The notes under the pieces were generated by a model that worked only from the letters and a program-made list of their open reading frames with translations, was not told where the DNA came from and ran no database searches. DNA of 64,000 nt, from positions 124,001 to 188,000 of the forward strand of contig JAOAIP010000038.1 in assembly GCA_026414605.1 (NCBI GenBank), in the 5' to 3' direction. Made by a program: the position numbers and the translations under genes. Positions 1 to 64,000 of the stretch are shown here, piece by piece; positions within the stretch are counted from its first letter, which is position 1, and each line of letters starts with the position of its first letter. Source of the stretch: Bacteroidia bacterium (lineage in GTDB: Bacteria; Bacteroidota; Bacteroidia; B-17B0; Aurantibacillaceae).

Positions 1-1667
1 TTCAGGGTTTGACAGATCGTTATGTATCACTGCTGGAGAAAATAGTTCCCAAAAGATGGCTGACGATATTGTTTTTGTTAATCTTTATTGCGGGTATTGT
101 TTTAGTAAATTATAAAATGCCGTCGGGTTTTATTCCCGGAGAAGATCAGGGAATCATTTATGTAATTATTCAGACACCTCCAGGTTCTACACTGGAAAGA
201 ACCAATCAAATATCAAGAAGATTACAGGATATCATATCCAAAATACCTGAAGTTCAATCTGTGGCTTCGTATGCAGGATGGGAAGTACTCACCGACGGAC
301 GCGGTTCCAATGCGGGAACATGTATGATTAACCTCAAGCCATGGGAAGAAAGAAGCAAAACTGTTAAGGAGATTATTGAAGAACTGAAAGAAAAAGTAAA
401 GGACTTTCCGGGTGCCACGATTGAATTCTTTGAACCGCCTTCTGTTCCGGGATACGGAAACGCCGGTGGATTTTCCCTGCAATTACTGGACAAAACCAAT
501 ACCGGTGATTACAAAGCATTGGAAAAAGTAACCAATGATTTTCTTGAAGAATTGAAAAAGAGAAAAGAAATCACCGGATTATTCACTTTTTACAGTGCCA
601 ACTATCCTCAATATGAAATTATCATTGACAACAATGTTGCCATGCAAAAAGGCGTAACCATCAATGATATCATGAATACGTTATCTATTTACATCGGAAG
701 TACTTACGAATTGGGATTCATTAAATATCAATGGTATTTTAAAGTGTTTGTACAAGCGCATCCCAAATACAGAAGCATTCCAACCGACCTCAACGATATT
801 TATATTAAAAACAAATACGATAAAATGGTTCCGCTTTCTTCATTGGTAAAAATCAGAAAGTATCAGGATGCCAATGAAATCAACAGATACAATTTGTATC
901 CGACCGCATCCATTCGCGGAGAACCGGCAAGAGGATACAGCAGCGGTGAAGTGATAGATATTATCAAAGAACTGGCCGCACAAAAGTTACCAAGAGGATA
1001 CAGCATTGACTGGTCTTTCTTATCAAAAGATGAAGCAGAAAGAGGGAACGAAGCATTGTTCATTTTTATCATTGTGGTGATATTTGTATATCTCGTATTG
1101 GCTGCACAATACGAAAGTTTTATTCTTCCGTTTTCAGTAATAGTTTCTTTGTTGCCCGGTATTATGGGGGCATTATTTGCGGTTCGTGCCATGGGATTGG
1201 AAAACGATATTTATACACAGGTCTCTCTCATCATGCTCATTGGTTTATTAGGTAAAAATGCTATTTTGATTGTAGAGTTTGCCAATCAGAAGCACCATCT
1301 TGAAAAAATGAGTGTTTTGCAGGCAGCGTTAGAAGGGGCTCGTTTGCGTTTTCGTCCGATTGTGATGACTTCTTTTGCCTTCATAGCAGGGTTGATTCCG
1401 TTGGCACTGGCCCATGGTGCGGGGGCTGTGGGTAATAAAACCATCGGTTGGGCTTCCTTGGGCGGAATGTTGTTTGGTACCGTGCTGGGTGTAATTGTGA
1501 ATCCCGGTTTATATTACATTTTCGGAAAAATGGCAGAAGGAAAACAACTCATCAAAAGAGAAGAAGAAACGGCCTTATCTGAAGCATTTGCCCATTCCGT
1601 GGATACCTTTCCTGTTGATGAAGATGAAGATGAAAATGAAGATAAAGATTCCAATAATAAAAATTAA
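1..1667 (+). CDS. RND (HAE1/AcrB-type) efflux pump inner-membrane transporter, 3' part
   Basis: This is the C-terminal half (about 550 of a usual 1000-1050 residues) of a proton-driven RND multidrug exporter of the inner membrane. The reading frame is open to the left edge, so the TTG at position 9 is not the start. Visible are the second periplasmic porter/docking section, beginning near GFIPGEDQG and PPGSTLERT, and the last membrane bundle with LAAQYESF and GLLGKNAILIVEFAN, both typical of AcrB-type pumps. The tail is unusually acidic (DEDEDENED). The outer-membrane partner starts 5 bp downstream, so the two are probably co-transcribed. Substrate is unknown. Base composition is richer in G+C than most later genes. 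Confidence 0.95.
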   Translation, partial: QGLTDRYVSLLEKIVPKRWLTILFLLIFIAGIVLVNYKMPSGFIPGEDQGIIYVIIQTPPGSTLERTNQISRRLQDIISKIPEVQSVASYAGWEVLTDGRGSNAGTCMINLKPWEERSKTVKEIIEELKEKVKDFPGATIEFFEPPSVPGYGNAGGFSLQLLDKTNTGDYKALEKVTNDFLEELKKRKEITGLFTFYSANYPQYEIIIDNNVAMQKGVTINDIMNTLSIYIGSTYELGFIKYQWYFKVFVQAHPKYRSIPTDLNDIYIKNKYDKMVPLSSLVKIRKYQDANEINRYNLYPTASIRGEPARGYSSGEVIDIIKELAAQKLPRGYSIDWSFLSKDEAERGNEALFIFIIVVIFVYLVLAAQYESFILPFSVIVSLLPGIMGALFAVRAMGLENDIYTQVSLIMLIGLLGKNAILIVEFANQKHHLEKMSVLQAALEGARLRFRPIVMTSFAFIAGLIPLALAHGAGAVGNKTIGWASLGGMLFGTVLGVIVNPGLYYIFGKMAEGKQLIKREEETALSEAFAHSVDTFPVDEDEDENEDKDSNNKN

Positions 1668-1672
1668 AGTGT

Positions 1673-3106
1673 ATGAAAAAATTGGCAAGGATTTTATTGA
1701 TAATAATTTTGTTTCAGCAATGTGCTGTCCCGCCTTACACACAAAAATCTGAAAACAGACAAACACCTGATAAATTTTCTGTTTCTAAATCCACAAATAG
1801 CAATGACACAACAAATTCCGCTATTTTGCCGTGGAAAAATTTCTTTAACGATACTAACCTCATTCAACTGATAGATATTGCTTTACAAAACAACAGAGAA
1901 CTACAAATCGTAATACAGGAAATCAATATTGCCAAGAACAATGTTCGTCTCAAAAAAGCACAGTATCTGCCTTTTATAGGATTGGTTGCTGGCGCCGGCC
2001 TGGACAAGCCCGCCCGCTATACTTTTAATGGTGCCGTGGAAGAAAATGTTTTATTTACGGAAGATAAAAAATTCCCGGATCCTTTTTCGGATTTACTTTT
2101 AGGGGCAAGATTTTCCTGGGAAATAGACATCTGGAAAAAACTTCGTAACAGCAAAAAAGCAGCCGTGTATAAATACCTTTCTACCACAGAAGGCAAAAAC
2201 TTTATGACAAGCCGCCTGGTAGCCGAAGTGGCTACTCTTTATTACGAACTGCTTGCATTGGATAATTTGCTGGAAATCACTCAAAACAACATCACTATTC
2301 TTAAAGATGCACTGGAAATTGTAAAACAAGAAAAACAATATGCCAAAACAACGGAATTAGCCGTAAAGCGTTTTGAAGCCGAAGTATTGAAAAACCAAAG
2401 CAAAATATATTATATCCAACAAGAAATTACTCAAACAGAAAATCAATTAAACTTTTTATTAGGACGTTTTCCGCAACCGATACAAAGAAATTCCAAAAAA
2501 TTTATTGACACAGAACCGCCTGTTGTTCAAACGGGTGTTCCCTCGCAGTTGTTACGAAATCGTCCGGATATTCGCATGGCAGAAATGGAACTGATGGCAA
2601 CACGGTTAGAAGTAAAATCCGCAAAGGCAGAATTATATCCCTCGCTTGGAATCAATGGCATTGCAGGATTTCAGGGATTTAGTCCGGAATACCTTTTTAA
2701 AACACCGTCATCTATTATTTGGGGCATTGTGGGAGAATTTATTCAACCTTTGGTAAACAGAAATGCGTTGAAAGCCAATTATTTTTCTGCCATTGCTCAA
2801 CAAAACAAAGCAGCGTATGAGTTTGAACAAAAAGTGCTGAATGCGTATGCAGAAACATCCAATCAGTTGGCATATATGGAAAATCTGCGGCAAGCATTGA
2901 ATTTGAAAAAACAGCAGGTGGAAACCTTAAACCAGAGTATCGATGTGTCTGTAAACCTTTTCAAAAATGCCAGAGCGGACTATATGGAAGTATTACTTAC
3001 ACAACGCGATGCCCTGGAAGCCAAATTCGAACTTGTTGAAACCAAAAAACAACAAATGATTACTACTATCAATTTATACCGTTCACTTGGCGGTGGGTGG
3101 AAATAA
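1673..3106 (+). CDS. Outer-membrane efflux lipoprotein, NodT/OprM family
   Basis: This is the trimeric outer-membrane channel of a tripartite RND efflux system, paired with the transporter just upstream. The 477-residue protein has a short lipoprotein signal with a lipobox ending in Cys17 (LFQQC), then the two tandem OEP (TolC-like) repeats, about residues 50-265 and 285-475. Family signatures seen are the RPDIRMAEMEL segment between the repeats and SLGGGW at the extreme C-terminus. Length fits the family. The gene begins 5 bp after the transporter stop. It shares that gene's elevated G+C, with one stretch near 1990-2010 almost entirely G/C, which suggests the pair was acquired together. Confidence 0.95.
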   Translation: MKKLARILLIIILFQQCAVPPYTQKSENRQTPDKFSVSKSTNSNDTTNSAILPWKNFFNDTNLIQLIDIALQNNRELQIVIQEINIAKNNVRLKKAQYLPFIGLVAGAGLDKPARYTFNGAVEENVLFTEDKKFPDPFSDLLLGARFSWEIDIWKKLRNSKKAAVYKYLSTTEGKNFMTSRLVAEVATLYYELLALDNLLEITQNNITILKDALEIVKQEKQYAKTTELAVKRFEAEVLKNQSKIYYIQQEITQTENQLNFLLGRFPQPIQRNSKKFIDTEPPVVQTGVPSQLLRNRPDIRMAEMELMATRLEVKSAKAELYPSLGINGIAGFQGFSPEYLFKTPSSIIWGIVGEFIQPLVNRNALKANYFSAIAQQNKAAYEFEQKVLNAYAETSNQLAYMENLRQALNLKKQQVETLNQSIDVSVNLFKNARADYMEVLLTQRDALEAKFELVETKKQQMITTINLYRSLGGGWK

Positions 3107-3205
3107 GTGTGTAATTTAATTTTTGAAATTGTATATTCAGTTTGATTCTTTAGTTGCTTAAATGCTTTGTAAGATTGATTAAATTTTAATGCTAATTTAT
3201 GCTTG

Positions 3206-4447
3206 TTATTTGGGACTTAAAATCTCTAATTTACTAAATGGTATTTTTATAATATAAGATGTTAGCATCGTTGCTACCATTCCCATAATAATAAGAACAG
3301 AGTAAAGATTTGCATCAATGACACCTTTTTCATAAGCAATAGTTGCGATTACAATTTCCATCAGTCCTCTACCATTGACAGCAATACCAAGCGTTAATGC
3401 TTCCATATTAGTATGACCTGCTATTTTACCCCCAATAAACCCTCCTACTACTTTTGATGCAATGGATACTATAATTACTATTAGTAAAAACCATAAATTA
3501 TTTATTTCGTGCACGTTGATGGCTAATCCAATAATGGCAAAGAAAATAGGTGATAAAAATCCCATACTTATACTATGAATATTTTTTTCAAAAGTGCGAT
3601 AATGTTTTTCTCCTAAAATTTCTTTTCTTAATAATAGTGAACCAAAAAATGTTCCGACTACCATATGTAAACCCACTAATTCAGATAAACTTGAGAATAT
3701 CAATATAAACAACAAAATAAATGAAAAAGCACTTTCTTTGCTCTTAAACAACCCAAGATATTTATCAACGATTGTTTCAATATTACTTATATGAAATTGA
3801 TTCATTATCCAATTAATCAATCTGTAAGCAAAAATCACAATGATAAAAAACACTACAACCTTTAATACTATTTTTCCAATTAGAAAAATCACATCTAACA
3901 AAGATACTTCTTGGCTATTTGTCAAATTTACTAAAACACCTAAAATCATCAATGCTAAAATATCATTCATTGCACCTACAGAAACAATTTTTCTTCCTAT
4001 ATCTGTATTTAGTTTACCAATATCCATCAATAACCGAATGCTTACAGGAAGAGCCGTGATAGCAATACACAATCCTAAAAATAGTGATGAAAATAGAGAA
4101 AGTGAAAAAGCATAACCAATCAAAATACCCGAAGTAATCGGTATAAAAAAACCCATTAAAGATATCCATATATTTTTTCCTTTAATAGCATCTTTCATTT
4201 CTTCAATATTGATTTCTAATCCTGCTAAGATTACAAGAAAAAACACTGCAATATCTGCAATGACTTTTAATTGACTATCTATACTTATCCATCCTAAAAC
4301 ACTGGATCCCAAGAGAATACCTGCCAACAACTCACCAATCATGGCGGGCTTTTTCATTTGTTCAAATAATTCTCCTAAAAAACGAGATAAAATAAACAAC
4401 AAAAGTAATTTTACAAACAAGTGATGAGATAATAATTCGTTAATCAT
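3206..4447 (-). CDS. Cation:proton antiporter, CPA2/Kef-type membrane domain
   Basis: The 413-residue protein is almost wholly hydrophobic, with about 11-13 membrane segments, and matches the sodium/proton exchanger fold of the monovalent cation:proton antiporter-2 family. Signatures include the N-terminal MIGELLAGILLGSSVLG, a central VGAMNDILALMILGVLV and the late NGRGLMEIVIATIAYEKG. It ends after the membrane domain and lacks the RCK/TrkA-N regulatory domain of KefB/KefC, so regulation by NADH or glutathione conjugates is not expected. It converges with the efflux operon and is divergent from the ornithine aminotransferase gene. The transported ion, Na+ or K+, cannot be told from sequence. 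Confidence 0.9.
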   Translation of the reverse strand: MINELLSHHLFVKLLLLFILSRFLGELFEQMKKPAMIGELLAGILLGSSVLGWISIDSQLKVIADIAVFFLVILAGLEINIEEMKDAIKGKNIWISLMGFFIPITSGILIGYAFSLSLFSSLFLGLCIAITALPVSIRLLMDIGKLNTDIGRKIVSVGAMNDILALMILGVLVNLTNSQEVSLLDVIFLIGKIVLKVVVFFIIVIFAYRLINWIMNQFHISNIETIVDKYLGLFKSKESAFSFILLFILIFSSLSELVGLHMVVGTFFGSLLLRKEILGEKHYRTFEKNIHSISMGFLSPIFFAIIGLAINVHEINNLWFLLIVIIVSIASKVVGGFIGGKIAGHTNMEALTLGIAVNGRGLMEIVIATIAYEKGVIDANLYSVLIIMGMVATMLTSYIIKIPFSKLEILSPK

Positions 4448-4531
4448 AATGCGTGTAAATTTACGGTATTTATTAGTTATCTTTGTAAATAAATTATTAA
4501 ATAATCATAATTAAAAGCCCCCTAAATTTCC

Positions 4532-4539
4532 TATATTTG
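4532..4539 (+). promoter_or_regulatory. Bacteroidota -7 box upstream of ornithine aminotransferase
   Basis: TATATTTG matches the Bacteroidota consensus TAnnTTTG exactly and lies 17 bp before the ATG at 4557. No clear TTTG -33 element is visible at the usual spacing, so the assignment rests on the -7 box and position. Confidence 0.55.
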
Positions 4540-4556
4540 CACAAAATTTTGAACCT

Positions 4557-5792
4557 ATGCTTATGACAACAAAATTAGATAGTTCGTATTTTATTGATTT
4601 AGAAGAAAAATACGGTGCTCACAATTATCATCCATTGCCTGTGGTATTAGCCAAAGCAAAAGATGTTTATGTATGGGATGTAGAAGGTAAAAAATACCTT
4701 GATTTTTTATCTGCTTATAGTGCTGTCAATCAAGGACATTGCCATCCTGAAATTATACAAACTTTAATAGAACAAGCCCAAACATTAACGCTTACATCTC
4801 GTGCTTTTTACAACAACGTATTAGGCGAATATGAAAAATTTTTGACAACACTATTAGGTTACGACAAATTGTTGCCAATGAATACAGGCGCTGAAGCCGT
4901 AGAGACCGCCATTAAACTTGCCCGAAAATGGGGCTATATGAAAAAAAACATTCCTGAAAATAAAGCCATTATCATTGTATGTGAAGGCAATTTTCACGGA
5001 CGCACCACGACTATTATTTCTTTTAGTTCAGACCCTACTGCCCGAAATGGCTTTGCTCCTTATACACCCGGCTTTTTAAGTATTCCTTACAACAATATCT
5101 CTGCATTAGAAAATATTTTAAAAGAACAACATACTAATATCGCAGGATTTTTAGTAGAACCCATTCAAGGTGAAGCAGGCGTTGTTGTTCCTGATGAAGG
5201 GTATTTAAGATCTGCTTATGAATTGTGTAAAAAATACAATGTACTATTCATTGCAGATGAAATACAAACAGGACTTGGAAGAACTGGAAAATTATTGGCT
5301 TGCGATTATGAAGATATTAAGCCCGATGTATTGATTTTGGGAAAAGCATTAGGTGGCGGTGTAATGCCCGTTTCTGCAGTATTAGCCAGTGATGAAGTGA
5401 TGCTATGCATTCAGCCCGGCGAACATGGTTCTACTTTTGGCGGGAATCCTTTGGCTTGTAAAATTGCAATTACATCTGTAAATGTCATTTTAAATCAACA
5501 CTTGTCTGAAAATGCCTACAAAATGGGAGAAAGGTTTAGAAAAGGATTGCAAGACATTCAGAAAAAAACAAAACGAATCAGCATTGTAAGAGGAAAGGGC
5601 TTGTTAAATGCTATTGTCATTAATGAACAAGAAGGTAAAAAAGCATGGGATATTTGTATGGACTTTGCGAAAAATGGATTATTAGCCAAACCCACCCACG
5701 GAAATATCATTCGCCTTGCCCCACCGCTCACTATTACAGAAAATCAAATTGATGAAGCATTAGATATTATTGAAAAAAGCATTGTTTTTTGA
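4557..5792 (+). CDS. rocD: Ornithine--oxo-acid aminotransferase
   Basis: This PLP enzyme interconverts ornithine and glutamate-5-semialdehyde, linking arginine and proline metabolism in the cytoplasm. The 411 residues cover the whole class-III aminotransferase fold. Visible are [14 protein letters not shown] near the N-terminus, the cofactor region [20 protein letters not shown], the [15 protein letters not shown] segment, and the Schiff-base lysine Lys263 in [18 protein letters not shown]. The [16 protein letters not shown] wording and overall length favour ornithine aminotransferase over acetylornithine or 4-aminobutyrate enzymes. It is a single-gene unit; a second possible ATG lies two codons in at 4563. 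Confidence 0.93.
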
Positions 5793-6385
5793 TTATGATT
5801 AATAACAGTTGGAGTTAGATAACTGGATTTATTATTAGTGTTTAATTTTCAGCGAATAAGATATATTGTTGATTGTGTGGTATTGAATATATTGTCTTAA
5901 AAAATTATCACAAAAATTCATTCTATCCAAACAAAAAATTAATTGTTACTTTCATTTGTAAAAATGGTTACTTTAAAATCCTATTGAAATTACTGGCAAA
6001 TTCTTTTTTTGAGATATTAGTATATCTATAATAAAGAAAAAGTGCCGTAGGCACGATTACCTTTTGTATTGTAAGGATGGACTTCAGTCCGTCCGAAATA
6101 AAATCCAAACCCAACAAAGATCCATCGGATCGGTTCATATTTAATCATCAAAAATGAGTCGTTCCTACGGAACTCATTTTATCTTTTCCTTTTGGTCAAT
6201 GGACTAAAGTCCATTGCTAAAATATCTTTTGTTCCTACGGAACAGAAATTATATAGATAACAAAAACTATTGTTCATCATTTTAAATTCTGTTCAGCCCC
6301 TCAAAAAAGAATTTGCCGATATCACTTTAATAAATCACTCACAAAAATAAATTCCTACATTTGCGGGCTTTATTAAATCTATACT
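5793..6385. repeat. Intergenic spacer with a cluster of six short palindromes
   Basis: No gene is visible in these 593 bp. Between 6042 and 6243 there are six short inverted repeats: GTGCCGTAGGCAC (6042-6054), GGACTTCAGTCC within a longer stem (6075-6094), GATCCATCGGATC (6119-6131), GTTCCTACGGAAC inside a 30-bp near-palindrome (6151-6180), CAATGGACTAAAGTCCATTG (6197-6216) and a second GTTCCTACGGAAC (6231-6243). Each would fold as a tight hairpin with a 3-4 nt loop. Similar but different hairpins recur near 40.3 and 56.9 kb. Such palindrome strings are common in Bacteroidota intergenic DNA; their function is not known from this sequence. Confidence 0.8.
6356..6363 (+). promoter_or_regulatory. 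Bacteroidota -7 box upstream of ychF
   Basis: TACATTTG is an exact TAnnTTTG match 22 bp before the ychF ATG. No convincing -33 TTTG lies at 19-21 bp spacing. Confidence 0.5.
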
Positions 6386-7486
6386 ATGGCATTAAAATGT
6401 GGAATTGTAGGACTTCCAAATGTAGGAAAATCAACCTTGTTCAATTGTTTGAGTAATTCAAAAGCACAAGCAGCCAATTTCCCATTTTGCACCATTGAAC
6501 CTAATGTTGGAAGTATCATTGTTCCTGATGAAAGATTAAACAAAATTGCAGAACTGGTAAAACCTCAAAATATCGTTCCTACTACGGTTGAAATTGTTGA
6601 TATTGCAGGACTTGTAAAAGGAGCCAGCAAAGGAGAAGGATTAGGTAACAAATTTTTATCTAATATCCGTGAATGTGAAGCCATTATCCATGTTATACGC
6701 TGTTTTGATAATCCTAATGTCGTTCATGTAGAAGGCAGTATAAACCCTATTAGAGACAAAGAAATTATTGATATAGAATTACAATTAAAAGATTTAGAAA
6801 CCGTTGAAACACGATTAAAACGAATTGAAAAGCAAGCCAAAACAGGAAATGATAAGGAAGCCCAAAAGACCTATCAACTATTAGAAAAAATCAAACAAAC
6901 CTTAGAAGCAGGAAAATCTGCCCGAGTATTAAATCTTTCTCAAGAAGAAAAAGAGAGAATAAAGGACTTGAATTTATTGACTATTAAACCTGTACTTTAT
7001 GTTTGCAATGTAGACGAAGCATCTGCTAAAACAGGCAATCAATATTCTCAACAAATTGAAAAAGTAGCCACAGAAGAAAACGCAGAAGTGCTCATTATTA
7101 CAGCACAAATGGAAAGTGAAATTGCGGCATTAGAAACCTATGAAGAAAAACAAATGTTTTTATCAGAATTAGGACTGGATGAACCTGGAGTTAGCAAACT
7201 TATTAAAAAGGCATATAAGTTATTGAATTTGCAAACCTATTTTACAGCAGGTGTAAAAGAAGTTCGTGCATGGACAATAGAAAAAGGATGGACAGCACCA
7301 CAGGCAGCAGGAGTTATTCACAGTGATTTTGAAAAGGGCTTTATCAAAGCAGAGGTTATTTCTTATGATGATTTTATTAAATATGGTTCAGAAGCAGCGT
7401 GCAGAGAAGCAGGTAAATTAAGAATAGAAGGCAAAGAATACATTGTTCAAGATGGAGATATTATGCACTTTAGATTTAATGTTTAA
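6386..7486 (+). CDS. ychF: Redox-regulated ribosome-binding ATPase YchF (Obg family)
   Basis: YchF is a universally conserved Obg-like P-loop protein that prefers ATP and binds ribosomes. All of the usual 360-370 residues are present. The Walker A/G1 loop is GLPNVGKS (residues 9-16), followed by the G3 segment [19 protein letters not shown] from residue 72, a helical insert near residues 130-200, NVDE in place of a guanine-specificity NKxD (explaining ATP preference), and a C-terminal TGS domain from about residue 280 ending in [12 protein letters not shown]. It is monocistronic, with a promoter box upstream and a bidirectional terminator downstream. Confidence 0.97.
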
Positions 7487-7606
7487 ATAAAATGCATAAT
7501 AATTTGTTTTACAAACTAAATAAAAAATAGTGTAATTTATTGGATGTAGATAGAATGTTTTATAGATTGATTATTTATTGGATGAGTAAATAATAAAGTT
7601 TAAAAA

Positions 7607-7634
7607 TCAAAAAGCCCCACAAGGGGGCTTTTTT
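7607..7634. terminator. Bidirectional intrinsic terminator
   Basis: The 7-bp stem AAGCCCC/GGGGCTT with a short loop is preceded by an A run and followed by T6. It lies between ychF (+) and the convergent small lipoprotein gene (-) and can serve both. Confidence 0.85.
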
Positions 7635-7655
7635 GATGTAATGACAACTTAATTA

Positions 7656-7844
7656 TTAATGTTGTCCTTCTGCATGATGAGCAGTGTCAGCAGGAGCAGA
7701 TTGTTGAGCAGAACTGTCAGCAGGTGCTGTAGTTTGTTCTGTAGTAGTTTGCTCAGTAGTAGTTTCTTCTTGTTTTTCAGCATTGCTGCATGCATAGAAT
7801 GCTGTCATTCCGCTGATGGCTAATAAAGCGATTACTTTTTTCAT
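7656..7844 (-). CDS. Small Thr/Glu/Ala-rich lipoprotein
   Basis: This 62-residue protein has a textbook lipoprotein signal: a basic MKK, a hydrophobic core and a lipobox AFYAC with Cys19 as the acylation site. The mature 44 residues are low-complexity, with repeated TTTEQ units, Ala/Pro/Ser stretches and a histidine-rich end (HHAEGQH). No catalytic domain is visible. It is likely a short membrane-anchored envelope protein of unknown role; the His-rich tail could bind metal, but that is speculation. The following terminator at 7607-7634 supports a real transcription unit. Confidence 0.8.
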   Translation of the reverse strand: MKKVIALLAISGMTAFYACSNAEKQEETTTEQTTTEQTTAPADSSAQQSAPADTAHHAEGQH

Positions 7845-7956
7845 ACTTTTTTGTTTTTATTATTGTTGTTCATTAATTCTTAAACATCTTAAAAAGTAAC
7901 CTTTGTTTTTAAATATTTCCTTTAAAATATTGAATTTCATTAATTTAAAATTAAAA

Positions 7957-7987
7957 AAGGCTTTTGAATTTCAAAAGCCCTTTTAAT
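7957..7987 (-). terminator. Intrinsic terminator after the T9SS cargo gene
   Basis: A 9-bp stem GGCTTTTGA/TCAAAAGCC with a 3-nt loop is followed on the minus strand by T6. It sits about 20 bp after the stop codon at 8009. Confidence 0.8.
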
Positions 7988-8008
7988 AATCACACTGTGT
8001 ATTAATCA

Positions 8009-9148
8009 CTATTTCCTTTTAATGAGTAGTTTATCAAAATGATTATTATTATTTATATCTATTGATTGGGTAAAATAAATTCCTTCTGGTAAATTTGTAA
8101 TATCTACCACCTCTGTATTTTCTGAAATTTCAATGCTTTTCACAATCTGTCCAAGTGCATTAATAAGTTTAAAACTTTTAATAGAGTTTAAATATAATTT
8201 ATCATTAGCAGGATTAGGATAAATAAAAGATGTAATAGTTTTAGGCGTAGATTCTATATTAGTAGTTCCTATAATTTGATAACTTACATAGAATGTTTGA
8301 TTATTATAATTGGCAGGAAGTGTTACTTTACAAGTATAAATGCTATTAGGTGAAGGAGACGCAATCATAATAGTGGGCGTGGTGGCTCCTGTATTCCATA
8401 AGTAAGTAGCTCCTTCTTCACTCTTGGCATTTAATACTAAATTAGATGTTGCTGGTACATTTAATACTCCATCACAATCTATATCTATATAACTATAAGC
8501 ATAATGTCCACCATAATAGCAATCAGCATTTACAGCGAATAATGTTACAACTTGTCCAGCATAAGAACTTAAATTTACACCTCTTATTGTCCAAGGTTTG
8601 AAGTATAACCCATATCCACAAGCAGAAGTGTCAAATCCTAAAGTACTAAAGGTTCCTGTTTGATACTTATAAAAAGACCCAGGAATTGTATCTCCATTAG
8701 CATTTAAAATTCCTATTACAAAATAAGGATTATCTGTGGGGCTATGTCCTGGGGCTTGAAGATAAGTTGAATAAGCAAATAAAAAATTTGTATCATTTAC
8801 AGAAGGAACAAAAGAATAAGTAATCATCTCAACACCCATACCTGCTACATTATACTCTCCTATTCGTGCAGAATACTGGCCAAAGCCATTAGCAGGTAAG
8901 GGTTGATACACTGTAGGATTGCTAACAGAATTGCTGCATATAATTGTGCCCGTAGCAACTCCTTCTATACTGAACCTCGGCGAAGAAATGGTTGTACCTG
9001 TAATTGTTATTGAGTAATTGCCTGCATTTGTTCCTGTGGCACCTTGCCATCCCGCAAAACTATTACTTTCAAAGCCATCATTACAGGTTTGAGCAATTGA
9101 ATAACTTAAACCTGATACAAACCCTAAAAATAATACTTGTGTTTTCAT
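8009..9148 (-). CDS. Secreted T9SS type A sorting-domain protein
   Basis: This is a 379-residue exported protein with a Sec signal (about residues 1-20, ending SIAQ) and a C-terminal type IX sorting domain. The last 75 residues carry IYPNPANDKLYL, ALGQIVKS, NLPEGIYF and a basic KLLIKRK end, the usual type A pattern that directs export and surface attachment. The middle is beta-rich, with a two-cysteine TCNDGFE start, aromatic/glycine segments and a PKD/Ig-like stretch near residues 220-290. No catalytic motif was recognised. It may be a surface carbohydrate-binding or adhesion protein. The strand and terminator indicate a single-gene unit. Confidence 0.85.
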   Translation of the reverse strand: MKTQVLFLGFVSGLSYSIAQTCNDGFESNSFAGWQGATGTNAGNYSITITGTTISSPRFSIEGVATGTIICSNSVSNPTVYQPLPANGFGQYSARIGEYNVAGMGVEMITYSFVPSVNDTNFLFAYSTYLQAPGHSPTDNPYFVIGILNANGDTIPGSFYKYQTGTFSTLGFDTSACGYGLYFKPWTIRGVNLSSYAGQVVTLFAVNADCYYGGHYAYSYIDIDCDGVLNVPATSNLVLNAKSEEGATYLWNTGATTPTIMIASPSPNSIYTCKVTLPANYNNQTFYVSYQIIGTTNIESTPKTITSFIYPNPANDKLYLNSIKSFKLINALGQIVKSIEISENTEVVDITNLPEGIYFTQSIDINNNNHFDKLLIKRK

Positions 9149-9261
9149 AATTGTAAATTTTGAAGCAAAGTTAATAAAAATTATTCAATTTACAAAATGT
9201 CGTTTTTTAGGGGATTTTAAAATCTTTACTATAATTAGAACTTAATACTTGATATTTTTAG

Positions 9262-9269
9262 TAGTTTTG
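9262..9269 (+). promoter_or_regulatory. Bacteroidota -7 box upstream of the MazG-like/radC pair
   Basis: TAGTTTTG matches TAnnTTTG and lies 28 bp before the ATG at 9298. A -33 element at standard spacing is not evident. Confidence 0.45.
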
Positions 9270-9297
9270 AAGCCATTACATTTTTAAATTTTAATTT

Positions 9298-9690
9298 ATG
9301 TCATTCAAAAAATATGTTGATAAAGTTGAAGAGTTTCATAATCATTTTAATATAAAAAACAATCACTCTCCACAATTGTTATCTGAGGAGGAATATACAC
9401 TTCGCTATAATTTATTAAAAGAAGAAAATGAGGAATATTTAAATGCTTGTAAAAATAAAGATACAGTTGAAATAGCCGACGCATTAGGCGATATTCTATA
9501 CATTGTAGCGGGAACTTTATTACAACATGGGCTTCAACATAAAATTGACGAGGTTTTTGAAGAGATTCATAGAAGTAATATGTCAAAATTAGGTGAAGAT
9601 GGTAAGCCCATTTATAGAGAAGATGGCAAAGTACTTAAAGGTCCTAATTACTTTAAACCAGATATTAAAAGAATTTTAAATGGACAATAA
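9298..9690 (+). CDS. MazG-like (phosphoribosyl-ATP pyrophosphohydrolase-fold) nucleotide hydrolase
   Basis: This 130-residue all-alpha NTP pyrophosphatase belongs to the MazG/PRA-PH superfamily, which cleaves nucleoside triphosphates or related nucleotides to monophosphate and pyrophosphate. The Mg2+-binding motifs are visible: KEENEEY (Glu42, Glu43, Glu46) and EIADALGD (Glu58, Asp61, Asp65). A C-terminal GKPIYREDGKVLKGPNYFKPD segment resembles PRA-PH-type proteins in Bacteroidota and phages. The stop overlaps the radC start by 11 bp, implying co-translation. A house-cleaning role is likely, but the substrate is not evident; a histidine-pathway role is unlikely without his genes nearby. Confidence 0.85.
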   Translation: MSFKKYVDKVEEFHNHFNIKNNHSPQLLSEEEYTLRYNLLKEENEEYLNACKNKDTVEIADALGDILYIVAGTLLQHGLQHKIDEVFEEIHRSNMSKLGEDGKPIYREDGKVLKGPNYFKPDIKRILNGQ

Positions 9691-10381
9691 GCCCGCTCTC
9701 CAAATAAAGGATTTGTCTGAAGATGACCGCCCAAGAGAAAAACTCTTGAGACACGGGGCGTCTGCACTTTCGGATGCTGAACTCTTGGCAATAATTATTG
9801 GAAGTGGCACAAAAGGTTATTCTGCTATTCATTTAGCACAAGAGATTTTAAAAAACTATAACCACGATTTGAACAAAATAGCCATTCAGCATCCATTTAA
9901 TTTGATGGAAAATATCAAAGGGCTTGGAAAGGTTAAATGTATCAACATCATTGCTGCATTAGAACTCAGTAAGAGAAGATATATTCAGCAATATCTTAAA
10001 AAAGACGAACCTTTGGATAATCCCCAAAAAAGTGCTTATTATTTATTTCGTTATTTATCAGATAAAACACAAGAAGAGTTTTATGCCATTTATTTAAATA
10101 ATGCTCTTATTCCTATTGATATTACACATATTTCAACAGGTACTGTAAATTTATCATTAGTAGATATACAAAAAATAGTTAGATATGCACTAATAAATAA
10201 TGCTGTAAATGTAATTGTAGCACATAATCATCCTTCGGGAAACCTTACTCCAAGTGAGGAAGATATGCATATTACACAAAAAATTAAAGAAGCATTGAAA
10301 TTATTAAATATCCAACTATTAGACCATTTAATCATTTATCAAAATCAGTATTATAGTTTTGCAGAAAAGGGAATTTTGTGA
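9680..10381 (+). CDS. radC: RadC family JAMM/MPN+ protein
   Basis: The 233-residue protein has an N-terminal helix-hairpin-helix region (about residues 20-100, with LSDAELLAIIIGSGTKG and IKGLGKVK) and a C-terminal RadC/MPN+ metalloprotease-like domain. The zinc motif is intact: His182 and His184 in HNHPSGN, Ser192 and Asp195. RadC was named as a DNA-repair factor, but its repair role is disputed and no activity is firmly assigned. It overlaps the MazG-like gene upstream by 11 bp and is followed by mutY after about 80 bp, a nucleotide-pool/DNA-maintenance neighbourhood. Confidence 0.93.
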   Translation: MDNKPALQIKDLSEDDRPREKLLRHGASALSDAELLAIIIGSGTKGYSAIHLAQEILKNYNHDLNKIAIQHPFNLMENIKGLGKVKCINIIAALELSKRRYIQQYLKKDEPLDNPQKSAYYLFRYLSDKTQEEFYAIYLNNALIPIDITHISTGTVNLSLVDIQKIVRYALINNAVNVIVAHNHPSGNLTPSEEDMHITQKIKEALKLLNIQLLDHLIIYQNQYYSFAEKGIL

Positions 10382-10460
10382 ATAAATTAAACACAAATTT
10401 TTGATTAAACTTTTTATTGAGTAATAATCTATTTCACATCAAAGAAAAAAATGAATTTTA

Positions 10461-11537
10461 ATGGACAATGTAAAAAAATTTTTTGTTCAAAATATTCTCA
10501 AGTATTATAGTAAAAACAAAAGGGATTTGCCTTGGCGAAATACAAAAGACCCGTACAAAATTTGGATTTCAGAAATTATTTTACAACAAACGCAAGTGAA
10601 ACAAGGGCTGAGTTATTATCAAAAATTTATTCAACGTTTTCCTAATATTCAATCACTTGCTAATGCAAAAGAAGATGAGGTGTTACATTTATGGCAGGGA
10701 CTTGGCTACTATTCAAGAGCGAGAAATTTGCATTTTGCAGCACAACAAATTCAGAACCAATTCGGTGGTGTATTTCCACAAACTTATGATGAAATTTTAT
10801 CATTAAAAGGCATAGGTGAGTATACAGCAGCGGCTATTGCGAGTTTTGCTTTTGATTTACCTTATGCTGTTGTAGATGGTAATGTGTTTAGAGTATTAAG
10901 TCGCTTTTTTGGTATTCGCAAAGCCATTGATAGTTCAGAAGGAAAAAAGTTTTTCTTTGATCTTGCTAATGAATTGTTGGATAAAACAAATCCTTCTGAA
11001 TACAATCAAGCCATTATGGAGTTTGGTGCTACTTTTTGCACGCCACAATCTCCCGGTTGTTCCAATTGTCGCTTGAATAACTATTGCATTGCTTACAAAA
11101 AAAATAGTGTTCAGCAGTTGCCTGTAAAATCCAAATCAATTAATAAAACCACACGGTATTTGAATTATTTTGTATTCATTGAAAAGGATAAGTATATCTA
11201 TTTGAATAAAAGAATCAATACAGATATTTGGAAAGGACTGTATGAATTTTATTTAGTGGAATCAAAGCATCAAAATTTTTCATTAAATAAAATTAAAGAA
11301 CATTTAAATCAACTCAATATCTCACCCCAAAAAATTATTAGCGTTCCAAAGATTAAACACCTTTTAAGTCATCAAAATCTATTTATCAAGATAACTACTA
11401 TTTATGTAAATGAAAAAATATCCAATTTAAATTTACAAAGAATAGAATTAAAGCAAATTGAAAATTATGCACTTCCAGTAGTATTGCAAAAATTTGTAAA
11501 AGTTTATTTAAATTCAAAAAAAGATTTGGATAAATGA
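10461..11537 (+). CDS. mutY: A/G-specific adenine DNA glycosylase
   Basis: MutY removes adenine mispaired with 8-oxoguanine. The 358-residue protein contains the HhH-GPD fold with catalytic Glu38 (SEIILQQTQV), the hairpin LKGIGEYTAAAIASFA from residue 115, and catalytic Asp139 in VVDGNVFRV. The iron-sulphur cluster ligands are Cys193, Cys200, Cys203 and Cys209, in the classical C-x6-C-x2-C-x5-C spacing. The C-terminal part from about residue 230 is a NUDIX-like 8-oxoG recognition domain. Every catalytic residue is intact. It lies immediately upstream of the initiator tRNA gene, whose promoter overlaps the end of this gene. Confidence 0.97.
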   Translation: MDNVKKFFVQNILKYYSKNKRDLPWRNTKDPYKIWISEIILQQTQVKQGLSYYQKFIQRFPNIQSLANAKEDEVLHLWQGLGYYSRARNLHFAAQQIQNQFGGVFPQTYDEILSLKGIGEYTAAAIASFAFDLPYAVVDGNVFRVLSRFFGIRKAIDSSEGKKFFFDLANELLDKTNPSEYNQAIMEFGATFCTPQSPGCSNCRLNNYCIAYKKNSVQQLPVKSKSINKTTRYLNYFVFIEKDKYIYLNKRINTDIWKGLYEFYLVESKHQNFSLNKIKEHLNQLNISPQKIISVPKIKHLLSHQNLFIKITTIYVNEKISNLNLQRIELKQIENYALPVVLQKFVKVYLNSKKDLDK

Positions 11538-11557
11538 AATTAAATTGTGTAAATTTG
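11525..11557 (+). promoter_or_regulatory. Promoter of the initiator tRNA gene
   Basis: TTTG at 11525-11528 and TAAATTTG at 11550-11557 are separated by 21 bp, matching the Bacteroidota TTTG/TAnnTTTG pair. The -7 box ends 17 bp before tRNA base 1. The -33 element lies inside the last codons of mutY. Confidence 0.8.
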
Positions 11558-11574
11558 CGGCACAAAATAACGAT

Positions 11575-11646
<72 letters not shown>

Positions 11647-11701
11647 CAAAAAAGCACACTTGTTGTGTGTTTTCGAACCCCAAGCAGTGTTTTCATAGTT
11701 G

Positions 11702-11738
11702 AAACCGCCTCGTTGAGAAACAAGGCGGTTTTTTATTT
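11702..11738 (+). terminator. Intrinsic terminator after tRNA-fMet
   Basis: A stem AACCGCCT...AGGCGGTT with a GAGA loop is followed by T6. It closes the tRNA transcription unit. Confidence 0.85.
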
Positions 11739-11771
11739 ATATCCTTTGTAAGAATAATTTAAATAATTCAG

Positions 11772-11779
11772 TAACTTTG
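11772..11779 (+). promoter_or_regulatory. Bacteroidota -7 box upstream of SGNH-like gene
   Basis: TAACTTTG matches TAnnTTTG exactly and lies 20 bp before the TTG start at 11800. Confidence 0.5.
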
Positions 11780-11799
11780 CTTTTTACTAAAATTTTGCA

Positions 11800-12723
11800 T
11801 TGAAAAAAGTTTTTAAGTTAATACTAATTGCACTCATTATTGTCAGTATTATTGATACTGCATTTAATTATGTGTTTAAACACGCTCCTTGGGGCATTTA
11901 CAGAAAGTTACATACTATTATTGAAACCAAAGAGTATTACGATGCTTGGATGATAGGTTCTTCACGAGTTGAAACTGCTTTTGAAACAACACTGCTTTCT
12001 CAAAGAACAAAATTAAAGTTCTTTAATGCCGGCATTCACGGTGCAAAAACACAACAAACGTATTATTTATTAAAGCATATTTTTAATCAACATCCATTGC
12101 CAAAATATGTTTTTTTAGATATTGACATTCACAATTTGGAAACAATAGATACTCTTTTGAACATTGAACAATTTGCACCGTTTATGTATGTTTCGTCTTT
12201 ACGAAAAGATTTTTCAAACATTGATAAAAGAATAATGTATGCATATTATTTTCCTGTTTATGAACTCTCTTTTTATGGATTAAGAGGTACTTCCAAGTTT
12301 TTAAGAACATTGTTTAATAAGCCCGGTAGATACGACACTACTTTTCAATCTACGGGCTGTTATCATTCACATACAGATTATCAAATATCGCATTATCCTG
12401 ACACAACGCATCGTTTTTACTTTCATCCTTTTAATTTAATGTATATTGATTCTATTATTACCATTTGTCAAAAACATAATGTTTCTTTGATAGCCACAGT
12501 ATCTCCTGTTTATCGACCCGATGCTAATATCTCCGATGCTGTAAAAGAAATATCAAATTATCTACGACATAAAGATATTTTACTATTAAACTTTTCTACC
12601 ATTCATCCATTATCTTTTCAGCAAGAAAAATTTTCTGACAAATATCATTTAAAATTCAATGGGAGTGTTGAATTCACGCATTTTTTCTGTGATTCTATAA
12701 TGAGGATGCGTTTGTTACAATAA
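11800..12723 (+). CDS. Membrane-anchored SGNH/GDSL-like hydrolase-fold protein
   Basis: This 307-residue protein has one N-terminal membrane anchor (residues 4-25) and an extracytoplasmic domain resembling SGNH-fold esterases/acyltransferases. Candidate catalytic residues are Ser54 or Ser55 in MIGSSRVE, NAGIHGAKT as the oxyanion-type block, and Asp280 with His283 in DKYHLKFNG, the family's DxxH order. Such proteins often acylate or deacylate envelope glycans, but no substrate is visible. The start is TTG: it gives the only sensible signal anchor, follows a promoter box, and the first ATG would lie at residue 51 inside the catalytic fold. The desaturase gene follows on the same strand. Confidence 0.7.
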   Translation: MKKVFKLILIALIIVSIIDTAFNYVFKHAPWGIYRKLHTIIETKEYYDAWMIGSSRVETAFETTLLSQRTKLKFFNAGIHGAKTQQTYYLLKHIFNQHPLPKYVFLDIDIHNLETIDTLLNIEQFAPFMYVSSLRKDFSNIDKRIMYAYYFPVYELSFYGLRGTSKFLRTLFNKPGRYDTTFQSTGCYHSHTDYQISHYPDTTHRFYFHPFNLMYIDSIITICQKHNVSLIATVSPVYRPDANISDAVKEISNYLRHKDILLLNFSTIHPLSFQQEKFSDKYHLKFNGSVEFTHFFCDSIMRMRLLQ

Positions 12724-12811
12724 TATCTTTCACAACTATTGTTAATATCCTCAAATAACCAATTTGTTTTGTTTATTATTGCAAGCATTAAATTTAATAC
12801 AAAGTAATTTT

Positions 12812-13882
12812 ATGAACTCAAATGTCCCTCCAAAGTTTTCTCCTCCAAAAGAAAACTTTGCACAAGAACTCAGAAAACAAGTTAATCAGTACTTTCAATC
12901 TAACAATCTGTCTAAGTTTGGTGGAAAAAAAATTTTAATCAAAGCAGGATTACTCATTCTATTTTTTGGAATTAATTATGGACTTTGGTTGTTTTTAGAT
13001 TCTGCAATGTGGTTAAAGATATTTTTAAGTATTAGTTTAGGTATTCTTACAGCACTCATTGGTTTTAATATTATGCATGACGGAACACATCAAAGTTTTA
13101 GCAAAAACAAAACTATTAATGAAATTGCAGGATATAGTTTAAACTTTTTGGGGGCAAATGTTTTTTTCTGGAAAACAAAACACAATATCGTCCATCATAC
13201 ATACACCAATATACCAGAGGTAGACGATGATATTGAAGCAGGGATTTTTATGTATCTGAATCCATCCAAGAAAAAATATAAACTTCATCGCTTTCAACAT
13301 CTTTATTTTCCCTTTGTTTATGCGTTGTTATATTTGTATTGGGTATTTTATGCAGATTACAAAAAATATCTTTCAAAAAAAGTAGGGGTTGTAGAAATTC
13401 AAGGTTTTTCCTTAAAAGAAAAACTGATATTTTGGATTTCAAAATTATTTCATCTTACAGTATTTGTGATATTACCTATTATTATATTAGGATTTAATCA
13501 GTGGTTCGTTCTATTTCTTATTTATACATTTACAGCAGGACTTGTTTTAAGTATTGTATTTCAATTAGCACATATTGTTGAAGAAACTACTTTTCCAACA
13601 CCTGACGAAAAAAACAACATAGAAGACGAATGGATGAAACATCAATTAAAAACAACGGCTAATTTTGCAATGAATAGCAAAGTACTAAGTTACTTATTAG
13701 GCGGGTTAAATTATCAAATTGAACACCATTTGTTTCCCACAATATCGCATATTCATTATCCTAATATAAGTAAAGTAGTTCAACAAGTTTGTGAACAATT
13801 TAATGTTTCCTATTACGCTCATCCAACAATGTTAGTGGCTATTCAGTCCCATTATCACAAATTAAAACAATTAGGAAGATAG
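12812..13882 (+). CDS. Membrane fatty-acid desaturase (acyl-lipid/acyl-CoA type)
   Basis: This 356-residue integral membrane di-iron desaturase has all three histidine boxes: HDGTH (His89-His93), HNIVHH (His124-His129) and QIEHH (residues 302-306). The glutamine-type third box is typical of front-end and acyl-lipid desaturases related to the delta-6 group, although the cytochrome b5 domain of eukaryotic front-end enzymes is absent. Four hydrophobic segments flank the boxes. I chose the ATG at 12812, not the upstream in-frame TTG at 12764, because MNSNVPPKFSPP gives a normal soluble N-terminus. It probably adjusts membrane fluidity; regiospecificity cannot be read from sequence. Confidence 0.92.
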   Translation: MNSNVPPKFSPPKENFAQELRKQVNQYFQSNNLSKFGGKKILIKAGLLILFFGINYGLWLFLDSAMWLKIFLSISLGILTALIGFNIMHDGTHQSFSKNKTINEIAGYSLNFLGANVFFWKTKHNIVHHTYTNIPEVDDDIEAGIFMYLNPSKKKYKLHRFQHLYFPFVYALLYLYWVFYADYKKYLSKKVGVVEIQGFSLKEKLIFWISKLFHLTVFVILPIIILGFNQWFVLFLIYTFTAGLVLSIVFQLAHIVEETTFPTPDEKNNIEDEWMKHQLKTTANFAMNSKVLSYLLGGLNYQIEHHLFPTISHIHYPNISKVVQQVCEQFNVSYYAHPTMLVAIQSHYHKLKQLGR

Positions 13883-13911
13883 TTCTATACAAATAAAAAA
13901 GAGATTTTATT

Positions 13912-15189
13912 TTATTTTATTTCATTCAAAAAATCTTTCATTGTATCATAAATTTTTTTCATTTCATTTTGTTTGATACAAGTGGGCGGCACAACATACA
14001 TTACATTGCCCAATGGGCGAATTAGAATGTCTCGCTTTAAAAAGTAATCTGCAATTTTTTCAGAAACTTGATTGAGATAATGTGTTTTTTCTTTGGTCTT
14101 TATTTCAATAGCCAATACTATTCCTTTGTATCGCACTGACTTTATAGACGGATGAGAAATTATTTGTTGAACAAACTGCTTGTGCCATTGTTCTATGGTG
14201 TTTATTTTTTGAAGATAGTTAGTTTGTTCAATAAGTTCTATGTTAGCAATAGCGGCAGAACACATCAAAGGATTAGCCGTAAAACTATGTCCGTGATAAA
14301 ATGTTTTTGTTTTATCATCGCTTACAAATGCTTTGAAGATATGATTACTTGCGGCTGTTACACCAAGTGGTAAAAAGCCCCCCGTAAGTCCTTTGGATAA
14401 ACAAATAATATCGGGCTTGTGTTTAAGATATTCAGATGCAAATAATTTTCCTGTTTTTCCAAATCCTGTAAATACTTCATCTGCAATGGTGATAACTTGA
14501 TACTTTTTGCAAATAGCCAACAACTCATCTAAATACTTTGCTTCATAGATATTCATTCCGCCTGCACCTTGAATAATGGGCTCATAAATAAACGCTGCTA
14601 CATTATTTTTTTCAATCAATTGAGTAACCCGTTTTTTTACTTTATCAATATTTTTTGAATGCGGAACATCAATAAAATAAGTTTGAAATAAATTTTTCTT
14701 GAATGGAAGATTAAATACATTTCTTTCTGCAACACTCATACCGCCAAAAGTATCGCCGTGATAAGCATTTTTGAAAGCAATAATTTTTGTTTTTTGTTTT
14801 TCACCAATGTTATAAAAATACTGCAATGCCATTTTAATAGCCACTTCTACCGAAGTAGAACCATTGTCTGAATAAAATATCTTCGCATTTTTGACAGGAA
14901 CCAAGTACACTAATTTTTGGGCTAATTGTATCGCAGGCAAATGAGTAAACCCACTAAATATGCAGTGTTCCATTACTTTTAATTGGTCTTGAATTTTTTT
15001 TGCAATATAAGGATGCGAATGTCCGTGTACATTTACCCACCAACTTCCAATAGCATCAATAATCTTTCGTCCATCTTGTGTATAAAGATAAATGCCTTTG
15101 GCTTTTGTAATAACAATGTTTTTGGGATAATATTTTAAATGCGTAAATGGATGCCAAATGTATTTTTTATCTAAACCTTCATAATTCAT
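13912..15189 (-). CDS. bioA: Adenosylmethionine--8-amino-7-oxononanoate aminotransferase
   Basis: BioA converts 8-amino-7-oxononanoate (KAPA) to 7,8-diaminononanoate with S-adenosylmethionine as amino donor. The 425-residue protein has the BioA N-terminal signature YIWHPFTHLKYY, the GSWWVNVHGHSHP segment with its paired tryptophans, the YSDNGSTSVEVAIKMA cofactor loop, ADEVFTGFGKTGK, and the PLP lysine Lys266 in LSKGLTGGFLPLG. The late PLGNVMYVVPPTCI is also BioA-like. Its start overlaps the bioD stop by 4 bp (ATGA), making it last in a bioF-bioD-bioA operon. bioB and the pimeloyl genes are not in this window. Confidence 0.96.
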   Translation of the reverse strand: MNYEGLDKKYIWHPFTHLKYYPKNIVITKAKGIYLYTQDGRKIIDAIGSWWVNVHGHSHPYIAKKIQDQLKVMEHCIFSGFTHLPAIQLAQKLVYLVPVKNAKIFYSDNGSTSVEVAIKMALQYFYNIGEKQKTKIIAFKNAYHGDTFGGMSVAERNVFNLPFKKNLFQTYFIDVPHSKNIDKVKKRVTQLIEKNNVAAFIYEPIIQGAGGMNIYEAKYLDELLAICKKYQVITIADEVFTGFGKTGKLFASEYLKHKPDIICLSKGLTGGFLPLGVTAASNHIFKAFVSDDKTKTFYHGHSFTANPLMCSAAIANIELIEQTNYLQKINTIEQWHKQFVQQIISHPSIKSVRYKGIVLAIEIKTKEKTHYLNQVSEKIADYFLKRDILIRPLGNVMYVVPPTCIKQNEMKKIYDTMKDFLNEIK

Positions 15190-15812
15190 AATGATGTATT
15201 TAATTTAAAATGAAATGTTCTTGAAAGTTTTAAAAACTTCTCTTTGTTTAATGAAGGTACATTTGGAATTTCAGCAATAAATTGTGAATTTGGTAAATGT
15301 TGAAGAATGGCTTCTTTTATTTCTGTTTCAAAATTTCCATTCAAAATAACACCTTTGAATGGTAAATTATTTTTTTGAATATAAAACAAACTCAACAAAC
15401 TATGATTGATACAGCCCAAATAATTTGAAATGACTAAAATACATTCTGCTTCAAAATGTTTAATCAAGTCAGCAATGCAATATCTTTCATTCAATGGCAC
15501 TAAAAGTCCCCCTGCCCCTTCTATTATCAAAGTATTTTGTGTAACAGGTAATTTTATTTGATGAAAGTCAATGTATACATTTTCTCTTTTAGCCGCCAAA
15601 TGTGGCGATGCAGGTTCTTTTAATAAATAGCATTCAGGATGTGTAATTAAAGGAAAAGAAACAATGTTTTTTATCCATTCACTATCTCTATCAGGGGGAT
15701 AGCCCGTTTGCACAGGTTTAAAATAATCGGATTTTAAATACTCACACAATAAAGCACTGACTACTGTTTTGCCAACGCCTGTATTTATACCTGTTACAAA
15801 ATACCGTTTCAT
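15186..15812 (-). CDS. bioD: Dethiobiotin synthase
   Basis: BioD closes the ureido ring of dethiobiotin from 7,8-diaminononanoate, CO2 and ATP. The 208 residues contain the P-loop GINTGVGKT (residues 8-16), FKPVQTGYP with its conserved lysine, and EGAGGLLVPLNE, the hallmark of the family. Size fits (200-230 residues). It overlaps bioF by 4 bp upstream and bioA by 4 bp downstream, both as ATGA, so the three are translationally coupled. Confidence 0.95.
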   Translation of the reverse strand: MKRYFVTGINTGVGKTVVSALLCEYLKSDYFKPVQTGYPPDRDSEWIKNIVSFPLITHPECYLLKEPASPHLAAKRENVYIDFHQIKLPVTQNTLIIEGAGGLLVPLNERYCIADLIKHFEAECILVISNYLGCINHSLLSLFYIQKNNLPFKGVILNGNFETEIKEAILQHLPNSQFIAEIPNVPSLNKEKFLKLSRTFHFKLNTSL

Positions 15813-16933
15813 TCTTTATTCAAATTTTTAAGTGTGTTTACTAAATGATGAATTTCTTCAGTAGTATTAAAACTATGCAATGAGATTCTTATTCTCTCAA
15901 GACCCTTTGGAACAGTGGGCGGAACAATCACTTTTGCAAAAAAGGATTGATGATTAATTTGATTTTGCAATTGACCACAATTCAAATTACTTAAAGAAAA
16001 GTATTGAATAGGCGAATTGTTGTGAGAAAAACGCCCATCATCTTTAGTAATTTGTAAGTAAGTTTGAATATTATCTTGCAATTGTTGATGTTCTTTTTGA
16101 GAATTATCAATTAACTCTTGATACAAATAATAAATTATTTGATAATGATATAATGGCAATGCAGTGCTATAAATGAATGAACGAGAAAAATTAATAAGAT
16201 ACTGCTTTAATACATTTGAACCCACTATTGCCGCCCCCGAAAAACCTAATGCTTTGCCATAACCAATTATTCGGGCGACACACTTTTTCGCTAATTCTTT
16301 TGAATTAAACAATCCTAATTTATCTTGTCCTAAAACGCCAAAACTATGTGCTTCGTCTACAATCAAAAAAACTTTTGGATTATCAATTACTCCTAAAAGA
16401 TTATTAACATCAGGGATATCGCCTTCCATTGAATACAAACCTTCTATCACTACATAAATAGTTTCAAACCCTTGATAATGCCTGTCAATCAAAGTTTTCA
16501 AATGTTCAAAATCATTGTGCTTGAATTTAAAATGATGAGTAAATCCTTGTCTAATGCCATCGTACACAGAAGCGTGAATGTGTTCATCTATCAAAAAAAC
16601 ATCCTTTCTATCAGCAATGCAAGAAAACAATCCCACATTGGCTTGATAAGCAGAAGGATAAATAACAGCATTTTCTGTATGGTGATATTGAGCGATAGTG
16701 AACTCTATTTTTTCTATCCATTTTTTATTACCACTCATTAAACGAGAACCCGTGCTACCTTGAAAAACAAACGTGTCAAAATTTTTTAATATAATTTCCT
16801 TTAACTTATTATTCTTAGCAAAACCCAAATAATCATTACTTGCAAAATCAATTTTATCAGAAACATCAAAAAGTATTCTTTTGTAAGATTGTTTTAATTT
16901 AGCAGACCATTTATCTGGATAGTTATTTTTCAT
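15809..16933 (-). CDS. bioF: 8-amino-7-oxononanoate synthase
   Basis: BioF condenses pimeloyl thioester and L-alanine to KAPA. It is a fold-type I PLP enzyme of the alpha-oxoamine synthase family, here 374 residues. Seen are DFASNDYLGF at the start, QGSTGSRLMSGNKKW, the DEAHSFGVLG aspartate that holds the PLP ring nitrogen, and the lysine in GYGKALGFSGAAIVGS (Lys227). The frame extends 57 codons further upstream, but that part overlaps the divergent EnvC-like gene and is not family-like. MKNNYPDKWSAKLKQ is the sensible start, with TATTTTTG (16939-16946) just ahead as a probable promoter box. It is the first gene of bioFDA. Confidence 0.95.
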   Translation of the reverse strand: MKNNYPDKWSAKLKQSYKRILFDVSDKIDFASNDYLGFAKNNKLKEIILKNFDTFVFQGSTGSRLMSGNKKWIEKIEFTIAQYHHTENAVIYPSAYQANVGLFSCIADRKDVFLIDEHIHASVYDGIRQGFTHHFKFKHNDFEHLKTLIDRHYQGFETIYVVIEGLYSMEGDIPDVNNLLGVIDNPKVFLIVDEAHSFGVLGQDKLGLFNSKELAKKCVARIIGYGKALGFSGAAIVGSNVLKQYLINFSRSFIYSTALPLYHYQIIYYLYQELIDNSQKEHQQLQDNIQTYLQITKDDGRFSHNNSPIQYFSLSNLNCGQLQNQINHQSFFAKVIVPPTVPKGLERIRISLHSFNTTEEIHHLVNTLKNLNKE

Positions 16934-17013
16934 TGAGGCAAAAATATCAAAAATAAACTTTGATAAATGACAGGATTGATAATGAAAATATATTACATAC
17001 ATAATAAATCCCT

Positions 17014-17021
17014 TATATTTG
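17014..17021 (+). promoter_or_regulatory. Bacteroidota -7 box upstream of the EnvC-like gene
   Basis: TATATTTG is an exact TAnnTTTG match 17 bp before the ATG at 17039. It is divergent from the bioF box at 16939-16946. Confidence 0.5.
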
Positions 17022-17038
17022 CCCATAAATTGGATTAA

Positions 17039-18340
17039 ATGCGATTGATTTTGGTTTATATATCTTTTTTGTTGATAGTGTTTAGCCATTCTTCTTTTGG
17101 TCAAAATTCCAAAACCAGTTTAGAAAAAAAGAAAAAAAAGATAGAACAAGAAATTGCTCTTATCAATACTATGCTTAAAGAAACATCTGTAAGTAAAAAA
17201 CTTTCCATTAGTCAAATTATTATCTTAAAGAAAAAATTAGAAATGCGAGAAGAATTAATACGCACAATACAACAAGAATTAAATAAACTCAACGATGAAA
17301 TTATACTAACACAACAAAACATTTCTTCTTTAAATGCAGAACTGACTAAACTTAAAAACGACTATGCAAGAATGTTACAACACGCTCAAAAAAAGCAACC
17401 CTACAAGGGCTTAGATGATTTATTGTTTTTATTATCAGCAGATGATTTTTATCAAGCATATCAACGATTTAAATACATTCAGGACTACAGTAGATTTAGA
17501 GAAAAACAAGGTAAAGAAATTATTCAACATCAAAAAAAATTACAAGAACAATTGGCACTATTACAAGAACAATTAAATCAAAAACAACAATTATTAGGTC
17601 AAGAAGAAGCCGAAAAAGAAACATTAGCAAAAGAAAGAGAAGAAGAAGAAAAGGAATTGCAACAAATACAAAAAAAAGAAAAAGAACTTCGTGCAGAATT
17701 AGAAAAAAAGAAAAAACAAGCCCAAGAATTGCAATTAGCAATCAAAAAATTAATTGAAGAAGAAATCAAACGCAAAAAAGAAGAAGCAGAAAAATTAGCC
17801 AAAATGAAAGAAGAAAAAGCCAAAGAAAATAAAGCCGTTACCGAAAAGAAAAACAAAGAAAAAAAAGAAACAAACATTGCTGAAAAACCAAGCGTACCAA
17901 TACTTTCAAAGGAAGCAGAACTTATTGGAACCAATTTTGAATTAAACAAAGGAAAACTTCCTTGGCCCATTTCCACAGGATTTATATGTGCTAATTATGG
18001 CGAGTACGAACATCCTGCCATCAAGGGATTCGTAATGTTTAATAATGGAATAGAACTTTGTACACAACAACCTGTAAAAGTACAAGCCGTATTCAATGGA
18101 GAAGTAACAGGTATTGCTCTTTCTCCAATGGGAGGCAAATTGGTAATTATTAGACACGGCGAATATCTAACCGTCTATTCAAATCTTCAAGAAGTATATG
18201 TAAAGCAAGGTGATAAGGTAAATGCCAAACAAACTATTGGAACAGTAATGCATAACGAGGATGGAAATAATTATTCTCTTAACTTTCAAATTTGGAAAGG
18301 TCAAAAAACCCTTGACCCTAAATTGTGGTTAGTGAATTAA
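17039..18340 (+). CDS. EnvC-like murein hydrolase activator (coiled coil plus degenerate M23 domain)
   Basis: The 433-residue protein has a Sec signal (about residues 1-21, ending SFGQ), a long Lys/Glu/Gln-rich coiled coil (about 25-280) and a C-terminal LytM/M23 domain from about 300. The M23 zinc ligands look lost: the usual HxGxD block reads NNGIEL and the final HxH reads LNFQIW, while RHGEYLTVYSNL is kept. This matches EnvC/NlpD-type activators, which switch on amidases instead of cutting peptidoglycan themselves, and suggests a role at the division site. It is divergent from bioF, with only about 105 bp between the start codons. Confidence 0.85.
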   Translation: MRLILVYISFLLIVFSHSSFGQNSKTSLEKKKKKIEQEIALINTMLKETSVSKKLSISQIIILKKKLEMREELIRTIQQELNKLNDEIILTQQNISSLNAELTKLKNDYARMLQHAQKKQPYKGLDDLLFLLSADDFYQAYQRFKYIQDYSRFREKQGKEIIQHQKKLQEQLALLQEQLNQKQQLLGQEEAEKETLAKEREEEEKELQQIQKKEKELRAELEKKKKQAQELQLAIKKLIEEEIKRKKEEAEKLAKMKEEKAKENKAVTEKKNKEKKETNIAEKPSVPILSKEAELIGTNFELNKGKLPWPISTGFICANYGEYEHPAIKGFVMFNNGIELCTQQPVKVQAVFNGEVTGIALSPMGGKLVIIRHGEYLTVYSNLQEVYVKQGDKVNAKQTIGTVMHNEDGNNYSLNFQIWKGQKTLDPKLWLVN

Positions 18341-18465
18341 TTGAATTTTATAGTTGAGTGAAAAGGGTGCATAATTAAATTAGTTGAAATTACAAAATTT
18401 AAAGTTTATAATCATTCAAAAACTATAAATAATCAGATAAACTAACAAACTTTAAACAATTACAA

Positions 18466-18498
18466 ACAAAAAAGCCCCTGAAAATTCAGAGGCTTTTG
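18466..18498. terminator. Bidirectional intrinsic terminator
   Basis: A stem AAGCCCCTGA/TCAGAGGCTT with an AAAT loop has an A run before it and T4 after. It separates the EnvC-like gene (+) from the convergent groEL gene (-). Confidence 0.75.
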
Positions 18499-18523
18499 AT
18501 GTGATTTACTTATATGCTTTTGA

Positions 18524-20167
<1,644 letters not shown>

Positions 20168-20234
20168 TTAGGTTAATAATGAATTTTGATGAGTTAGTGA
20201 TGATTTTAAATTGAATGTGGAGTTAATTGATTTT

Positions 20235-20513
20235 TTAAATGATGGCATAAATGTCGCTTTCACGCATAATTAAATAATCTTTGCCATCAATTTGAATTTC
20301 TGTACCAGCGTATTTGCCGTATAATACATTATCCCCTACTTTTACAGTAAGTGGCTCATCTTTTTTCCCATTACCTACAGCCACTACTTTACCTTTCATT
20401 GGTTTTTCTTTGGCTGTGTCAGGGATAATGATACCAGATGCAGTTTTTTCTTCTGCAGGAGCAGGTTCTACAATAACTCTGTCTGCTAATGGCTTAACAT
20501 TTAGTTTGCTCAT
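20235..20513 (-). CDS. groES: Co-chaperonin GroES (Hsp10)
   Basis: This 92-residue protein forms the seven-subunit lid of GroEL. It shows the N-terminal [12 protein letters not shown] strand, the mobile loop [18 protein letters not shown] that contacts GroEL, and the [29 protein letters not shown] roof and C-terminal strands. It is the first gene of groES-groEL. Its upstream region (20514-20719) contains the divergent Usp gene promoter region and no recognisable heat-shock operator. Confidence 0.98.
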
Positions 20514-20719
20514 AGTTTTAATTTTTTGCTGCCAATGTATATAATTTTTGTGCCAAACTTATTTTCTTTGAAAAATATGACATTTTTGCAAAAGAATAAT
20601 ACAATTTTTAATCGCCCTGATGACAAAATGACAACTGCATTAATTCAATATCTTACTGATTTGTTTTTAAATCTTATTTATCTGTTTTTTTATGTATTAT
20701 TGCCAAAAAATTACGAATT

Positions 20720-21625
20720 ATGAAAACATTTGAATGTAAAAGAGTATTAGTAGCAACTGATTTTTCAGAAGCATCATTAAAAGCAGTTCGTCAAGCGGCT
20801 TATATTGCTCAAAAAAATAATACTATTTTGCATCTATTACACGTTGTGGATAAGCACTATGAATCTTTTAGTATTATTGATCCTTTGATATTTAATAAGT
20901 CATTTTATGATAAATTTGTTGAGAAAGCAACAGCAAAAGTTAATGAATTAGCAGATAGTTTTTCAAATGAGTACCAAATAAAAGTATACACTCATGTGAG
21001 TGTTGGTTCCATTTCAGAAGAAATTTTATTGACATCAAAAGCACTGCATATTGATTTGATTGTAATGGGTACGCACGGATACAAGCCATTAGAAAGTTTA
21101 ATTATAGGTAGTAATGCTTATCGTGTTTTATCCAAGTCCAAAATACCTGTGTTGGTATTAAGTGAAGAGGCAGAAAAATCCGCTATTACCAAAATTTTAA
21201 TGCCAATAAATATTAATGTAATAAGTCGTTACAAAGTAGATTATACTTTATCTATGGCTAAAAAATTTGGTGCAGACGTAAGCACTCTTGTTGTAATTGG
21301 TGAAAACGAAGAAGATGAAATTGCAAAAATGAGAGTAGTCATTAAGCAAATAGAAAAGGTTGCTGAAAAGCATGGAGTAAACATTGAAAGTTTTATCAAA
21401 GACCACGTAGAAAATGGTGTAAGAACAATTATTGATTTTGCAAAGGAAAATAAAAATGACCTGATTGTTTTAATGGATGAAGGAGATGCACAAGAAACGG
21501 GAATCTTTTTAAGTATTTTATCTCAACAGATATTGCATCATTCACCTGTACCTGTTTTGTCCATTTATCCTGAACATTTGGGTATTGATCCAAGTTCTGT
21601 TTTATCAGGAGCATCGGGTATTTAA
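20720..21625 (+). CDS. Tandem universal stress protein (two Usp domains)
   Basis: This 301-residue protein has two consecutive Usp alpha/beta domains (about residues 1-148 and 155-283). The first keeps the ATP-binding signature G-x2-G-x9-GS in GTHGYKPLESLIIGS. The second has lost it and keeps only the fold (KILMPININVISRY, IVLMDEGDAQETG). One ATP-binding plus one degenerate domain is a common arrangement in tandem UspA proteins. Its placement divergent from groES suggests a general-stress context, although no shared operator is visible. It may act as an ATP-dependent signalling or chaperone-like protein. Confidence 0.9.
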   Translation: MKTFECKRVLVATDFSEASLKAVRQAAYIAQKNNTILHLLHVVDKHYESFSIIDPLIFNKSFYDKFVEKATAKVNELADSFSNEYQIKVYTHVSVGSISEEILLTSKALHIDLIVMGTHGYKPLESLIIGSNAYRVLSKSKIPVLVLSEEAEKSAITKILMPININVISRYKVDYTLSMAKKFGADVSTLVVIGENEEDEIAKMRVVIKQIEKVAEKHGVNIESFIKDHVENGVRTIIDFAKENKNDLIVLMDEGDAQETGIFLSILSQQILHHSPVPVLSIYPEHLGIDPSSVLSGASGI

Positions 21626-21654
21626 TTTTTACATTGTTTGTTGTGTACACCATC

Positions 21655-21686
21655 TTGTTTTATTTGTTTTTAATTCTTTATTTTTG
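21655..21686 (+). promoter_or_regulatory. Promoter upstream of the 1061-aa OmpA protein
   Basis: TTG at 21655-21657 and TATTTTTG at 21679-21686 are separated by 21 bp. The -7 box lies 18 bp before the ATG at 21705. Confidence 0.6.
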
Positions 21687-21704
21687 CAATAAAATTTTTT
21701 AAAA

Positions 21705-24700
21705 ATGAGAAGTGCTTTTATTTTATTTTTGTTGTTACTTAAAGTGTGTTTGTTTTATGCACAAGATTTTTTGTATTATGGATTGAATAATTTTGGAGGA
21801 GTTGCTCCTGTGTTTCAAAATCCTGCAAATATCGCTGATAGTCGTAGTCGTTGGGATTTGATTTTATTAGGTAATTATACAGATTTTGGAAACAATTACA
21901 TAGGGCTTAAGCCATCTGCTATAAAAGGATATGGTTGGTTGGATTTTAAGAATCCGAATTTTTCTGACACGGCTTTTAAGAGCAAGTATGTGGTGAGAAT
22001 GCAGAACGGTTATCAAAAAGGAGCGTTTTTGAATATACGATTGCTTTTGCCATCATTTATGATTAATTTAAGTGAGAAGCATTCTATTGCTTTTACTTGG
22101 AGTATTCGCAGTTTATTAAATGTTTACAATGTTAATCAACAATTAGCCGATTTAATGTATTCTGATATTCGGGATTCAAATTTATTTACGGCAGATAATA
22201 ATCATAGAATTTCATTAGCATTTAATACTTTTGCTGAATACAGTGGCACTTATGCTCGTGTGCTTTACAAGAAGGAAAAACATTTTGTAAAAGCAGGAAT
22301 ATCTTTAAAATTACTTCAAGGGCTTGGTTCTGTTTATGCTTATGCAGATCCATTGAAATATCGTTTTACTTCTGATACTACCTTAGATATTTACAATTCG
22401 CATATCTCTTATGGACATTCCAATAATTTTGATTTAGCACCGGATTGGTTAAAACGTTACTCGTTTAGTTCTCTGCCCGGTTTTGGTGCGGATATTGGTT
22501 TGGTTTATGAATTTCGTCCTAAATATTGGAAATATCAATTTAAATCTACTGATGGGGCTACTATTGAGCGAAGAGATTTGAATAAGTATCTATTAAAATT
22601 TTCTGCTTCTGTAGTTGATATTGGACATATTACTTACAAAAAAAGTTCTAATAGCAATGATTTTTTTGCCAACACTACTAATTGGAAATTTAGAAATATC
22701 GCCTACAACAAATATCCTATTGCGGCAATTGATGATACATTAAAAAATAGATTTGGTATTTCATCCAGTTCATCTACTTACAAAATGTATTTGCCAAGAA
22801 CATTAATACTTCAAGCAGATCTTAATCTCATTGACAACTTGTATTTTAATATCACTTCAGGAATTGATTTGCGTAAAAAGATATTTTTAGCCAATAGTCG
22901 CTACAACACACATCATTTTAGCATTCGTTATGAAAGGAAACATATAAGCGGTGCCGTATCTTTTAATTATAATGATTTTATGAGTACCGTTAATCAACCG
23001 TGGAGTATAGGGGCTGCTTTTCAACTTTGGTTTTTAAGTATTGGAACTACAAACTTGAACAACTTCCTGTACAAAAGAGATATTTATGGTATGAACTTTT
23101 TTGTACTCGTCAAAACAACACCACATATCTTTAAAGAACCCGATGATAAAGATAAAGACAAAGTACCCGATATTGCTGATTTTTGTCCAACGATTGCAGG
23201 CAATATAAAAACAAAAGGTTGTCCTGACACAGATAACGATGGTATCCCTGATATTCAAGATAAATGTCCTGATAAATTTGGTTTAGACATCTTTGAAGGA
23301 TGTCCAGATACGGATAAAGATAGCATTCCTGATACAAAAGATGAATGCCCTGATGCTTACGGAAAAAAACTAACAAATGGTTGCCCCGACAAAGACAATG
23401 ACGGTGTAGCAGACAAAACAGATGAATGTCCCGACAAAGCAGGTATTATAAAATGCAAAGGTTGTCCTTATTTAGATTTTGAAGGTATTGTTTTAAATAC
23501 TTATAATGCAAATGATATTACAAAAGATAAAATTAAAGTGTATCTGTTAGATACATTGTTGAATAAATTAGACAGTACATTCTTGGATGGAAATGGCAAA
23601 TTCTCTTTTGATTGTGTTCAAGGAAAATACAACTCTGTCCTTGTGATGCTGGATAATAATGACAACCGAGTTACAAGCAAAGCCAAGTTTTATTTGATGG
23701 ATCCAGAAAGCAAAGAAATTAGGAGAATTACTAAACGCTATGGAAAGTATAACTATGTATTTGGAGAATTACCACTTACTAAATACGATTGGTATGACTT
23801 AAAAGGCGATGGCAAACTTACTATTGGAGGTGTTTTAATGAATGCCGATAATAATCAGCCCATTGCAAACAAGAAAATTTACATCAAAAACGACAAGGGA
23901 GATATTATGGATTCTACCACTACAAATCAATTAGGTTCCTTTGTTTTTAGATATTTAGAATACGATCAAAAATATATGGTATTTTTTGGAGAAAACGACC
24001 CTACATTATCGCCAAATATGAAAATACTTTTAACGAACAAAGAAGGCAAAGTTTTAAAAACAATTCTTTATAATAATTATTTAAAACGTTTTGATTTTGA
24101 ATTGCTCACTTACGATAAGACACTTTTAAAAGATTATGAAATAGATGATTTATCCTTAAATTTAAACATCAATGCTATCTTAACAGATATAAAAAAGAAT
24201 CCATTAGAAAATGTCAAAATTTATGTTTTTTCTGCACCACACAAAGACAGTTTAGTTCAAGTCATAACTACCGATGATTTAGGTTACTTCAAATTAAACA
24301 ATATGAAATTTATGAAAGGGGCTTTTTTCCTCGTTGATGAAAAAGACACAAAATTGACAGGATTATTTGTTGTGCTTATTTTAGACAAACAAGGCAGAGT
24401 GATTAAAAAACTTATTCGTAATCAAGATGGATCGTTTAAGTTTAATTTATTAGATATAGAAAAAACAACTTTGACAGAATATCATATTGATGATCCTTGG
24501 TTGGGAGCATTATCATTAAAGAAAAAGAATTTAACTGTTATTGAAAATATCATCTATCCAAGTAATGAATACAGAGTTACCAAAGAAGGTGAAAGGATAT
24601 TGGCCAAAGTAGCCACTATACTCAAAGAAAATCCAAAACTATTTGTAGAAATTGGATCTCATACCGACTCAAGATCAAACGATGCTTACAATTTAAAACT

Positions 24701-24890
24701 TTCACAAAAACGTGCCCAATATGTAGTAGATTATTTAGTAAAAATGGGCATTGACAAATCAAGATTAAAAGCAGTAGGATATGGTGAAACTCAAATTTTG
24801 AATCATTGTAAAAATGGCGTAAAATGTACCGATGCAGAACACTCTATCAATAGACGAACTGAATTTAAATTAAAAGAGATGGAACAATAA
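21705..24890 (+). CDS. Large OmpA-family envelope protein with barrel-like N-terminus and TSP3 repeats
   Basis: The 1061-residue exported protein has a Sec signal (residues 1-19). Residues about 20-480 are aromatic and beta-rich, resembling the DUF5723-type outer-membrane barrels of Bacteroidota. From about 481 to 590 come at least four calcium-binding thrombospondin type 3 units (DKDKVPDIADFCP, DTDNDGIPDIQDKCP and so on). Carboxypeptidase-like/CNA-B-like beta domains run from about 600 to 930. The C-terminal OmpA domain (about 950-1061) has IGSHTDSRSND and LSQKRAQYVVDYLVKMGID, an apparently functional peptidoglycan-binding site. The architecture suggests a structural tether between outer membrane and cell wall. 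Confidence 0.88.
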   Translation: MRSAFILFLLLLKVCLFYAQDFLYYGLNNFGGVAPVFQNPANIADSRSRWDLILLGNYTDFGNNYIGLKPSAIKGYGWLDFKNPNFSDTAFKSKYVVRMQNGYQKGAFLNIRLLLPSFMINLSEKHSIAFTWSIRSLLNVYNVNQQLADLMYSDIRDSNLFTADNNHRISLAFNTFAEYSGTYARVLYKKEKHFVKAGISLKLLQGLGSVYAYADPLKYRFTSDTTLDIYNSHISYGHSNNFDLAPDWLKRYSFSSLPGFGADIGLVYEFRPKYWKYQFKSTDGATIERRDLNKYLLKFSASVVDIGHITYKKSSNSNDFFANTTNWKFRNIAYNKYPIAAIDDTLKNRFGISSSSSTYKMYLPRTLILQADLNLIDNLYFNITSGIDLRKKIFLANSRYNTHHFSIRYERKHISGAVSFNYNDFMSTVNQPWSIGAAFQLWFLSIGTTNLNNFLYKRDIYGMNFFVLVKTTPHIFKEPDDKDKDKVPDIADFCPTIAGNIKTKGCPDTDNDGIPDIQDKCPDKFGLDIFEGCPDTDKDSIPDTKDECPDAYGKKLTNGCPDKDNDGVADKTDECPDKAGIIKCKGCPYLDFEGIVLNTYNANDITKDKIKVYLLDTLLNKLDSTFLDGNGKFSFDCVQGKYNSVLVMLDNNDNRVTSKAKFYLMDPESKEIRRITKRYGKYNYVFGELPLTKYDWYDLKGDGKLTIGGVLMNADNNQPIANKKIYIKNDKGDIMDSTTTNQLGSFVFRYLEYDQKYMVFFGENDPTLSPNMKILLTNKEGKVLKTILYNNYLKRFDFELLTYDKTLLKDYEIDDLSLNLNINAILTDIKKNPLENVKIYVFSAPHKDSLVQVITTDDLGYFKLNNMKFMKGAFFLVDEKDTKLTGLFVVLILDKQGRVIKKLIRNQDGSFKFNLLDIEKTTLTEYHIDDPWLGALSLKKKNLTVIENIIYPSNEYRVTKEGERILAKVATILKENPKLFVEIGSHTDSRSNDAYNLKLSQKRAQYVVDYLVKMGIDKSRLKAVGYGETQILNHCKNGVKCTDAEHSINRRTEFKLKEMEQ

Positions 24891-24917
24891 AGTCAGGAAA
24901 ACAAGTTTTACACATTA

Positions 24918-25045
24918 CTTCAAACTTAACCACAATAATTAGTTGAAAGTTCAAAGTGAAAAGTATACATCATTATATTGAAAAATATTTCCTTTTACTT
25001 CGAACTTGTAACTTTACACTTTTTACTAATGTGTACTTTGTAATG
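24918..25045 (-). repeat. Dispersed intergenic repeat, copy 1 (module A, complete, reverse orientation)
   Basis: Read on the minus strand this is the same unit as at 63229-63385: an end containing ACACATTAGTAAAAAGT, AAGT-GAA arms, the 30-bp core at 24971-25000 (starting AAGTAAAAGGAAATATTTTT), further arms and an ACTAATTATTGTGGTTAAGT end. It fills the space between the OmpA gene and the convergent RluA gene. Confidence 0.85.
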
Positions 25046-25070
25046 AAATATAACCTAAGTAACAAAAAAA

Positions 25071-25775
25071 TCAAATCTTGTCTCCAAAAACTTTTCCCCA
25101 CAAAACATCATCAAAGAAAGGTTTACATTTTAAGTATATCATTTCTTTTTTAATAGGATGTTCAAATTCTAATTGATAACTATGTAAATGAATAAAACCA
25201 CCCGGATTTGTTCTGGGATAACCATATTTAATATCTCCTTTTATAGGACACTGAATGGCTGCTAATTGCGATCTAATTTGATGATGCCGCCCTGTAATCA
25301 AATCTATTTTCAATAAATAATACCTATCTGATTTTGCAATCACTTCATACAATAATACTGCTTTTTTACTTTTTTTGACTTCCTTAATAAATGCTTTGCT
25401 TTTATTTAATTGTGTATTACGAACAATATAATGTTCAAGTATATCTTTGTCTTTTGGGGGTTTGTTTTGCACAATGGCTAAATATGTTTTTTTAATTTTT
25501 CCTTCACGTAACAATTCATTGAATTTACTTAATGCTTTACTTGTCTTTGCAAACATCACAAGCCCTGATACTGGTCTATCAATACGATGAATGACTTCTA
25601 AAAAAACATTTCCCGGCTTATTATCTCTTTTCTTTATCCAATCTTTTAAACGTTCTAACAATGACTTATCACCTGTTTTATCTTCTTGCACAATTTCTGA
25701 TGGCAATTTATTTATAACTAACAAATGATTGTCTTCATAAATTATTCTATCTTGTATATTATCAATATCAAACAC
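25071..25775 (-). CDS. RluA-family RNA pseudouridine synthase
   Basis: This 234-residue enzyme isomerises uridine to pseudouridine in rRNA or tRNA. It has the family signature HRIDRPVSGLVMFAKTSKA with catalytic Asp66, the flanking EDNHLLVINKLPSEIVQEDKTGD at the N-terminus and TGRHHQIRSQLAAIQCPIKGDIKYG toward the C-terminus. No S4 domain is present, as in the short RluA/TruC-type members. The start codon is GTG: no in-frame ATG precedes the catalytic region. The 3' end abuts repeat copy 1. The target uridine cannot be assigned. Confidence 0.92.
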   Translation of the reverse strand: MFDIDNIQDRIIYEDNHLLVINKLPSEIVQEDKTGDKSLLERLKDWIKKRDNKPGNVFLEVIHRIDRPVSGLVMFAKTSKALSKFNELLREGKIKKTYLAIVQNKPPKDKDILEHYIVRNTQLNKSKAFIKEVKKSKKAVLLYEVIAKSDRYYLLKIDLITGRHHQIRSQLAAIQCPIKGDIKYGYPRTNPGGFIHLHSYQLEFEHPIKKEMIYLKCKPFFDDVLWGKVFGDKI

Positions 25776-25851
25776 CTTAAAAATGATTAGTGGTTAATGG
25801 TTAATTATTAATGATAACTCAAATAGGAACTATTTGAAAAAACGACAATTA

Positions 25852-26307
25852 TTAATCATTAATCTTTAATGCCGCTAATTCTTGATTAATTCTTTGAACT
25901 AAATGCGTAAGTTTGTTTTTTGCAATGCTTAATACAAAAGGATTTAAATATCCAGTTAAAACAATTTGACTTTTTTGATTATCAAAAAGTGCTTTTAATA
26001 TCAAATAATAATTTCCGAATGGTTCAGCAGTGTACTGAATAGCATTAAACAAAGATGAAGGATTAGATTTTAAACTTTTATCTGAATTGGGAGATGGATG
26101 GATAGGGGTAATATGCAATGTTAAAGTAATAATATTTTCAATATCAAACCGAATTTTATCTTTATCAAGAACTTGAAAATTTTTAATTTTATCTTTTGGT
26201 AATATGGATTCCAAATGTTGAATATCTGACAAAAAAGCCATTAACCTTTGAGTAGATGTTTGACACTCAAGCCAATCTGATTTTATTTCAAAATTTGTTG
26301 ATGACAA
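25852..26307 (-). CDS. SRPBCC (START-like) protein next to pyrE
   Basis: This 151-residue protein has the helix-grip pattern of the SRPBCC fold: an initial strand, a helix with LMAFLSDIQHLESILPKDKI, a run of beta strands, and a long C-terminal helix (PFVLSIAKNKLTHLVQRINQELAAL). No catalytic residue set is recognised; such proteins bind hydrophobic ligands or are uncharacterised. The start appears to be TTG at 26307, two bases after the pyrE stop; the first ATG (residue 24) would remove the first strand. The tight spacing shows one transcription unit with pyrE. Confidence 0.75.
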   Translation of the reverse strand: MSSTNFEIKSDWLECQTSTQRLMAFLSDIQHLESILPKDKIKNFQVLDKDKIRFDIENIITLTLHITPIHPSPNSDKSLKSNPSSLFNAIQYTAEPFGNYYLILKALFDNQKSQIVLTGYLNPFVLSIAKNKLTHLVQRINQELAALKIND

Positions 26308-26309
26308 GT

Positions 26310-26966
26310 TTATTTGTTTTTTGCTTTTTCAGACCATCCTTCTGGGTCTTTGTGCCATTCTTTTAATTGTTCAAAATCATCTTCTGTGATGTATGATTTT
26401 TCAAGTGCCACTTTAATAAGAGAATCAAAATCAGATAGTGATATTACTTGAAATTTATTTTTCTTAAAGTTTTCTTCTGCTGATTTAAAATTGTAAGTAA
26501 AAATAGAAATCATTCCTTTAATAGAGCATCCAAAATCTTTCAAATGCTCAATGACTCTTAAACTACTGCCTCCTGTAGAAATCAAATCTTCAATAACAAT
26601 GACAGATTGCCCCTTTTCTACATATCCTTCAATAGCATTAGAAAGCCCGTGTTTTTTAGGTTCTGGACGAACATAAATAAAGGGCAAACCAAACTCCTGT
26701 GCCACTAATACACCATGTGCAATACCGCCCGTAGCCACACCTGCAATAACATCTGATTTTCCAAAATATTCATTAATTACATCTACAAATTGTTGACGAA
26801 TATAGGTGCGAATAGCAGGATAGGATAAAATTACTCTATTATCGCAATAAATCGGTGATAACAAACCACTGCTCCACCGAAAGGGTTTTTGAGGATTTAA
26901 CTTTACTGCTTTGATTTGTAAAAGATATTCTGCAACTTTGCGGGGTGTTTCTTTTATCGCTTTCAT
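26310..26966 (-). CDS. pyrE: Orotate phosphoribosyltransferase
   Basis: PyrE makes orotidine-5-phosphate from orotate and PRPP in de novo pyrimidine synthesis. The 218-residue protein has FRWSSGLLSPIYCDNRVILSYP at the N-terminus, YVRPEPKKHGLSNAIEG with the catalytic loop lysines, and the PRPP motif VIVIEDLISTGGSS. I placed the start at MKAIKETPRK (26966); 14 extra upstream codons in frame have no ATG and do not resemble the family. It is first in a pyrE-SRPBCC unit and divergent from a Nudix gene across 45 bp. pyrR-pyrB are 12 kb away. Confidence 0.95.
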   Translation of the reverse strand: MKAIKETPRKVAEYLLQIKAVKLNPQKPFRWSSGLLSPIYCDNRVILSYPAIRTYIRQQFVDVINEYFGKSDVIAGVATGGIAHGVLVAQEFGLPFIYVRPEPKKHGLSNAIEGYVEKGQSVIVIEDLISTGGSSLRVIEHLKDFGCSIKGMISIFTYNFKSAEENFKKNKFQVISLSDFDSLIKVALEKSYITEDDFEQLKEWHKDPEGWSEKAKNK

Positions 26967-27011
26967 AAAACTTCTCAAAAATAAATTGGGCGGCAATAAT
27001 ACAAACAAAAT

Positions 27012-27719
27012 ATGAAAGTATCAATCTATTTTTTAAACAAAGAGTTGGTTTTAACTAATGATAAAGAGTGTTGTAACAAATGTGATAAAATTATTGCTAT
27101 TCATAAGCAACACTCGTTTTCTTCAATTTATAATTATCTCAAAGAATGGATGACTACAAAACAACATAATGTATGGTGTTTATATTTTGAAAATGACTTT
27201 ATATTTCACTCTTTTTTAAGTATTTATTTACCTCATTATTTTGAGATTCTTTATGCTGCTGGTGGGGTAATTTTTAATCCTCAAAAACAAGCATACTTAT
27301 TTATTTACAAACGTGGTAAGTGGGACCTACCAAAAGGCAAGATAGACGCTGCAAAACAACGAGGACTGTTTCCGATTTACCTTCAAGATAATTTAACAGA
27401 AGAAAAAAACAATATTGACGAGCAACCTGAAATAACCGCCATCAGAGAATGCATAGAAGAAACAGGTATTTCCAACATCAACATCAAAGAAAATATCGGT
27501 ATTACCTATCATCTCTTTGAACAAAAAAAACAAATGATATTAAAAATTACACAATGGTATTTAATGGAAACATCTTATTCTGATAACTTAACCCCACAGG
27601 TAGAAGAAGGCATTGAAAAAGTAGAATGGTTATCAAAATCTGATATAAAAGAAAAACTAATTCCCCAAACCTACCCTTCTATTGTTGAACTATTAAAAAG
27701 AATAAACATAATAAAGTAA
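27012..27719 (+). CDS. Nudix hydrolase with an interrupted Nudix box
   Basis: The 235-residue protein has an N-terminal extension of about 80 residues of unknown fold, followed by a Nudix domain from about residue 82 (YAAGGVIFNP, KRGKWDLPKGKI). The Nudix box is G-x5-E-x7-RExxEExG, but here 22 extra residues (about 115-136) lie between the first half GKIDAA (Gly109) and the second half beginning at Glu137, with catalytic Arg145-Glu146 and Glu149-Glu150 intact (RECIEETG). Activity is therefore plausible. The substrate is unknown. It is divergent from pyrE and convergent with greA. Confidence 0.88.
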   Translation: MKVSIYFLNKELVLTNDKECCNKCDKIIAIHKQHSFSSIYNYLKEWMTTKQHNVWCLYFENDFIFHSFLSIYLPHYFEILYAAGGVIFNPQKQAYLFIYKRGKWDLPKGKIDAAKQRGLFPIYLQDNLTEEKNNIDEQPEITAIRECIEETGISNINIKENIGITYHLFEQKKQMILKITQWYLMETSYSDNLTPQVEEGIEKVEWLSKSDIKEKLIPQTYPSIVELLKRINIIK

Positions 27720-27743
27720 AACTTGCATATTCTACAAAAATCA

Positions 27744-28223
27744 CTAAATACTAATCTCTAAAATTTCTAACTTAATTTTACCTGCAGGCACTTGCACTTC
27801 TACAACTTCTCCTACACATTTTCCAATTAAACACTTACCTATCGGAGAAGTTATAGATATTTTACCTTGTGAGATATTCGCTTCATTCTCCGCCACTAAA
27901 AGGTATTCTACAACGGTCTTTGTATTATGGTTTTTCAATTTGACTTTTGTAAACATTGACACCTTACTCGTATTGAGTTGGCTTTGATCTACTACTCTAG
28001 CATTTTGCAACAATTGTTCTAATTCGCCAATTCTGGCTTCTAAATGTGCTTGTGCTTCTAATGCAGCATCATATTCTGCATTTTCACTTAAGTCCCCTTT
28101 TTCTCTTGCTTCTGCAATTTGTTGTGCTACTTTTTTTCTTTCTTCTGTTTTTAATCGATATAATTCATCTTTTAGTTTTTGCAATCCTTCTTCTGTATAA
28201 AACACAAAATTACTCATAATCAC
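27744..28223 (-). CDS. greA: Transcription elongation factor GreA
   Basis: GreA rescues backtracked RNA polymerase by stimulating cleavage of the nascent transcript. The 159-residue protein has the N-terminal antiparallel coiled coil (residues 1-80), with the acidic tip EKGDLSENAEYDAA carrying Asp44 and Glu47, and the C-terminal FKBP-like domain ending GKCVGEVVEVQVPAGKIKLEIL. The start could also be the ATG two codons in (28217). A strong terminator-like hairpin lies in its leader, between a probable promoter and the start codon (see 28252-28277). Confidence 0.97.
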   Translation of the reverse strand: MIMSNFVFYTEEGLQKLKDELYRLKTEERKKVAQQIAEAREKGDLSENAEYDAALEAQAHLEARIGELEQLLQNARVVDQSQLNTSKVSMFTKVKLKNHNTKTVVEYLLVAENEANISQGKISITSPIGKCLIGKCVGEVVEVQVPAGKIKLEILEISI

Positions 28224-28244
28224 TTAATTTTTATTTAGTTAATA

Positions 28245-28277
28245 AAAAAGCAAAATCCCGAATTGCTTCGGGATTTG
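28245..28277 (-). terminator. Terminator-like hairpin between PorV-like gene and greA
   Basis: On the minus strand the stem AAATCCCGAA/TTCGGGATTT with a GCAA loop is followed, after GC, by T6. It lies about 30 bp after the PorV-like stop codon, so it can end that operon. It also lies inside the leader of greA if the promoter at 28283-28314 is used, which would make it an early terminator for greA. Confidence 0.85.
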
Positions 28278-28282
28278 CACTG

Positions 28283-28314
28283 CAAAGATAATAAATATTT
28301 CGGCAAATTACAAA
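28283..28314 (-). promoter_or_regulatory. Probable greA promoter upstream of the leader hairpin
   Basis: Read on the minus strand, TTTG (28311-28314) and TATCTTTG (28283-28290) are 20 bp apart, a good TTTG/TAnnTTTG pair. Initiation would fall about at the first base of the hairpin. No other TAnnTTTG box is seen between the hairpin and the greA ATG. Confidence 0.6.
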
Positions 28315-29420
28315 TTTACTCTAAATCCAAATGTATGAACACCACCAAATGGATTGGTGAATCTATAAGAATAATCAAATGCTATAGTGCTTCTTTTTTC
28401 GTTCATTGGCCACTCAATAGTAAGCCCTGCTGTAGGACCTGTTAATGCAGTCATTCGTTTAGTAGAATCAAATATGTATTTTTCTGCTTGAAATCCTGCT
28501 CTAAGCATTACTCGTTCTTTCCAGGCATATTCAAGTCCAAATAAATAATTATCGTAGGTAAAAGAGTTAGATAAATAATTTGCAGCAACGGATAAACGAT
28601 GTTTTCTAATACCATCAATAATAGAGTCATTCGTCAAATTAAAGTCATACGCTACACCAATATTCATTGCAAGAGGCATCTCAAAAAATGCTGACCTATT
28701 TTGAACGGTTCTTTGGTATTGAGGATAGGGGGTTGTTAAAGATTGAAATGTCAAAGCATCGCCTCTATATTGCATTTTAGGTCCCCAATTTTTAATAGAT
28801 ACACCAAAGTGGGCTTGCTTATATTTACCCGTATGATATTGAATACCACCATCAATAGCAATTCCTGTTGCTTGAACACCAGGTATTCGTTCATTCACCA
28901 CTTTAAGATTAATTCCTCCATAAATATCATCCGAAAACATTCTTGCATAAGATAAACTTAAATTAAGAAAATTGGGTGAAAATGTACCCATTCCGCCCTC
29001 TGGTTGGTCTTCAGTGGTTCTTACTAAATTTCCTCCATTAATATTCACAATACCCAAACCTAATGCACTGACCTCTCCTACTCTTTGAGTAAATCCAAGT
29101 GTATTGATATTTATTCCTGTACCTACTAACCATTCTGTTCTTGAAAAATAAAACTCTGTTTTTTTAGTAAATACAGTACCAGCAACATTCCAAAATTGGG
29201 CTTCAATGCCTCTAACATTGGCTTGATTTGCACCGGCCCACCCCGATGTTCTTGCATAGGGATTAATTAACAACTGAGTTGCGCCCGCCTGACCTGCACG
29301 TTCTGGGTTTCCTGCATAAATGATTGTACAAGAAAAAAACAATGCCACTCCTACTGTAAGAGAATATTTTCTATTAGTCATACTTTTATTTTTATTGTTT
29401 TTAGAAATTTGGGTATTCAT
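28308..29420 (-). CDS. PorV/PorQ-family outer-membrane barrel protein
   Basis: This 370-residue protein is exported and beta-rich. It begins after the signal with NPERAGQAGATQLLINPYARTSGWAGANQANVRG and FWNVAGTVF, the PorV/PorQ pattern (a FadL-related barrel), and ends in an aromatic strand (THTFGFRVNL). In the type IX system PorV shuttles cargo from the translocon to the attachment complex; relatives such as PorQ and others serve related or unknown roles. A second start (MTNRKYSLTVGV, 29378) gives a more compact signal peptide. It is third in an operon after the 1473-aa protein (47 bp gap), so it may serve that neighbour specifically. Confidence 0.82.
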   Translation of the reverse strand: MNTQISKNNKNKSMTNRKYSLTVGVALFFSCTIIYAGNPERAGQAGATQLLINPYARTSGWAGANQANVRGIEAQFWNVAGTVFTKKTEFYFSRTEWLVGTGININTLGFTQRVGEVSALGLGIVNINGGNLVRTTEDQPEGGMGTFSPNFLNLSLSYARMFSDDIYGGINLKVVNERIPGVQATGIAIDGGIQYHTGKYKQAHFGVSIKNWGPKMQYRGDALTFQSLTTPYPQYQRTVQNRSAFFEMPLAMNIGVAYDFNLTNDSIIDGIRKHRLSVAANYLSNSFTYDNYLFGLEYAWKERVMLRAGFQAEKYIFDSTKRMTALTGPTAGLTIEWPMNEKRSTIAFDYSYRFTNPFGGVHTFGFRVNL

Positions 29421-29467
29421 TTATTATTTTTTATAGAAAGCAATTATATATCCTATAAAATTTCCAA

Positions 29468-32400
29468 TTAGAAATTTTGTAAGTCATAAGGTCTCATTAT
29501 TACAAAGAGTTTAATTATTTTTTCTCCAAATTTTGGCGAATCCACATGAATAATATACATTCCACTAGCTACTAAAATTCCACTTTGATTTTTGAGATCC
29601 CATTCTACATACGGTAACCATTTTGCTTGCTTAAAATCATTAACATAAGAAAAATTATCTTCTTGATTTTCCATATTTCTATTTAAAGTTCTAATTAAAG
29701 TACCATTTAAAGTGTAAATTTTCACAACGCAATCACTTGGTAAATTTGTAATTTTAACTTTTGTTTCTAATCGATTGGTTTCATAAGTAGAATATCCATA
29801 ATATGGATTGGGAACGACGCGAATAATATCAAGTGCGTTTTTAGCAATATCATCTTTATTGGTGATTGTGTAAATATCACTTGTAGAGAATTGATACATT
29901 GGGAAATTTCCATTTTGAGGAGTAGATGAAACATTGGTAAGCGTTCCTACATTGGCAGGCAGCAAAGATGCAAAAGGATAAAATTTCCAAGAACTTAAGT
30001 CAGCATAATAGGGCGAAGAACCTGGATTATTATTTGTGTAAAAAGTAGAATATCCATATCTATAAGGTTTTTTAACGCGAATTCTCACTTTTACATCCGA
30101 AGGGATTTGAGAAGGATTTTTAAAACTGTATATGCTGCTTGACAACACAGGGATATTTACCCACATAGCATCATGCAATAATGTTTTAAAGAGACGAATA
30201 ACGTGCGACCTGTTAACACCCGTTACATTTGCAAATGCGGCTTTCCATTGAGGATAAAGTTGAGCACAACCATCGTATCTTCCTGCACCTATTGGTGTGT
30301 TATGTAATGCAGCTATTTCTGTTATTGTTGATGTGCTTGTATTGTATTTTTCATATCTATTATTGCCAAAAACATAAATATAATGACGACCACCAAATGG
30401 ATATTGATAGGCAGATCCTGTTCTGCTTGCTGTTGGGTTCCAGATTAAATCATTACCATTATCTGCAGTATTCCAACTATCTTCTCCAAATATGATATTT
30501 AATCTTTCTCCTGTTTCAACATTAATAGCGTAACCAGGGAACCAACTCATTCCTTCTGCAGCAATATAGTCCGCATCATTAGGATCATTAGTAACAATTC
30601 CATCACCAGTATTGCCATTTTTATCTACTGAAGGATGCTTTCTTATTTGAAATTTTTGGGCACCCCCTTCTGCTAAATTAGGATCATCTTGCATTTCAAT
30701 AACAAAACATCTTGTCCATTTGCTTTTATCAGAAGTAATCACTAAATCTATACTTGACAAATAACCTGTTTCAACCTTAGAAGGATTAGCATCTGCCATA
30801 GAACTAAAACGAATACGAGAATCATAACCAGGACCAGCATAAATTTCACAACCACTTCCAAATTTTCCGGAATAAGCCGTGATACAATATGGTGCCCATC
30901 TACCTCCTAATATATTAGCCATCACGTTATCTTTATCTGTAAAATTCACACAACCCATATAACCAATAATAGGACCACCACAATCTGCTGATTCTGCGCT
31001 AGTTACTTTGACTCCACACCCACCACTTGTAGCTTCAGTGGCAGCCACTCCACTTCTAATCCAGTTAAAAGGCGAAGGATTAGCAGATGTTATTTGATCT
31101 GCAATTCCTGTAAGCCATGCCTTATGAGGATCAGCAAAGGTCATTGTTGCCTCTAAAAAGTCCCCATCTTGAAAAGTATTTCTATCTACTGTATAGGTTG
31201 TTGTTCCCTTTAATTGCGTACCAGGATCTAAAACTTGTTCCATTGTAATAGACAATCCAATTTCAGGTATGACGTACTCTTTACCCATTCTAATGGTTGT
31301 ATCTAGTTGATAAGTAGCACCACTATTATTATCAATTAACACCCAAGTCGATCTGTCAGGATTTACAACGCCCATATTCAATACATCTCCATCTGTTGGT
31401 GTCAATGGTACTGCGGGGGCATTCAATCCAGCCCATTTCATCAACTTCAAAGTATAAGTCGTATTCTTGATTTTTAATGGGTCTATTACTTTAATGTTTA
31501 CAGGACCTCTACCGTTAACATAAGTTGGATTTGGATCAAATCCATTTTTAATGATTTTATCAATACTTTCATCTGTTAAATCAAGGATATTTCCTCCATT
31601 ACCTTGTCCTTCAATACGAGTAATTTTTGGACCATATCCGTAATAAGATTGTAAAGCAGTACCATCCTTTTCAGGACTATTGATGTGTGGAATACCTGAG
31701 GCTTTTTTCACTTTTCTACCTTCTAAATAAGGTCTTTTTTGTCCTAAATAGTTAGCATCGGGGCTTGAAACAGGATCGGTATCTGGCTTATAAGTCAAGT
31801 AATTATTGTAGGCATAAGCAACGGCCATAAAATAATACTTCTTATGATTGACTAAACGATTATTGGCAGTTCCACCAGTTGTTGATACAGCAAATGCATC
31901 TGTTGTAACTCTAAATGACTTTACAATACCTTTATCAGCACCATCCACTTTTAACTTAGGTACAAGGTGACCGGTTGTGTTATCTTGTTCAAAGTTTATA
32001 ATTCTTGCCACTCCATCTTTGATATCACATTGGAATATCAGTTTGGCTTTTGATTCATCTTCTAAATCGGTTTGTGTAACAGTTTCATCTCTTAGTTGAT
32101 ATACTTTATATCCTTGGAATCTGTATTTTCTATCTGGATTAGCCAGTGCAGCAATAGTACTACCAGGCACAGGTAAAATAGTAACATCGGTTTCTTCATA
32201 TCTTTCTGCATAGTTATTAGATGTTGGGGGATTAGTCAAATAAATGATAAGTTCTTGATCTAATTCTTGAATTGTTAGGTCTGGTGCATCAGGTCCATTC
32301 AATATCTTAAAACAATTATCAAACAATGCTTGTGCTTTATCATCAGCAGCTTTCATTAAAGGTATAGAATACAATTGTTGATTTTTGATTGGTGTTTGGG

Positions 32401-33889
32401 CCCAAGGAAGACCAAATGTGATGTTGTTTACAGCCCCAGGTTTCAATGTAAAAGGTCCTGCTGTTTGTAAAAATCTTCTATCACCGGCAACATTACCTGC
32501 TGAGTATTCTGTCCAACCTGTTCCTAAATAAGGGTCGCCAGTATAAACCAATACTCTTCCTTCTGGGTTAGTAGTATTTAATGGGGTTGATCCACCATAA
32601 GCATTTCCTCCGAAAGTAAATGGCGAACCATCTTTCCATTTTCCAATCATATAGCCATAATAGTGAGCAGCAATTTCTGGATTGGTTGTTTGAGGAGGAA
32701 ATGACCCAATGTTATTATTATAGTAAGTAAAATTCGTCATTCCAATAGTTTCGCATGGTTCATCTATTACACCATTAAAGTTATTATCAACTCCATCGTT
32801 TGGATCTGCTAAGGGACCCCTAAAGAAGTCGGCACCAATAGATGGAGGATAATCACCATAACCCGGAGTACCCCCTGATGTTTCATCATAACTATCAGCA
32901 TTATAGATATAACCTATACCACGAGACACATCACATCCTACATAGTCATCTAAATAATATCCTAAATCAGCATCCGTCCAAACTGTAAAGTAAGTATTTT
33001 TTAATTCAAAGGTAGAACGATTAATGACTTGATAACTATAAAAAGTCATATTATTAATTTCATCCGATGTTTGGAATGCGAATGCTTGTGCTCTAATTTC
33101 TAAACCAATAGACAAACCTTGTGTTTCTGTATGAGCATTACCTTTATCATTAAATACCCACCATAAACAAAAATCACCAAATAAACGGGCTTTACAGTTT
33201 CCACAATTGTCTTTCTCTGCTTTATTATAGATATCAAAAGCGGGATAGTCCCCTTTGGTAGGATCATAATATCCATCTCCATCCACATCTTCAAAAGGAG
33301 CTAAATACTGATCCTGATTGTAGGTTGGATCTCCATTACCAGGCCAAATTTGAGCATTATACGGTATTGGATTGCCAGGATTCAAAACATAACTTTCTAC
33401 TTCTGATCTACTGATAGCAAAAATCTTATCGTATTTTTGACATACATCATCGGTTACAGATGCATTTGTAATATCAAGAGGTCCGGGCCAATAGTCATAT
33501 CCACTTTGGCGGTAGGTCATAGCTGCTACACGAAGCTGACCGCCGGCATCATATCCCCCTATCCAAATAGAACCAGCAAATAATGAAGAAGGGGCCTTAC
33601 TTCTATCTTTTTGAGCAGGCACAATATAGTAGGCATTCCCACTCCCAAATAAATCCCACCACATATCACCAGCCGTAAAAATGATAGTTCGAACATTGTT
33701 CACCCACAATTCTCTCGAACCGCTAGCACCTGTACACTGTGCCATCACCTTGTAGGCAGAACCTGCATCAGTAGTATTATTTTTACCTATTTTTTTATGT
33801 CCATTAGCGCTATTTACTTCTCTTGCTGAAATCGTTCCGATTAAAGCTGTTAATGAGAAAGCAATGAATAATTTAAATCTTGTTTTCAT
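29468..33889 (-). CDS. Giant (1473-aa) secreted surface protein of a receptor/PorV-like operon
   Basis: Exported protein with a Sec signal (about residues 1-22). The N-terminus has a GDMWWDLFG segment followed by SLFAGSIWIGGYDAGGQLRVAAMTYRQ and DYWPGPL. Calcium-loop-like motifs occur (DVDGDGYYDPTKGDYP, GVDNNFNGVIDE). The last 110 residues form an Ig-like strand set resembling FlgD/T9SS ends: VVPNPYYGYS, KIYTLNGTLIRTL, VEWDLKNQSGILVASGMYIIHV. They then extend past the usual Lys/Arg-rich end with MRPYDLQNF. No enzyme motif was recognised. It lies 35 bp after the TonB-dependent receptor and 47 bp before the PorV-like gene. It is likely a cell-surface protein exported through the type IX system. 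Confidence 0.75.
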   Translation of the reverse strand: MKTRFKLFIAFSLTALIGTISAREVNSANGHKKIGKNNTTDAGSAYKVMAQCTGASGSRELWVNNVRTIIFTAGDMWWDLFGSGNAYYIVPAQKDRSKAPSSLFAGSIWIGGYDAGGQLRVAAMTYRQSGYDYWPGPLDITNASVTDDVCQKYDKIFAISRSEVESYVLNPGNPIPYNAQIWPGNGDPTYNQDQYLAPFEDVDGDGYYDPTKGDYPAFDIYNKAEKDNCGNCKARLFGDFCLWWVFNDKGNAHTETQGLSIGLEIRAQAFAFQTSDEINNMTFYSYQVINRSTFELKNTYFTVWTDADLGYYLDDYVGCDVSRGIGYIYNADSYDETSGGTPGYGDYPPSIGADFFRGPLADPNDGVDNNFNGVIDEPCETIGMTNFTYYNNNIGSFPPQTTNPEIAAHYYGYMIGKWKDGSPFTFGGNAYGGSTPLNTTNPEGRVLVYTGDPYLGTGWTEYSAGNVAGDRRFLQTAGPFTLKPGAVNNITFGLPWAQTPIKNQQLYSIPLMKAADDKAQALFDNCFKILNGPDAPDLTIQELDQELIIYLTNPPTSNNYAERYEETDVTILPVPGSTIAALANPDRKYRFQGYKVYQLRDETVTQTDLEDESKAKLIFQCDIKDGVARIINFEQDNTTGHLVPKLKVDGADKGIVKSFRVTTDAFAVSTTGGTANNRLVNHKKYYFMAVAYAYNNYLTYKPDTDPVSSPDANYLGQKRPYLEGRKVKKASGIPHINSPEKDGTALQSYYGYGPKITRIEGQGNGGNILDLTDESIDKIIKNGFDPNPTYVNGRGPVNIKVIDPLKIKNTTYTLKLMKWAGLNAPAVPLTPTDGDVLNMGVVNPDRSTWVLIDNNSGATYQLDTTIRMGKEYVIPEIGLSITMEQVLDPGTQLKGTTTYTVDRNTFQDGDFLEATMTFADPHKAWLTGIADQITSANPSPFNWIRSGVAATEATSGGCGVKVTSAESADCGGPIIGYMGCVNFTDKDNVMANILGGRWAPYCITAYSGKFGSGCEIYAGPGYDSRIRFSSMADANPSKVETGYLSSIDLVITSDKSKWTRCFVIEMQDDPNLAEGGAQKFQIRKHPSVDKNGNTGDGIVTNDPNDADYIAAEGMSWFPGYAINVETGERLNIIFGEDSWNTADNGNDLIWNPTASRTGSAYQYPFGGRHYIYVFGNNRYEKYNTSTSTITEIAALHNTPIGAGRYDGCAQLYPQWKAAFANVTGVNRSHVIRLFKTLLHDAMWVNIPVLSSSIYSFKNPSQIPSDVKVRIRVKKPYRYGYSTFYTNNNPGSSPYYADLSSWKFYPFASLLPANVGTLTNVSSTPQNGNFPMYQFSTSDIYTITNKDDIAKNALDIIRVVPNPYYGYSTYETNRLETKVKITNLPSDCVVKIYTLNGTLIRTLNRNMENQEDNFSYVNDFKQAKWLPYVEWDLKNQSGILVASGMYIIHVDSPKFGEKIIKLFVIMRPYDLQNF

Positions 33890-33924
33890 ATTTTTTAATT
33901 TTTATTTTTACTTATAATTATTAA

Positions 33925-36900
33925 TTAAAAATCTAATTGAATACCTAATCTTATTTGTCTTGGTTGTGCATAATTAGAATATCTATTAATAAAGATATTA
34001 TATTGGTCTATAAAGGCAGCTGGGCTGTTTGTAGATTGAATAGTAGATTGAGCAATTGGTGAAGATAAGAAACCATCATCATCAGGTAGTCCTGTAAAAT
34101 TGTATACATTGAGTATATTTTTTTGATTCAACACATTTAATACTTGTAAATAAACATTTAAGTTGGCTTTTCTTTGTTTTTCAGAATCCTTTCCACCAAA
34201 TGTAAGTTCAAAGTTCTTATCTATTCTTAAATTTCCGCGAACTGTCCATGGTTTATAATTTGAATTGATACCACCAACAATACTTGCTCTTTGGCTACCA
34301 TTTGCTGCAACAGGATATGCCCATTTTGTATAAGGTGTACCCGAACCAATAAAGAATTGTATATTAAACCCTACGTCTTTAAGTATTTGGATGGTTTTTT
34401 CTTCTCCATTTTTGGTTCTTGTGTATTTTGGACCTTTGTAATCAGAACCGCTACCAAAACGATAATCATAAGTTAAGACAATCGTATGTCTTTGGTCATA
34501 ATCAAGTGGCTGTAATATCCTTAAGTTAGGTTGTCCCGAAAGTGCAAGATTAGCTCCTGAGTTAGCATTAGATCCCGATCCTTCAGCAAATTGCAAAGTA
34601 TAATTTGCTTTAAAGCTAGCCCCGCCCGTTCTTCGTAAATCAAATTCTAATGTTAATCCTTTCACTGTACCAAAATCTTGATTGACATAAGTTACATAAT
34701 TTCTTGGAAATGCTCCAACAATATTTTTCGCAGTTAACATGTCTCTCAATTCTCTATAAAAGAATTCTATTTTTAATACTGAATTTTTTCTTTCATTTAA
34801 TATCTGTGAAAATCCTAATGAATAATCAATTGTCTTTTCGGGTTTTAAATTAGGATTTGCTATAAATGGCAATGAACTCTCATTAGGTAAGAAATAATAA
34901 TCTATAGGGTCAAATCTATTGCCACCATCAAAAGAACTACTCCCTGGACGTTTGGTTAATATATCATAGTGTGCAAAAAAGTTAGCCATATCTGAAATAG
35001 GGAAAGAGAATGCTAAACGAGGCATTACATTTACTTGGGCTTTATAGTTTTGGAAAGCATCTGGTGAAAAAGGTTGTCCACTTTGATAATCTTGTGGATT
35101 TTTGAGATAAGGCGTTAATTTACCCGTAACCCCTGCCAAAGCATTTGGGTCTGATACTTCATTACCTTGTGCATCGTACCATGTATCACCATGTCTATAA
35201 CCGATTACTTGTCCCCCATTAATATCTGTTGTATACACTACATAATCATCACCCATATTAGCAGGATGATTAAATTCTCCTTTGGTATCTGCTACTGTTT
35301 TTGCAGGATGTACTAAATAAGGATCTTTAAGCGTTTTTTGATTTGCATCATATCTATCTACTCTAACACCGATATTAAATTTTAAATCTTTGTAATCAAA
35401 TCTATCTTGAATATATCCTGCCATATAAATTGGTCTAAATGCCCCAACTGAAAATGTTTTTTTACCATAAGCATCGGTTTTGGTTAAAAAGTCAGATAAG
35501 TTGGTTGATCCATTGTATCTTTTACCTGTATGATCGTATCCAAAATAATAATCTAATAAGGAATTTCCACTATTATTTCCTAATAAATCCTCAGCACTAA
35601 ACATATCTATAGAGAACACAGATGGATCAAGTGCGTCGATATTAATTTGTTCTGTGCTGTTTATTGGTTTCCCTAATTTTTCTAATAACTTAATAGAAAA
35701 CTCGGTTTGTTGAGCAGGATTGTATAGATAATTGTAATAGTAGGCAGGATACGTATAAGACAGGTCAGGATTGTAGATAGGGTTGGATTTATCAAGTTGA
35801 GAAATGTGTTGATTAACTATCTGACGCATTCTTGTCCATAAAGAAGCCGGATTTATACTCCAACCTCTTTGTTCTCTTTGATCGTATTCAAATCCAGCAG
35901 TAATTGCGTGTGTTGAATGCCCGATATTTAAGTCCGTATTAATAGATGCTGCTACACGAAATTGTCTGTAATTAACTTTTGAGTAGCCATTGTAAATAAC
36001 ACCAGGCACAACCCACATTCCATATACTGTTCCTCCTCCTGCAAAATTTCCTCCCGAATTATCTCCATTTCTCATTCCTCCAAAAGCAGGTAAAAAATCT
36101 GTAGATGGTAGCGTAAATGGTAAATTATTAATAACATACTGTGTAAATGCCACTGCTTCAGGATTTTGAGAACCAGGCGTGAAATCAAATCCTATAGGGC
36201 TTGCACCCTGATATTCGTATGCCTTAATGGTATCATTTCCTACAACAAATTTTGGATTAAATACATAGTTATTGATATTTTCTTTTCCTGAATATTTTTG
36301 GTCAAATTTTCCAACATACCCATAATCAAATAATTTATCCTTAAATTTTGGAACCTGTGTAATGTTATCTACTCCTTCATAACTTGCCAAGATATTAAAG
36401 AATGTATTAGTTAAGAGTTGATTGGATTTTTCTTTATCTTCTTTAGACGTAATATGCTTTCCAAATTTTTGTGTAACTCTTAATGAAAATCTCCAAGTAT
36501 TGGAAATTGTTTGAGCATTTGACTCAGGCGTAAATAATGATCTTGAAAAAGAAAAATTACGAGAATTATTTAATTCATAAGCACCTCCCACTGAGATATT
36601 AGTATTTTCAGCAGGTTTGATATCTATCTTACCATTTAATGCTAAATTATAGGACGCCACATTGACGTGAGATTTTCTTACATCTAATTGGTCTTTAGTG
36701 ATATAATCATATCTTTTTACAAAACCTACACCACTCGGAGATGGCTGCAAAGGATTTGCAAGCAATTCATTTTTTACATCTTCCTTTAAAACATAAACAG
36801 GAACAAATGAGGGGAGTGGGTCTTTTACATAATTACCTTGACCGGCAATAAAATAACCAACGATTGTCTTTTTAACGCCTTGTGTATCTACTTTGCTCCA

Positions 36901-37707
36901 TATTGGTCCACCTAAACTAAAACCAAGCGAATTAAATCCATAAGGATCTAATCCATACACCTTTCCATTTTTATCTTCACCCAAACCAGATGAATAAAAT
37001 TCTACTCCACCAAAAAATTTAGATTGAGGACCTCTTGTTGATACAGAAATAACACCGGATGTAACATCACCATACATTGCAGGAACACCACCTGTGATAA
37101 CATTAATTTGTTCAACGGCTTGTTGGGGCAATGCTAAACCACCAATTACTTTTACACCATCTACAAAATATGTATTTTGTGTATTTCTACCTCCTCTTAC
37201 ATTCAAGGACTTTCCTTCATCTGCTTGAAAAATACCTGCAATACTTGCAGCAGCAGTATTGATATCTTTGGTAGCCATATTTTGATACTCTTCACGAGTA
37301 ATAGGACCTCCTGACTTTGTATCAGGGTCTACTAAAGGCACTTGATAGGTTTCTACCACCACTTCGTCTAACTTTACTCCCTCACCTGTTTCCATTAACA
37401 TTGTAATGTATGCCGTTTTACCCTCACCAACCAAGATACCTTTTATTTCTTTGGGTTGGTAGCCAATGTAAACTGCTTTTACATCATAAGTACCAGGAGG
37501 GAGTGGTTTTAAGAAACATTCTCCATTCATATCCGTAGTAGTCCCTGCTACTTGAACGCCCTTTGCATAAGCAACAACGCTTGCAAATGGAAGTGTTTCT
37601 CCTGTTGTTTTATCTTTCAAAGTAACCTTGATGGCACCCGTATTGTTTTGTGCTTTTATGCCAAGAAAAGCCATTATTAAAAGAGTAGAGATTAAACTTC
37701 TTATCAT
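33925..37707 (-). CDS. TonB-dependent outer-membrane receptor with carboxypeptidase-like N-terminus
   Basis: The 1260-residue protein has a Sec signal (about 1-19), a carboxypeptidase-regulatory-like beta domain (about 22-110: GAIKVTLKDKTTGETLPFASVVAY, PPGTYDVKAVYIGYQPKEI), a plug domain (about 130-260, with NVRGGRNTQNTYFVDGVKV and GGVPAMYGDVTSGVISVSTRG) and a 22-strand-type barrel ending IRLGIQLDF. This is the SusC/CirA-like form common in Bacteroidota, but no SusD partner follows; instead come the 1473-aa secreted protein and a PorV-like barrel. It is the first gene of that operon. The ligand is unknown. Confidence 0.93.
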   Translation of the reverse strand: MIRSLISTLLIMAFLGIKAQNNTGAIKVTLKDKTTGETLPFASVVAYAKGVQVAGTTTDMNGECFLKPLPPGTYDVKAVYIGYQPKEIKGILVGEGKTAYITMLMETGEGVKLDEVVVETYQVPLVDPDTKSGGPITREEYQNMATKDINTAAASIAGIFQADEGKSLNVRGGRNTQNTYFVDGVKVIGGLALPQQAVEQINVITGGVPAMYGDVTSGVISVSTRGPQSKFFGGVEFYSSGLGEDKNGKVYGLDPYGFNSLGFSLGGPIWSKVDTQGVKKTIVGYFIAGQGNYVKDPLPSFVPVYVLKEDVKNELLANPLQPSPSGVGFVKRYDYITKDQLDVRKSHVNVASYNLALNGKIDIKPAENTNISVGGAYELNNSRNFSFSRSLFTPESNAQTISNTWRFSLRVTQKFGKHITSKEDKEKSNQLLTNTFFNILASYEGVDNITQVPKFKDKLFDYGYVGKFDQKYSGKENINNYVFNPKFVVGNDTIKAYEYQGASPIGFDFTPGSQNPEAVAFTQYVINNLPFTLPSTDFLPAFGGMRNGDNSGGNFAGGGTVYGMWVVPGVIYNGYSKVNYRQFRVAASINTDLNIGHSTHAITAGFEYDQREQRGWSINPASLWTRMRQIVNQHISQLDKSNPIYNPDLSYTYPAYYYNYLYNPAQQTEFSIKLLEKLGKPINSTEQINIDALDPSVFSIDMFSAEDLLGNNSGNSLLDYYFGYDHTGKRYNGSTNLSDFLTKTDAYGKKTFSVGAFRPIYMAGYIQDRFDYKDLKFNIGVRVDRYDANQKTLKDPYLVHPAKTVADTKGEFNHPANMGDDYVVYTTDINGGQVIGYRHGDTWYDAQGNEVSDPNALAGVTGKLTPYLKNPQDYQSGQPFSPDAFQNYKAQVNVMPRLAFSFPISDMANFFAHYDILTKRPGSSSFDGGNRFDPIDYYFLPNESSLPFIANPNLKPEKTIDYSLGFSQILNERKNSVLKIEFFYRELRDMLTAKNIVGAFPRNYVTYVNQDFGTVKGLTLEFDLRRTGGASFKANYTLQFAEGSGSNANSGANLALSGQPNLRILQPLDYDQRHTIVLTYDYRFGSGSDYKGPKYTRTKNGEEKTIQILKDVGFNIQFFIGSGTPYTKWAYPVAANGSQRASIVGGINSNYKPWTVRGNLRIDKNFELTFGGKDSEKQRKANLNVYLQVLNVLNQKNILNVYNFTGLPDDDGFLSSPIAQSTIQSTNSPAAFIDQYNIFINRYSNYAQPRQIRLGIQLDF

Positions 37708-37840
37708 AGGTTTTAAATTAAAATTAACTTATCTTAAAGTTTTGGGCGTAAATTTATGTAAATTTTTATTAAAAGTCAAAATTTTTATCCATAAAAAATT
37801 TTTTGCATCCACAATTGTATTTAATTTCTTATTAATACTT

Positions 37841-37963
37841 ACAGGAATTCGTCCCGTGCTATGATATTTTTAACCCCTTCAGGACTAATCATAATTTGTC
37901 TATAAGGGATTAATCATCTACCATTTTAAACTTTGAACTTTTAACTTTGAACTTTCAACTAAT
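37841..37963 (+). repeat. Dispersed intergenic repeat, copy 2 (hairpin-cassette tail plus right arm)
   Basis: ACAGGAATTCGTCCCGTGCT, GCTATGATATTT and CCCCTTCAGGACTAATC correspond to the 3' part of the hairpin cassette seen at 40.3 and 56.9 kb, followed by the arm ACTTTGAACTTTCAACTAAT typical of the right end of module A. The core and left arm are missing. The last bases supply the pyrB stop codon (37959-37961, TAG on the minus strand). Confidence 0.75.
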
Positions 37964-38885
37964 GATTTATTCCTGCTAATAGATACATTACTGCCATTCT
38001 TACAGCCACACCGTTTTCTACTTGTTCTAAAATAATAGAGTGCTTACTATCTGCTACATCGCTGGTAATTTCAACCCCTCTGTTAATAGGTCCAGGGTGC
38101 ATTATAATGATTTCTTTTTTTAATTTGCTTAAAACTTCATTGTTTAATTGATACATTAAAGCGTATTCTCTTAATGATGGAAAGTATTTAGTGTCTTGTC
38201 TTTCAAGTTGAATGCGTAACATATTAGCTACATCACACCATTCCAATGCCTTCATTAAATTTGTTTCCACTTCTATACCTAATGCCTGAATATACTTAGG
38301 CATCAATGTAAGAGGACCACACACTTTTACTTTGGCACCCATTTTGTTGAGTAATAATATGTTTGACAAAGCCACACGAGAATGAAGAATATCCCCAACG
38401 ATAGCGACTTTTACATTCTTTAAAGTTCCTAATTTTTCTTTAATAGAAAAAGCATCCAATAGGGCTTGTGTAGGATGTTCGTGCGTACCATCTCCAGCAT
38501 TAATGATGTGTGCATTGACCTTTTTAGCCAAAAACACACACGCACCAGGCGAAGAATGCCGCATCACTATCATATCTACTTTCATTGATAAAATGTTGTT
38601 AGCGGTGTCTATAAGTGTTTCGCCTTTTTTTACAGAAGAAGTAGATGCGGAAAAATTGATAATATCAGCACCCAGTCGCTTTTGGGCTAATTCAAAAGAA
38701 ATTCGGGTACGAGTTGAATTTTCAAAGAAAAGATTGGCTACTGTGATATCTCTTAAAGAAGGGACTTTTTTAATCGGGCGATTAATGACTTCTTTGAACG
38801 ATTTGGCTGTTTCTAAAATAAGATCTATATCTTGAACTGAAAGATCTTTAATGCCTAATAAATGTTTAGTAGATAGCGTTGCCAT
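37959..38885 (-). CDS. pyrB: Aspartate carbamoyltransferase catalytic subunit
   Basis: PyrB joins carbamoyl phosphate and aspartate, the committed step of pyrimidine synthesis. All of the usual 308 residues are present, with the carbamoyl-phosphate loop FFENSTRTRISFE (Ser57-Thr58-Arg59-Thr60), HEHPTQALLDAF, and MHPGPINRGVEI in the C-terminal aspartate domain. The start codon immediately follows the pyrR stop with no intervening base, so the pair is translationally coupled. The stop codon lies inside a dispersed repeat. No pyrI regulatory subunit gene is adjacent. Confidence 0.97.
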   Translation of the reverse strand: MATLSTKHLLGIKDLSVQDIDLILETAKSFKEVINRPIKKVPSLRDITVANLFFENSTRTRISFELAQKRLGADIINFSASTSSVKKGETLIDTANNILSMKVDMIVMRHSSPGACVFLAKKVNAHIINAGDGTHEHPTQALLDAFSIKEKLGTLKNVKVAIVGDILHSRVALSNILLLNKMGAKVKVCGPLTLMPKYIQALGIEVETNLMKALEWCDVANMLRIQLERQDTKYFPSLREYALMYQLNNEVLSKLKKEIIIMHPGPINRGVEITSDVADSKHSIILEQVENGVAVRMAVMYLLAGINH

Positions 38886-39467
38886 TTATTTTAATTTTTC
38901 TTTGAATTCTAAATACACACTGCTTTTTTTCCAATCTTCTTTCCAATCAATCAATACTTTTTGATTATCAAAGGAGTCAATACTAATACCTGAATAATTG
39001 GGTTCTATGGGTAATTGGCGAGTAAACCGACGATTGACTAAAACAAGTAACTCAACAGATTCGGGACGACCATAATTTTGGAGTGCATCTAATGCGGCAC
39101 GAATAGTGCGTCCTGTATATAACACATCATCAATGAGAACAACTTTTTTATTTTCAATTGAAAAATTAGGATCTATTTTTTGTGGTGATGGTGATAATGG
39201 TTTTAATTTAAAATCGTCTCTGTAAAAAGTAACGTCTATTTCTGCATACTCAAGATGCTTGATGTTTTTGGAAGATTTTAATAATGAATGAATAATTCTT
39301 GAAAGATAAACACCTCTTGGCTGAATGCCTACAAGTACTAAATTATTGGATGAATAATAGTTTTCAATGATTTGGCGAGACAATCTTTGAATGGTTAATT
39401 CTAAACGAGGATGTTGTAAAATTTTTATACTCTCAAAAGCAGAAACTTTGGCTTTTTTTTGAGACAT
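38886..39467 (-). CDS. pyrR: PyrR-type uracil phosphoribosyltransferase / pyr regulator
   Basis: The 193-residue protein has the type I phosphoribosyltransferase fold with the PRPP-binding motif VVLIDDVLYTGRTIRAALDAL and the PyrR-type VGIQPRGVYLSRI segment. In Firmicutes PyrR binds pyr mRNA to cause attenuation and also has uracil phosphoribosyltransferase activity. Here no anti-antiterminator/terminator pair is visible in the pyrR leader or between pyrR and pyrB, so the enzymatic role is better supported than attenuation. It is directly joined to pyrB. Length is slightly above the common 175-185. Confidence 0.9.
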   Translation of the reverse strand: MSQKKAKVSAFESIKILQHPRLELTIQRLSRQIIENYYSSNNLVLVGIQPRGVYLSRIIHSLLKSSKNIKHLEYAEIDVTFYRDDFKLKPLSPSPQKIDPNFSIENKKVVLIDDVLYTGRTIRAALDALQNYGRPESVELLVLVNRRFTRQLPIEPNYSGISIDSFDNQKVLIDWKEDWKKSSVYLEFKEKLK

Positions 39468-39532
39468 AATTTTTGCTGTAATAATACGAAATTTATCATA
39501 CCAAAATAAAAATGACCCTTAAAGTATTTTAA

Positions 39533-39567
39533 TAAAAAAACCAGAACTCTATGAAAGAATTCTGGTT
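39533..39567 (-). terminator. Intrinsic terminator after the Spy-like gene
   Basis: Read on the minus strand, the stem AACCAGAA/TTCTGGTT is followed by T7. It lies about 33 bp after the stop codon at 39600 and separates this gene from pyrR. Confidence 0.8.
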
Positions 39568-39599
39568 CCTTTATTTTGTAAAACATTTAGAGATGATTC

Positions 39600-40055
39600 C
39601 TATTGTTCATTCTTTTCATCGGGGATTAATTCTTCGGGTTTGCCATCAGATGAATGTTTGGCTTTATGGTGTTGTTTTAACTTTTCAAGTTGTTCAGGAG
39701 TTAAGATATTCTTGACATCTTGACGATATTTTTGTCTTATTTGATGAATCTCTTGTTTGGCTATTTCTTTTTTATCGGGTTGTCCTTTGTATTTTTGCAA
39801 AACAGCATCTACAGATTTTGAACGTTCTAATGCCAAATTATAAATCTTATTTTTTTGATCGGGATTAAGTCCTACAATTTTGTCTAATTGATCAACAGAT
39901 TTTTGCGCACGTTCTTCGGGTGTTAATTTTGCTTTTTTGTTTTGATGCATTGGCTTATCACTTTGAGCCACATTTGGTGCATTTTGAGCATTTGTAGCAT
40001 TTGTAAATAATAATGCACTGCTTGCTGTTGTAATTACTAAGATTAACTTTTTCAT
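39600..40055 (-). CDS. Small periplasmic Spy/CpxP-like helical protein
   Basis: This is a 151-residue exported protein with a Sec signal (about residues 1-23, ending TNAQ). The mature part is all helical and charge-rich, with two repeats of the LTPE(E/Q) type (LTPEERAQKSVDQLDKIVGLNPDQ near residues 44-67 and LTPEQLEKLKQHHKAKH near 116-132), as in Spy/CpxP and DUF4890 periplasmic proteins, some of which bind unfolded proteins or metal. The His/Lys cluster near the C-terminus might bind metal. No envelope-stress regulator is adjacent. Function remains inferred from motif pattern only. Confidence 0.75.
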   Translation of the reverse strand: MKKLILVITTASSALLFTNATNAQNAPNVAQSDKPMHQNKKAKLTPEERAQKSVDQLDKIVGLNPDQKNKIYNLALERSKSVDAVLQKYKGQPDKKEIAKQEIHQIRQKYRQDVKNILTPEQLEKLKQHHKAKHSSDGKPEELIPDEKNEQ

Positions 40056-40466
40056 AGTTTTTGATTTTATTTTTAGATGCGTAAATATAGAGAAAGTTTA
40101 AAACTATATCAAATAATCGTTACTTTTTAGCTTATATTTTACCACAAAGAACACGTTAGTACAAAGTGAAAAGTGGAAAGTTTGAAAGTAAAAGGAAATA
40201 TTTTTCAATATAATGATATAGCGTTTTAATACTTTTAACTTTTAACTTTCTACTTTATAGGTGCCGCCCTTTCAGGGATTGAATGTTGGGGGTATTTTCG
40301 CCCACAGGGCTTTGTCCTGCGCTATGATATTTCGCCCCTTCGGGGCTACGGATATTGTGTTACTATTAGGACTAATCGTTAATCACAAATAATTGACAAT
40401 TTTTTTATATTCTTAGTGATTTAGTTTGAAATCACTATCCTAATAATTATAGTAACTCTATTGTTT
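40056..40466. repeat. Intergenic spacer with repeat copy 3 (module A left part plus hairpin cassette)
   Basis: No gene is seen. From 40140 the left end of module A is present (ACCACAAAGAACACGTTAGT, AAGTGAAAAGTGGAAAGT), then the 30-bp core at 40186-40215 and TTTAACTTTCTACTT arms to about 40257. The hairpin cassette follows: CCCTTTCAGGG (40267-40277), CAGGGCTTTGTCCTG (40305-40319) and GCCCCTTCGGGGC (40334-40346), then GGACTAATC. The expected right arm of module A is not recognisable. The segment is on the plus strand in the same orientation as the copy at 56771. Confidence 0.85.
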
Positions 40467-43034
40467 TTAATCAGTATTTAATTTTTTCAAGAGTTCTTCT
40501 AATTGCTGTAAATCTTTAATTAATACTTCTCTTTGTTTTGAACCTTCAAATTTTCCAACCACACCTGCTTTTTCTAATTCATCTACTAAACGTCCTGCTC
40601 TATTGAAACCTATTTTTAGTTTTCTTTGTAGAAAGGAAACACTTCCTTGCTGGAATTGAACAACTAATCGGGCGGCTTCATCAAAAAGTTTATCTCTTTC
40701 AGAAAGATCTATATCATTGGCAGATCCATCATCGTTTTCATCAATGTATTCAGGTAATAAGAAGGCACTTGGGTAACCTCTTTGAAGTCCAATAAATTCG
40801 GCTACTCTTTCTACTTCGGGCGTATCTACAAATGCACATTGCAAACGAATCAAATCACTGCCTGCACTAAACAGCATATCACCACGGCCTATAAGTTGTT
40901 CGGCACCACCTGCATCTAAAATAGTTCGGGAGTCAATTTTACTTGACACTTTGAAAGCAATACGAGCCGGGAAATTGGCTTTTATAACACCAGTAATGAT
41001 ATTGACAGAAGGTCTTTGGGTGGCTATTACCAAATGAATGCCTACAGCACGTGCTAACTGAGCAATACGGGCAATAGGTCCTTCTACTTCTTTGCCGGCT
41101 GTCATTATAAGGTCTGCAAACTCATCTATTACAACCACAATATAAGGCAAATAACGGTGTCCATCATTAGGATTTAATCTTCTTTTGATAAATTTTTGAT
41201 TGTATTCTTTGATGTTCCGCACTTGTGCATCTTGAAGGAGTGCATAGCGGTTGTCCATTTCTATAGTAAGAGAATTTAGCGTGTGTATCACTTTTTTGGT
41301 ATCTGTAATAATGGCTTCTTCAGAATTTGGAAGTTTTGCTAAGAAATGTCTTTCTATTTTATTATACAAGGTAAGTTCAACTTTTTTAGGGTCCACTAAA
41401 ACAAATTTTAATTCGGCGGGATGTTTTTTGTACAAAAGAGATAATAAGATAGCATTAATACCAACGGATTTTCCTTGCCCTGTGGCACCTGCCATCAGAA
41501 GGTGGGGCATTTTGGCTAAATCAGCAATATACACTTCATTACTAATCGTTCTACCGAGAGCAATGGGTAATTCAAATTGAGTACTTTGGAATTTTTCAGA
41601 AGTAAAAATATTTTTTAAAGAAACTATTTCGGGATGTTGATTAGGAACTTCTATACCTATTGTGCCTTTTCCAGGAATAGGAGCAATAATACGAATGCCA
41701 AGAGCGGCTAAACTCAATGCTATGTCGTCTTCTAAATTTTTGATTCGGGCTATTCTAATACCAGGAGCAGGCACAATTTCATAGAGAGTAACAGTAGGTC
41801 CAACCGTGGCTTTAATTTCTTGTATGTCTATACCATAATTTTTGAGTGTTTTGACAATTCTATCTTTGTTTTGGATTAACTCTTCTTGATTTATTTTTCC
41901 AATTCCGCTACCATAATCGTTTAATAAATCCAATCCTGGGTATACATAATCAGATAATTCGGCTAATGGATTGTATTCACCTTGTTGTTCCACTAATTGA
42001 TCTGCGATTTCATCAATAGATTTTTCAGCATCATCGTTTTGATTTGTATCTTGTTGTAGTGGATCCGTTGTGTTTTCATTTACAACAGGATTTTCAATTG
42101 TAAAAACTGGTTCTGATTCTGAAGATGATTCTTTTTCAGAAGTGTTTTCAGAAGTAAAACTAATTGTATTTTCTTTTTCTTCAACAATTAAAATGGTTTT
42201 ATCTTCGGTTTCATCCGATTCTTTTGATAATGGAAAAACATTGGGTTCAATAGAATTCTCATCTGTTTCTTGATTACTATCAAAAGATTCATTGATTGGT
42301 TCTGCATTATCTTGAATATCTTCTTTTATTTTATCTGAAAAACTTGATAAGTTGAATTTTAATAAGGATAGATAGTTTTTATTTATCAAAAAGTAAATTA
42401 TTAATGATGTAATAAGTAAACTCAATAAGCCCCATTTACCAATGAAATGCGATAATGTTGTATTGATGATGTCGCCATAATTTCCACCTGCAAAAGGATA
42501 ATTTTCATTAAAAATAAAATTGAGTGTTAAGGATAACCAAATTGCCCAAAAGAAAGTATGTAATAACGCATCAAAAGAAGTGGGTTTGAGCCGGATTTTG
42601 TTTAATCCCCAAATTGCTAAAGTAATAGGAATAACTAAACTTCCAATTCCAAAAAATCGGTAAATAAAGATATGGGATAGTAATGCCCCTAAAGTGCCGC
42701 CCCAATTTTGAATATCGGTTTCATAACTAAATAAATAAGAAAGAGGAGCCGTTACTTTATCAAAATCATATTGCCAAGTAAAAAAGAATGAAATGAAAGA
42801 AATACCTAAAAATATCGCTAATAGTACAATACCCCCCCCCGTAATAATAGAATACGTGGGATTTGTTTTATATTGATCTTGGAGAAATTTTAATCCTTTT
42901 TTGAGGGATGAATCGGCATTTGTTTTTGATGTTTTATTTTTTGGTAGATCGTACGAAACATCATCGCCTGTATCTTCTACATAGGTTTCTTCTAATAATG
43001 GGGTAGATTTTATTTTATTTTTTGACTTTGCCAT
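40467..43034 (-). CDS. ftsK: DNA translocase FtsK
   Basis: FtsK couples chromosome segregation with cell division by pumping DNA toward dif. The 855-residue protein has an N-terminal membrane domain of about four to five segments (about 60-225), an acidic low-complexity linker (about 235-370), the RecA-like motor with Walker A GATGQGKSVG (about residue 512) and Walker B VVIDEFADL, and the C-terminal winged-helix gamma domain (VQFQQGSVSFLQRKLKIGFNRAGRLVDELE) that reads KOPS sites. I use the ATG at 43034; an upstream in-frame TTG (43046) lies too close to the promoter box. A run of nine G codes for glycines in the first membrane region. Confidence 0.96.
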   Translation of the reverse strand: MAKSKNKIKSTPLLEETYVEDTGDDVSYDLPKNKTSKTNADSSLKKGLKFLQDQYKTNPTYSIITGGGIVLLAIFLGISFISFFFTWQYDFDKVTAPLSYLFSYETDIQNWGGTLGALLSHIFIYRFFGIGSLVIPITLAIWGLNKIRLKPTSFDALLHTFFWAIWLSLTLNFIFNENYPFAGGNYGDIINTTLSHFIGKWGLLSLLITSLIIYFLINKNYLSLLKFNLSSFSDKIKEDIQDNAEPINESFDSNQETDENSIEPNVFPLSKESDETEDKTILIVEEKENTISFTSENTSEKESSSESEPVFTIENPVVNENTTDPLQQDTNQNDDAEKSIDEIADQLVEQQGEYNPLAELSDYVYPGLDLLNDYGSGIGKINQEELIQNKDRIVKTLKNYGIDIQEIKATVGPTVTLYEIVPAPGIRIARIKNLEDDIALSLAALGIRIIAPIPGKGTIGIEVPNQHPEIVSLKNIFTSEKFQSTQFELPIALGRTISNEVYIADLAKMPHLLMAGATGQGKSVGINAILLSLLYKKHPAELKFVLVDPKKVELTLYNKIERHFLAKLPNSEEAIITDTKKVIHTLNSLTIEMDNRYALLQDAQVRNIKEYNQKFIKRRLNPNDGHRYLPYIVVVIDEFADLIMTAGKEVEGPIARIAQLARAVGIHLVIATQRPSVNIITGVIKANFPARIAFKVSSKIDSRTILDAGGAEQLIGRGDMLFSAGSDLIRLQCAFVDTPEVERVAEFIGLQRGYPSAFLLPEYIDENDDGSANDIDLSERDKLFDEAARLVVQFQQGSVSFLQRKLKIGFNRAGRLVDELEKAGVVGKFEGSKQREVLIKDLQQLEELLKKLNTD

Positions 43035-43050
43035 AGTTTTATGCAAAGCA

Positions 43051-43084
43051 CAAATTTACAGAGTTTTATGCGGATGCTTGCAAA
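43051..43084 (-). promoter_or_regulatory. Promoter of ftsK
   Basis: Read on the minus strand, TTTG (43081-43084) and TAAATTTG (43051-43058) are 22 bp apart. The -7 box ends 16 bp before the ATG at 43034, which argues against the TTG at 43046 as start. Confidence 0.65.
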
Positions 43085-43225
43085 TTATTTATCCAAAAGT
43101 TATCCAAAATGAAATGTGAATAATTTGGATTAATTTTTGATTGTATTGTTTTGAATTTTTTGAAATCAGGATTTTATAGATGGGTGCGTTTATTTTGTGT
43201 AGTTTTGCAGGCAAGAGAGAATTTT

Positions 43226-45763
43226 ATGGAAAATATTGAATATGTAGGAGAACATCTGTGGGCGGGGCAGTTAGGACATTTTTTGACTATTACCTTGTTT
43301 GCGGCTTCTTTGTCAAGTATGTTGGCTTACTTTTTATCGTATAAATATGTTGATTTAATCAAGGCGGCAAGAGTTTTTTTGTATTTGCATTTCATTGCTG
43401 TCATTTCAATTTTTGGGTTAAGTTTATGGATGCTTTTTCATCATTATTTTGAATATCAATATGTGTGGCAACACAGCAATAAGTCAATGGATAAGCAGTT
43501 TATTTTATCTTGTTTGTGGGAAGGACAAGAAGGAAGTTTTTTACTTTGGATATTTTGGCAATCATTAATTAGTATTGTTCTTTATAGAAAATTAAATAAA
43601 AAAGAGCCCATAGCGATGGGTCTGTTTATGTTGGTGCAAGTATTTTTATCTACTATGATTTTGGGAATATATGTAGGTGATACAAAAATTGGCAGTAGTT
43701 TATTTTTGTTATTACGAGAACATCCTGATTTTATGCATTTACCATTTTTACAAAATCCTAATTATTTGGATAGTTTAGATGGTCGTGGGCTGAATCCTTT
43801 GTTAGCCAACTATTGGATGACCATACATCCACCAACTTTGTTTTTGGGATTTGCGTCTACTTTAGTGCCTTTTGTTTTAGCATTAGAAGGATTGTTTTCA
43901 AAAGATTATTATTATTGGCAAAAGCAAGGCATAAAGTGGGCATTTTTTTCAGTATTAGTATTAGGTGCAGGTATTTTAATGGGCGGTGCTTGGGCTTATG
44001 AAGCATTGAGTTTTGGTGGCTTTTGGGCGTGGGATCCTGTTGAAAATTCATCATTAGTGCCGTGGCTATTGATTGTGGCGGCATCGCACTCTATGATTTT
44101 GAATACAAAAAATAAAGGTTCTGTTTTCACCACACATTTCTTTTCAGTATCTGCATTTATATTGGTTTTATACTCTACATTTTTGACAAGAAGTGGTATT
44201 TTAGGCAATGCTTCGGTGCATGCTTTTACAGATCTTGGTATGCAAGGGCAGTTACTTTTGTTTATCTTATTTTTCATTGGTGTTGTAGTATGGATGTTTT
44301 TAGAAGAATTATTACTTAAAAACTTTTATTGGTTAAGTTCTATATTGATGCTGTATTTTGCAATAATCACAGAATACTACAAGTGGTTTTTGATAATTTG
44401 GTTTTTAATGAGCGTTGCACTAATGGTGTATACTTACATAAAACATCATCATCAAAAAGAAGAAGAAGCCGTATCATCCAAAGAGTTTTGGATATTTTTA
44501 GGGTCTTTGTTGTTTTTTGTAGCAGGCATTATCATTATTTATTTTACATCTGTGCCTGTGTTTAATAAGATATTTAATACAAATAAAGCCCCCATTAAGC
44601 CCGATGATTATAATGTTTGGATGATGCCTTTAGCAATCCTTATTTTTGTTTTGATGGCTGTGTCGCAATATCTCAAATATCAAAAAACAAATTGGGCATC
44701 TATTAAAAAATACATTCTTTGGGATAGTAGTAGTTCATTTGTTCTTACATCTTTGATATTTATAGTGTTTTATTGGAATGATAAAGAAATAAGCATATCA
44801 AGAAAATTCATTTATTTCTTTTTAATATGGGCATCGCTTTATGCTGTTATATCTAATTTTCATTATTGGTTAAGCATTGCCAAAGGGCATTTAAAGAAAT
44901 TATCTGCATCGCTTTCTCACATTGGTTTTGCTCTGATTATTCTCGGTGCATTGATTTCCACTTCTAAAAAACATCATTTATTACCTGCACAAACATCATC
45001 TATGATTAATCAACTTGGTGAAAGTTTTGATAAACAAAAAAGCATTGTATTAGTTCAAGGCGATACTGTTCAAGTGGGAAATTTGTATGCAAGTTATGAA
45101 AATAAAGAAAAAAAAGGATACACTTATTATTTCAAGGTCAATTATTCTAAAGAAAACGATCGGCATCAAAAAGAACATTGGTTTACACTTTATCCAAGAG
45201 TGCAGGATAATCCTATAATGGGGAAAGCCGCAGATCCTGACACCAAGCACTTTTTGTGGTATGATATTTATACTCATATTACCTATGCTGATTTGTCTAT
45301 GAATACAAATTTACAAGAAGATGCTACTCTCACCAATTACAAAGGACATTTACACGATACTATTTTTACCAATAATGCATTTGTTGTTCTTGATTCGTTG
45401 TATGCCAATAAAAGTTATGAAGAGTTTTCAAAAAATCCTGATGAATTGGAAATTACAGTGCGATTAAAAGTAATCAATTCTAAAGGACAATACAAGTTTG
45501 TTTATCCCAAATATTTTATCAAGAATAAAACGATTGTTCCAAGCACCGAAAAACTTGAAGAGTTAGGTTTAAGTTTTACTATATGGAAATTATATCCTGA
45601 TACAGAAGAAATAGAAATTGCAGTGTCTGAAAACAAATCATCAAACGATTTTATTGTAATGGAAGCCATCGTTTTTCCTATGATTAATTTACTATGGTTA
45701 GGATGTATAGTAATGTCTGTTGGTGTATTACTTTATTTGATACAAGCAATGAAATCAAAATAA
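43226..45763 (+). CDS. CcmF/CcsA-type cytochrome c assembly protein
   Basis: This 845-residue polytopic membrane protein handles haem for cytochrome c maturation. The tryptophan-rich WWD region reads WAYEALSFGGFWAWDPVENSSLVPWL, the CcmF/CcsA haem-handling signature, preceded by the HPPTLFLGFASTLVPF histidine and followed by LTRSGILGNASVHAF. About 14-15 membrane segments are seen, with a large extracytoplasmic C-terminal region (about 620-815) before a last helix. I chose ATG 43226 (MENIEYVGEHLWAGQLG, the usual start) over an upstream TTG at 43151. The next gene starts one base after the stop, so they form an operon. Confidence 0.92.
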   Translation: MENIEYVGEHLWAGQLGHFLTITLFAASLSSMLAYFLSYKYVDLIKAARVFLYLHFIAVISIFGLSLWMLFHHYFEYQYVWQHSNKSMDKQFILSCLWEGQEGSFLLWIFWQSLISIVLYRKLNKKEPIAMGLFMLVQVFLSTMILGIYVGDTKIGSSLFLLLREHPDFMHLPFLQNPNYLDSLDGRGLNPLLANYWMTIHPPTLFLGFASTLVPFVLALEGLFSKDYYYWQKQGIKWAFFSVLVLGAGILMGGAWAYEALSFGGFWAWDPVENSSLVPWLLIVAASHSMILNTKNKGSVFTTHFFSVSAFILVLYSTFLTRSGILGNASVHAFTDLGMQGQLLLFILFFIGVVVWMFLEELLLKNFYWLSSILMLYFAIITEYYKWFLIIWFLMSVALMVYTYIKHHHQKEEEAVSSKEFWIFLGSLLFFVAGIIIIYFTSVPVFNKIFNTNKAPIKPDDYNVWMMPLAILIFVLMAVSQYLKYQKTNWASIKKYILWDSSSSFVLTSLIFIVFYWNDKEISISRKFIYFFLIWASLYAVISNFHYWLSIAKGHLKKLSASLSHIGFALIILGALISTSKKHHLLPAQTSSMINQLGESFDKQKSIVLVQGDTVQVGNLYASYENKEKKGYTYYFKVNYSKENDRHQKEHWFTLYPRVQDNPIMGKAADPDTKHFLWYDIYTHITYADLSMNTNLQEDATLTNYKGHLHDTIFTNNAFVVLDSLYANKSYEEFSKNPDELEITVRLKVINSKGQYKFVYPKYFIKNKTIVPSTEKLEELGLSFTIWKLYPDTEEIEIAVSENKSSNDFIVMEAIVFPMINLLWLGCIVMSVGVLLYLIQAMKSK

Positions 45764-45764
45764 T

Positions 45765-46565
45765 ATGAAAGTTGTAATTATTGGTGCAGGGAAAGTAGGA
45801 TATCATTTAGCCAAGCAACTTGAAAACAAGGTAGATGAATTGACCATTGTGAATCATCAAGAAAATGAAGTAACAACAAAATTACAAAAAGAAAAATTTA
45901 GTATCATTATAGGCATTGAGAATACACCAAAAGATAAAGATATTTACATTCTTGCTGTAAAAGATAGTGTTATATCAAGTGTAGCCAATCAATTAAAAGA
46001 CATTATTCTTGCAGATTCTTTGGTAGTTCATACTTCGGGGGCTATTGAATCATCAGTATTAAAAGCATTCAACAATTATGGTGTTATTTATCCATTGTAT
46101 TCTTTCACACTTTCAGAACAAAAAATAGATTGGAATAAAATGCCTATTTTTTACATCTCCAATAATGCTGCTACAGATAAAAAAATATATTCTATTTGCT
46201 TTAAATTAAATCACTCATTCATTTTCAAAATTAATGATGAACAAAAATTAAAAATTCACTTATTAGCAGTATTTGCCAACAATTTCACCAATGCCTTAGC
46301 ACATAGCATTTATCAATTAAGTCAATCTGAAGAAATAAAACAATTAAATTTAATGCCATTGATGATGTCCTTTGCTATTCAAACACTCCAAAGAATTCAA
46401 CACCAATCCCCATCGGTACTACAAACGGGTCCTGCTGTAAGAAAAGACTTTGTGAGTATTGAAAAACATTTGATTTTATTAAACAATTATCCCGATATTA
46501 AAGAATTATATCAATGTTTCACCACCTACATTCAAAACACTATAGCCAATGAACAAAAACATTAG
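45765..46565 (+). CDS. Rossmann-fold DUF2520 protein
   Basis: This 266-residue protein has an N-terminal NAD(P)-binding Rossmann domain (VVIIGAGKVGYHLAKQL, residues 3-19) and a DUF2520-type helical C-terminal domain (about 130-260, with YPLYSFTLSEQKIDW and the late QTGPAVRKDFVSIEKHL). The layout is like F420-dependent or pyrroline-5-carboxylate reductase-type dehydrogenases. Substrate and reaction are not established for the family. It starts one base after the cytochrome c assembly gene and overlaps the UbiA gene by 17 bp, so all are likely co-transcribed. Confidence 0.85.
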   Translation: MKVVIIGAGKVGYHLAKQLENKVDELTIVNHQENEVTTKLQKEKFSIIIGIENTPKDKDIYILAVKDSVISSVANQLKDIILADSLVVHTSGAIESSVLKAFNNYGVIYPLYSFTLSEQKIDWNKMPIFYISNNAATDKKIYSICFKLNHSFIFKINDEQKLKIHLLAVFANNFTNALAHSIYQLSQSEEIKQLNLMPLMMSFAIQTLQRIQHQSPSVLQTGPAVRKDFVSIEKHLILLNNYPDIKELYQCFTTYIQNTIANEQKH

Positions 46566-47460
46566 TAAGTACAAACTTTTATATTCTTTTGCTAAACTGA
46601 TACGAATAGAAAATTTGTTCTTGATGGCTTTTGTATTGTATGTAGCAAACGATTATATTTATAGAAAAGAAATGGTTGCATTATCTCCCATAAATTTGTG
46701 GATATTAATTTTAAGCACCATCAGTATTGGGGCAGGTGGATATGTGATTAATGATTATTTTGATTTAAAAATTGATAAAGTAAATAAACCCAATGAAGTA
46801 GTATTAGAAAAAACTATTCACCGAAAAGCAGCGATATTGTGGCATTTGTTTTTTTCAATAATTGGAATGATTGGTGGAATATATTTAGCATACCTATCAG
46901 GACATCTTTCTTTAAGTAGTATTCAACTCGCATCCATTGTTTTACTTTTAATTTATTCCAACATTTTAAAGAAGATATTTATTTTAGGAAATATCACTAT
47001 TTCATTACTCGCAGGATTATTGCCGATATTACCTTATATCTACATCAATGCTCAACATCCACATTTATCTATCATTACTGCCAATGCTTTGGTATCATTA
47101 AGTGCATTTGCTTTTTTTACAACACTCATTCGTGAATTAATCAAAGATATTCAAGATATAGAAGGCGATAGCATTGGCGGAAGAAAAACAATTCCAATTG
47201 TATGGGGCTTTTTGGCTTCAAAGATTATTATATTCTTTTTACTCTTTTTACTCATTATTTTTCTTTTACCTTTTGTAGTGTATTATTATTGGCAAAGAGA
47301 TTATTTATCTTTTTGGTATCATATCTTATTGCTTATTTTACCCACTTTAATAATGATGCTTTTGACGATATTTTATCAACACCCTAAGCAATTTTCAACC
47401 CTTTCATTACTTATGAAATTAATTATGCTCTTAGGAGTCATCTATTACTATATTTTTTAA
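46549..47460 (+). CDS. UbiA-superfamily prenyltransferase (geranylgeranylglycerol-phosphate type)
   Basis: This 303-residue membrane prenyltransferase has about eight to nine helices. The two Mg2+/diphosphate motifs are present: NDYFDLKID (Asn68-Asp76, NDxxDxxxD) and DIQDIEGDSIGGRKTIPIVWG (DxxxDxxxD region). Bacteroidota genes of this length and in this context are commonly annotated as geranylgeranylglycerol-phosphate geranylgeranyltransferase-like; a quinone-type acceptor is also possible. It overlaps the DUF2520 gene by 17 bp and is followed by maf after 11 bp. Confidence 0.85.
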   Translation: MNKNISKYKLLYSFAKLIRIENLFLMAFVLYVANDYIYRKEMVALSPINLWILILSTISIGAGGYVINDYFDLKIDKVNKPNEVVLEKTIHRKAAILWHLFFSIIGMIGGIYLAYLSGHLSLSSIQLASIVLLLIYSNILKKIFILGNITISLLAGLLPILPYIYINAQHPHLSIITANALVSLSAFAFFTTLIRELIKDIQDIEGDSIGGRKTIPIVWGFLASKIIIFFLLFLLIIFLLPFVVYYYWQRDYLSFWYHILLLILPTLIMMLLTIFYQHPKQFSTLSLLMKLIMLLGVIYYYIF

Positions 47461-47471
47461 ACTATAAAACA

Positions 47472-48047
47472 ATGTTGAAATTTCCATACAATATCCTTTT
47501 AGGGTCTCAATCACCAAGACGAAGAGAATTGATGAAACTTCTTGATATTCCTTATACTGCCATTAGTTTAAATGCAGATGAAAGTTTCCCAAATGATTTA
47601 GTAGCAGAAGAAATTGCAGAATATCTTGCAGAAAAAAAATCTTTAATGTATTCCTTAAAGCCCAATGAACTTTTGATTACTGCAGATACGATTGTATGGA
47701 TAGATAATCAAGTATTAAACAAACCTGCAAACTCTCAAGAAGCCATTGCAATGCTTAAACGTCTGAGTGGAAAAGCACATTATGTTTATACAGGCGTTTG
47801 TATTCGCACATTGCTACACAAATTTGTTTTTTCAGACGCTACAAAAGTTTATTTTAATTCTTTAAGCGATAAAGAAATAGAATATTATGTTAGTCGCTAC
47901 GAACCTTATGACAAAGCAGGTGGCTATGGTGTGCAAGAATGGATAGGGGCAGTAGCCATTTCAAAAATTGAAGGCAGTTATTTTAATGTAATGGGATTGC
48001 CCGTTCATTTAGTATATCAACATTTAAAATTTTTTGAAAATGCATAG
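47472..48047 (+). CDS. maf: Maf-family nucleoside triphosphate pyrophosphatase
   Basis: This 191-residue house-cleaning enzyme hydrolyses dTTP, UTP or modified nucleotides to monophosphates. The family opening LLGSQSPRRRELMKLLDIPY is intact, as are ADTIVWIDNQVLNKP and YEPYDKAGGYGVQEWIGAVAISKIEGSYFNVMGLP. Full length. It sits between the prenyltransferase and a small membrane protein; its stop overlaps the next start by 8 bp. Confidence 0.95.
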   Translation: MLKFPYNILLGSQSPRRRELMKLLDIPYTAISLNADESFPNDLVAEEIAEYLAEKKSLMYSLKPNELLITADTIVWIDNQVLNKPANSQEAIAMLKRLSGKAHYVYTGVCIRTLLHKFVFSDATKVYFNSLSDKEIEYYVSRYEPYDKAGGYGVQEWIGAVAISKIEGSYFNVMGLPVHLVYQHLKFFENA

Positions 48048-48387
48048 GCTTCGTTTTTATGAAAACATCCACATTCTTTTTTGGCTCATAAAAGATTTAA
48101 GTTGGGTAATGTTTTGGAAACCCTTAGGAATTTTGATGATTTTGCCTACTGTCGGTTTTGCTATATGGTTTTGTATAAAAACATTTTTATCCAACGATTT
48201 TTTTGTCTATTTAGCCACACTCTTTTGGATATTAGCAAATGCCACTTGGATGGTTTTAGAATTTTATCAATTAGAAAAATACAAGTATTCTTCTGCTATC
48301 TTGTTTATTTTAGGATTAGTAAGTGTAGGATATTATATTTTTATAGAAGTCAAAAACGGTATTGATAAAAATTCATTATCAAAATAA
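48040..48387 (+). CDS. Small multi-pass membrane protein of unknown function
   Basis: This 115-residue hydrophobic protein has three to four predicted membrane helices (about residues 14-24 amphipathic, 28-48, 52-72, 83-103). No motif was recognised. The ATG at 48040 (MHRLRFYEN) overlaps the maf stop by 8 bp; an in-frame TTG two codons earlier is less likely. Translational overlap with maf is the main evidence that it is expressed. It is the last gene of the unit starting with the cytochrome c assembly gene. Confidence 0.7.
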   Translation: MHRLRFYENIHILFWLIKDLSWVMFWKPLGILMILPTVGFAIWFCIKTFLSNDFFVYLATLFWILANATWMVLEFYQLEKYKYSSAILFILGLVSVGYYIFIEVKNGIDKNSLSK

Positions 48388-48485
48388 AATGCTATATTGA
48401 TTGAATTATTTTACAATTAAAATGTGTCAATACACAAAATTTCCATTCGTCGTAATAATAATATCATTAGTCGTAAAAAATTACT

Positions 48486-48493
48486 TATACTTG
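48486..48493 (+). promoter_or_regulatory. Possible -7 box upstream of the PorE-like gene
   Basis: TATACTTG matches TAnnTTTG at seven of eight positions and lies 19 bp before the ATG at 48513. Confidence 0.35.
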
Positions 48494-48512
48494 CCAAAAA
48501 ATTTTTAATTTT

Positions 48513-51185
48513 ATGAAAAAAATATTTTTTGTTTCAACCCTATTATTTGGGATTTATTTAAGTTATTTCGCTCAAACAAATGAAGACAAAAAGACCTACA
48601 ATGAATATTTTACAGAAGGATCTTATTTGATTTTAGAAGAAAACTATCCTACTGCTTTAATAAATTTGAAAAAGGCCTATGAAATTGATTCTACTAATGC
48701 GAATATCAATTTTTTAATTGGCGAGTGTTATTTACATTCTGCCACCGAAAAATCCAAAGCAGAATATTATTTAGCCAAAGCCATACAAAACATTAAGAAA
48801 AAATACAGACCTAATGACCCCACTGAAAAAGCAGCACCACCTCACGCTTACCTTTATTATGCACAAGCATTACATATTAATTACAAATTTGATGAAGCCA
48901 TTCAAAATTACGATAACTTCTTAAAATTTATAGGACCGTCTGCTGCCAAAGAATGGCAAAGCGAAATTACTTATTACAAAAACCAAAGTAATTTTGCTAA
49001 AAAAATGGTAGCCAATCCTATTAATGTAAAACTTATCAACCTTGGGGATAGTATAAATAGTCCCTATCCTGATTATAGCCCTGTATTAACGGCTGATGAA
49101 AAAATGATCATTTTTACTACTCGTCGCCCCAATGTACAATGTAGCGAAAGAACTGTTGATGGTCAGTATTTTGAAGACCTTGTTGTTTCTTATAAAGACG
49201 ATAATGGAAATTGGTCAAAACCAAGTTTGCTCAGTGAAAACGTCAATACCTGTGGACACGAAGCATCTATCAACCTTACCCCCGATGGTCAAACCTTGAT
49301 TGTTTACAAAGACGATGGTGGAGATGGAAATCTTTATTTTACTCAATGGAATGGCAGAGAATGGTCTATTCTACAAAAATTTGGTTCGGATATTAACTCC
49401 CCCTATTGGGAAACACACGCTTGTTTGTCTACCGATGGACAAGTATTGTACTTTGTCTCTGACAGACCCGGAGGATTTGGGGGAAGAGACATTTATAGAG
49501 TGGTAAAATTACCGAATGGCCAATGGAGTAAAGCCCTAAATCTGGGACCTACCATAAACACACCTTATGATGAAGATGGTGTATTTATGCATCCCGATGG
49601 CAAGACATTTTTCTTCGCTTCAAAAGGACATCAAAGTATGGGGGGCTTTGACATTTTCTTTTCCATCCTTGATGAAGATGGAAAATTCTCCGAACCCTTC
49701 AATATCGGCTATCCTATCAATACTCCCGATGATGATGTGTTTTATGTAACCTCCCCCGATGGCAAACGTGCTTATTATTCTTCTTTCAAAGAAGGTGGCT
49801 ATGGAGACAAAGATATTTATATGATTACTATTCCCGAATCTTCAGAAAAAAATGTGGTGGTGTATAAAGGTAAATTTATTCCCTCTAATGGAGAAACTTT
49901 ACCTGACGATATTACAATCGTTGTTACCGATAAAGAAACGGGCGACATAGTAGGCGTGTATAGACCTCAAAAGAATGGAAACTTTGTATTTATCTTAAAA
50001 CCCGGCAAAGAATACAACGTCTCTTATGAAGCAAACGGAGAAAAATTTTATGAAGATGAAATATACGCTGGAAAAGATGAAACTTACAAAGAACTTGGTA
50101 AAGAATTAGAATTAGAACCAATGAAACTGCTTGGCAAAGTGGCTATCAAGAAAAAAACTTACAAACTTACATTGTCTGTTGTAGATAATCCTAAAACCAA
50201 GAAGCCCGTTACCAATGGAGTAGTAAGTATAACCGATGCCTCTGGTAATAAAAAAGAATATCCTCTAACCGAAGAAAATAAAGGAACCATCAAAGACATA
50301 GACCTTGTACCTGAAAATAAATACAACATTAGTGTAAATTCAGATAACACCGTTCAAACAATAGAAATAATTACTGACAAAGAAGGCAAAGCCAAAGCAT
50401 TTTCAAGAGTAATTTATTTACATCCTGCACCCACTTTTACAATACCTGTTGTAAAACTTAATATCTCCGTATTACAACAAAAACTTAAAAAACCATTTGC
50501 TAACGCAAAAGTAGTTGTTAAAGACACAGAAGGCAACACTCAAGAAGGTATAACCAATGAAAAAGGCATTGCTAATGTAGAATTAGAATCAGGAAAAACT
50601 TATGAAGCAGTGGCTACATCTGAAGATGGTAATACTTCAAAACCTGTAACTATTGACCTCAAAAAAATAAAAACTAAAGTATTAAATAAAGTTATCTTTA
50701 TAGAAGGCATCTCTTCTAAATCAATTGCATCATCCTCCTCCCAAAACAACTCTAATGCTAATAATAACCTTAACAACACCTCTTCATCATCCACATTAAA
50801 CAACAAACCCTTACCTCCATCAAAATACGAATTTTACTTCACTTATCTCAAATATGCTATTGATACTACTGAACAAAAATGGACTAATTTTATTGATTAT
50901 ATTGTTACTAAATCTCAAAAAAGAAATGTAACTATCTTTATTGAATCTTCTGCCTCCAAAGTACCAACACTTATAACCAATCCCGTATTGGCTAAACTTC
51001 GTGGCGAACGCTTAAAAGACAAGATATTGAAAGCAGTAGAACAAAAAGGTGGCAATACTAAAAGATTAAAATTCTCTATTGAAAGTAAAGTTCAAGGTCC
51101 GCCTTGTAATATCAAAAGAAGAGACCACGAAAACAAAAGATCTATTTTTGAAAAATACCAATACGTAAAAGCACGTGCTAAATAA
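48513..51185 (+). CDS. PorE-like TPR/PD40 envelope protein with degenerate OmpA-like end
   Basis: This 890-residue exported protein has a signal (about 1-21), a TPR region (about 28-150, with NYPTALINLKKAYEIDSTNANINFLIGECYL) and a PD40/TolB-like propeller (about 175-440, with repeats such as SINLTPDGQTLIVYKDDGG and STDGQVLYFVSDRPGGFGGRDIY). Several carboxypeptidase/CNA-B-like beta domains follow (about 445-740), then a Ser/Asn linker and a C-terminal domain. That domain resembles OmpA (LAKLRGERLKDKILKAVEQKG), but the ligand-binding Asp segment reads IESSASKVP. TPR-PD40-OmpA is the layout of PorE of the type IX machinery and of many uncharacterised relatives, so a scaffold role is possible. 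Confidence 0.8.
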   Translation: MKKIFFVSTLLFGIYLSYFAQTNEDKKTYNEYFTEGSYLILEENYPTALINLKKAYEIDSTNANINFLIGECYLHSATEKSKAEYYLAKAIQNIKKKYRPNDPTEKAAPPHAYLYYAQALHINYKFDEAIQNYDNFLKFIGPSAAKEWQSEITYYKNQSNFAKKMVANPINVKLINLGDSINSPYPDYSPVLTADEKMIIFTTRRPNVQCSERTVDGQYFEDLVVSYKDDNGNWSKPSLLSENVNTCGHEASINLTPDGQTLIVYKDDGGDGNLYFTQWNGREWSILQKFGSDINSPYWETHACLSTDGQVLYFVSDRPGGFGGRDIYRVVKLPNGQWSKALNLGPTINTPYDEDGVFMHPDGKTFFFASKGHQSMGGFDIFFSILDEDGKFSEPFNIGYPINTPDDDVFYVTSPDGKRAYYSSFKEGGYGDKDIYMITIPESSEKNVVVYKGKFIPSNGETLPDDITIVVTDKETGDIVGVYRPQKNGNFVFILKPGKEYNVSYEANGEKFYEDEIYAGKDETYKELGKELELEPMKLLGKVAIKKKTYKLTLSVVDNPKTKKPVTNGVVSITDASGNKKEYPLTEENKGTIKDIDLVPENKYNISVNSDNTVQTIEIITDKEGKAKAFSRVIYLHPAPTFTIPVVKLNISVLQQKLKKPFANAKVVVKDTEGNTQEGITNEKGIANVELESGKTYEAVATSEDGNTSKPVTIDLKKIKTKVLNKVIFIEGISSKSIASSSSQNNSNANNNLNNTSSSSTLNNKPLPPSKYEFYFTYLKYAIDTTEQKWTNFIDYIVTKSQKRNVTIFIESSASKVPTLITNPVLAKLRGERLKDKILKAVEQKGGNTKRLKFSIESKVQGPPCNIKRRDHENKRSIFEKYQYVKARAK

Positions 51186-51241
51186 ACTCTTTTCTGTTAT
51201 TATTCTAACAGATTAAATTAACCACCAAACACACTTTCAAT

Positions 51242-52414
51242 ATGTCCAATCAAGATTTCCATCATTGGGGATTTGGCACAAAAGCCATTCACGCTGGCGT
51301 AGAACCTGATCCTTCTACCGGTGCTATTATGACCCCTATTTTTCAAACCTCTACTTATGTTCAAGAATCTCCGGGCAAACACAAAGGATATGCGTATGCT
51401 CGTGGCAAAAACCCCACTCGTGATGCTCTTCAAAGAAATATCGCTGCCTTAGAAAACGGCAAACATTGTCTTTGTTTTAGCAGCGGAATGGGGGCTATTG
51501 ATGCTGTGATAAAACTATTAAAACCCGGCGATGAAGTCATAACCGGTAACGACTTATATGGCGGAAGTTATAGAATGTTTACAAAAATCTTTGAACCCTT
51601 CGGTATTCGTTTTCATTTTATTGACCTTTCAGATGCCCAAAACATAAAAAAATACATTAACTCCAATACTCGTCTTATTTGGATAGAAACGCCTACCAAT
51701 CCTACCATGCAAATTGTAGACATCGAAGCGTGCAGTAAAATTGCGAAAGAAAACAATTTAATTTTAGCCGTAGATAATACTTTTGCATCTCCTTATTTAC
51801 AAAATCCATTAGCATTAGGAGCAGATATTGTAATGCATTCTGTAACTAAATATCTCGGGGGCCACAGCGATGTAGTAATGGGTGCATTAGTTGTGAATCG
51901 TGATGATCTTTACGAAAAATTGGCTTTCATACAAAATAGTTGCGGTGCTACACCAGGACCTATGGATAGTTTTTTAGTGCTAAGAGGTATAAAAACCTTA
52001 CATTTAAGAATGGAAAGACATTGCGAAAATGGTAAAAAAGTAGCCGAGTTTTTGGCCCAACATCCTAAAGTAGAAAAAGTATATTGGCCAGGTTTTCCTA
52101 CGCATCCTAATCATTCTATTGCTAAAAAGCAAATGAAGAATTTTGGCGGAATGGTTTCCTTTGCCTTAAAATCTGCAGATTTAGAAACTACTTTTAAGTT
52201 TGCTTCTTCTTTCAAAGTGTTTTCACTGGCAGAATCATTGGGTGGCGTTGAGTCCCTAATCAATCATCCTGCAACAATGACACACGCTTCCATTCCAAAA
52301 GCAGAAAGAGAAAAAGTAGGTGTTACAGATAATTTATTACGACTCAGTGTTGGCATTGAAGATATAGACGACCTACTGGCGGACTTAAAACAAGCATTTG
52401 ACACACTCTCGTGA
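51242..52414 (+). CDS. Cystathionine gamma-synthase/lyase-family PLP enzyme
   Basis: This 390-residue transsulfuration enzyme of the Cys/Met metabolism PLP family has TKAIHAGVEPDPSTGAIMTPIFQTSTYVQ at the N-terminus, YAYARGKNPTRDALQRNIAALE, the substrate/PLP tyrosine in DLYGGSYRMF, and the PLP lysine in HSVTKYLGGHSDVVMG. The C-terminus SLGGVESLINHPATMTHASIP and LRLSVGIEDIDDLLADL is standard. Synthase (MetB) and gamma-lyase cannot be separated with confidence by eye, so no symbol is given. nadD overlaps its stop by 4 bp (GTGA). Confidence 0.92.
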   Translation: MSNQDFHHWGFGTKAIHAGVEPDPSTGAIMTPIFQTSTYVQESPGKHKGYAYARGKNPTRDALQRNIAALENGKHCLCFSSGMGAIDAVIKLLKPGDEVITGNDLYGGSYRMFTKIFEPFGIRFHFIDLSDAQNIKKYINSNTRLIWIETPTNPTMQIVDIEACSKIAKENNLILAVDNTFASPYLQNPLALGADIVMHSVTKYLGGHSDVVMGALVVNRDDLYEKLAFIQNSCGATPGPMDSFLVLRGIKTLHLRMERHCENGKKVAEFLAQHPKVEKVYWPGFPTHPNHSIAKKQMKNFGGMVSFALKSADLETTFKFASSFKVFSLAESLGGVESLINHPATMTHASIPKAEREKVGVTDNLLRLSVGIEDIDDLLADLKQAFDTLS

Positions 52415-52998
52415 AAAAGGCAAAAAAAATAGGACTTTTCTTTGGTTCTTTTAATCCTATTCACATTGGGCATTTAGCCATTGCCAATTATTTTGCTGAG
52501 TTTACAGATTTGAATGAAGTGTGGTTTGTGATATCTCCTCACAATCCCTTAAAAAACAAAAGTTCACTTTTAGCCCAGCACCATCGTCTTTATATGGTCA
52601 ATTTGGCTATTGAGGAATATCCAAAATTTAAATCCAGTGATATTGAGTTTCATTTACCCCAACCCTCCTACACCATTCATACATTAGCCCATTTAAGAGA
52701 AAAATATCCCCAGCATCAATTTTGTCTCATTTTAGGACAAGATAACCTTAGCACATTTCACAAGTGGAAAAATTATGACATCATTTTACAAAATTATTTT
52801 TTATACATTTATCCAAGACCCAATGTACCAGCAACACAATTTGATAATCATCCAAAAGTAATTTTTACCAATGCTCCACAAATTGAAATCTCTGCCAGTT
52901 TTATTCGCCAATCTATTAAAGAAAAAAAAGATGTTCGTTACTTCTTGTACCCCAAAGTTTGGCAGTACATTGATGAAATGAATTTTTACAAGCGGTAA
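52411..52998 (+). CDS. nadD: Nicotinate-nucleotide adenylyltransferase
   Basis: NadD adenylates nicotinate mononucleotide in NAD synthesis. The 195-residue protein carries the nucleotidyltransferase opening GLFFGSFNPIHIGHLAIANY with its HIGH-type motif, VWFVISPHNPLK, the LILGQDNLSTFHKWKNYD substrate region and the late ISASFIRQSIKEKKDVRYFLYPKVWQYI (ISxxxIR). The start is GTG at 52411, overlapping the upstream TGA as GTGA, so translational coupling to the PLP enzyme gene is expected. Confidence 0.95.
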   Translation: MKKAKKIGLFFGSFNPIHIGHLAIANYFAEFTDLNEVWFVISPHNPLKNKSSLLAQHHRLYMVNLAIEEYPKFKSSDIEFHLPQPSYTIHTLAHLREKYPQHQFCLILGQDNLSTFHKWKNYDIILQNYFLYIYPRPNVPATQFDNHPKVIFTNAPQIEISASFIRQSIKEKKDVRYFLYPKVWQYIDEMNFYKR

Positions 52999-53020
52999 AA
53001 ATAGTATCTTAAAATCTCTC

Positions 53021-53028
53021 TAACTTTG
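53021..53028 (+). promoter_or_regulatory. Bacteroidota -7 box upstream of the M43 protease
   Basis: TAACTTTG matches TAnnTTTG exactly and ends 15 bp before the ATG at 53044. It contains the TTG that a longest-frame reading would use as start, which rules that start out. Confidence 0.6.
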
Positions 53029-53043
53029 CACAAAAGTTTTTTT

Positions 53044-54381
53044 ATGAAAACAATTTTATCTGTCTACTTATTCGCAGCGGCTTTTATTTTAAATACTGTA
53101 TTGAAAGCCCAACAAGATGTGAAAATACTCTGTGGCGATTATCTTTACAAAGAATACCTGAATAAAAAATATCCAGGATTTAAAGAAAGTTATGAAAAAA
53201 CTTTATTTCAAATTGCTGAACAAGTTGAAAAAAATAAACAATTAAGAACAACCTCTACACAATATACTGTTAATGTAGTAGTACACGTTGTTTGGAAAGA
53301 TCCCAGTGAAAATCTGGATGATAGTATTATTTACAACCAAATACAAGTACTCAATGAAGATTACAATCGCTTAAATGCTGATACCATTAACTTAAGATCT
53401 ATATTTCAACCTATTGTTGGAAAAGTAGGTATACACTTTAATTTGTTTCAAATCATTCGTAAACAAACCAACCAAACATTTAATGTTAGTTTGACTTCTG
53501 GTGGAATGCCCAACCAAATGAAATACGATTCATTGGGGGGATCAAATGCTGTAGATCCTGTACATTACTTAAATATATGGGTGTGCAAAATTCAACCTAT
53601 AATGATCGGTCCCGTTCAATTAGGACAAATACTTGGATTTGCCTTTCCTCCTAATAATTTATCGAACTGGCCTTCAAACTCAGGTGCACCTGATATTCGC
53701 GAAGATGGCGTTGTCATTGATTATAGATGTTTTGGACGAAACAATCCTAATACTTTGACGATGGGTAGCCAAACCATCACTATAAAAGGGAGAACACCCA
53801 CTCACGAAGTTGGACATTACTTTGGATTAAGACATATATGGGGCGATGGATCTACATTCGGAAGTAATAACTGCACCGGCGACGATGGTATTCAAGACAC
53901 TCCTAATGCTAATAATCAATCTAATTTTGATTGCAATACTTCCAAAAATACCTGTGTAGATACTAATTTGGGATGGACAACTGTTGATATGCCCGATCTT
54001 GTTGAAAACTATATGGACTATTCATCAGAAGATTGTATGAATATGTTTTCACAAGGACAAGCCAATTGGATGATTGCTACTTTACTTGGACCAAGAAGCG
54101 AACTACTTAATGCAAATGCAGTTAATGAAATTCATTCATCATTAAAATTTAATGTTTATCCTAATCCAAACAATGGAAAAATTTTTATTCAATCTCCAAC
54201 TACAATGAATACTGCTTTTGTTCAAATTCAAGATATAACAGGAAAAATTATCCTACAAGAAAAAATCAATTTTCAAAATGGAAAAGTAGCCCTTGATTTA
54301 TCTAATATACAAAAAGGCATTTATATTCTCCAAATAACCAACGAACAAATACATACTATTGAAAAAATTGCTATTGAATAA
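53044..54381 (+). CDS. Secreted M43 (pappalysin-type) metalloprotease with T9SS sorting domain
   Basis: This 445-residue secreted protease has a Sec signal (about residues 1-22, ending LKAQ). The metzincin zinc motif HEVGHYFGLRH lies at residues 254-264, followed by GDDGIQDTPNANNQ and the Met-turn NYMDYSSEDC, the pattern of M43 pappalysin-like enzymes. The last 75 residues are a type A type IX sorting domain (NVYPNPNNGKIFIQ, QDITGKIIL, NIQKGIYILQI, a short end). Catalytic residues are complete, so activity on extracellular protein is expected. No inhibitor or partner gene is adjacent. It follows nadD and converges with the M16 peptidase gene. Confidence 0.92.
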   Translation: MKTILSVYLFAAAFILNTVLKAQQDVKILCGDYLYKEYLNKKYPGFKESYEKTLFQIAEQVEKNKQLRTTSTQYTVNVVVHVVWKDPSENLDDSIIYNQIQVLNEDYNRLNADTINLRSIFQPIVGKVGIHFNLFQIIRKQTNQTFNVSLTSGGMPNQMKYDSLGGSNAVDPVHYLNIWVCKIQPIMIGPVQLGQILGFAFPPNNLSNWPSNSGAPDIREDGVVIDYRCFGRNNPNTLTMGSQTITIKGRTPTHEVGHYFGLRHIWGDGSTFGSNNCTGDDGIQDTPNANNQSNFDCNTSKNTCVDTNLGWTTVDMPDLVENYMDYSSEDCMNMFSQGQANWMIATLLGPRSELLNANAVNEIHSSLKFNVYPNPNNGKIFIQSPTTMNTAFVQIQDITGKIILQEKINFQNGKVALDLSNIQKGIYILQITNEQIHTIEKIAIE

Positions 54382-54413
54382 AATAATTAAAAAATCGTCT
54401 TCTATTTCTTCCT

Positions 54414-55667
54414 TTACTTTCTCAAATAATAAAGCACTGAAGTATTTTTTTCTTGAAACAGTTCTTGTGCTACTTGTTGAATGTCTTTTATACTTATACT
54501 ATCAATGATTTCCTGCTCTTGATTAATCAAATCTGTATTTCCAAGAAGTGTATAATAACTCAAAGAAAACGATTTTGCACTTACCATCATTTCTTGGATA
54601 TTATTTGATGTCTCAACAGCATTTTTAATTTTCTGTAATTCTTTTTCTTCCACCGATTTTTCTTGTATAGATTTTAACTCCTCTATTATCACTTTTTCTA
54701 CCTCATAAATAGAAACACCCGATAGCACTTTGGCTTTAATCACAAACATACCATCCTCTATAGTATCTGTAATCATTGCTGACGCAGATACACACAGTTT
54801 TTTTTCTTTTACCAATAATTGATGCAAACGAGACGATTCGCCATAACTTAAAATATCTTGTAACAAAGCCGTGGTATAAAACTTTTTTAATCCCTTATCA
54901 TTAGCAAGATTTTTACCTGTCATTCTATACACCAAATACAAAACATCATTGGGCACATCTCTTCTTACTTCTAATATCCTCTTTTCTGTTTGTGGCGGCT
55001 CTATTGGTAATTGCCGACGATGTTTAGATTTATTAGGCAAATCTCCAAACCATTTGTTTACTAATTGAAACGCCTTATCCGCCTTGATATTTCCCGAAAT
55101 AGTTAATATCGCATTGGACGCTGTATAAAAAGTATTGTAAAAGTTTTGCACATCGCTTAAACTTGCTTTTTCAATATGAGAAATATCTTTCCCTATCGTA
55201 TCCCACTGATAAGGATGCACTTTATACACCAATGGATGTAATAACAACCACACATCCCCGTATGGCTTATTCAAATATCTTTGTTTAAATTCTTCTATTA
55301 CTACATTTTTCTGAACATCCAACTTTTCTTGATTTATATCCAATGCAAACATTCGGTCACTCTCAATCCACAAGGCCGTTTCAATATTTTGTGCAGGCAA
55401 GGTGCAATAATAATTGGTGATATCATTTGTCGTAAACGCATTATTTTCCCCACCTGCCAATTGAAGTGCTTCATCAAAGTCAGGAACATTTTTACTCCCT
55501 TCAAACATTAGATGCTCAAACAAATGGGCAAATCCCGTCTTCTCTGGATTTTCATCTTTTGATCCTACATCATACAAGATATTCACAGAAACCATTGGTG
55601 TAGAATGATCTTCATTTACAATGACTGTTAATCCATTTGATAATTGTTGTTTGTGATACTGCACCAT
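54414..55667 (-). CDS. M16 (insulinase/mitochondrial processing peptidase-like) zinc peptidase
   Basis: This 417-residue M16 peptidase has the inverted zinc motif HLFEH at residues 48-52 (FAHLFEHLMFEGSKN) and the downstream glutamate region ENNAFTTNDITNYYCTLPAQNIETALWIESDRM. It contains an N-terminal active half and a C-terminal half of the same fold, as in PqqL/YmxG-type enzymes. No signal peptide is evident. The frame extends 25 codons upstream into a GC-rich repeat, but MVQYHKQQLSNGLTVIVNED is the family-like start, so I place it at 55667. Substrate unknown. Confidence 0.92.
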   Translation of the reverse strand: MVQYHKQQLSNGLTVIVNEDHSTPMVSVNILYDVGSKDENPEKTGFAHLFEHLMFEGSKNVPDFDEALQLAGGENNAFTTNDITNYYCTLPAQNIETALWIESDRMFALDINQEKLDVQKNVVIEEFKQRYLNKPYGDVWLLLHPLVYKVHPYQWDTIGKDISHIEKASLSDVQNFYNTFYTASNAILTISGNIKADKAFQLVNKWFGDLPNKSKHRRQLPIEPPQTEKRILEVRRDVPNDVLYLVYRMTGKNLANDKGLKKFYTTALLQDILSYGESSRLHQLLVKEKKLCVSASAMITDTIEDGMFVIKAKVLSGVSIYEVEKVIIEELKSIQEKSVEEKELQKIKNAVETSNNIQEMMVSAKSFSLSYYTLLGNTDLINQEQEIIDSISIKDIQQVAQELFQEKNTSVLYYLRK

Positions 55668-55689
55668 ACTTTTTATTTTTATTTTTATT

Positions 55690-56000
55690 TTTTCTATTAT
55701 TATTTGGGCGTGCCCCTCGCCCACCACAGCAGTTTCAACCATTACTGATATTCACAATCAATTTTTCAAAACGACAAAAAATGTCGTTTAAAAAATTTCA
55801 ATTGGCTGTAGTGGGCTCGGGTCGGGCTGCTACGGGCTTCGCTATCGCTTCGGCAATCCTTGTGGCTTCATCATTCATTGTTATCATAGTTTTCAAACGT
55901 TGGATATTCCTTCATTGTATTTATCCTTCTCACAATGGCCACAAGGCAGTGCTGCGGCTCGCTTCGCTCGCCGCACCCTCCGCATCCCTCACGCAAATTT
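55690..56000. repeat. GC-rich Bacteroidota-type intergenic repeat segment
   Basis: No gene is supported between 55668 and 56146. Within it are GC-rich blocks unlike the surrounding DNA: GGGCGTGCCCCTCGCCCACC near 55704-55723, GGGCTCGGGTCGGGCTGCTA from about 55813, a CGGGCTTCGCTATCGCTTCGG palindrome-like run, GCTGCGGCTCGCTTCGCTCG with matching GCCGC near 55950-55975, and CCTCCGCATCCCTCACGC. Blocks of this wording are, from general familiarity, widespread in Bacteroidota genomes. The first block extends into the spurious N-terminal extension of the M16 gene. The rest holds a module A arm remnant (56004-56104). Confidence 0.7.
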
Positions 56001-56003
56001 TAG

Positions 56004-56104
56004 TCAAAAGTTGAAAGTAATTATCCTTAAAAAATTTAAAGCATCCAATATTTATCAAAAACATTATTCTTTATCACTTTCAACTTTTTACTTTCTACTA
56101 ATAA
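56004..56104. repeat. Dispersed intergenic repeat, copy 4 (arms only)
   Basis: AAAAGTTGAAAGTAA at 56006-56020 and CACTTTCAACTTTTTACTTTCTACTAATA near 56075-56103 are facing arms of module A. The 30-bp core between them is replaced by unrelated AT-rich sequence. It is a degraded or truncated copy. Confidence 0.6.
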
Positions 56105-56146
56105 AAGGGGGTGAGTTAATACTCCCTAATTTAAAAAAATAAGATG

Positions 56147-56698
56147 TTAAGCATATCCCAATTTAATAGCCGCTTTCAAAATACTTGCTACACTTATAGA
56201 ATCTGTGATTTCGTTATTCATCACCATTTGCAAGGCGTCTTTCAAGTGAATTTTTTTAACGGTAATATCTTCCGTTTCTTCGGGCATTGCTTGTTTTTGT
56301 TCTAAACCAGTAGCTAAAAATACAATGGCTAATTCATTAGTAACAGAATTACTGGTATGCAATCGCAGCAATTCTTCATAATGCTGAGCCACCAATCCTG
56401 TTTCTTCCAACAACTCTCTTTGTGCGCTTTCTAATGGAGAGATATTGAGTTTTCCGCCACCTTCTGGTATTTCCCAACTATATTGATTTAATGGATATCT
56501 CCATTGACCTACTAAATAGGTAAATCCCTTATCATCTATGGGTAAAATACCTATGGCTAAATGCTTAAACTTGACGATATTGTACATTCCCTTATTCCCC
56601 GCAGGATTGATAACATCGTGAACTTCTAATTCTATCCAAGGTGATTCAAAAACTTTTTTAATAGACAATGTTTTCCAAGGATTAGTATGCTGCGTCAT
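56147..56698 (-). CDS. Nudix hydrolase, ADP-ribose pyrophosphatase type
   Basis: This 183-residue Nudix enzyme has an intact Nudix box GGGKLNISPLESAQRELLEETGL preceded by the EIPEG segment, typical of the ADP-ribose pyrophosphatase subgroup, which hydrolyses ADP-ribose to AMP and ribose-5-phosphate. It also has the WRYPLNQYSWEIPEG substrate-binding wording and ELAIVFLATGLEQKQAMPEETEDI, matching that subgroup's C-terminal acidic region. Length is typical. Single gene; both flanks are repeat-rich spacers. Confidence 0.9.
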   Translation of the reverse strand: MTQHTNPWKTLSIKKVFESPWIELEVHDVINPAGNKGMYNIVKFKHLAIGILPIDDKGFTYLVGQWRYPLNQYSWEIPEGGGKLNISPLESAQRELLEETGLVAQHYEELLRLHTSNSVTNELAIVFLATGLEQKQAMPEETEDITVKKIHLKDALQMVMNNEITDSISVASILKAAIKLGYA

Positions 56699-56770
56699 TC
56701 AAAATTTTTGCCCAAAGATACAGCAAATAAAAACAAATAAAAGCAGGAAAAAATAAAGTTATACTACTCA

Positions 56771-57160
56771 TTTTTTATTTTACTACAGAGAACACATTAG
56801 TAAAAAGTGAAAAGTGGAAAGTTATAATTTTGAAGTAAAAGGAAATATTCTTCAATATAATGATATAGCGTTTTAATACTTTCTACTTTTAAATTTGAAC
56901 TTTCTACTTTCTTCCTTATAGATGTCGCCCTTTCAGGGCTTAAAATGGTATGGATTTATTTTCACAGGGCTTTGTCCTGTGCTATTGTATTTTGCCCCTT
57001 CGGGGCTACCCATATTTTATCCCTACAGGACAATGAATATTTGAGATGATCTAAGTGCAACTAATATTCAGTTCCTATGGGACTTTTCACTTTCAACTTT
57101 CAACTAATTATTTTCTTCGTGCCCTTTGTGGTTAAGTTCAAATTGCTGAGTAGGAAAAAA
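56771..57160 (+). repeat. Dispersed intergenic repeat, copy 5 (full composite: module A with hairpin cassette inside)
   Basis: The spacer 56699-57172 (474 bp) holds the most complete composite. Left end with GAGAACACATTAGT and AAGTGAAAAGTGGAAAGT arms; core at 56833-56862 (one base differs from the other copies); TTCTACTTTTAAATTTGAAC arms. The cassette follows: GCCCTTTCAGGGC (56927-56939), ACAGGGCTTTGTCCTGT (56964-56980), GCCCCTTCGGGGC (56994-57006), CCTACAGG and GTTCCTATGGGAC (57071-57083). The right arm CTTTCAACTTTCAACTAATT and a right end CCCTTTGTGGTTAAGTTC close it. No gene is seen in the spacer. Confidence 0.88.
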
Positions 57161-57172
57161 CAAATAAAATTT

Positions 57173-58729
57173 TTACTTCTCCCCTACTGCTGGCAATTGA
57201 TGTTCTACATTTATTCCCTTTACAGGCGGTGGATTCAAAGGGAAACGAAGGTCTTGATATTTTGAAATTATAACACCATTTTCAACTTCATCTTTTCTAA
57301 CAGCCATTATTAACCAAGAAAATTCTGCATTGCTTTGTCCATTATTTAATTCTACTACTTCAAATCCTTTATTCGTAATGTTTTTGACATATACACCATT
57401 GCACTCTCCTAAGGGTTGCACAAAAACATTTGCAGGATGTTTTTCATCAATAATAATATTGTCAGCAAAAATCTCATCTAATTCAATATATGCTTTTCCA
57501 TTTACTAATTTACCCCTTCCCATATCTTGAAAAATCACTTGTGGGGCTTCGGGTGCAAACATTATTCTTTCTTGCTTATTTTTATCTTTAATTAAAGTTG
57601 ACACTGAACCATTTCCCATCACTTTATATTCTGTTCCTCCCACAAAACCGCCAAGCATAGCAGTACGAATATTGCCAAGACCATCCCGCCACATAGCATA
57701 ATAAGCCCTTCTGTCACCAGATGTGTTATTAGCATAACTAAATGTTCCTATTTCTGTGCCTGTAAAATATCCTCCTGCACCTACAATTGGGATATTTTGT
57801 GCTGAAGTACCATTACCCACACCCACTACACCAATACTTTTAGCCCCATGAGTTTCTGCCCATATAGCATAACTTTGCAATGTAGCACTATTGTTATTAG
57901 ATACTCCCCATATAGTAATGGACTGTGGGGCATCGTTTTGCCCATAAATGGCCGTACCAGGAGAATTTGTATTAGTGGGAACACTTGTGGATGAATTATA
58001 TCCTCTTACAGCATGCGCGTCATTAGAATATACTCTACCATCTACACCAAACACAACACCCGAAGTGGATTGATTTTCACCATAAACGCCTTTTGAACCA
58101 TTAGAACTGGAATTTACCTTTCCCCATACGCCATAAGTAACCCCCGTGGCATTGACAAACGCATAAACACCATTTCCTGCATTCGCCGTACTTTCTACAT
58201 AAATGCCATTCCCCACAGTGGCAGTACGAACATCCAATTTTCCATTTGGTGTATTTGTGCCAATACCTACTCTCCATCCTGCTGTAAATCGGGCTATTTC
58301 CGTGTTATTGGTTTTAATCACCAAATCGTTATTATCGGTAGTACCTAAAAAATTAGTTGCTGGCGATGTACCAGCATTACCCGTTGTAAGCCATGCAAAA
58401 GAACTTCCGCTTGATGAACCTGTTGAATATAAAAGACATCTCCATTTGCTGGACAAACTATCCCAATAATAATATCCTGCCCCGCATCCTCCTGTAATTG
58501 AAGCATTGGTATTATACACCAGGAGAGAATTAGCCGCACCAGGTATTGTAGTATTATCGGTGATATTTGTTAGATTTACTCTTGGAATCAAAACACCTTT
58601 ATTGGAATAATTTACATCCAAACCCGCCGAAGGATGGGGCAATCCACCAGTTGCATTAATTCCCACATTTTGAGCACTTATTAAAGAAAAAACACACAAA
58701 ATACTTGCAGAAATAATAATCCGTTTCAT
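57173..58729 (-). CDS. Exported surface protein with phage-tail-fibre-like repeats
   Basis: This 518-residue protein has a Sec signal (about 1-19, ending ISAQ) and the NVGINATGGLPHPSAGLDV and GVLIPRVNLTN opening shared by many Bacteroidota surface proteins. A VGIGTNTPNGKLDV segment (about residue 155) and Gly/Asn/Val-rich short repeats (GIYVESTANAGNGVYAFVNATG, GVWGKVNSSSNGSKGVYGE) to about residue 350 resemble tail-fibre or trimeric adhesin stalks. The C-terminal 150 residues form a distinct globular region (PEAPQVIFQDMGRGKLVNGKAYIELD). No type IX sorting domain is evident. It is probably an outer-surface structural or adhesion protein; function unknown. Confidence 0.75.
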   Translation of the reverse strand: MKRIIISASILCVFSLISAQNVGINATGGLPHPSAGLDVNYSNKGVLIPRVNLTNITDNTTIPGAANSLLVYNTNASITGGCGAGYYYWDSLSSKWRCLLYSTGSSSGSSFAWLTTGNAGTSPATNFLGTTDNNDLVIKTNNTEIARFTAGWRVGIGTNTPNGKLDVRTATVGNGIYVESTANAGNGVYAFVNATGVTYGVWGKVNSSSNGSKGVYGENQSTSGVVFGVDGRVYSNDAHAVRGYNSSTSVPTNTNSPGTAIYGQNDAPQSITIWGVSNNNSATLQSYAIWAETHGAKSIGVVGVGNGTSAQNIPIVGAGGYFTGTEIGTFSYANNTSGDRRAYYAMWRDGLGNIRTAMLGGFVGGTEYKVMGNGSVSTLIKDKNKQERIMFAPEAPQVIFQDMGRGKLVNGKAYIELDEIFADNIIIDEKHPANVFVQPLGECNGVYVKNITNKGFEVVELNNGQSNAEFSWLIMAVRKDEVENGVIISKYQDLRFPLNPPPVKGINVEHQLPAVGEK

Positions 58730-58859
58730 ATCTTTAATTTTTTAATTTGGCAAAAATAAAAAAGATTTTTTGGAAAACGAACTACGTAAAAATAAAAAAT
58801 GCAAATAATTTGGTCTATCGTAATTCCGTTCATTAAATTTACCCAACAAAATTTGAATT

Positions 58860-60179
58860 ATGAAAAACATTTTACATACTTGGTGGTTTCGCCTTATCAG
58901 CAGTGTTTTAGTAGCGTGGGGTATTTATTTAATATGCCCTCCTTGTTTATCTAAACAAGCATTATTAGGGATATTAATTGGTTTATTGTTTATCATTAAC
59001 TTCCCACAATGGATAAGTAAATTTCCTATTATCACTCATATAGCCCGTGCTCTTACAGGATCTTTATTTATTTTTTCTGGTTTTATTAAAGCCAACGATC
59101 CATTAGGATTTTCTTACAAATTAGAAGAATACTTTGAAGTATTCAAAGGCGATACAGGATGGGCATTGTTTGATACCTTTGCTAATTATTCTTTGGAATT
59201 AGCGATATTTATTTGTGCTTTAGAAATGATTTTAGGATTTACATTACTTATCGGTTATCAAGTAAAATGGACTTTATGGTTACTAATGTTACAAATTGTA
59301 TTTTTTACCTTTCTCACGTTTTATTCAGCATGTTTTAATAAAGTTACACACTGCGGTTGCTTTGGTGATTTTATCCCCTTAAAAGCATGGCAAAGTTTTT
59401 GGAAAGACATTGCTTTGTTGTTTTTAATCACAATACTATGGGTATCACAAAAAAATATACATAGTTTGTTTGTAGAAATGTTTGCACATGCCGTATCTGT
59501 GGTTGCAATAATTATTTCATTTGCTATTCCCATTTATACGTACAATCATTTGCCTTTTTTTGATTTTCGCCCATATCACAAAGGTTCAAATATCCTGGAA
59601 AAAATGAAACCTGGAAAAAATTATCAACCTCCTGTTTATGAAACTCGCTTTAAATACCAAAACTTAAAAACAGGTGAAATCAAAGAATTTACACTGAAAG
59701 ATTATCCTTGGCAGGATTCACTGACTTGGAAATGGGTATCTACCGAAAATATTCTCGTTAAAGAAGCCGTAGATCCTCCTAAAATATCGGACTTTGCTAT
59801 CAAAACACTAAATGATGAAAACATCACCGATAGTTTATTAAACTCTCCTAATTATCAATTTTGGATTATTTGCTATGATCTCAAAAAAACCAATACCGAT
59901 GAAGAAACAATTTCAAAACTTAAGGATTTACAAGCATTAGCCCAAAAGGACAATGTTCCTGTTATTCTAATTACTGCCTCTGGTAAAGATGAGATAGAAA
60001 CATTTTTACAAAAAACAGGATTACATCTACCCGTACTAAACGCAGATGGTATTGTATTAAAAACAATGATACGCAGCAATCCTGGAATTATCCTTGTAAA
60101 GCACGCTACCATCATTGACTATTGGCATTACAACGACCTGCCCTCTTACTCTGTGATAAAATCAAAAGATATGAAATAA
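58860..60179 (+). CDS. DoxX/MauE-like membrane protein with thioredoxin-like C-terminus (BT_3928 type)
   Basis: This 439-residue protein has an N-terminal membrane part of about six helices (about residues 8-230) containing SGFIKANDPLGFSYKLEEYFEVF and CFNKVTHCGCFGDFIPLKAWQSFWKDI, both typical of DoxX/MauE-like proteins of Bacteroidota (the BT_3928 family). The C-terminal soluble part (about 240-439) has a thioredoxin-like layout, but no CxxC is seen where one would be expected, so redox activity is doubtful there. The CGC pair in the membrane part is a possible redox or metal site. A transglycosylase gene follows after 10 bp. Confidence 0.8.
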   Translation: MKNILHTWWFRLISSVLVAWGIYLICPPCLSKQALLGILIGLLFIINFPQWISKFPIITHIARALTGSLFIFSGFIKANDPLGFSYKLEEYFEVFKGDTGWALFDTFANYSLELAIFICALEMILGFTLLIGYQVKWTLWLLMLQIVFFTFLTFYSACFNKVTHCGCFGDFIPLKAWQSFWKDIALLFLITILWVSQKNIHSLFVEMFAHAVSVVAIIISFAIPIYTYNHLPFFDFRPYHKGSNILEKMKPGKNYQPPVYETRFKYQNLKTGEIKEFTLKDYPWQDSLTWKWVSTENILVKEAVDPPKISDFAIKTLNDENITDSLLNSPNYQFWIICYDLKKTNTDEETISKLKDLQALAQKDNVPVILITASGKDEIETFLQKTGLHLPVLNADGIVLKTMIRSNPGIILVKHATIIDYWHYNDLPSYSVIKSKDMK

Positions 60180-60189
60180 AATTGTAAAG

Positions 60190-61161
60190 ATGCATCGCCT
60201 TAAATCCTGCAAGATTGCTGTATTATTAACTCTTGTAGTTTCATTCACTTGCCGTAGTGCAGATAATGATACACTTAATTATCGCCAATCCAGCAATTAT
60301 TGTAAAAACATCATCGGCATTTCTATCAATGGTAAAAGTTTAGATTTTGTATTTGATTCATCCATTGTTCATTTGTATTGTGATACACTACCACAAGTAA
60401 AATTCTGGGACAGAGTGCTTGATTTAAGTCCAGATAGTGCAATATTAAACATTGCTCACAACAGGCAAATTGTTCAAACTATTTGCACAAATTGGTGGAA
60501 CAATCAATCAGATGATTTCAAATATTGCTATAGAGATAGCATTCGTAAGTGTTATCAATTACCTGATACAACAAGAATTTTATTGACAGTAGGAAAAGGG
60601 CATTACTATGTTTGGGACAGTGCCTTTTATTTGATAGACAAAGCCATAGATGTTTTTGTTGAAAACAATGTAGACCCTTGGTATGCCCAATCTATTTTAT
60701 TGATCGAAAGTCCTCGTGGAAACTATCGTTCTTCTGCGGGGGCACGTGGTTACTTTCAACTTATGAAAAATGTGGCAAGGAAATTTGGACTCAAAGTTAA
60801 TAAACACATAGATGAACGTTTGGATTTTAATAAGTCGGCTTATGCAGCCGCTATGCTCTTAAAAACAATATGTATCCCTGAAACCAAAAAGATTTTAGAT
60901 TCACTGAGTATCCCTTTTAATGAAAATGAATTGTGGTTTAAATTATTATGTATGCACGTCTATCACGCAGGATCTTATAACGTCCGAAATGCTTTATTTA
61001 ATAGCCCTTGTAGAACACCCGGTATGCCATTAATTTATTGTCTTTGGCAAACAAGATACAAAGCATTTCAATCTGCATCTCAAAATTATTCACAACTTAT
61101 CTTAACTGCTTATATTAAAGTTTATAAAAAGTTAGATCTTTTACAATGTTTTAGAAAATAA
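60190..61161 (+). CDS. Lytic transglycosylase (SLT-domain) protein
   Basis: This 323-residue exported protein has a short signal (about 1-22; possibly a lipoprotein via the FTCRS cysteine) and an SLT fold from about residue 150. The catalytic glutamate is Glu173 in LLIESPRGNYRSSAGARGYFQLM, followed by ARKFGLKVNKHIDERLDFNKSAYAAAMLL, the usual MltD/MltE-like order. It cleaves peptidoglycan glycan strands with 1,6-anhydro ring formation. No LysM domain is visible. It begins 10 bp after the DoxX-like gene, so they are probably co-transcribed, and converges with the DUF6427 gene. Confidence 0.88.
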   Translation: MHRLKSCKIAVLLTLVVSFTCRSADNDTLNYRQSSNYCKNIIGISINGKSLDFVFDSSIVHLYCDTLPQVKFWDRVLDLSPDSAILNIAHNRQIVQTICTNWWNNQSDDFKYCYRDSIRKCYQLPDTTRILLTVGKGHYYVWDSAFYLIDKAIDVFVENNVDPWYAQSILLIESPRGNYRSSAGARGYFQLMKNVARKFGLKVNKHIDERLDFNKSAYAAAMLLKTICIPETKKILDSLSIPFNENELWFKLLCMHVYHAGSYNVRNALFNSPCRTPGMPLIYCLWQTRYKAFQSASQNYSQLILTAYIKVYKKLDLLQCFRK

Positions 61162-61170
61162 AAACAATTA

Positions 61171-62133
61171 TCACAGAAAACTCACTAAAATTAAAATCAC
61201 AAAAATCAAAAAGTATCTTAATTTACCTGATACTTTGTTCAAATATCTTCCTACATAATAAGAATACGGCAATGCAATAACCGAATAACTGTATTGATGA
61301 TACGTTATGTAAATGTAAAAATAATTCAACAACGAGAAAAACATTAAAAAAAAGAAAAACAATGCCACACGACGATCTTTGGTAGAATAAAAACTTGCCT
61401 CCGACCACTCTTTTAATCCAGAAATAAACAACACGACCAATACCAACAAAATGGCTATATTAGTAAGTGGTTGCTGAAAAGCGATCAAAACATCTTGTAT
61501 TTGAAACATTTTCCCAAAAGAATAATTGAACAGTATGCTTAAATACAGCCACGGATTTTTATTTATCAATAAATAAATAGTTACATAAAAATATACCGGT
61601 AATAAAAATCCCATTAAGAATATAATCCACGACTTCCAATCAAACCTTAAAAACAAAGTAAACAAAAATATAGGAATAATAAAAGCATACACCAAATTTA
61701 ATCCAAATAAAAAGAAAATACTAAACACCAAACTCAAGTAAAAAACAACGATGTTTATTCTTTGTTTTGTTTCTTTTGGAACAATAAAAAACAATGAAAG
61801 AAGTATAGAAAAATCACTGATAAGATACGGATTCAAATGATTATCAAACCAAATTTTATTATGCATTAACAAGTATATAAACCCCACTACTTCTCCCGAA
61901 ATACCTCGGTCTTTGTTAGTAAATATCGTTGAAATAAAAAAAACATTTACGACTAAAAACAAGACATTAATCACCTTTGCCCAATATGGATGTATGGGGA
62001 ATAAACTGAATTTATAATAATCTATACTATTAAAATGGAAATTCAAATTGACATAACTCAACACAACAGACACCACATACAATACACCAATTGTAAATAC
62101 AGGAATACTTTCCGATTTTCTAACCGACATCAT
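61171..62133 (-). CDS. DUF6427-type integral membrane protein
   Basis: This 320-residue protein has about nine to ten hydrophobic helices throughout and short loops. The pattern, with NLNFHFNSIDYYKFSLFPIHPYW near the N-terminus and YIYITYHQYSYSVIALPYSYYVGRYL near the end, matches the DUF6427 group of Bacteroidota. Function is unknown. It lies 27 bp after the HU/SPOR gene on the same strand, so the pair probably forms an operon. Confidence 0.7.
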   Translation of the reverse strand: MMSVRKSESIPVFTIGVLYVVSVVLSYVNLNFHFNSIDYYKFSLFPIHPYWAKVINVLFLVVNVFFISTIFTNKDRGISGEVVGFIYLLMHNKIWFDNHLNPYLISDFSILLSLFFIVPKETKQRINIVVFYLSLVFSIFFLFGLNLVYAFIIPIFLFTLFLRFDWKSWIIFLMGFLLPVYFYVTIYLLINKNPWLYLSILFNYSFGKMFQIQDVLIAFQQPLTNIAILLVLVVLFISGLKEWSEASFYSTKDRRVALFFFFLMFFSLLNYFYIYITYHQYSYSVIALPYSYYVGRYLNKVSGKLRYFLIFVILILVSFL

Positions 62134-62160
62134 TATTACAACAAACTAAAAAAACTTTTT

Positions 62161-63183
62161 CTATTTCTCTTCCTTCACCCAAGCGTCTGATAAAATTCCT
62201 TTTAATTTCAATCTATTCAACTCTTCCACCGCTGCTTCTTTTGTAGTAAATTGTCCAATAGATACTACATACAATTGCTTTTCATTATTCCACTTAGTAC
62301 TTGCGTGTATGCCCTTTTGTGCAAATTGTTGAAACAATTTTTGTGCATTGGCTTCTGATTTAAAACATCCTACCACTACAGAAAAACGATTTTTAAAGCG
62401 ATTATCCACTTCTTTTTTATCCACGGATTTTATAGTATTTTCAATACTTGTATTATTTTCTTCTGATGTTGTATTTACAATTGGGGCTTCCTTCAAGGGA
62501 TCAAATCTATCATACTTCTTACGAATCACAGGATAACGAGTTGTATTCACGTAAATACTCATTTTTGTAGAACGAGTCCCAAATAAATTCGCCCAACTGT
62601 TCTTTATATCCCCCGCATTTCTCCACCAATATACAAATAACAAACTTGCAATTACTAAGACCACTGCTGCTTTGTAAATATTTCTATGTTGAAAACGAAT
62701 CACTTTGGCAGATGCTTTTTCTGTTGAAACAAACACCTCTTCTTTTTCACGACTTATCGGAATTACAGAAATGGGCGACAACCCAAAACTTTCAGATAAA
62801 TAAAACGGATTGAGTTGCGACTCAAACAATACATTACCCTCTATATCTCTATAAAAATATCCTATCCCTTCAATATCCGCTCTGGATTTGGTTTCTAACA
62901 ACACTTTCAAACTTTGAACAAAATGCTGCACCATTGTTTGAGCCAACACATATTCAATTCCTAATTTCTTTTGAATCTCTGCTATCAATACCCCATCATT
63001 ATGCTTCAATAATGGATTAAAAGTAATATTCTTATGCGGCGGAAACAATACATTTTGTGCAATCGAAAATTCTGCCGATTCCATTTGCATTACCAATGCT
63101 CCAAACTCAGGAATAATAATAAAATCCTGAGTTTCTATTAAGTCCTTCAAACATTCAATGATTTCTTTATAGGATGTTTTCAT
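62161..63183 (-). CDS. HU-CCDC81/SPOR-domain membrane protein
   Basis: This 340-residue protein has two N-terminal HU-like domains of the CCDC81 bacterial type (about residues 1-60 and 65-135; FIIPEFGALVMQMESAEF, ADIEGIGYFYRDIEGNVLFE), a single membrane helix (about 172-187) and a C-terminal SPOR domain (about 258-335, FSVVVGCFKSEANAQKLFQQF) that binds denuded septal peptidoglycan. The order suggests a cytoplasmic HU module linked to a periplasmic wall sensor, a known Bacteroidota architecture with a probable division-related role. It is the first gene of a two-gene unit with the DUF6427 gene. Confidence 0.88.
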   Translation of the reverse strand: MKTSYKEIIECLKDLIETQDFIIIPEFGALVMQMESAEFSIAQNVLFPPHKNITFNPLLKHNDGVLIAEIQKKLGIEYVLAQTMVQHFVQSLKVLLETKSRADIEGIGYFYRDIEGNVLFESQLNPFYLSESFGLSPISVIPISREKEEVFVSTEKASAKVIRFQHRNIYKAAVVLVIASLLFVYWWRNAGDIKNSWANLFGTRSTKMSIYVNTTRYPVIRKKYDRFDPLKEAPIVNTTSEENNTSIENTIKSVDKKEVDNRFKNRFSVVVGCFKSEANAQKLFQQFAQKGIHASTKWNNEKQLYVVSIGQFTTKEAAVEELNRLKLKGILSDAWVKEEK

Positions 63184-63228
63184 AATTTTAATTCATTCAT
63201 GAACTTTGATTAATGTTCAAGTTATATT

Positions 63229-63385
63229 TATCACCAAGAACACATTAGTAAAAAGTTGAAAGTTGAAAGTAAAAAGTTGAAAGTAAAAGGAAATATTTTT
63301 CAATATAATGATGTATACTTTTTACTTTGAACTTTCCACTAATTATTGCGGTTAAGTTTGAAATGTTGAGTAGTAAGAATAAATA
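63229..63385 (+). repeat. Dispersed intergenic repeat, copy 6 (module A, complete)
   Basis: The unit begins ACCAAGAACACATTAGT, followed by three AAAGTTGAAAGT-type arms, the 30-bp core at 63281-63310, an arm ACTTTTTACTTTGAACTTTC, and the right end ACTAATTATTGCGGTTAAGT. It shares nearly the whole length with copy 1 (24918-25045), in the opposite orientation. It lies between the HU/SPOR gene and rnpB. There is no gene in 63184-63437. Confidence 0.88.
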
Positions 63386-63437
63386 AAAAAATCAATCGCA
63401 AATAATCTATATCAAAGTATCCCAATTGTCAAAAAAA

Positions 63438-63816
63438 CGCAGGTTGAGTAAGCCGGGTTCTGTTCGTGTCTGTCATTTATCTGAGCGACCTACCCGCTTC
63501 GCTGCCCTTATAGGCACGGACCAGGACAAATCCATTACGAAACTGTTTGGTCTTGCAGCGTCCGAGGTTTACCCGATGTGCAGATTACTCTACACATCTG
63601 TGGGCTCTTACCCCACATTTTCACCCTTGCTCCGAGTAAATGAATTACCCGAGGCGGTTATTTTCTGTGGCACTTTCTGTCATTAGTTTCTCACGAAACT
63701 AATGCCCTTCATTCGGCTTTGCTTATTCAGCAAAGCATCTGAAGGCGGACTGTCCTGTGCTGCCCGGACTTTCCTCCCCTTGATTAAAATCAAGGAGCGA
63801 CAGACCTGAACCTGCG
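63438..63816 (-). ncRNA. rnpB: RNase P RNA (class A)
   Basis: This is the catalytic RNA of RNase P, which trims the 5' leaders of tRNA precursors. Read on the minus strand, the 5' end forms helix P1, CGCAGGTT (63816 downwards), pairing with AACCTGCG at the 3' end (to 63438). Following the 5' strand are GAGGAAAGTCCGGGC, the CR-I block, CACAGGACAGTCCGCC, and near the 3' end AAGCCGGGTT-type wording preceding P1. A T7 tract follows directly after P1 and would end transcription. Its length of about 379 nt fits class A. The frames translated through this region are not real genes. Confidence 0.96.
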
Positions 63817-63821
63817 TAGTG

Positions 63822-63853
63822 CAAAGATACATAAATTTTTGCCTAAATACAAG
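63822..63853 (-). promoter_or_regulatory. Promoter of rnpB
   Basis: Read on the minus strand, CTTG (63850-63853) and TATCTTTG (63822-63829) are 20 bp apart, and the -7 box ends 5 bp before the P1 start. This is one of the clearest promoters in the window. Confidence 0.75.
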
Positions 63854-63969
63854 CAGAATTCGTTTATGCAAATTTACAAAACTTGAAGAAAAACATGCTG
63901 ACATTCAAATGTAAAAGAAAAAAAGTAATTTTGTGGATTAAAATTTTTAAACTAAAAAAAATAAAAATT

Positions 63970-64000
63970 ATGTTTATCATAAACAAAAAAGAAGAATACA
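63970..64000 (+). CDS. Start of an unidentified gene, cut by the window edge
   Basis: Only the first ten codons (MFIINKKEEY) are present, running to the right edge without a stop. A TAATTTTG box (63926-63933) lies 36 bp upstream and the leader is A-rich, as at other genes here. It is divergent from rnpB. The product cannot be named from ten residues. Confidence 0.5.
   Translation, partial: MFIINKKEEY

Follow-up and report, generated by a model that had tools for sequence, protein, structure and literature searches.

A hairpin cassette matching Acido-Lenti-1 lies inside a dispersed inverted repeat of a Bacteroidia genome

We analysed a stretch of 64,000 nucleotides (the window; C58:124001-188000) in a genome of 2.48 Mb, the assembly of which comprises 76 contigs and is 96% complete. 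An intergenic element of about 400 bases, in which two repeat families are fused, occupies positions 56758-57157 of the plus strand. Its ends were set against other copies (GTTACTRYTCAG... and ...TTTGAAGTGCTGAGTAGTAAC); the preliminary description had located it properly, and its limits of 56771-57160 gave way to these slightly wider ones. The outer family, module A, is near-palindromic and consists of ends, ACTTTNN heptad arms and a 30-bp core, and a hairpin cassette is lodged in its right arm. Read from the left, the composite contains the outer left end of module A (GTTATACTACTCA...TTTTACTACAGAGAACACATTAGT, 56758-56801), delimited by comparison of copies; the left heptad arm (AAAAAGTGAAAAGTGGAAAGT..., 56802-56835), recognized by the heptad motif; the core (AAAGGAAATATTCTTCAATATAATGATATAGCG, 56836-56870), here in a GATATA variant and placed by the core copies of the same genome; a second heptad tract (...ACTTTCTACTTT then CTTCCTTATAGRTGTCGCCC, 56877-56912), which joins the cassette by a joint that recurs, with small variation, in 11 copies; the cassette itself (56911-57084), defined by sequence, copies and fold; the right heptad arm (ACTTTTCACTTTCAACTTTCAACTAATTA, 57082-57112), recognized by the arm motif; and the outer right end of module A (CTTCGTGCCCTTTGTGGTTAAGTTCAAATTGCTGAGTAG, 57113-57157), found by end motif search. 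All of these parts lie on the plus strand.

The cassette carries five hairpins between the core and the right arm, three of them GC-rich and two weaker, exactly where they had first been noticed. Hairpin 1 (GCCCTTTCAGGGC) lies at 56927-56939, hairpin 2 (CACAGGGCTTTGTCCTGTG) at 56963-56981 and hairpin 3 (GCCCCTTCGGGGC) at 56994-57006, followed by the weaker ones at 57019-57031 and 57070-57084. With at most 2 mismatches, GCCCCTTCGGGGC occurred 3 times in the window versus 0.08 expected from shuffled sequence, and the module A arm motif 20 times versus 2.1 expected. The predicted RNA fold of the cassette had a z of -2.3, and that of a module A without cassette (63206-63390) a z of -2.7.

Comparison of copies identified four further representatives in the window. 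A second composite on the plus strand (40124-40454) retains the left part, core and cassette and has no right heptad arm, as had been proposed; what we add is that a decayed outer right end seems to be kept, apparently at about 40425-40454 (GTTTGAAATCACTATCC..TATAGTAAC). The claim that another copy consists of a cassette tail and a right arm was borne out at 37841-37968 (plus strand), where the tail is decayed, the heptad arm is present and no left part is found. Module A without cassette, which had likewise been anticipated, is represented at 24.9 kb (24909-25061, minus strand) and at 63.2 kb (63205-63377, plus strand), the latter also from its fold. Near 56.0 kb (56005-56105) the window contains a distinct repeat, module B (CCTTAAAAAATTTAAAGCA...; L041, L042), which has heptad arms and a GC-rich repeat CCGCATCCCTCACGC in front and shares with module A the heptads alone.

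Genome-wide, the module A core was recovered in 26 copies at no more than 3 mismatches, versus none for a reversed-pattern control, and the end motif gave 42 matches (2 mismatches allowed) versus 1 for its control. Like the terminal inverted repeats of MITEs, the ends are inverted, imperfectly, with GTTACTRYTCAG on both and the heptad arms inverted as well. Target-site duplication, a further hallmark of MITEs, was present in none of the nine copies with both ends recognised, and no transposase was seen between paired module A-type ends in the loci examined, by a search that was not exhaustive. Module A matched no RNA family at the E-value used. Its core was absent from 40 relatives, where the matches were heptads, RF01687-like hairpins or short end pieces; module A was not found in the same-genus genomes searched; and the exact core occurred nowhere in a set of 85,000 genomes, from which this genome's own records had perhaps been left out. 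Three same-genus genomes (G001-G003) have an orthologue of the gene at 57173-58729 with no element on its 3′ side. These loci do not count as clean empty sites, since the orthologue has a different neighbour on its other side. All cassettes and A cores examined fall between ORFs, and convergent gene pairs are not favoured.

The heptads themselves, searched as (ACTTTNN)3ACT, occur 362 times in this genome, compared with once for the reversed pattern and 0-20 times in 59 relatives. A 23S-IVP gene (four-helix-bundle, TIGR02436; L042:1417-1893, C48, around 9017-9325) is bordered by a heptad array on each side and lies beside module B, and two fragments of the TIGR02436 family (L043, L044), as well as a 23S-IVP gene in a distant relative (L138), also adjoin heptads. 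Because they join module A, module B, the cassette and the 23S-IVP gene, the heptads are the common joint. The genome also contains a second hairpin block, with GTTCCGTAGGAAC, CAATGGACTTTAGTCCATTG and others, in an element with ends TTTTTTGAGRTGYTGAATAG similar to the right end of module A (L078 C31:15699, L079 C4:59488, L080 C35:329, L081 C43:10489, L084 C58:113796); hairpin blocks therefore lie inside inverted-end elements at least twice in this genome.

We then compared 32 module A copies across the genome. The modular composite is real: 19 copies are without cassette and 13 carry it whole or in part. Among these 13, 11 are joined in essentially the same way, by heptads that lead into CTTCCTTATAGRTGTCGCCC with minor variants; one of the 11, L029, ends at a contig edge just inside the cassette. 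The other two (L022, L037) have a second junction, AACTCAWGTGGGCTTYRCCC. Hybrid copies, which had been suspected, were found as well: in L009 a variant core is combined with the usual junction, the copies L022 and L037 carry the second junction, and L003 and L037, 4 kb apart on contig C46, agree in an unusual left end while their cores and junctions differ, a pattern that points to conversion or recombination between copies. The GATATA core variant bears a cassette in 9 of 12 copies, versus 4 of 20 for other cores (p = 0.0035), which suggests that the two parts were joined few times and that the composite spread afterwards. In a tree of the left parts, which is poorly resolved, cassette-bearing copies did not cluster (9 cassette changes versus 10.4 in shuffles); this fits exchange through the arms, but low resolution alone would give the same result.

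Searched from the other side with the Rfam model, the cassette is present in 25 copies, 12 of which are A-linked, with an A core no more than 250 bp away, whereas 0.16 would be expected by chance. The remaining 13 occur alone or beside other modules, namely module B (L066) or module C (L065, L069, L073), and the family to which the cassette belongs is widespread outside module A; in L068 a variant A and module C are both present. The proposal that the cassette is gained or lost as a block is therefore partly supported: 13 of 32 A copies carry it, but block-wise gain and loss in module A does not account for the 13 of 25 cassettes without A. From the two fractions, 12 of 25 A-linked and 13 of 25 not, we conclude that the cassette is an independent element, which recurs in fusion with other repeats, module A being the most frequent partner. 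L065 and L067 had been flagged as module A by a loose test, and no A core was found in them by eye or by core-distance count. Module C (AAACTCATCCCC...TTAGAGAGGGGG...GGGGGTGAGTTAA; L040, L065, L068, L069, L073) is a long palindromic repeat, fused in several copies to the cassette immediately past hairpin 3. Two contigs begin inside cassette copies (L029, C31:1-144; L033, C21:1-120), and repeat-flanked genes may therefore be missing from the assembly.

These junctions could be read as the work of recombination alone, the composites having arisen and spread via homologous recombination, gene conversion or replication slippage between heptad tracts, with no transposase involved for either part. 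Such an origin would agree with the heptads being the joint common to both modules, the cassette and the 23S-IVP gene, as described above, with L003 and L037 sharing a left end and differing internally, and with the missing target-site duplications (0 of 9). However, the copies stand in unrelated intergenic regions and their flanks differ, so whole units were inserted, and the same-genus orthologue of the gene at 57173-58729 is without element at its 3′ side. We consider it doubtful that recombination by itself produced the composites.

Acido-Lenti-1 has been noted near group II introns. Hairpins 2 and 3 of the cassette match this family (RF01687) over the full model, in the window at 56963-57007 of the plus strand (C58:180963-181007; L001:1693-1737) with 39.8 bits, against a gathering score of 37, and elsewhere in the genome with up to 47 bits. 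Fifteen copies in this genome reach the gathering score, and there are about 25 relatives. Across 60 genomes, this one and 59 relatives, the family is patchy, being present in 7 that include this one, with up to 35 copies. In most full copies hairpin 3 shows GTAG ahead of CCCC on the minus strand, and GTAG is absent at hairpins 1 and 2; some relatives in G025 and G057 read CGTCCC.

In related bacteria these hairpins adjoin transposase genes. In G013, a Y1_Tnp gene is flanked on both sides by GCCCTTTCAGGGC and GCCCCTTCGGGGC hairpins, and RF01687 is matched at a distance of about 120-215 bp from it; the encoded protein is of IS200 type and carries the signature that PMC6006769 gives for subclass 1.2. 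A search with this protein provided the 20 next-best loci (L278-L297), which were scanned with Rfam. RF01687 was found beside the Y1 gene in 11 of the 20 and on both sides in five (L284, L285, L286, L293, L297), and 19 of 31 RF01687 matches lay within 200 bp of a Y1 gene, versus 4.3 under uniform placement. At L290 the order of hairpins resembles that of the window cassette, though Rfam does not list it. When a comparison clade of subclass 1.2 was scanned with an equal threshold, none of its 12 loci had RF01687, and at the gathering score none of 80 did; this clade has GC hairpins of its own, often paired about 50 bp apart. At 80 named loci of this subclass 1.2 clade, GC hairpins reached 13/kb within 100 bp of the gene versus about 1/kb beyond 1 kb, and 50 of 77 loci had them on both sides. 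As regards the proteins, DH[IV]H, WQ and Y...Q..HH, which characterize subclass 1.2, were found, the last of them in most Y1 loci examined, and the D, H, H, W, Y, Q, H and H columns were invariant among 19 aligned sequences. The IS200 model NF033573 scored 66-70 bits versus a cut-off of 55, and the RAYT model NF047646 (REP_Tyr_transpos) 22-29 bits for three associated proteins, below its 80-bit cut-off. The connection of Acido-Lenti-1 with subclass 1.2, the most useful new point of this work, is one of association and is strong in a single clade.

No Y1_Tnp gene was detected in the genome that contains the window (G000; 96% complete, 76 contigs); either the cassettes are orphaned, as they seem to be, or the assembly lacks the gene. 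In G025 (L182), which has 35 RF01687 copies, the Y1 gene is flanked by another hairpin type (ACCCCGAAGGGGT); perhaps this is another case of hairpins without a matching transposase.

The RF01687 match also invites the reading that the cassette works as a structured RNA, or as a terminator or mRNA stabiliser, with its repeats spreading because of a benefit at gene ends. In favour of this, Rfam curates RF01687 as an sRNA, both hairpin 2 and the last hairpin resemble terminators by score, and the predicted cassette fold is stable (z = -2.3). Nevertheless, the genes flanking cassettes are arranged in 11 tandem, 5 convergent and 3 divergent pairs, close to random placement; cassette copies have been cut short and fused anew to other repeats; and their relatives are associated with Y1 transposase genes. 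We regard this reading as improbable, whereas a secondary use as terminator, hairpin 2 included, is possible. Because such hairpins flank IS200-like transposase genes in related bacteria, stranded mobile DNA is more likely than an RNA gene. Coincidental adjacency of a cassette mostly found alone, which the preliminary description had offered as its own possible refutation, is next to inconceivable: although 13 of the 25 cassettes lack module A, the 12 of 25 within 250 bp of an A core compare with 0.16 expected, and 11 share essentially one junction.

Y1 transposases of IS200/IS605 and RAYT type are established to act on single-stranded DNA hairpins (PMC6006769). Taking the above results together, the composite is probably non-autonomous, its REP-like, Y1-associated Acido-Lenti-1 hairpins having been joined into MITE-like module A and later orphaned. 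The cassette would be a hairpin array once copied or moved as single-stranded DNA by an IS200-like Y1 (HUH) transposase, and a Y1-handled array is its most likely nature because such hairpins flank one Y1 clade in related Bacteroidota. A few joining events at heptad tracts would have brought it into module A, and the resulting composite would then have spread as one unit; recombination between heptad tracts would have generated further hybrids, and loss of the cognate transposase would have left the cassettes orphaned. The make-up of the element, its junctions, the copies across the genome, the RF01687 match, the association with Y1 genes in relatives and the absence of Y1_Tnp here are direct observations, whereas we infer that a Y1 enzyme moved the cassette, that the composite spread as one piece and that the heptads mediated exchange. 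Several observations count against this explanation, namely that the genome itself has no Y1_Tnp, that the hairpins in G025 do not match, that there is no target-site duplication, that the REP tag GTAG occurs at hairpin 3 only and on the minus strand, and that the left-part tree is unclustered. For Acido-Lenti-1 as a whole, we tentatively propose that it may be mobile DNA, the cognate hairpin pair of a subclass 1.2 clade in Bacteroidota, captured by unrelated MITE-like repeats, spreading along with them and outliving its own transposase.

If this is true, a family filed in Rfam for more than 15 years as an sRNA of unknown function would have to be re-read as a DNA element, and the subclass 1.2 Y1 proteins would gain a candidate substrate. 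It would also show how hairpins of REP type, when without a transposase of their own, could be carried along by another repeat as it spreads. Acido-Lenti-1 'sRNAs' have been suggested as regulators of Tannerella proteases (PMC13298647), and caution would be due with automatic annotation of this kind, the Tannerella case included.

Beyond the papers cited here, we found no further literature on nested MITEs or subclass 1.2 REPs in sources that largely leave subscription journals uncovered. Compared with the Acido-Lenti-1 RNA (RF01687; Weinberg et al. 2010, PMC2864571), whose table lists Acidobacteria and Lentisphaerae only, the family is here a dispersed intergenic repeat fused to other repeats, and an sRNA does not predict hairpins that flank IS200-like genes as in the related genomes. 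With REP/BIME sequences and their RAYTs (PMC3733652, PMC6006769, PMC2817692) the cassette shares short, multicopy, dispersed GC hairpins between genes, doublets, arrays and, in relatives, an adjacent Y1 HUH gene; the same hairpins flank such a gene in G013 and in loci among L278-L297, not in this genome, and the proteins are IS200-type of subclass 1.2 rather than class 2 RAYTs, with inconsistent tag motifs. The Y1 proteins share with TnpA-Y1 subclass 1.2 the DH[IV]H, WQ, Y...Q..HH signature, occurrence in Bacteroidota and low copy number; the 2018 survey gives this subclass as 'REP: no' and generally without typical terminal structures (PMC6006769), whereas we find GC hairpins within 180 bp of the gene in 75 of 77 loci. 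Module A resembles MITEs with terminal inverted repeats in being about 175-200 bp long, near-palindromic, intergenic, multicopy and without ORF, and differs from them in having no target-site duplication and no autonomous partner that we could find. By description, the composite as a whole also resembles TIRtrons (PMC3733652), which are known from Pseudomonas around RAYT genes and in which degenerate REP units are linked to other stem-loops; in both, hairpins derived from REPs have been combined with inverted repeats of unrelated origin and multiplied.
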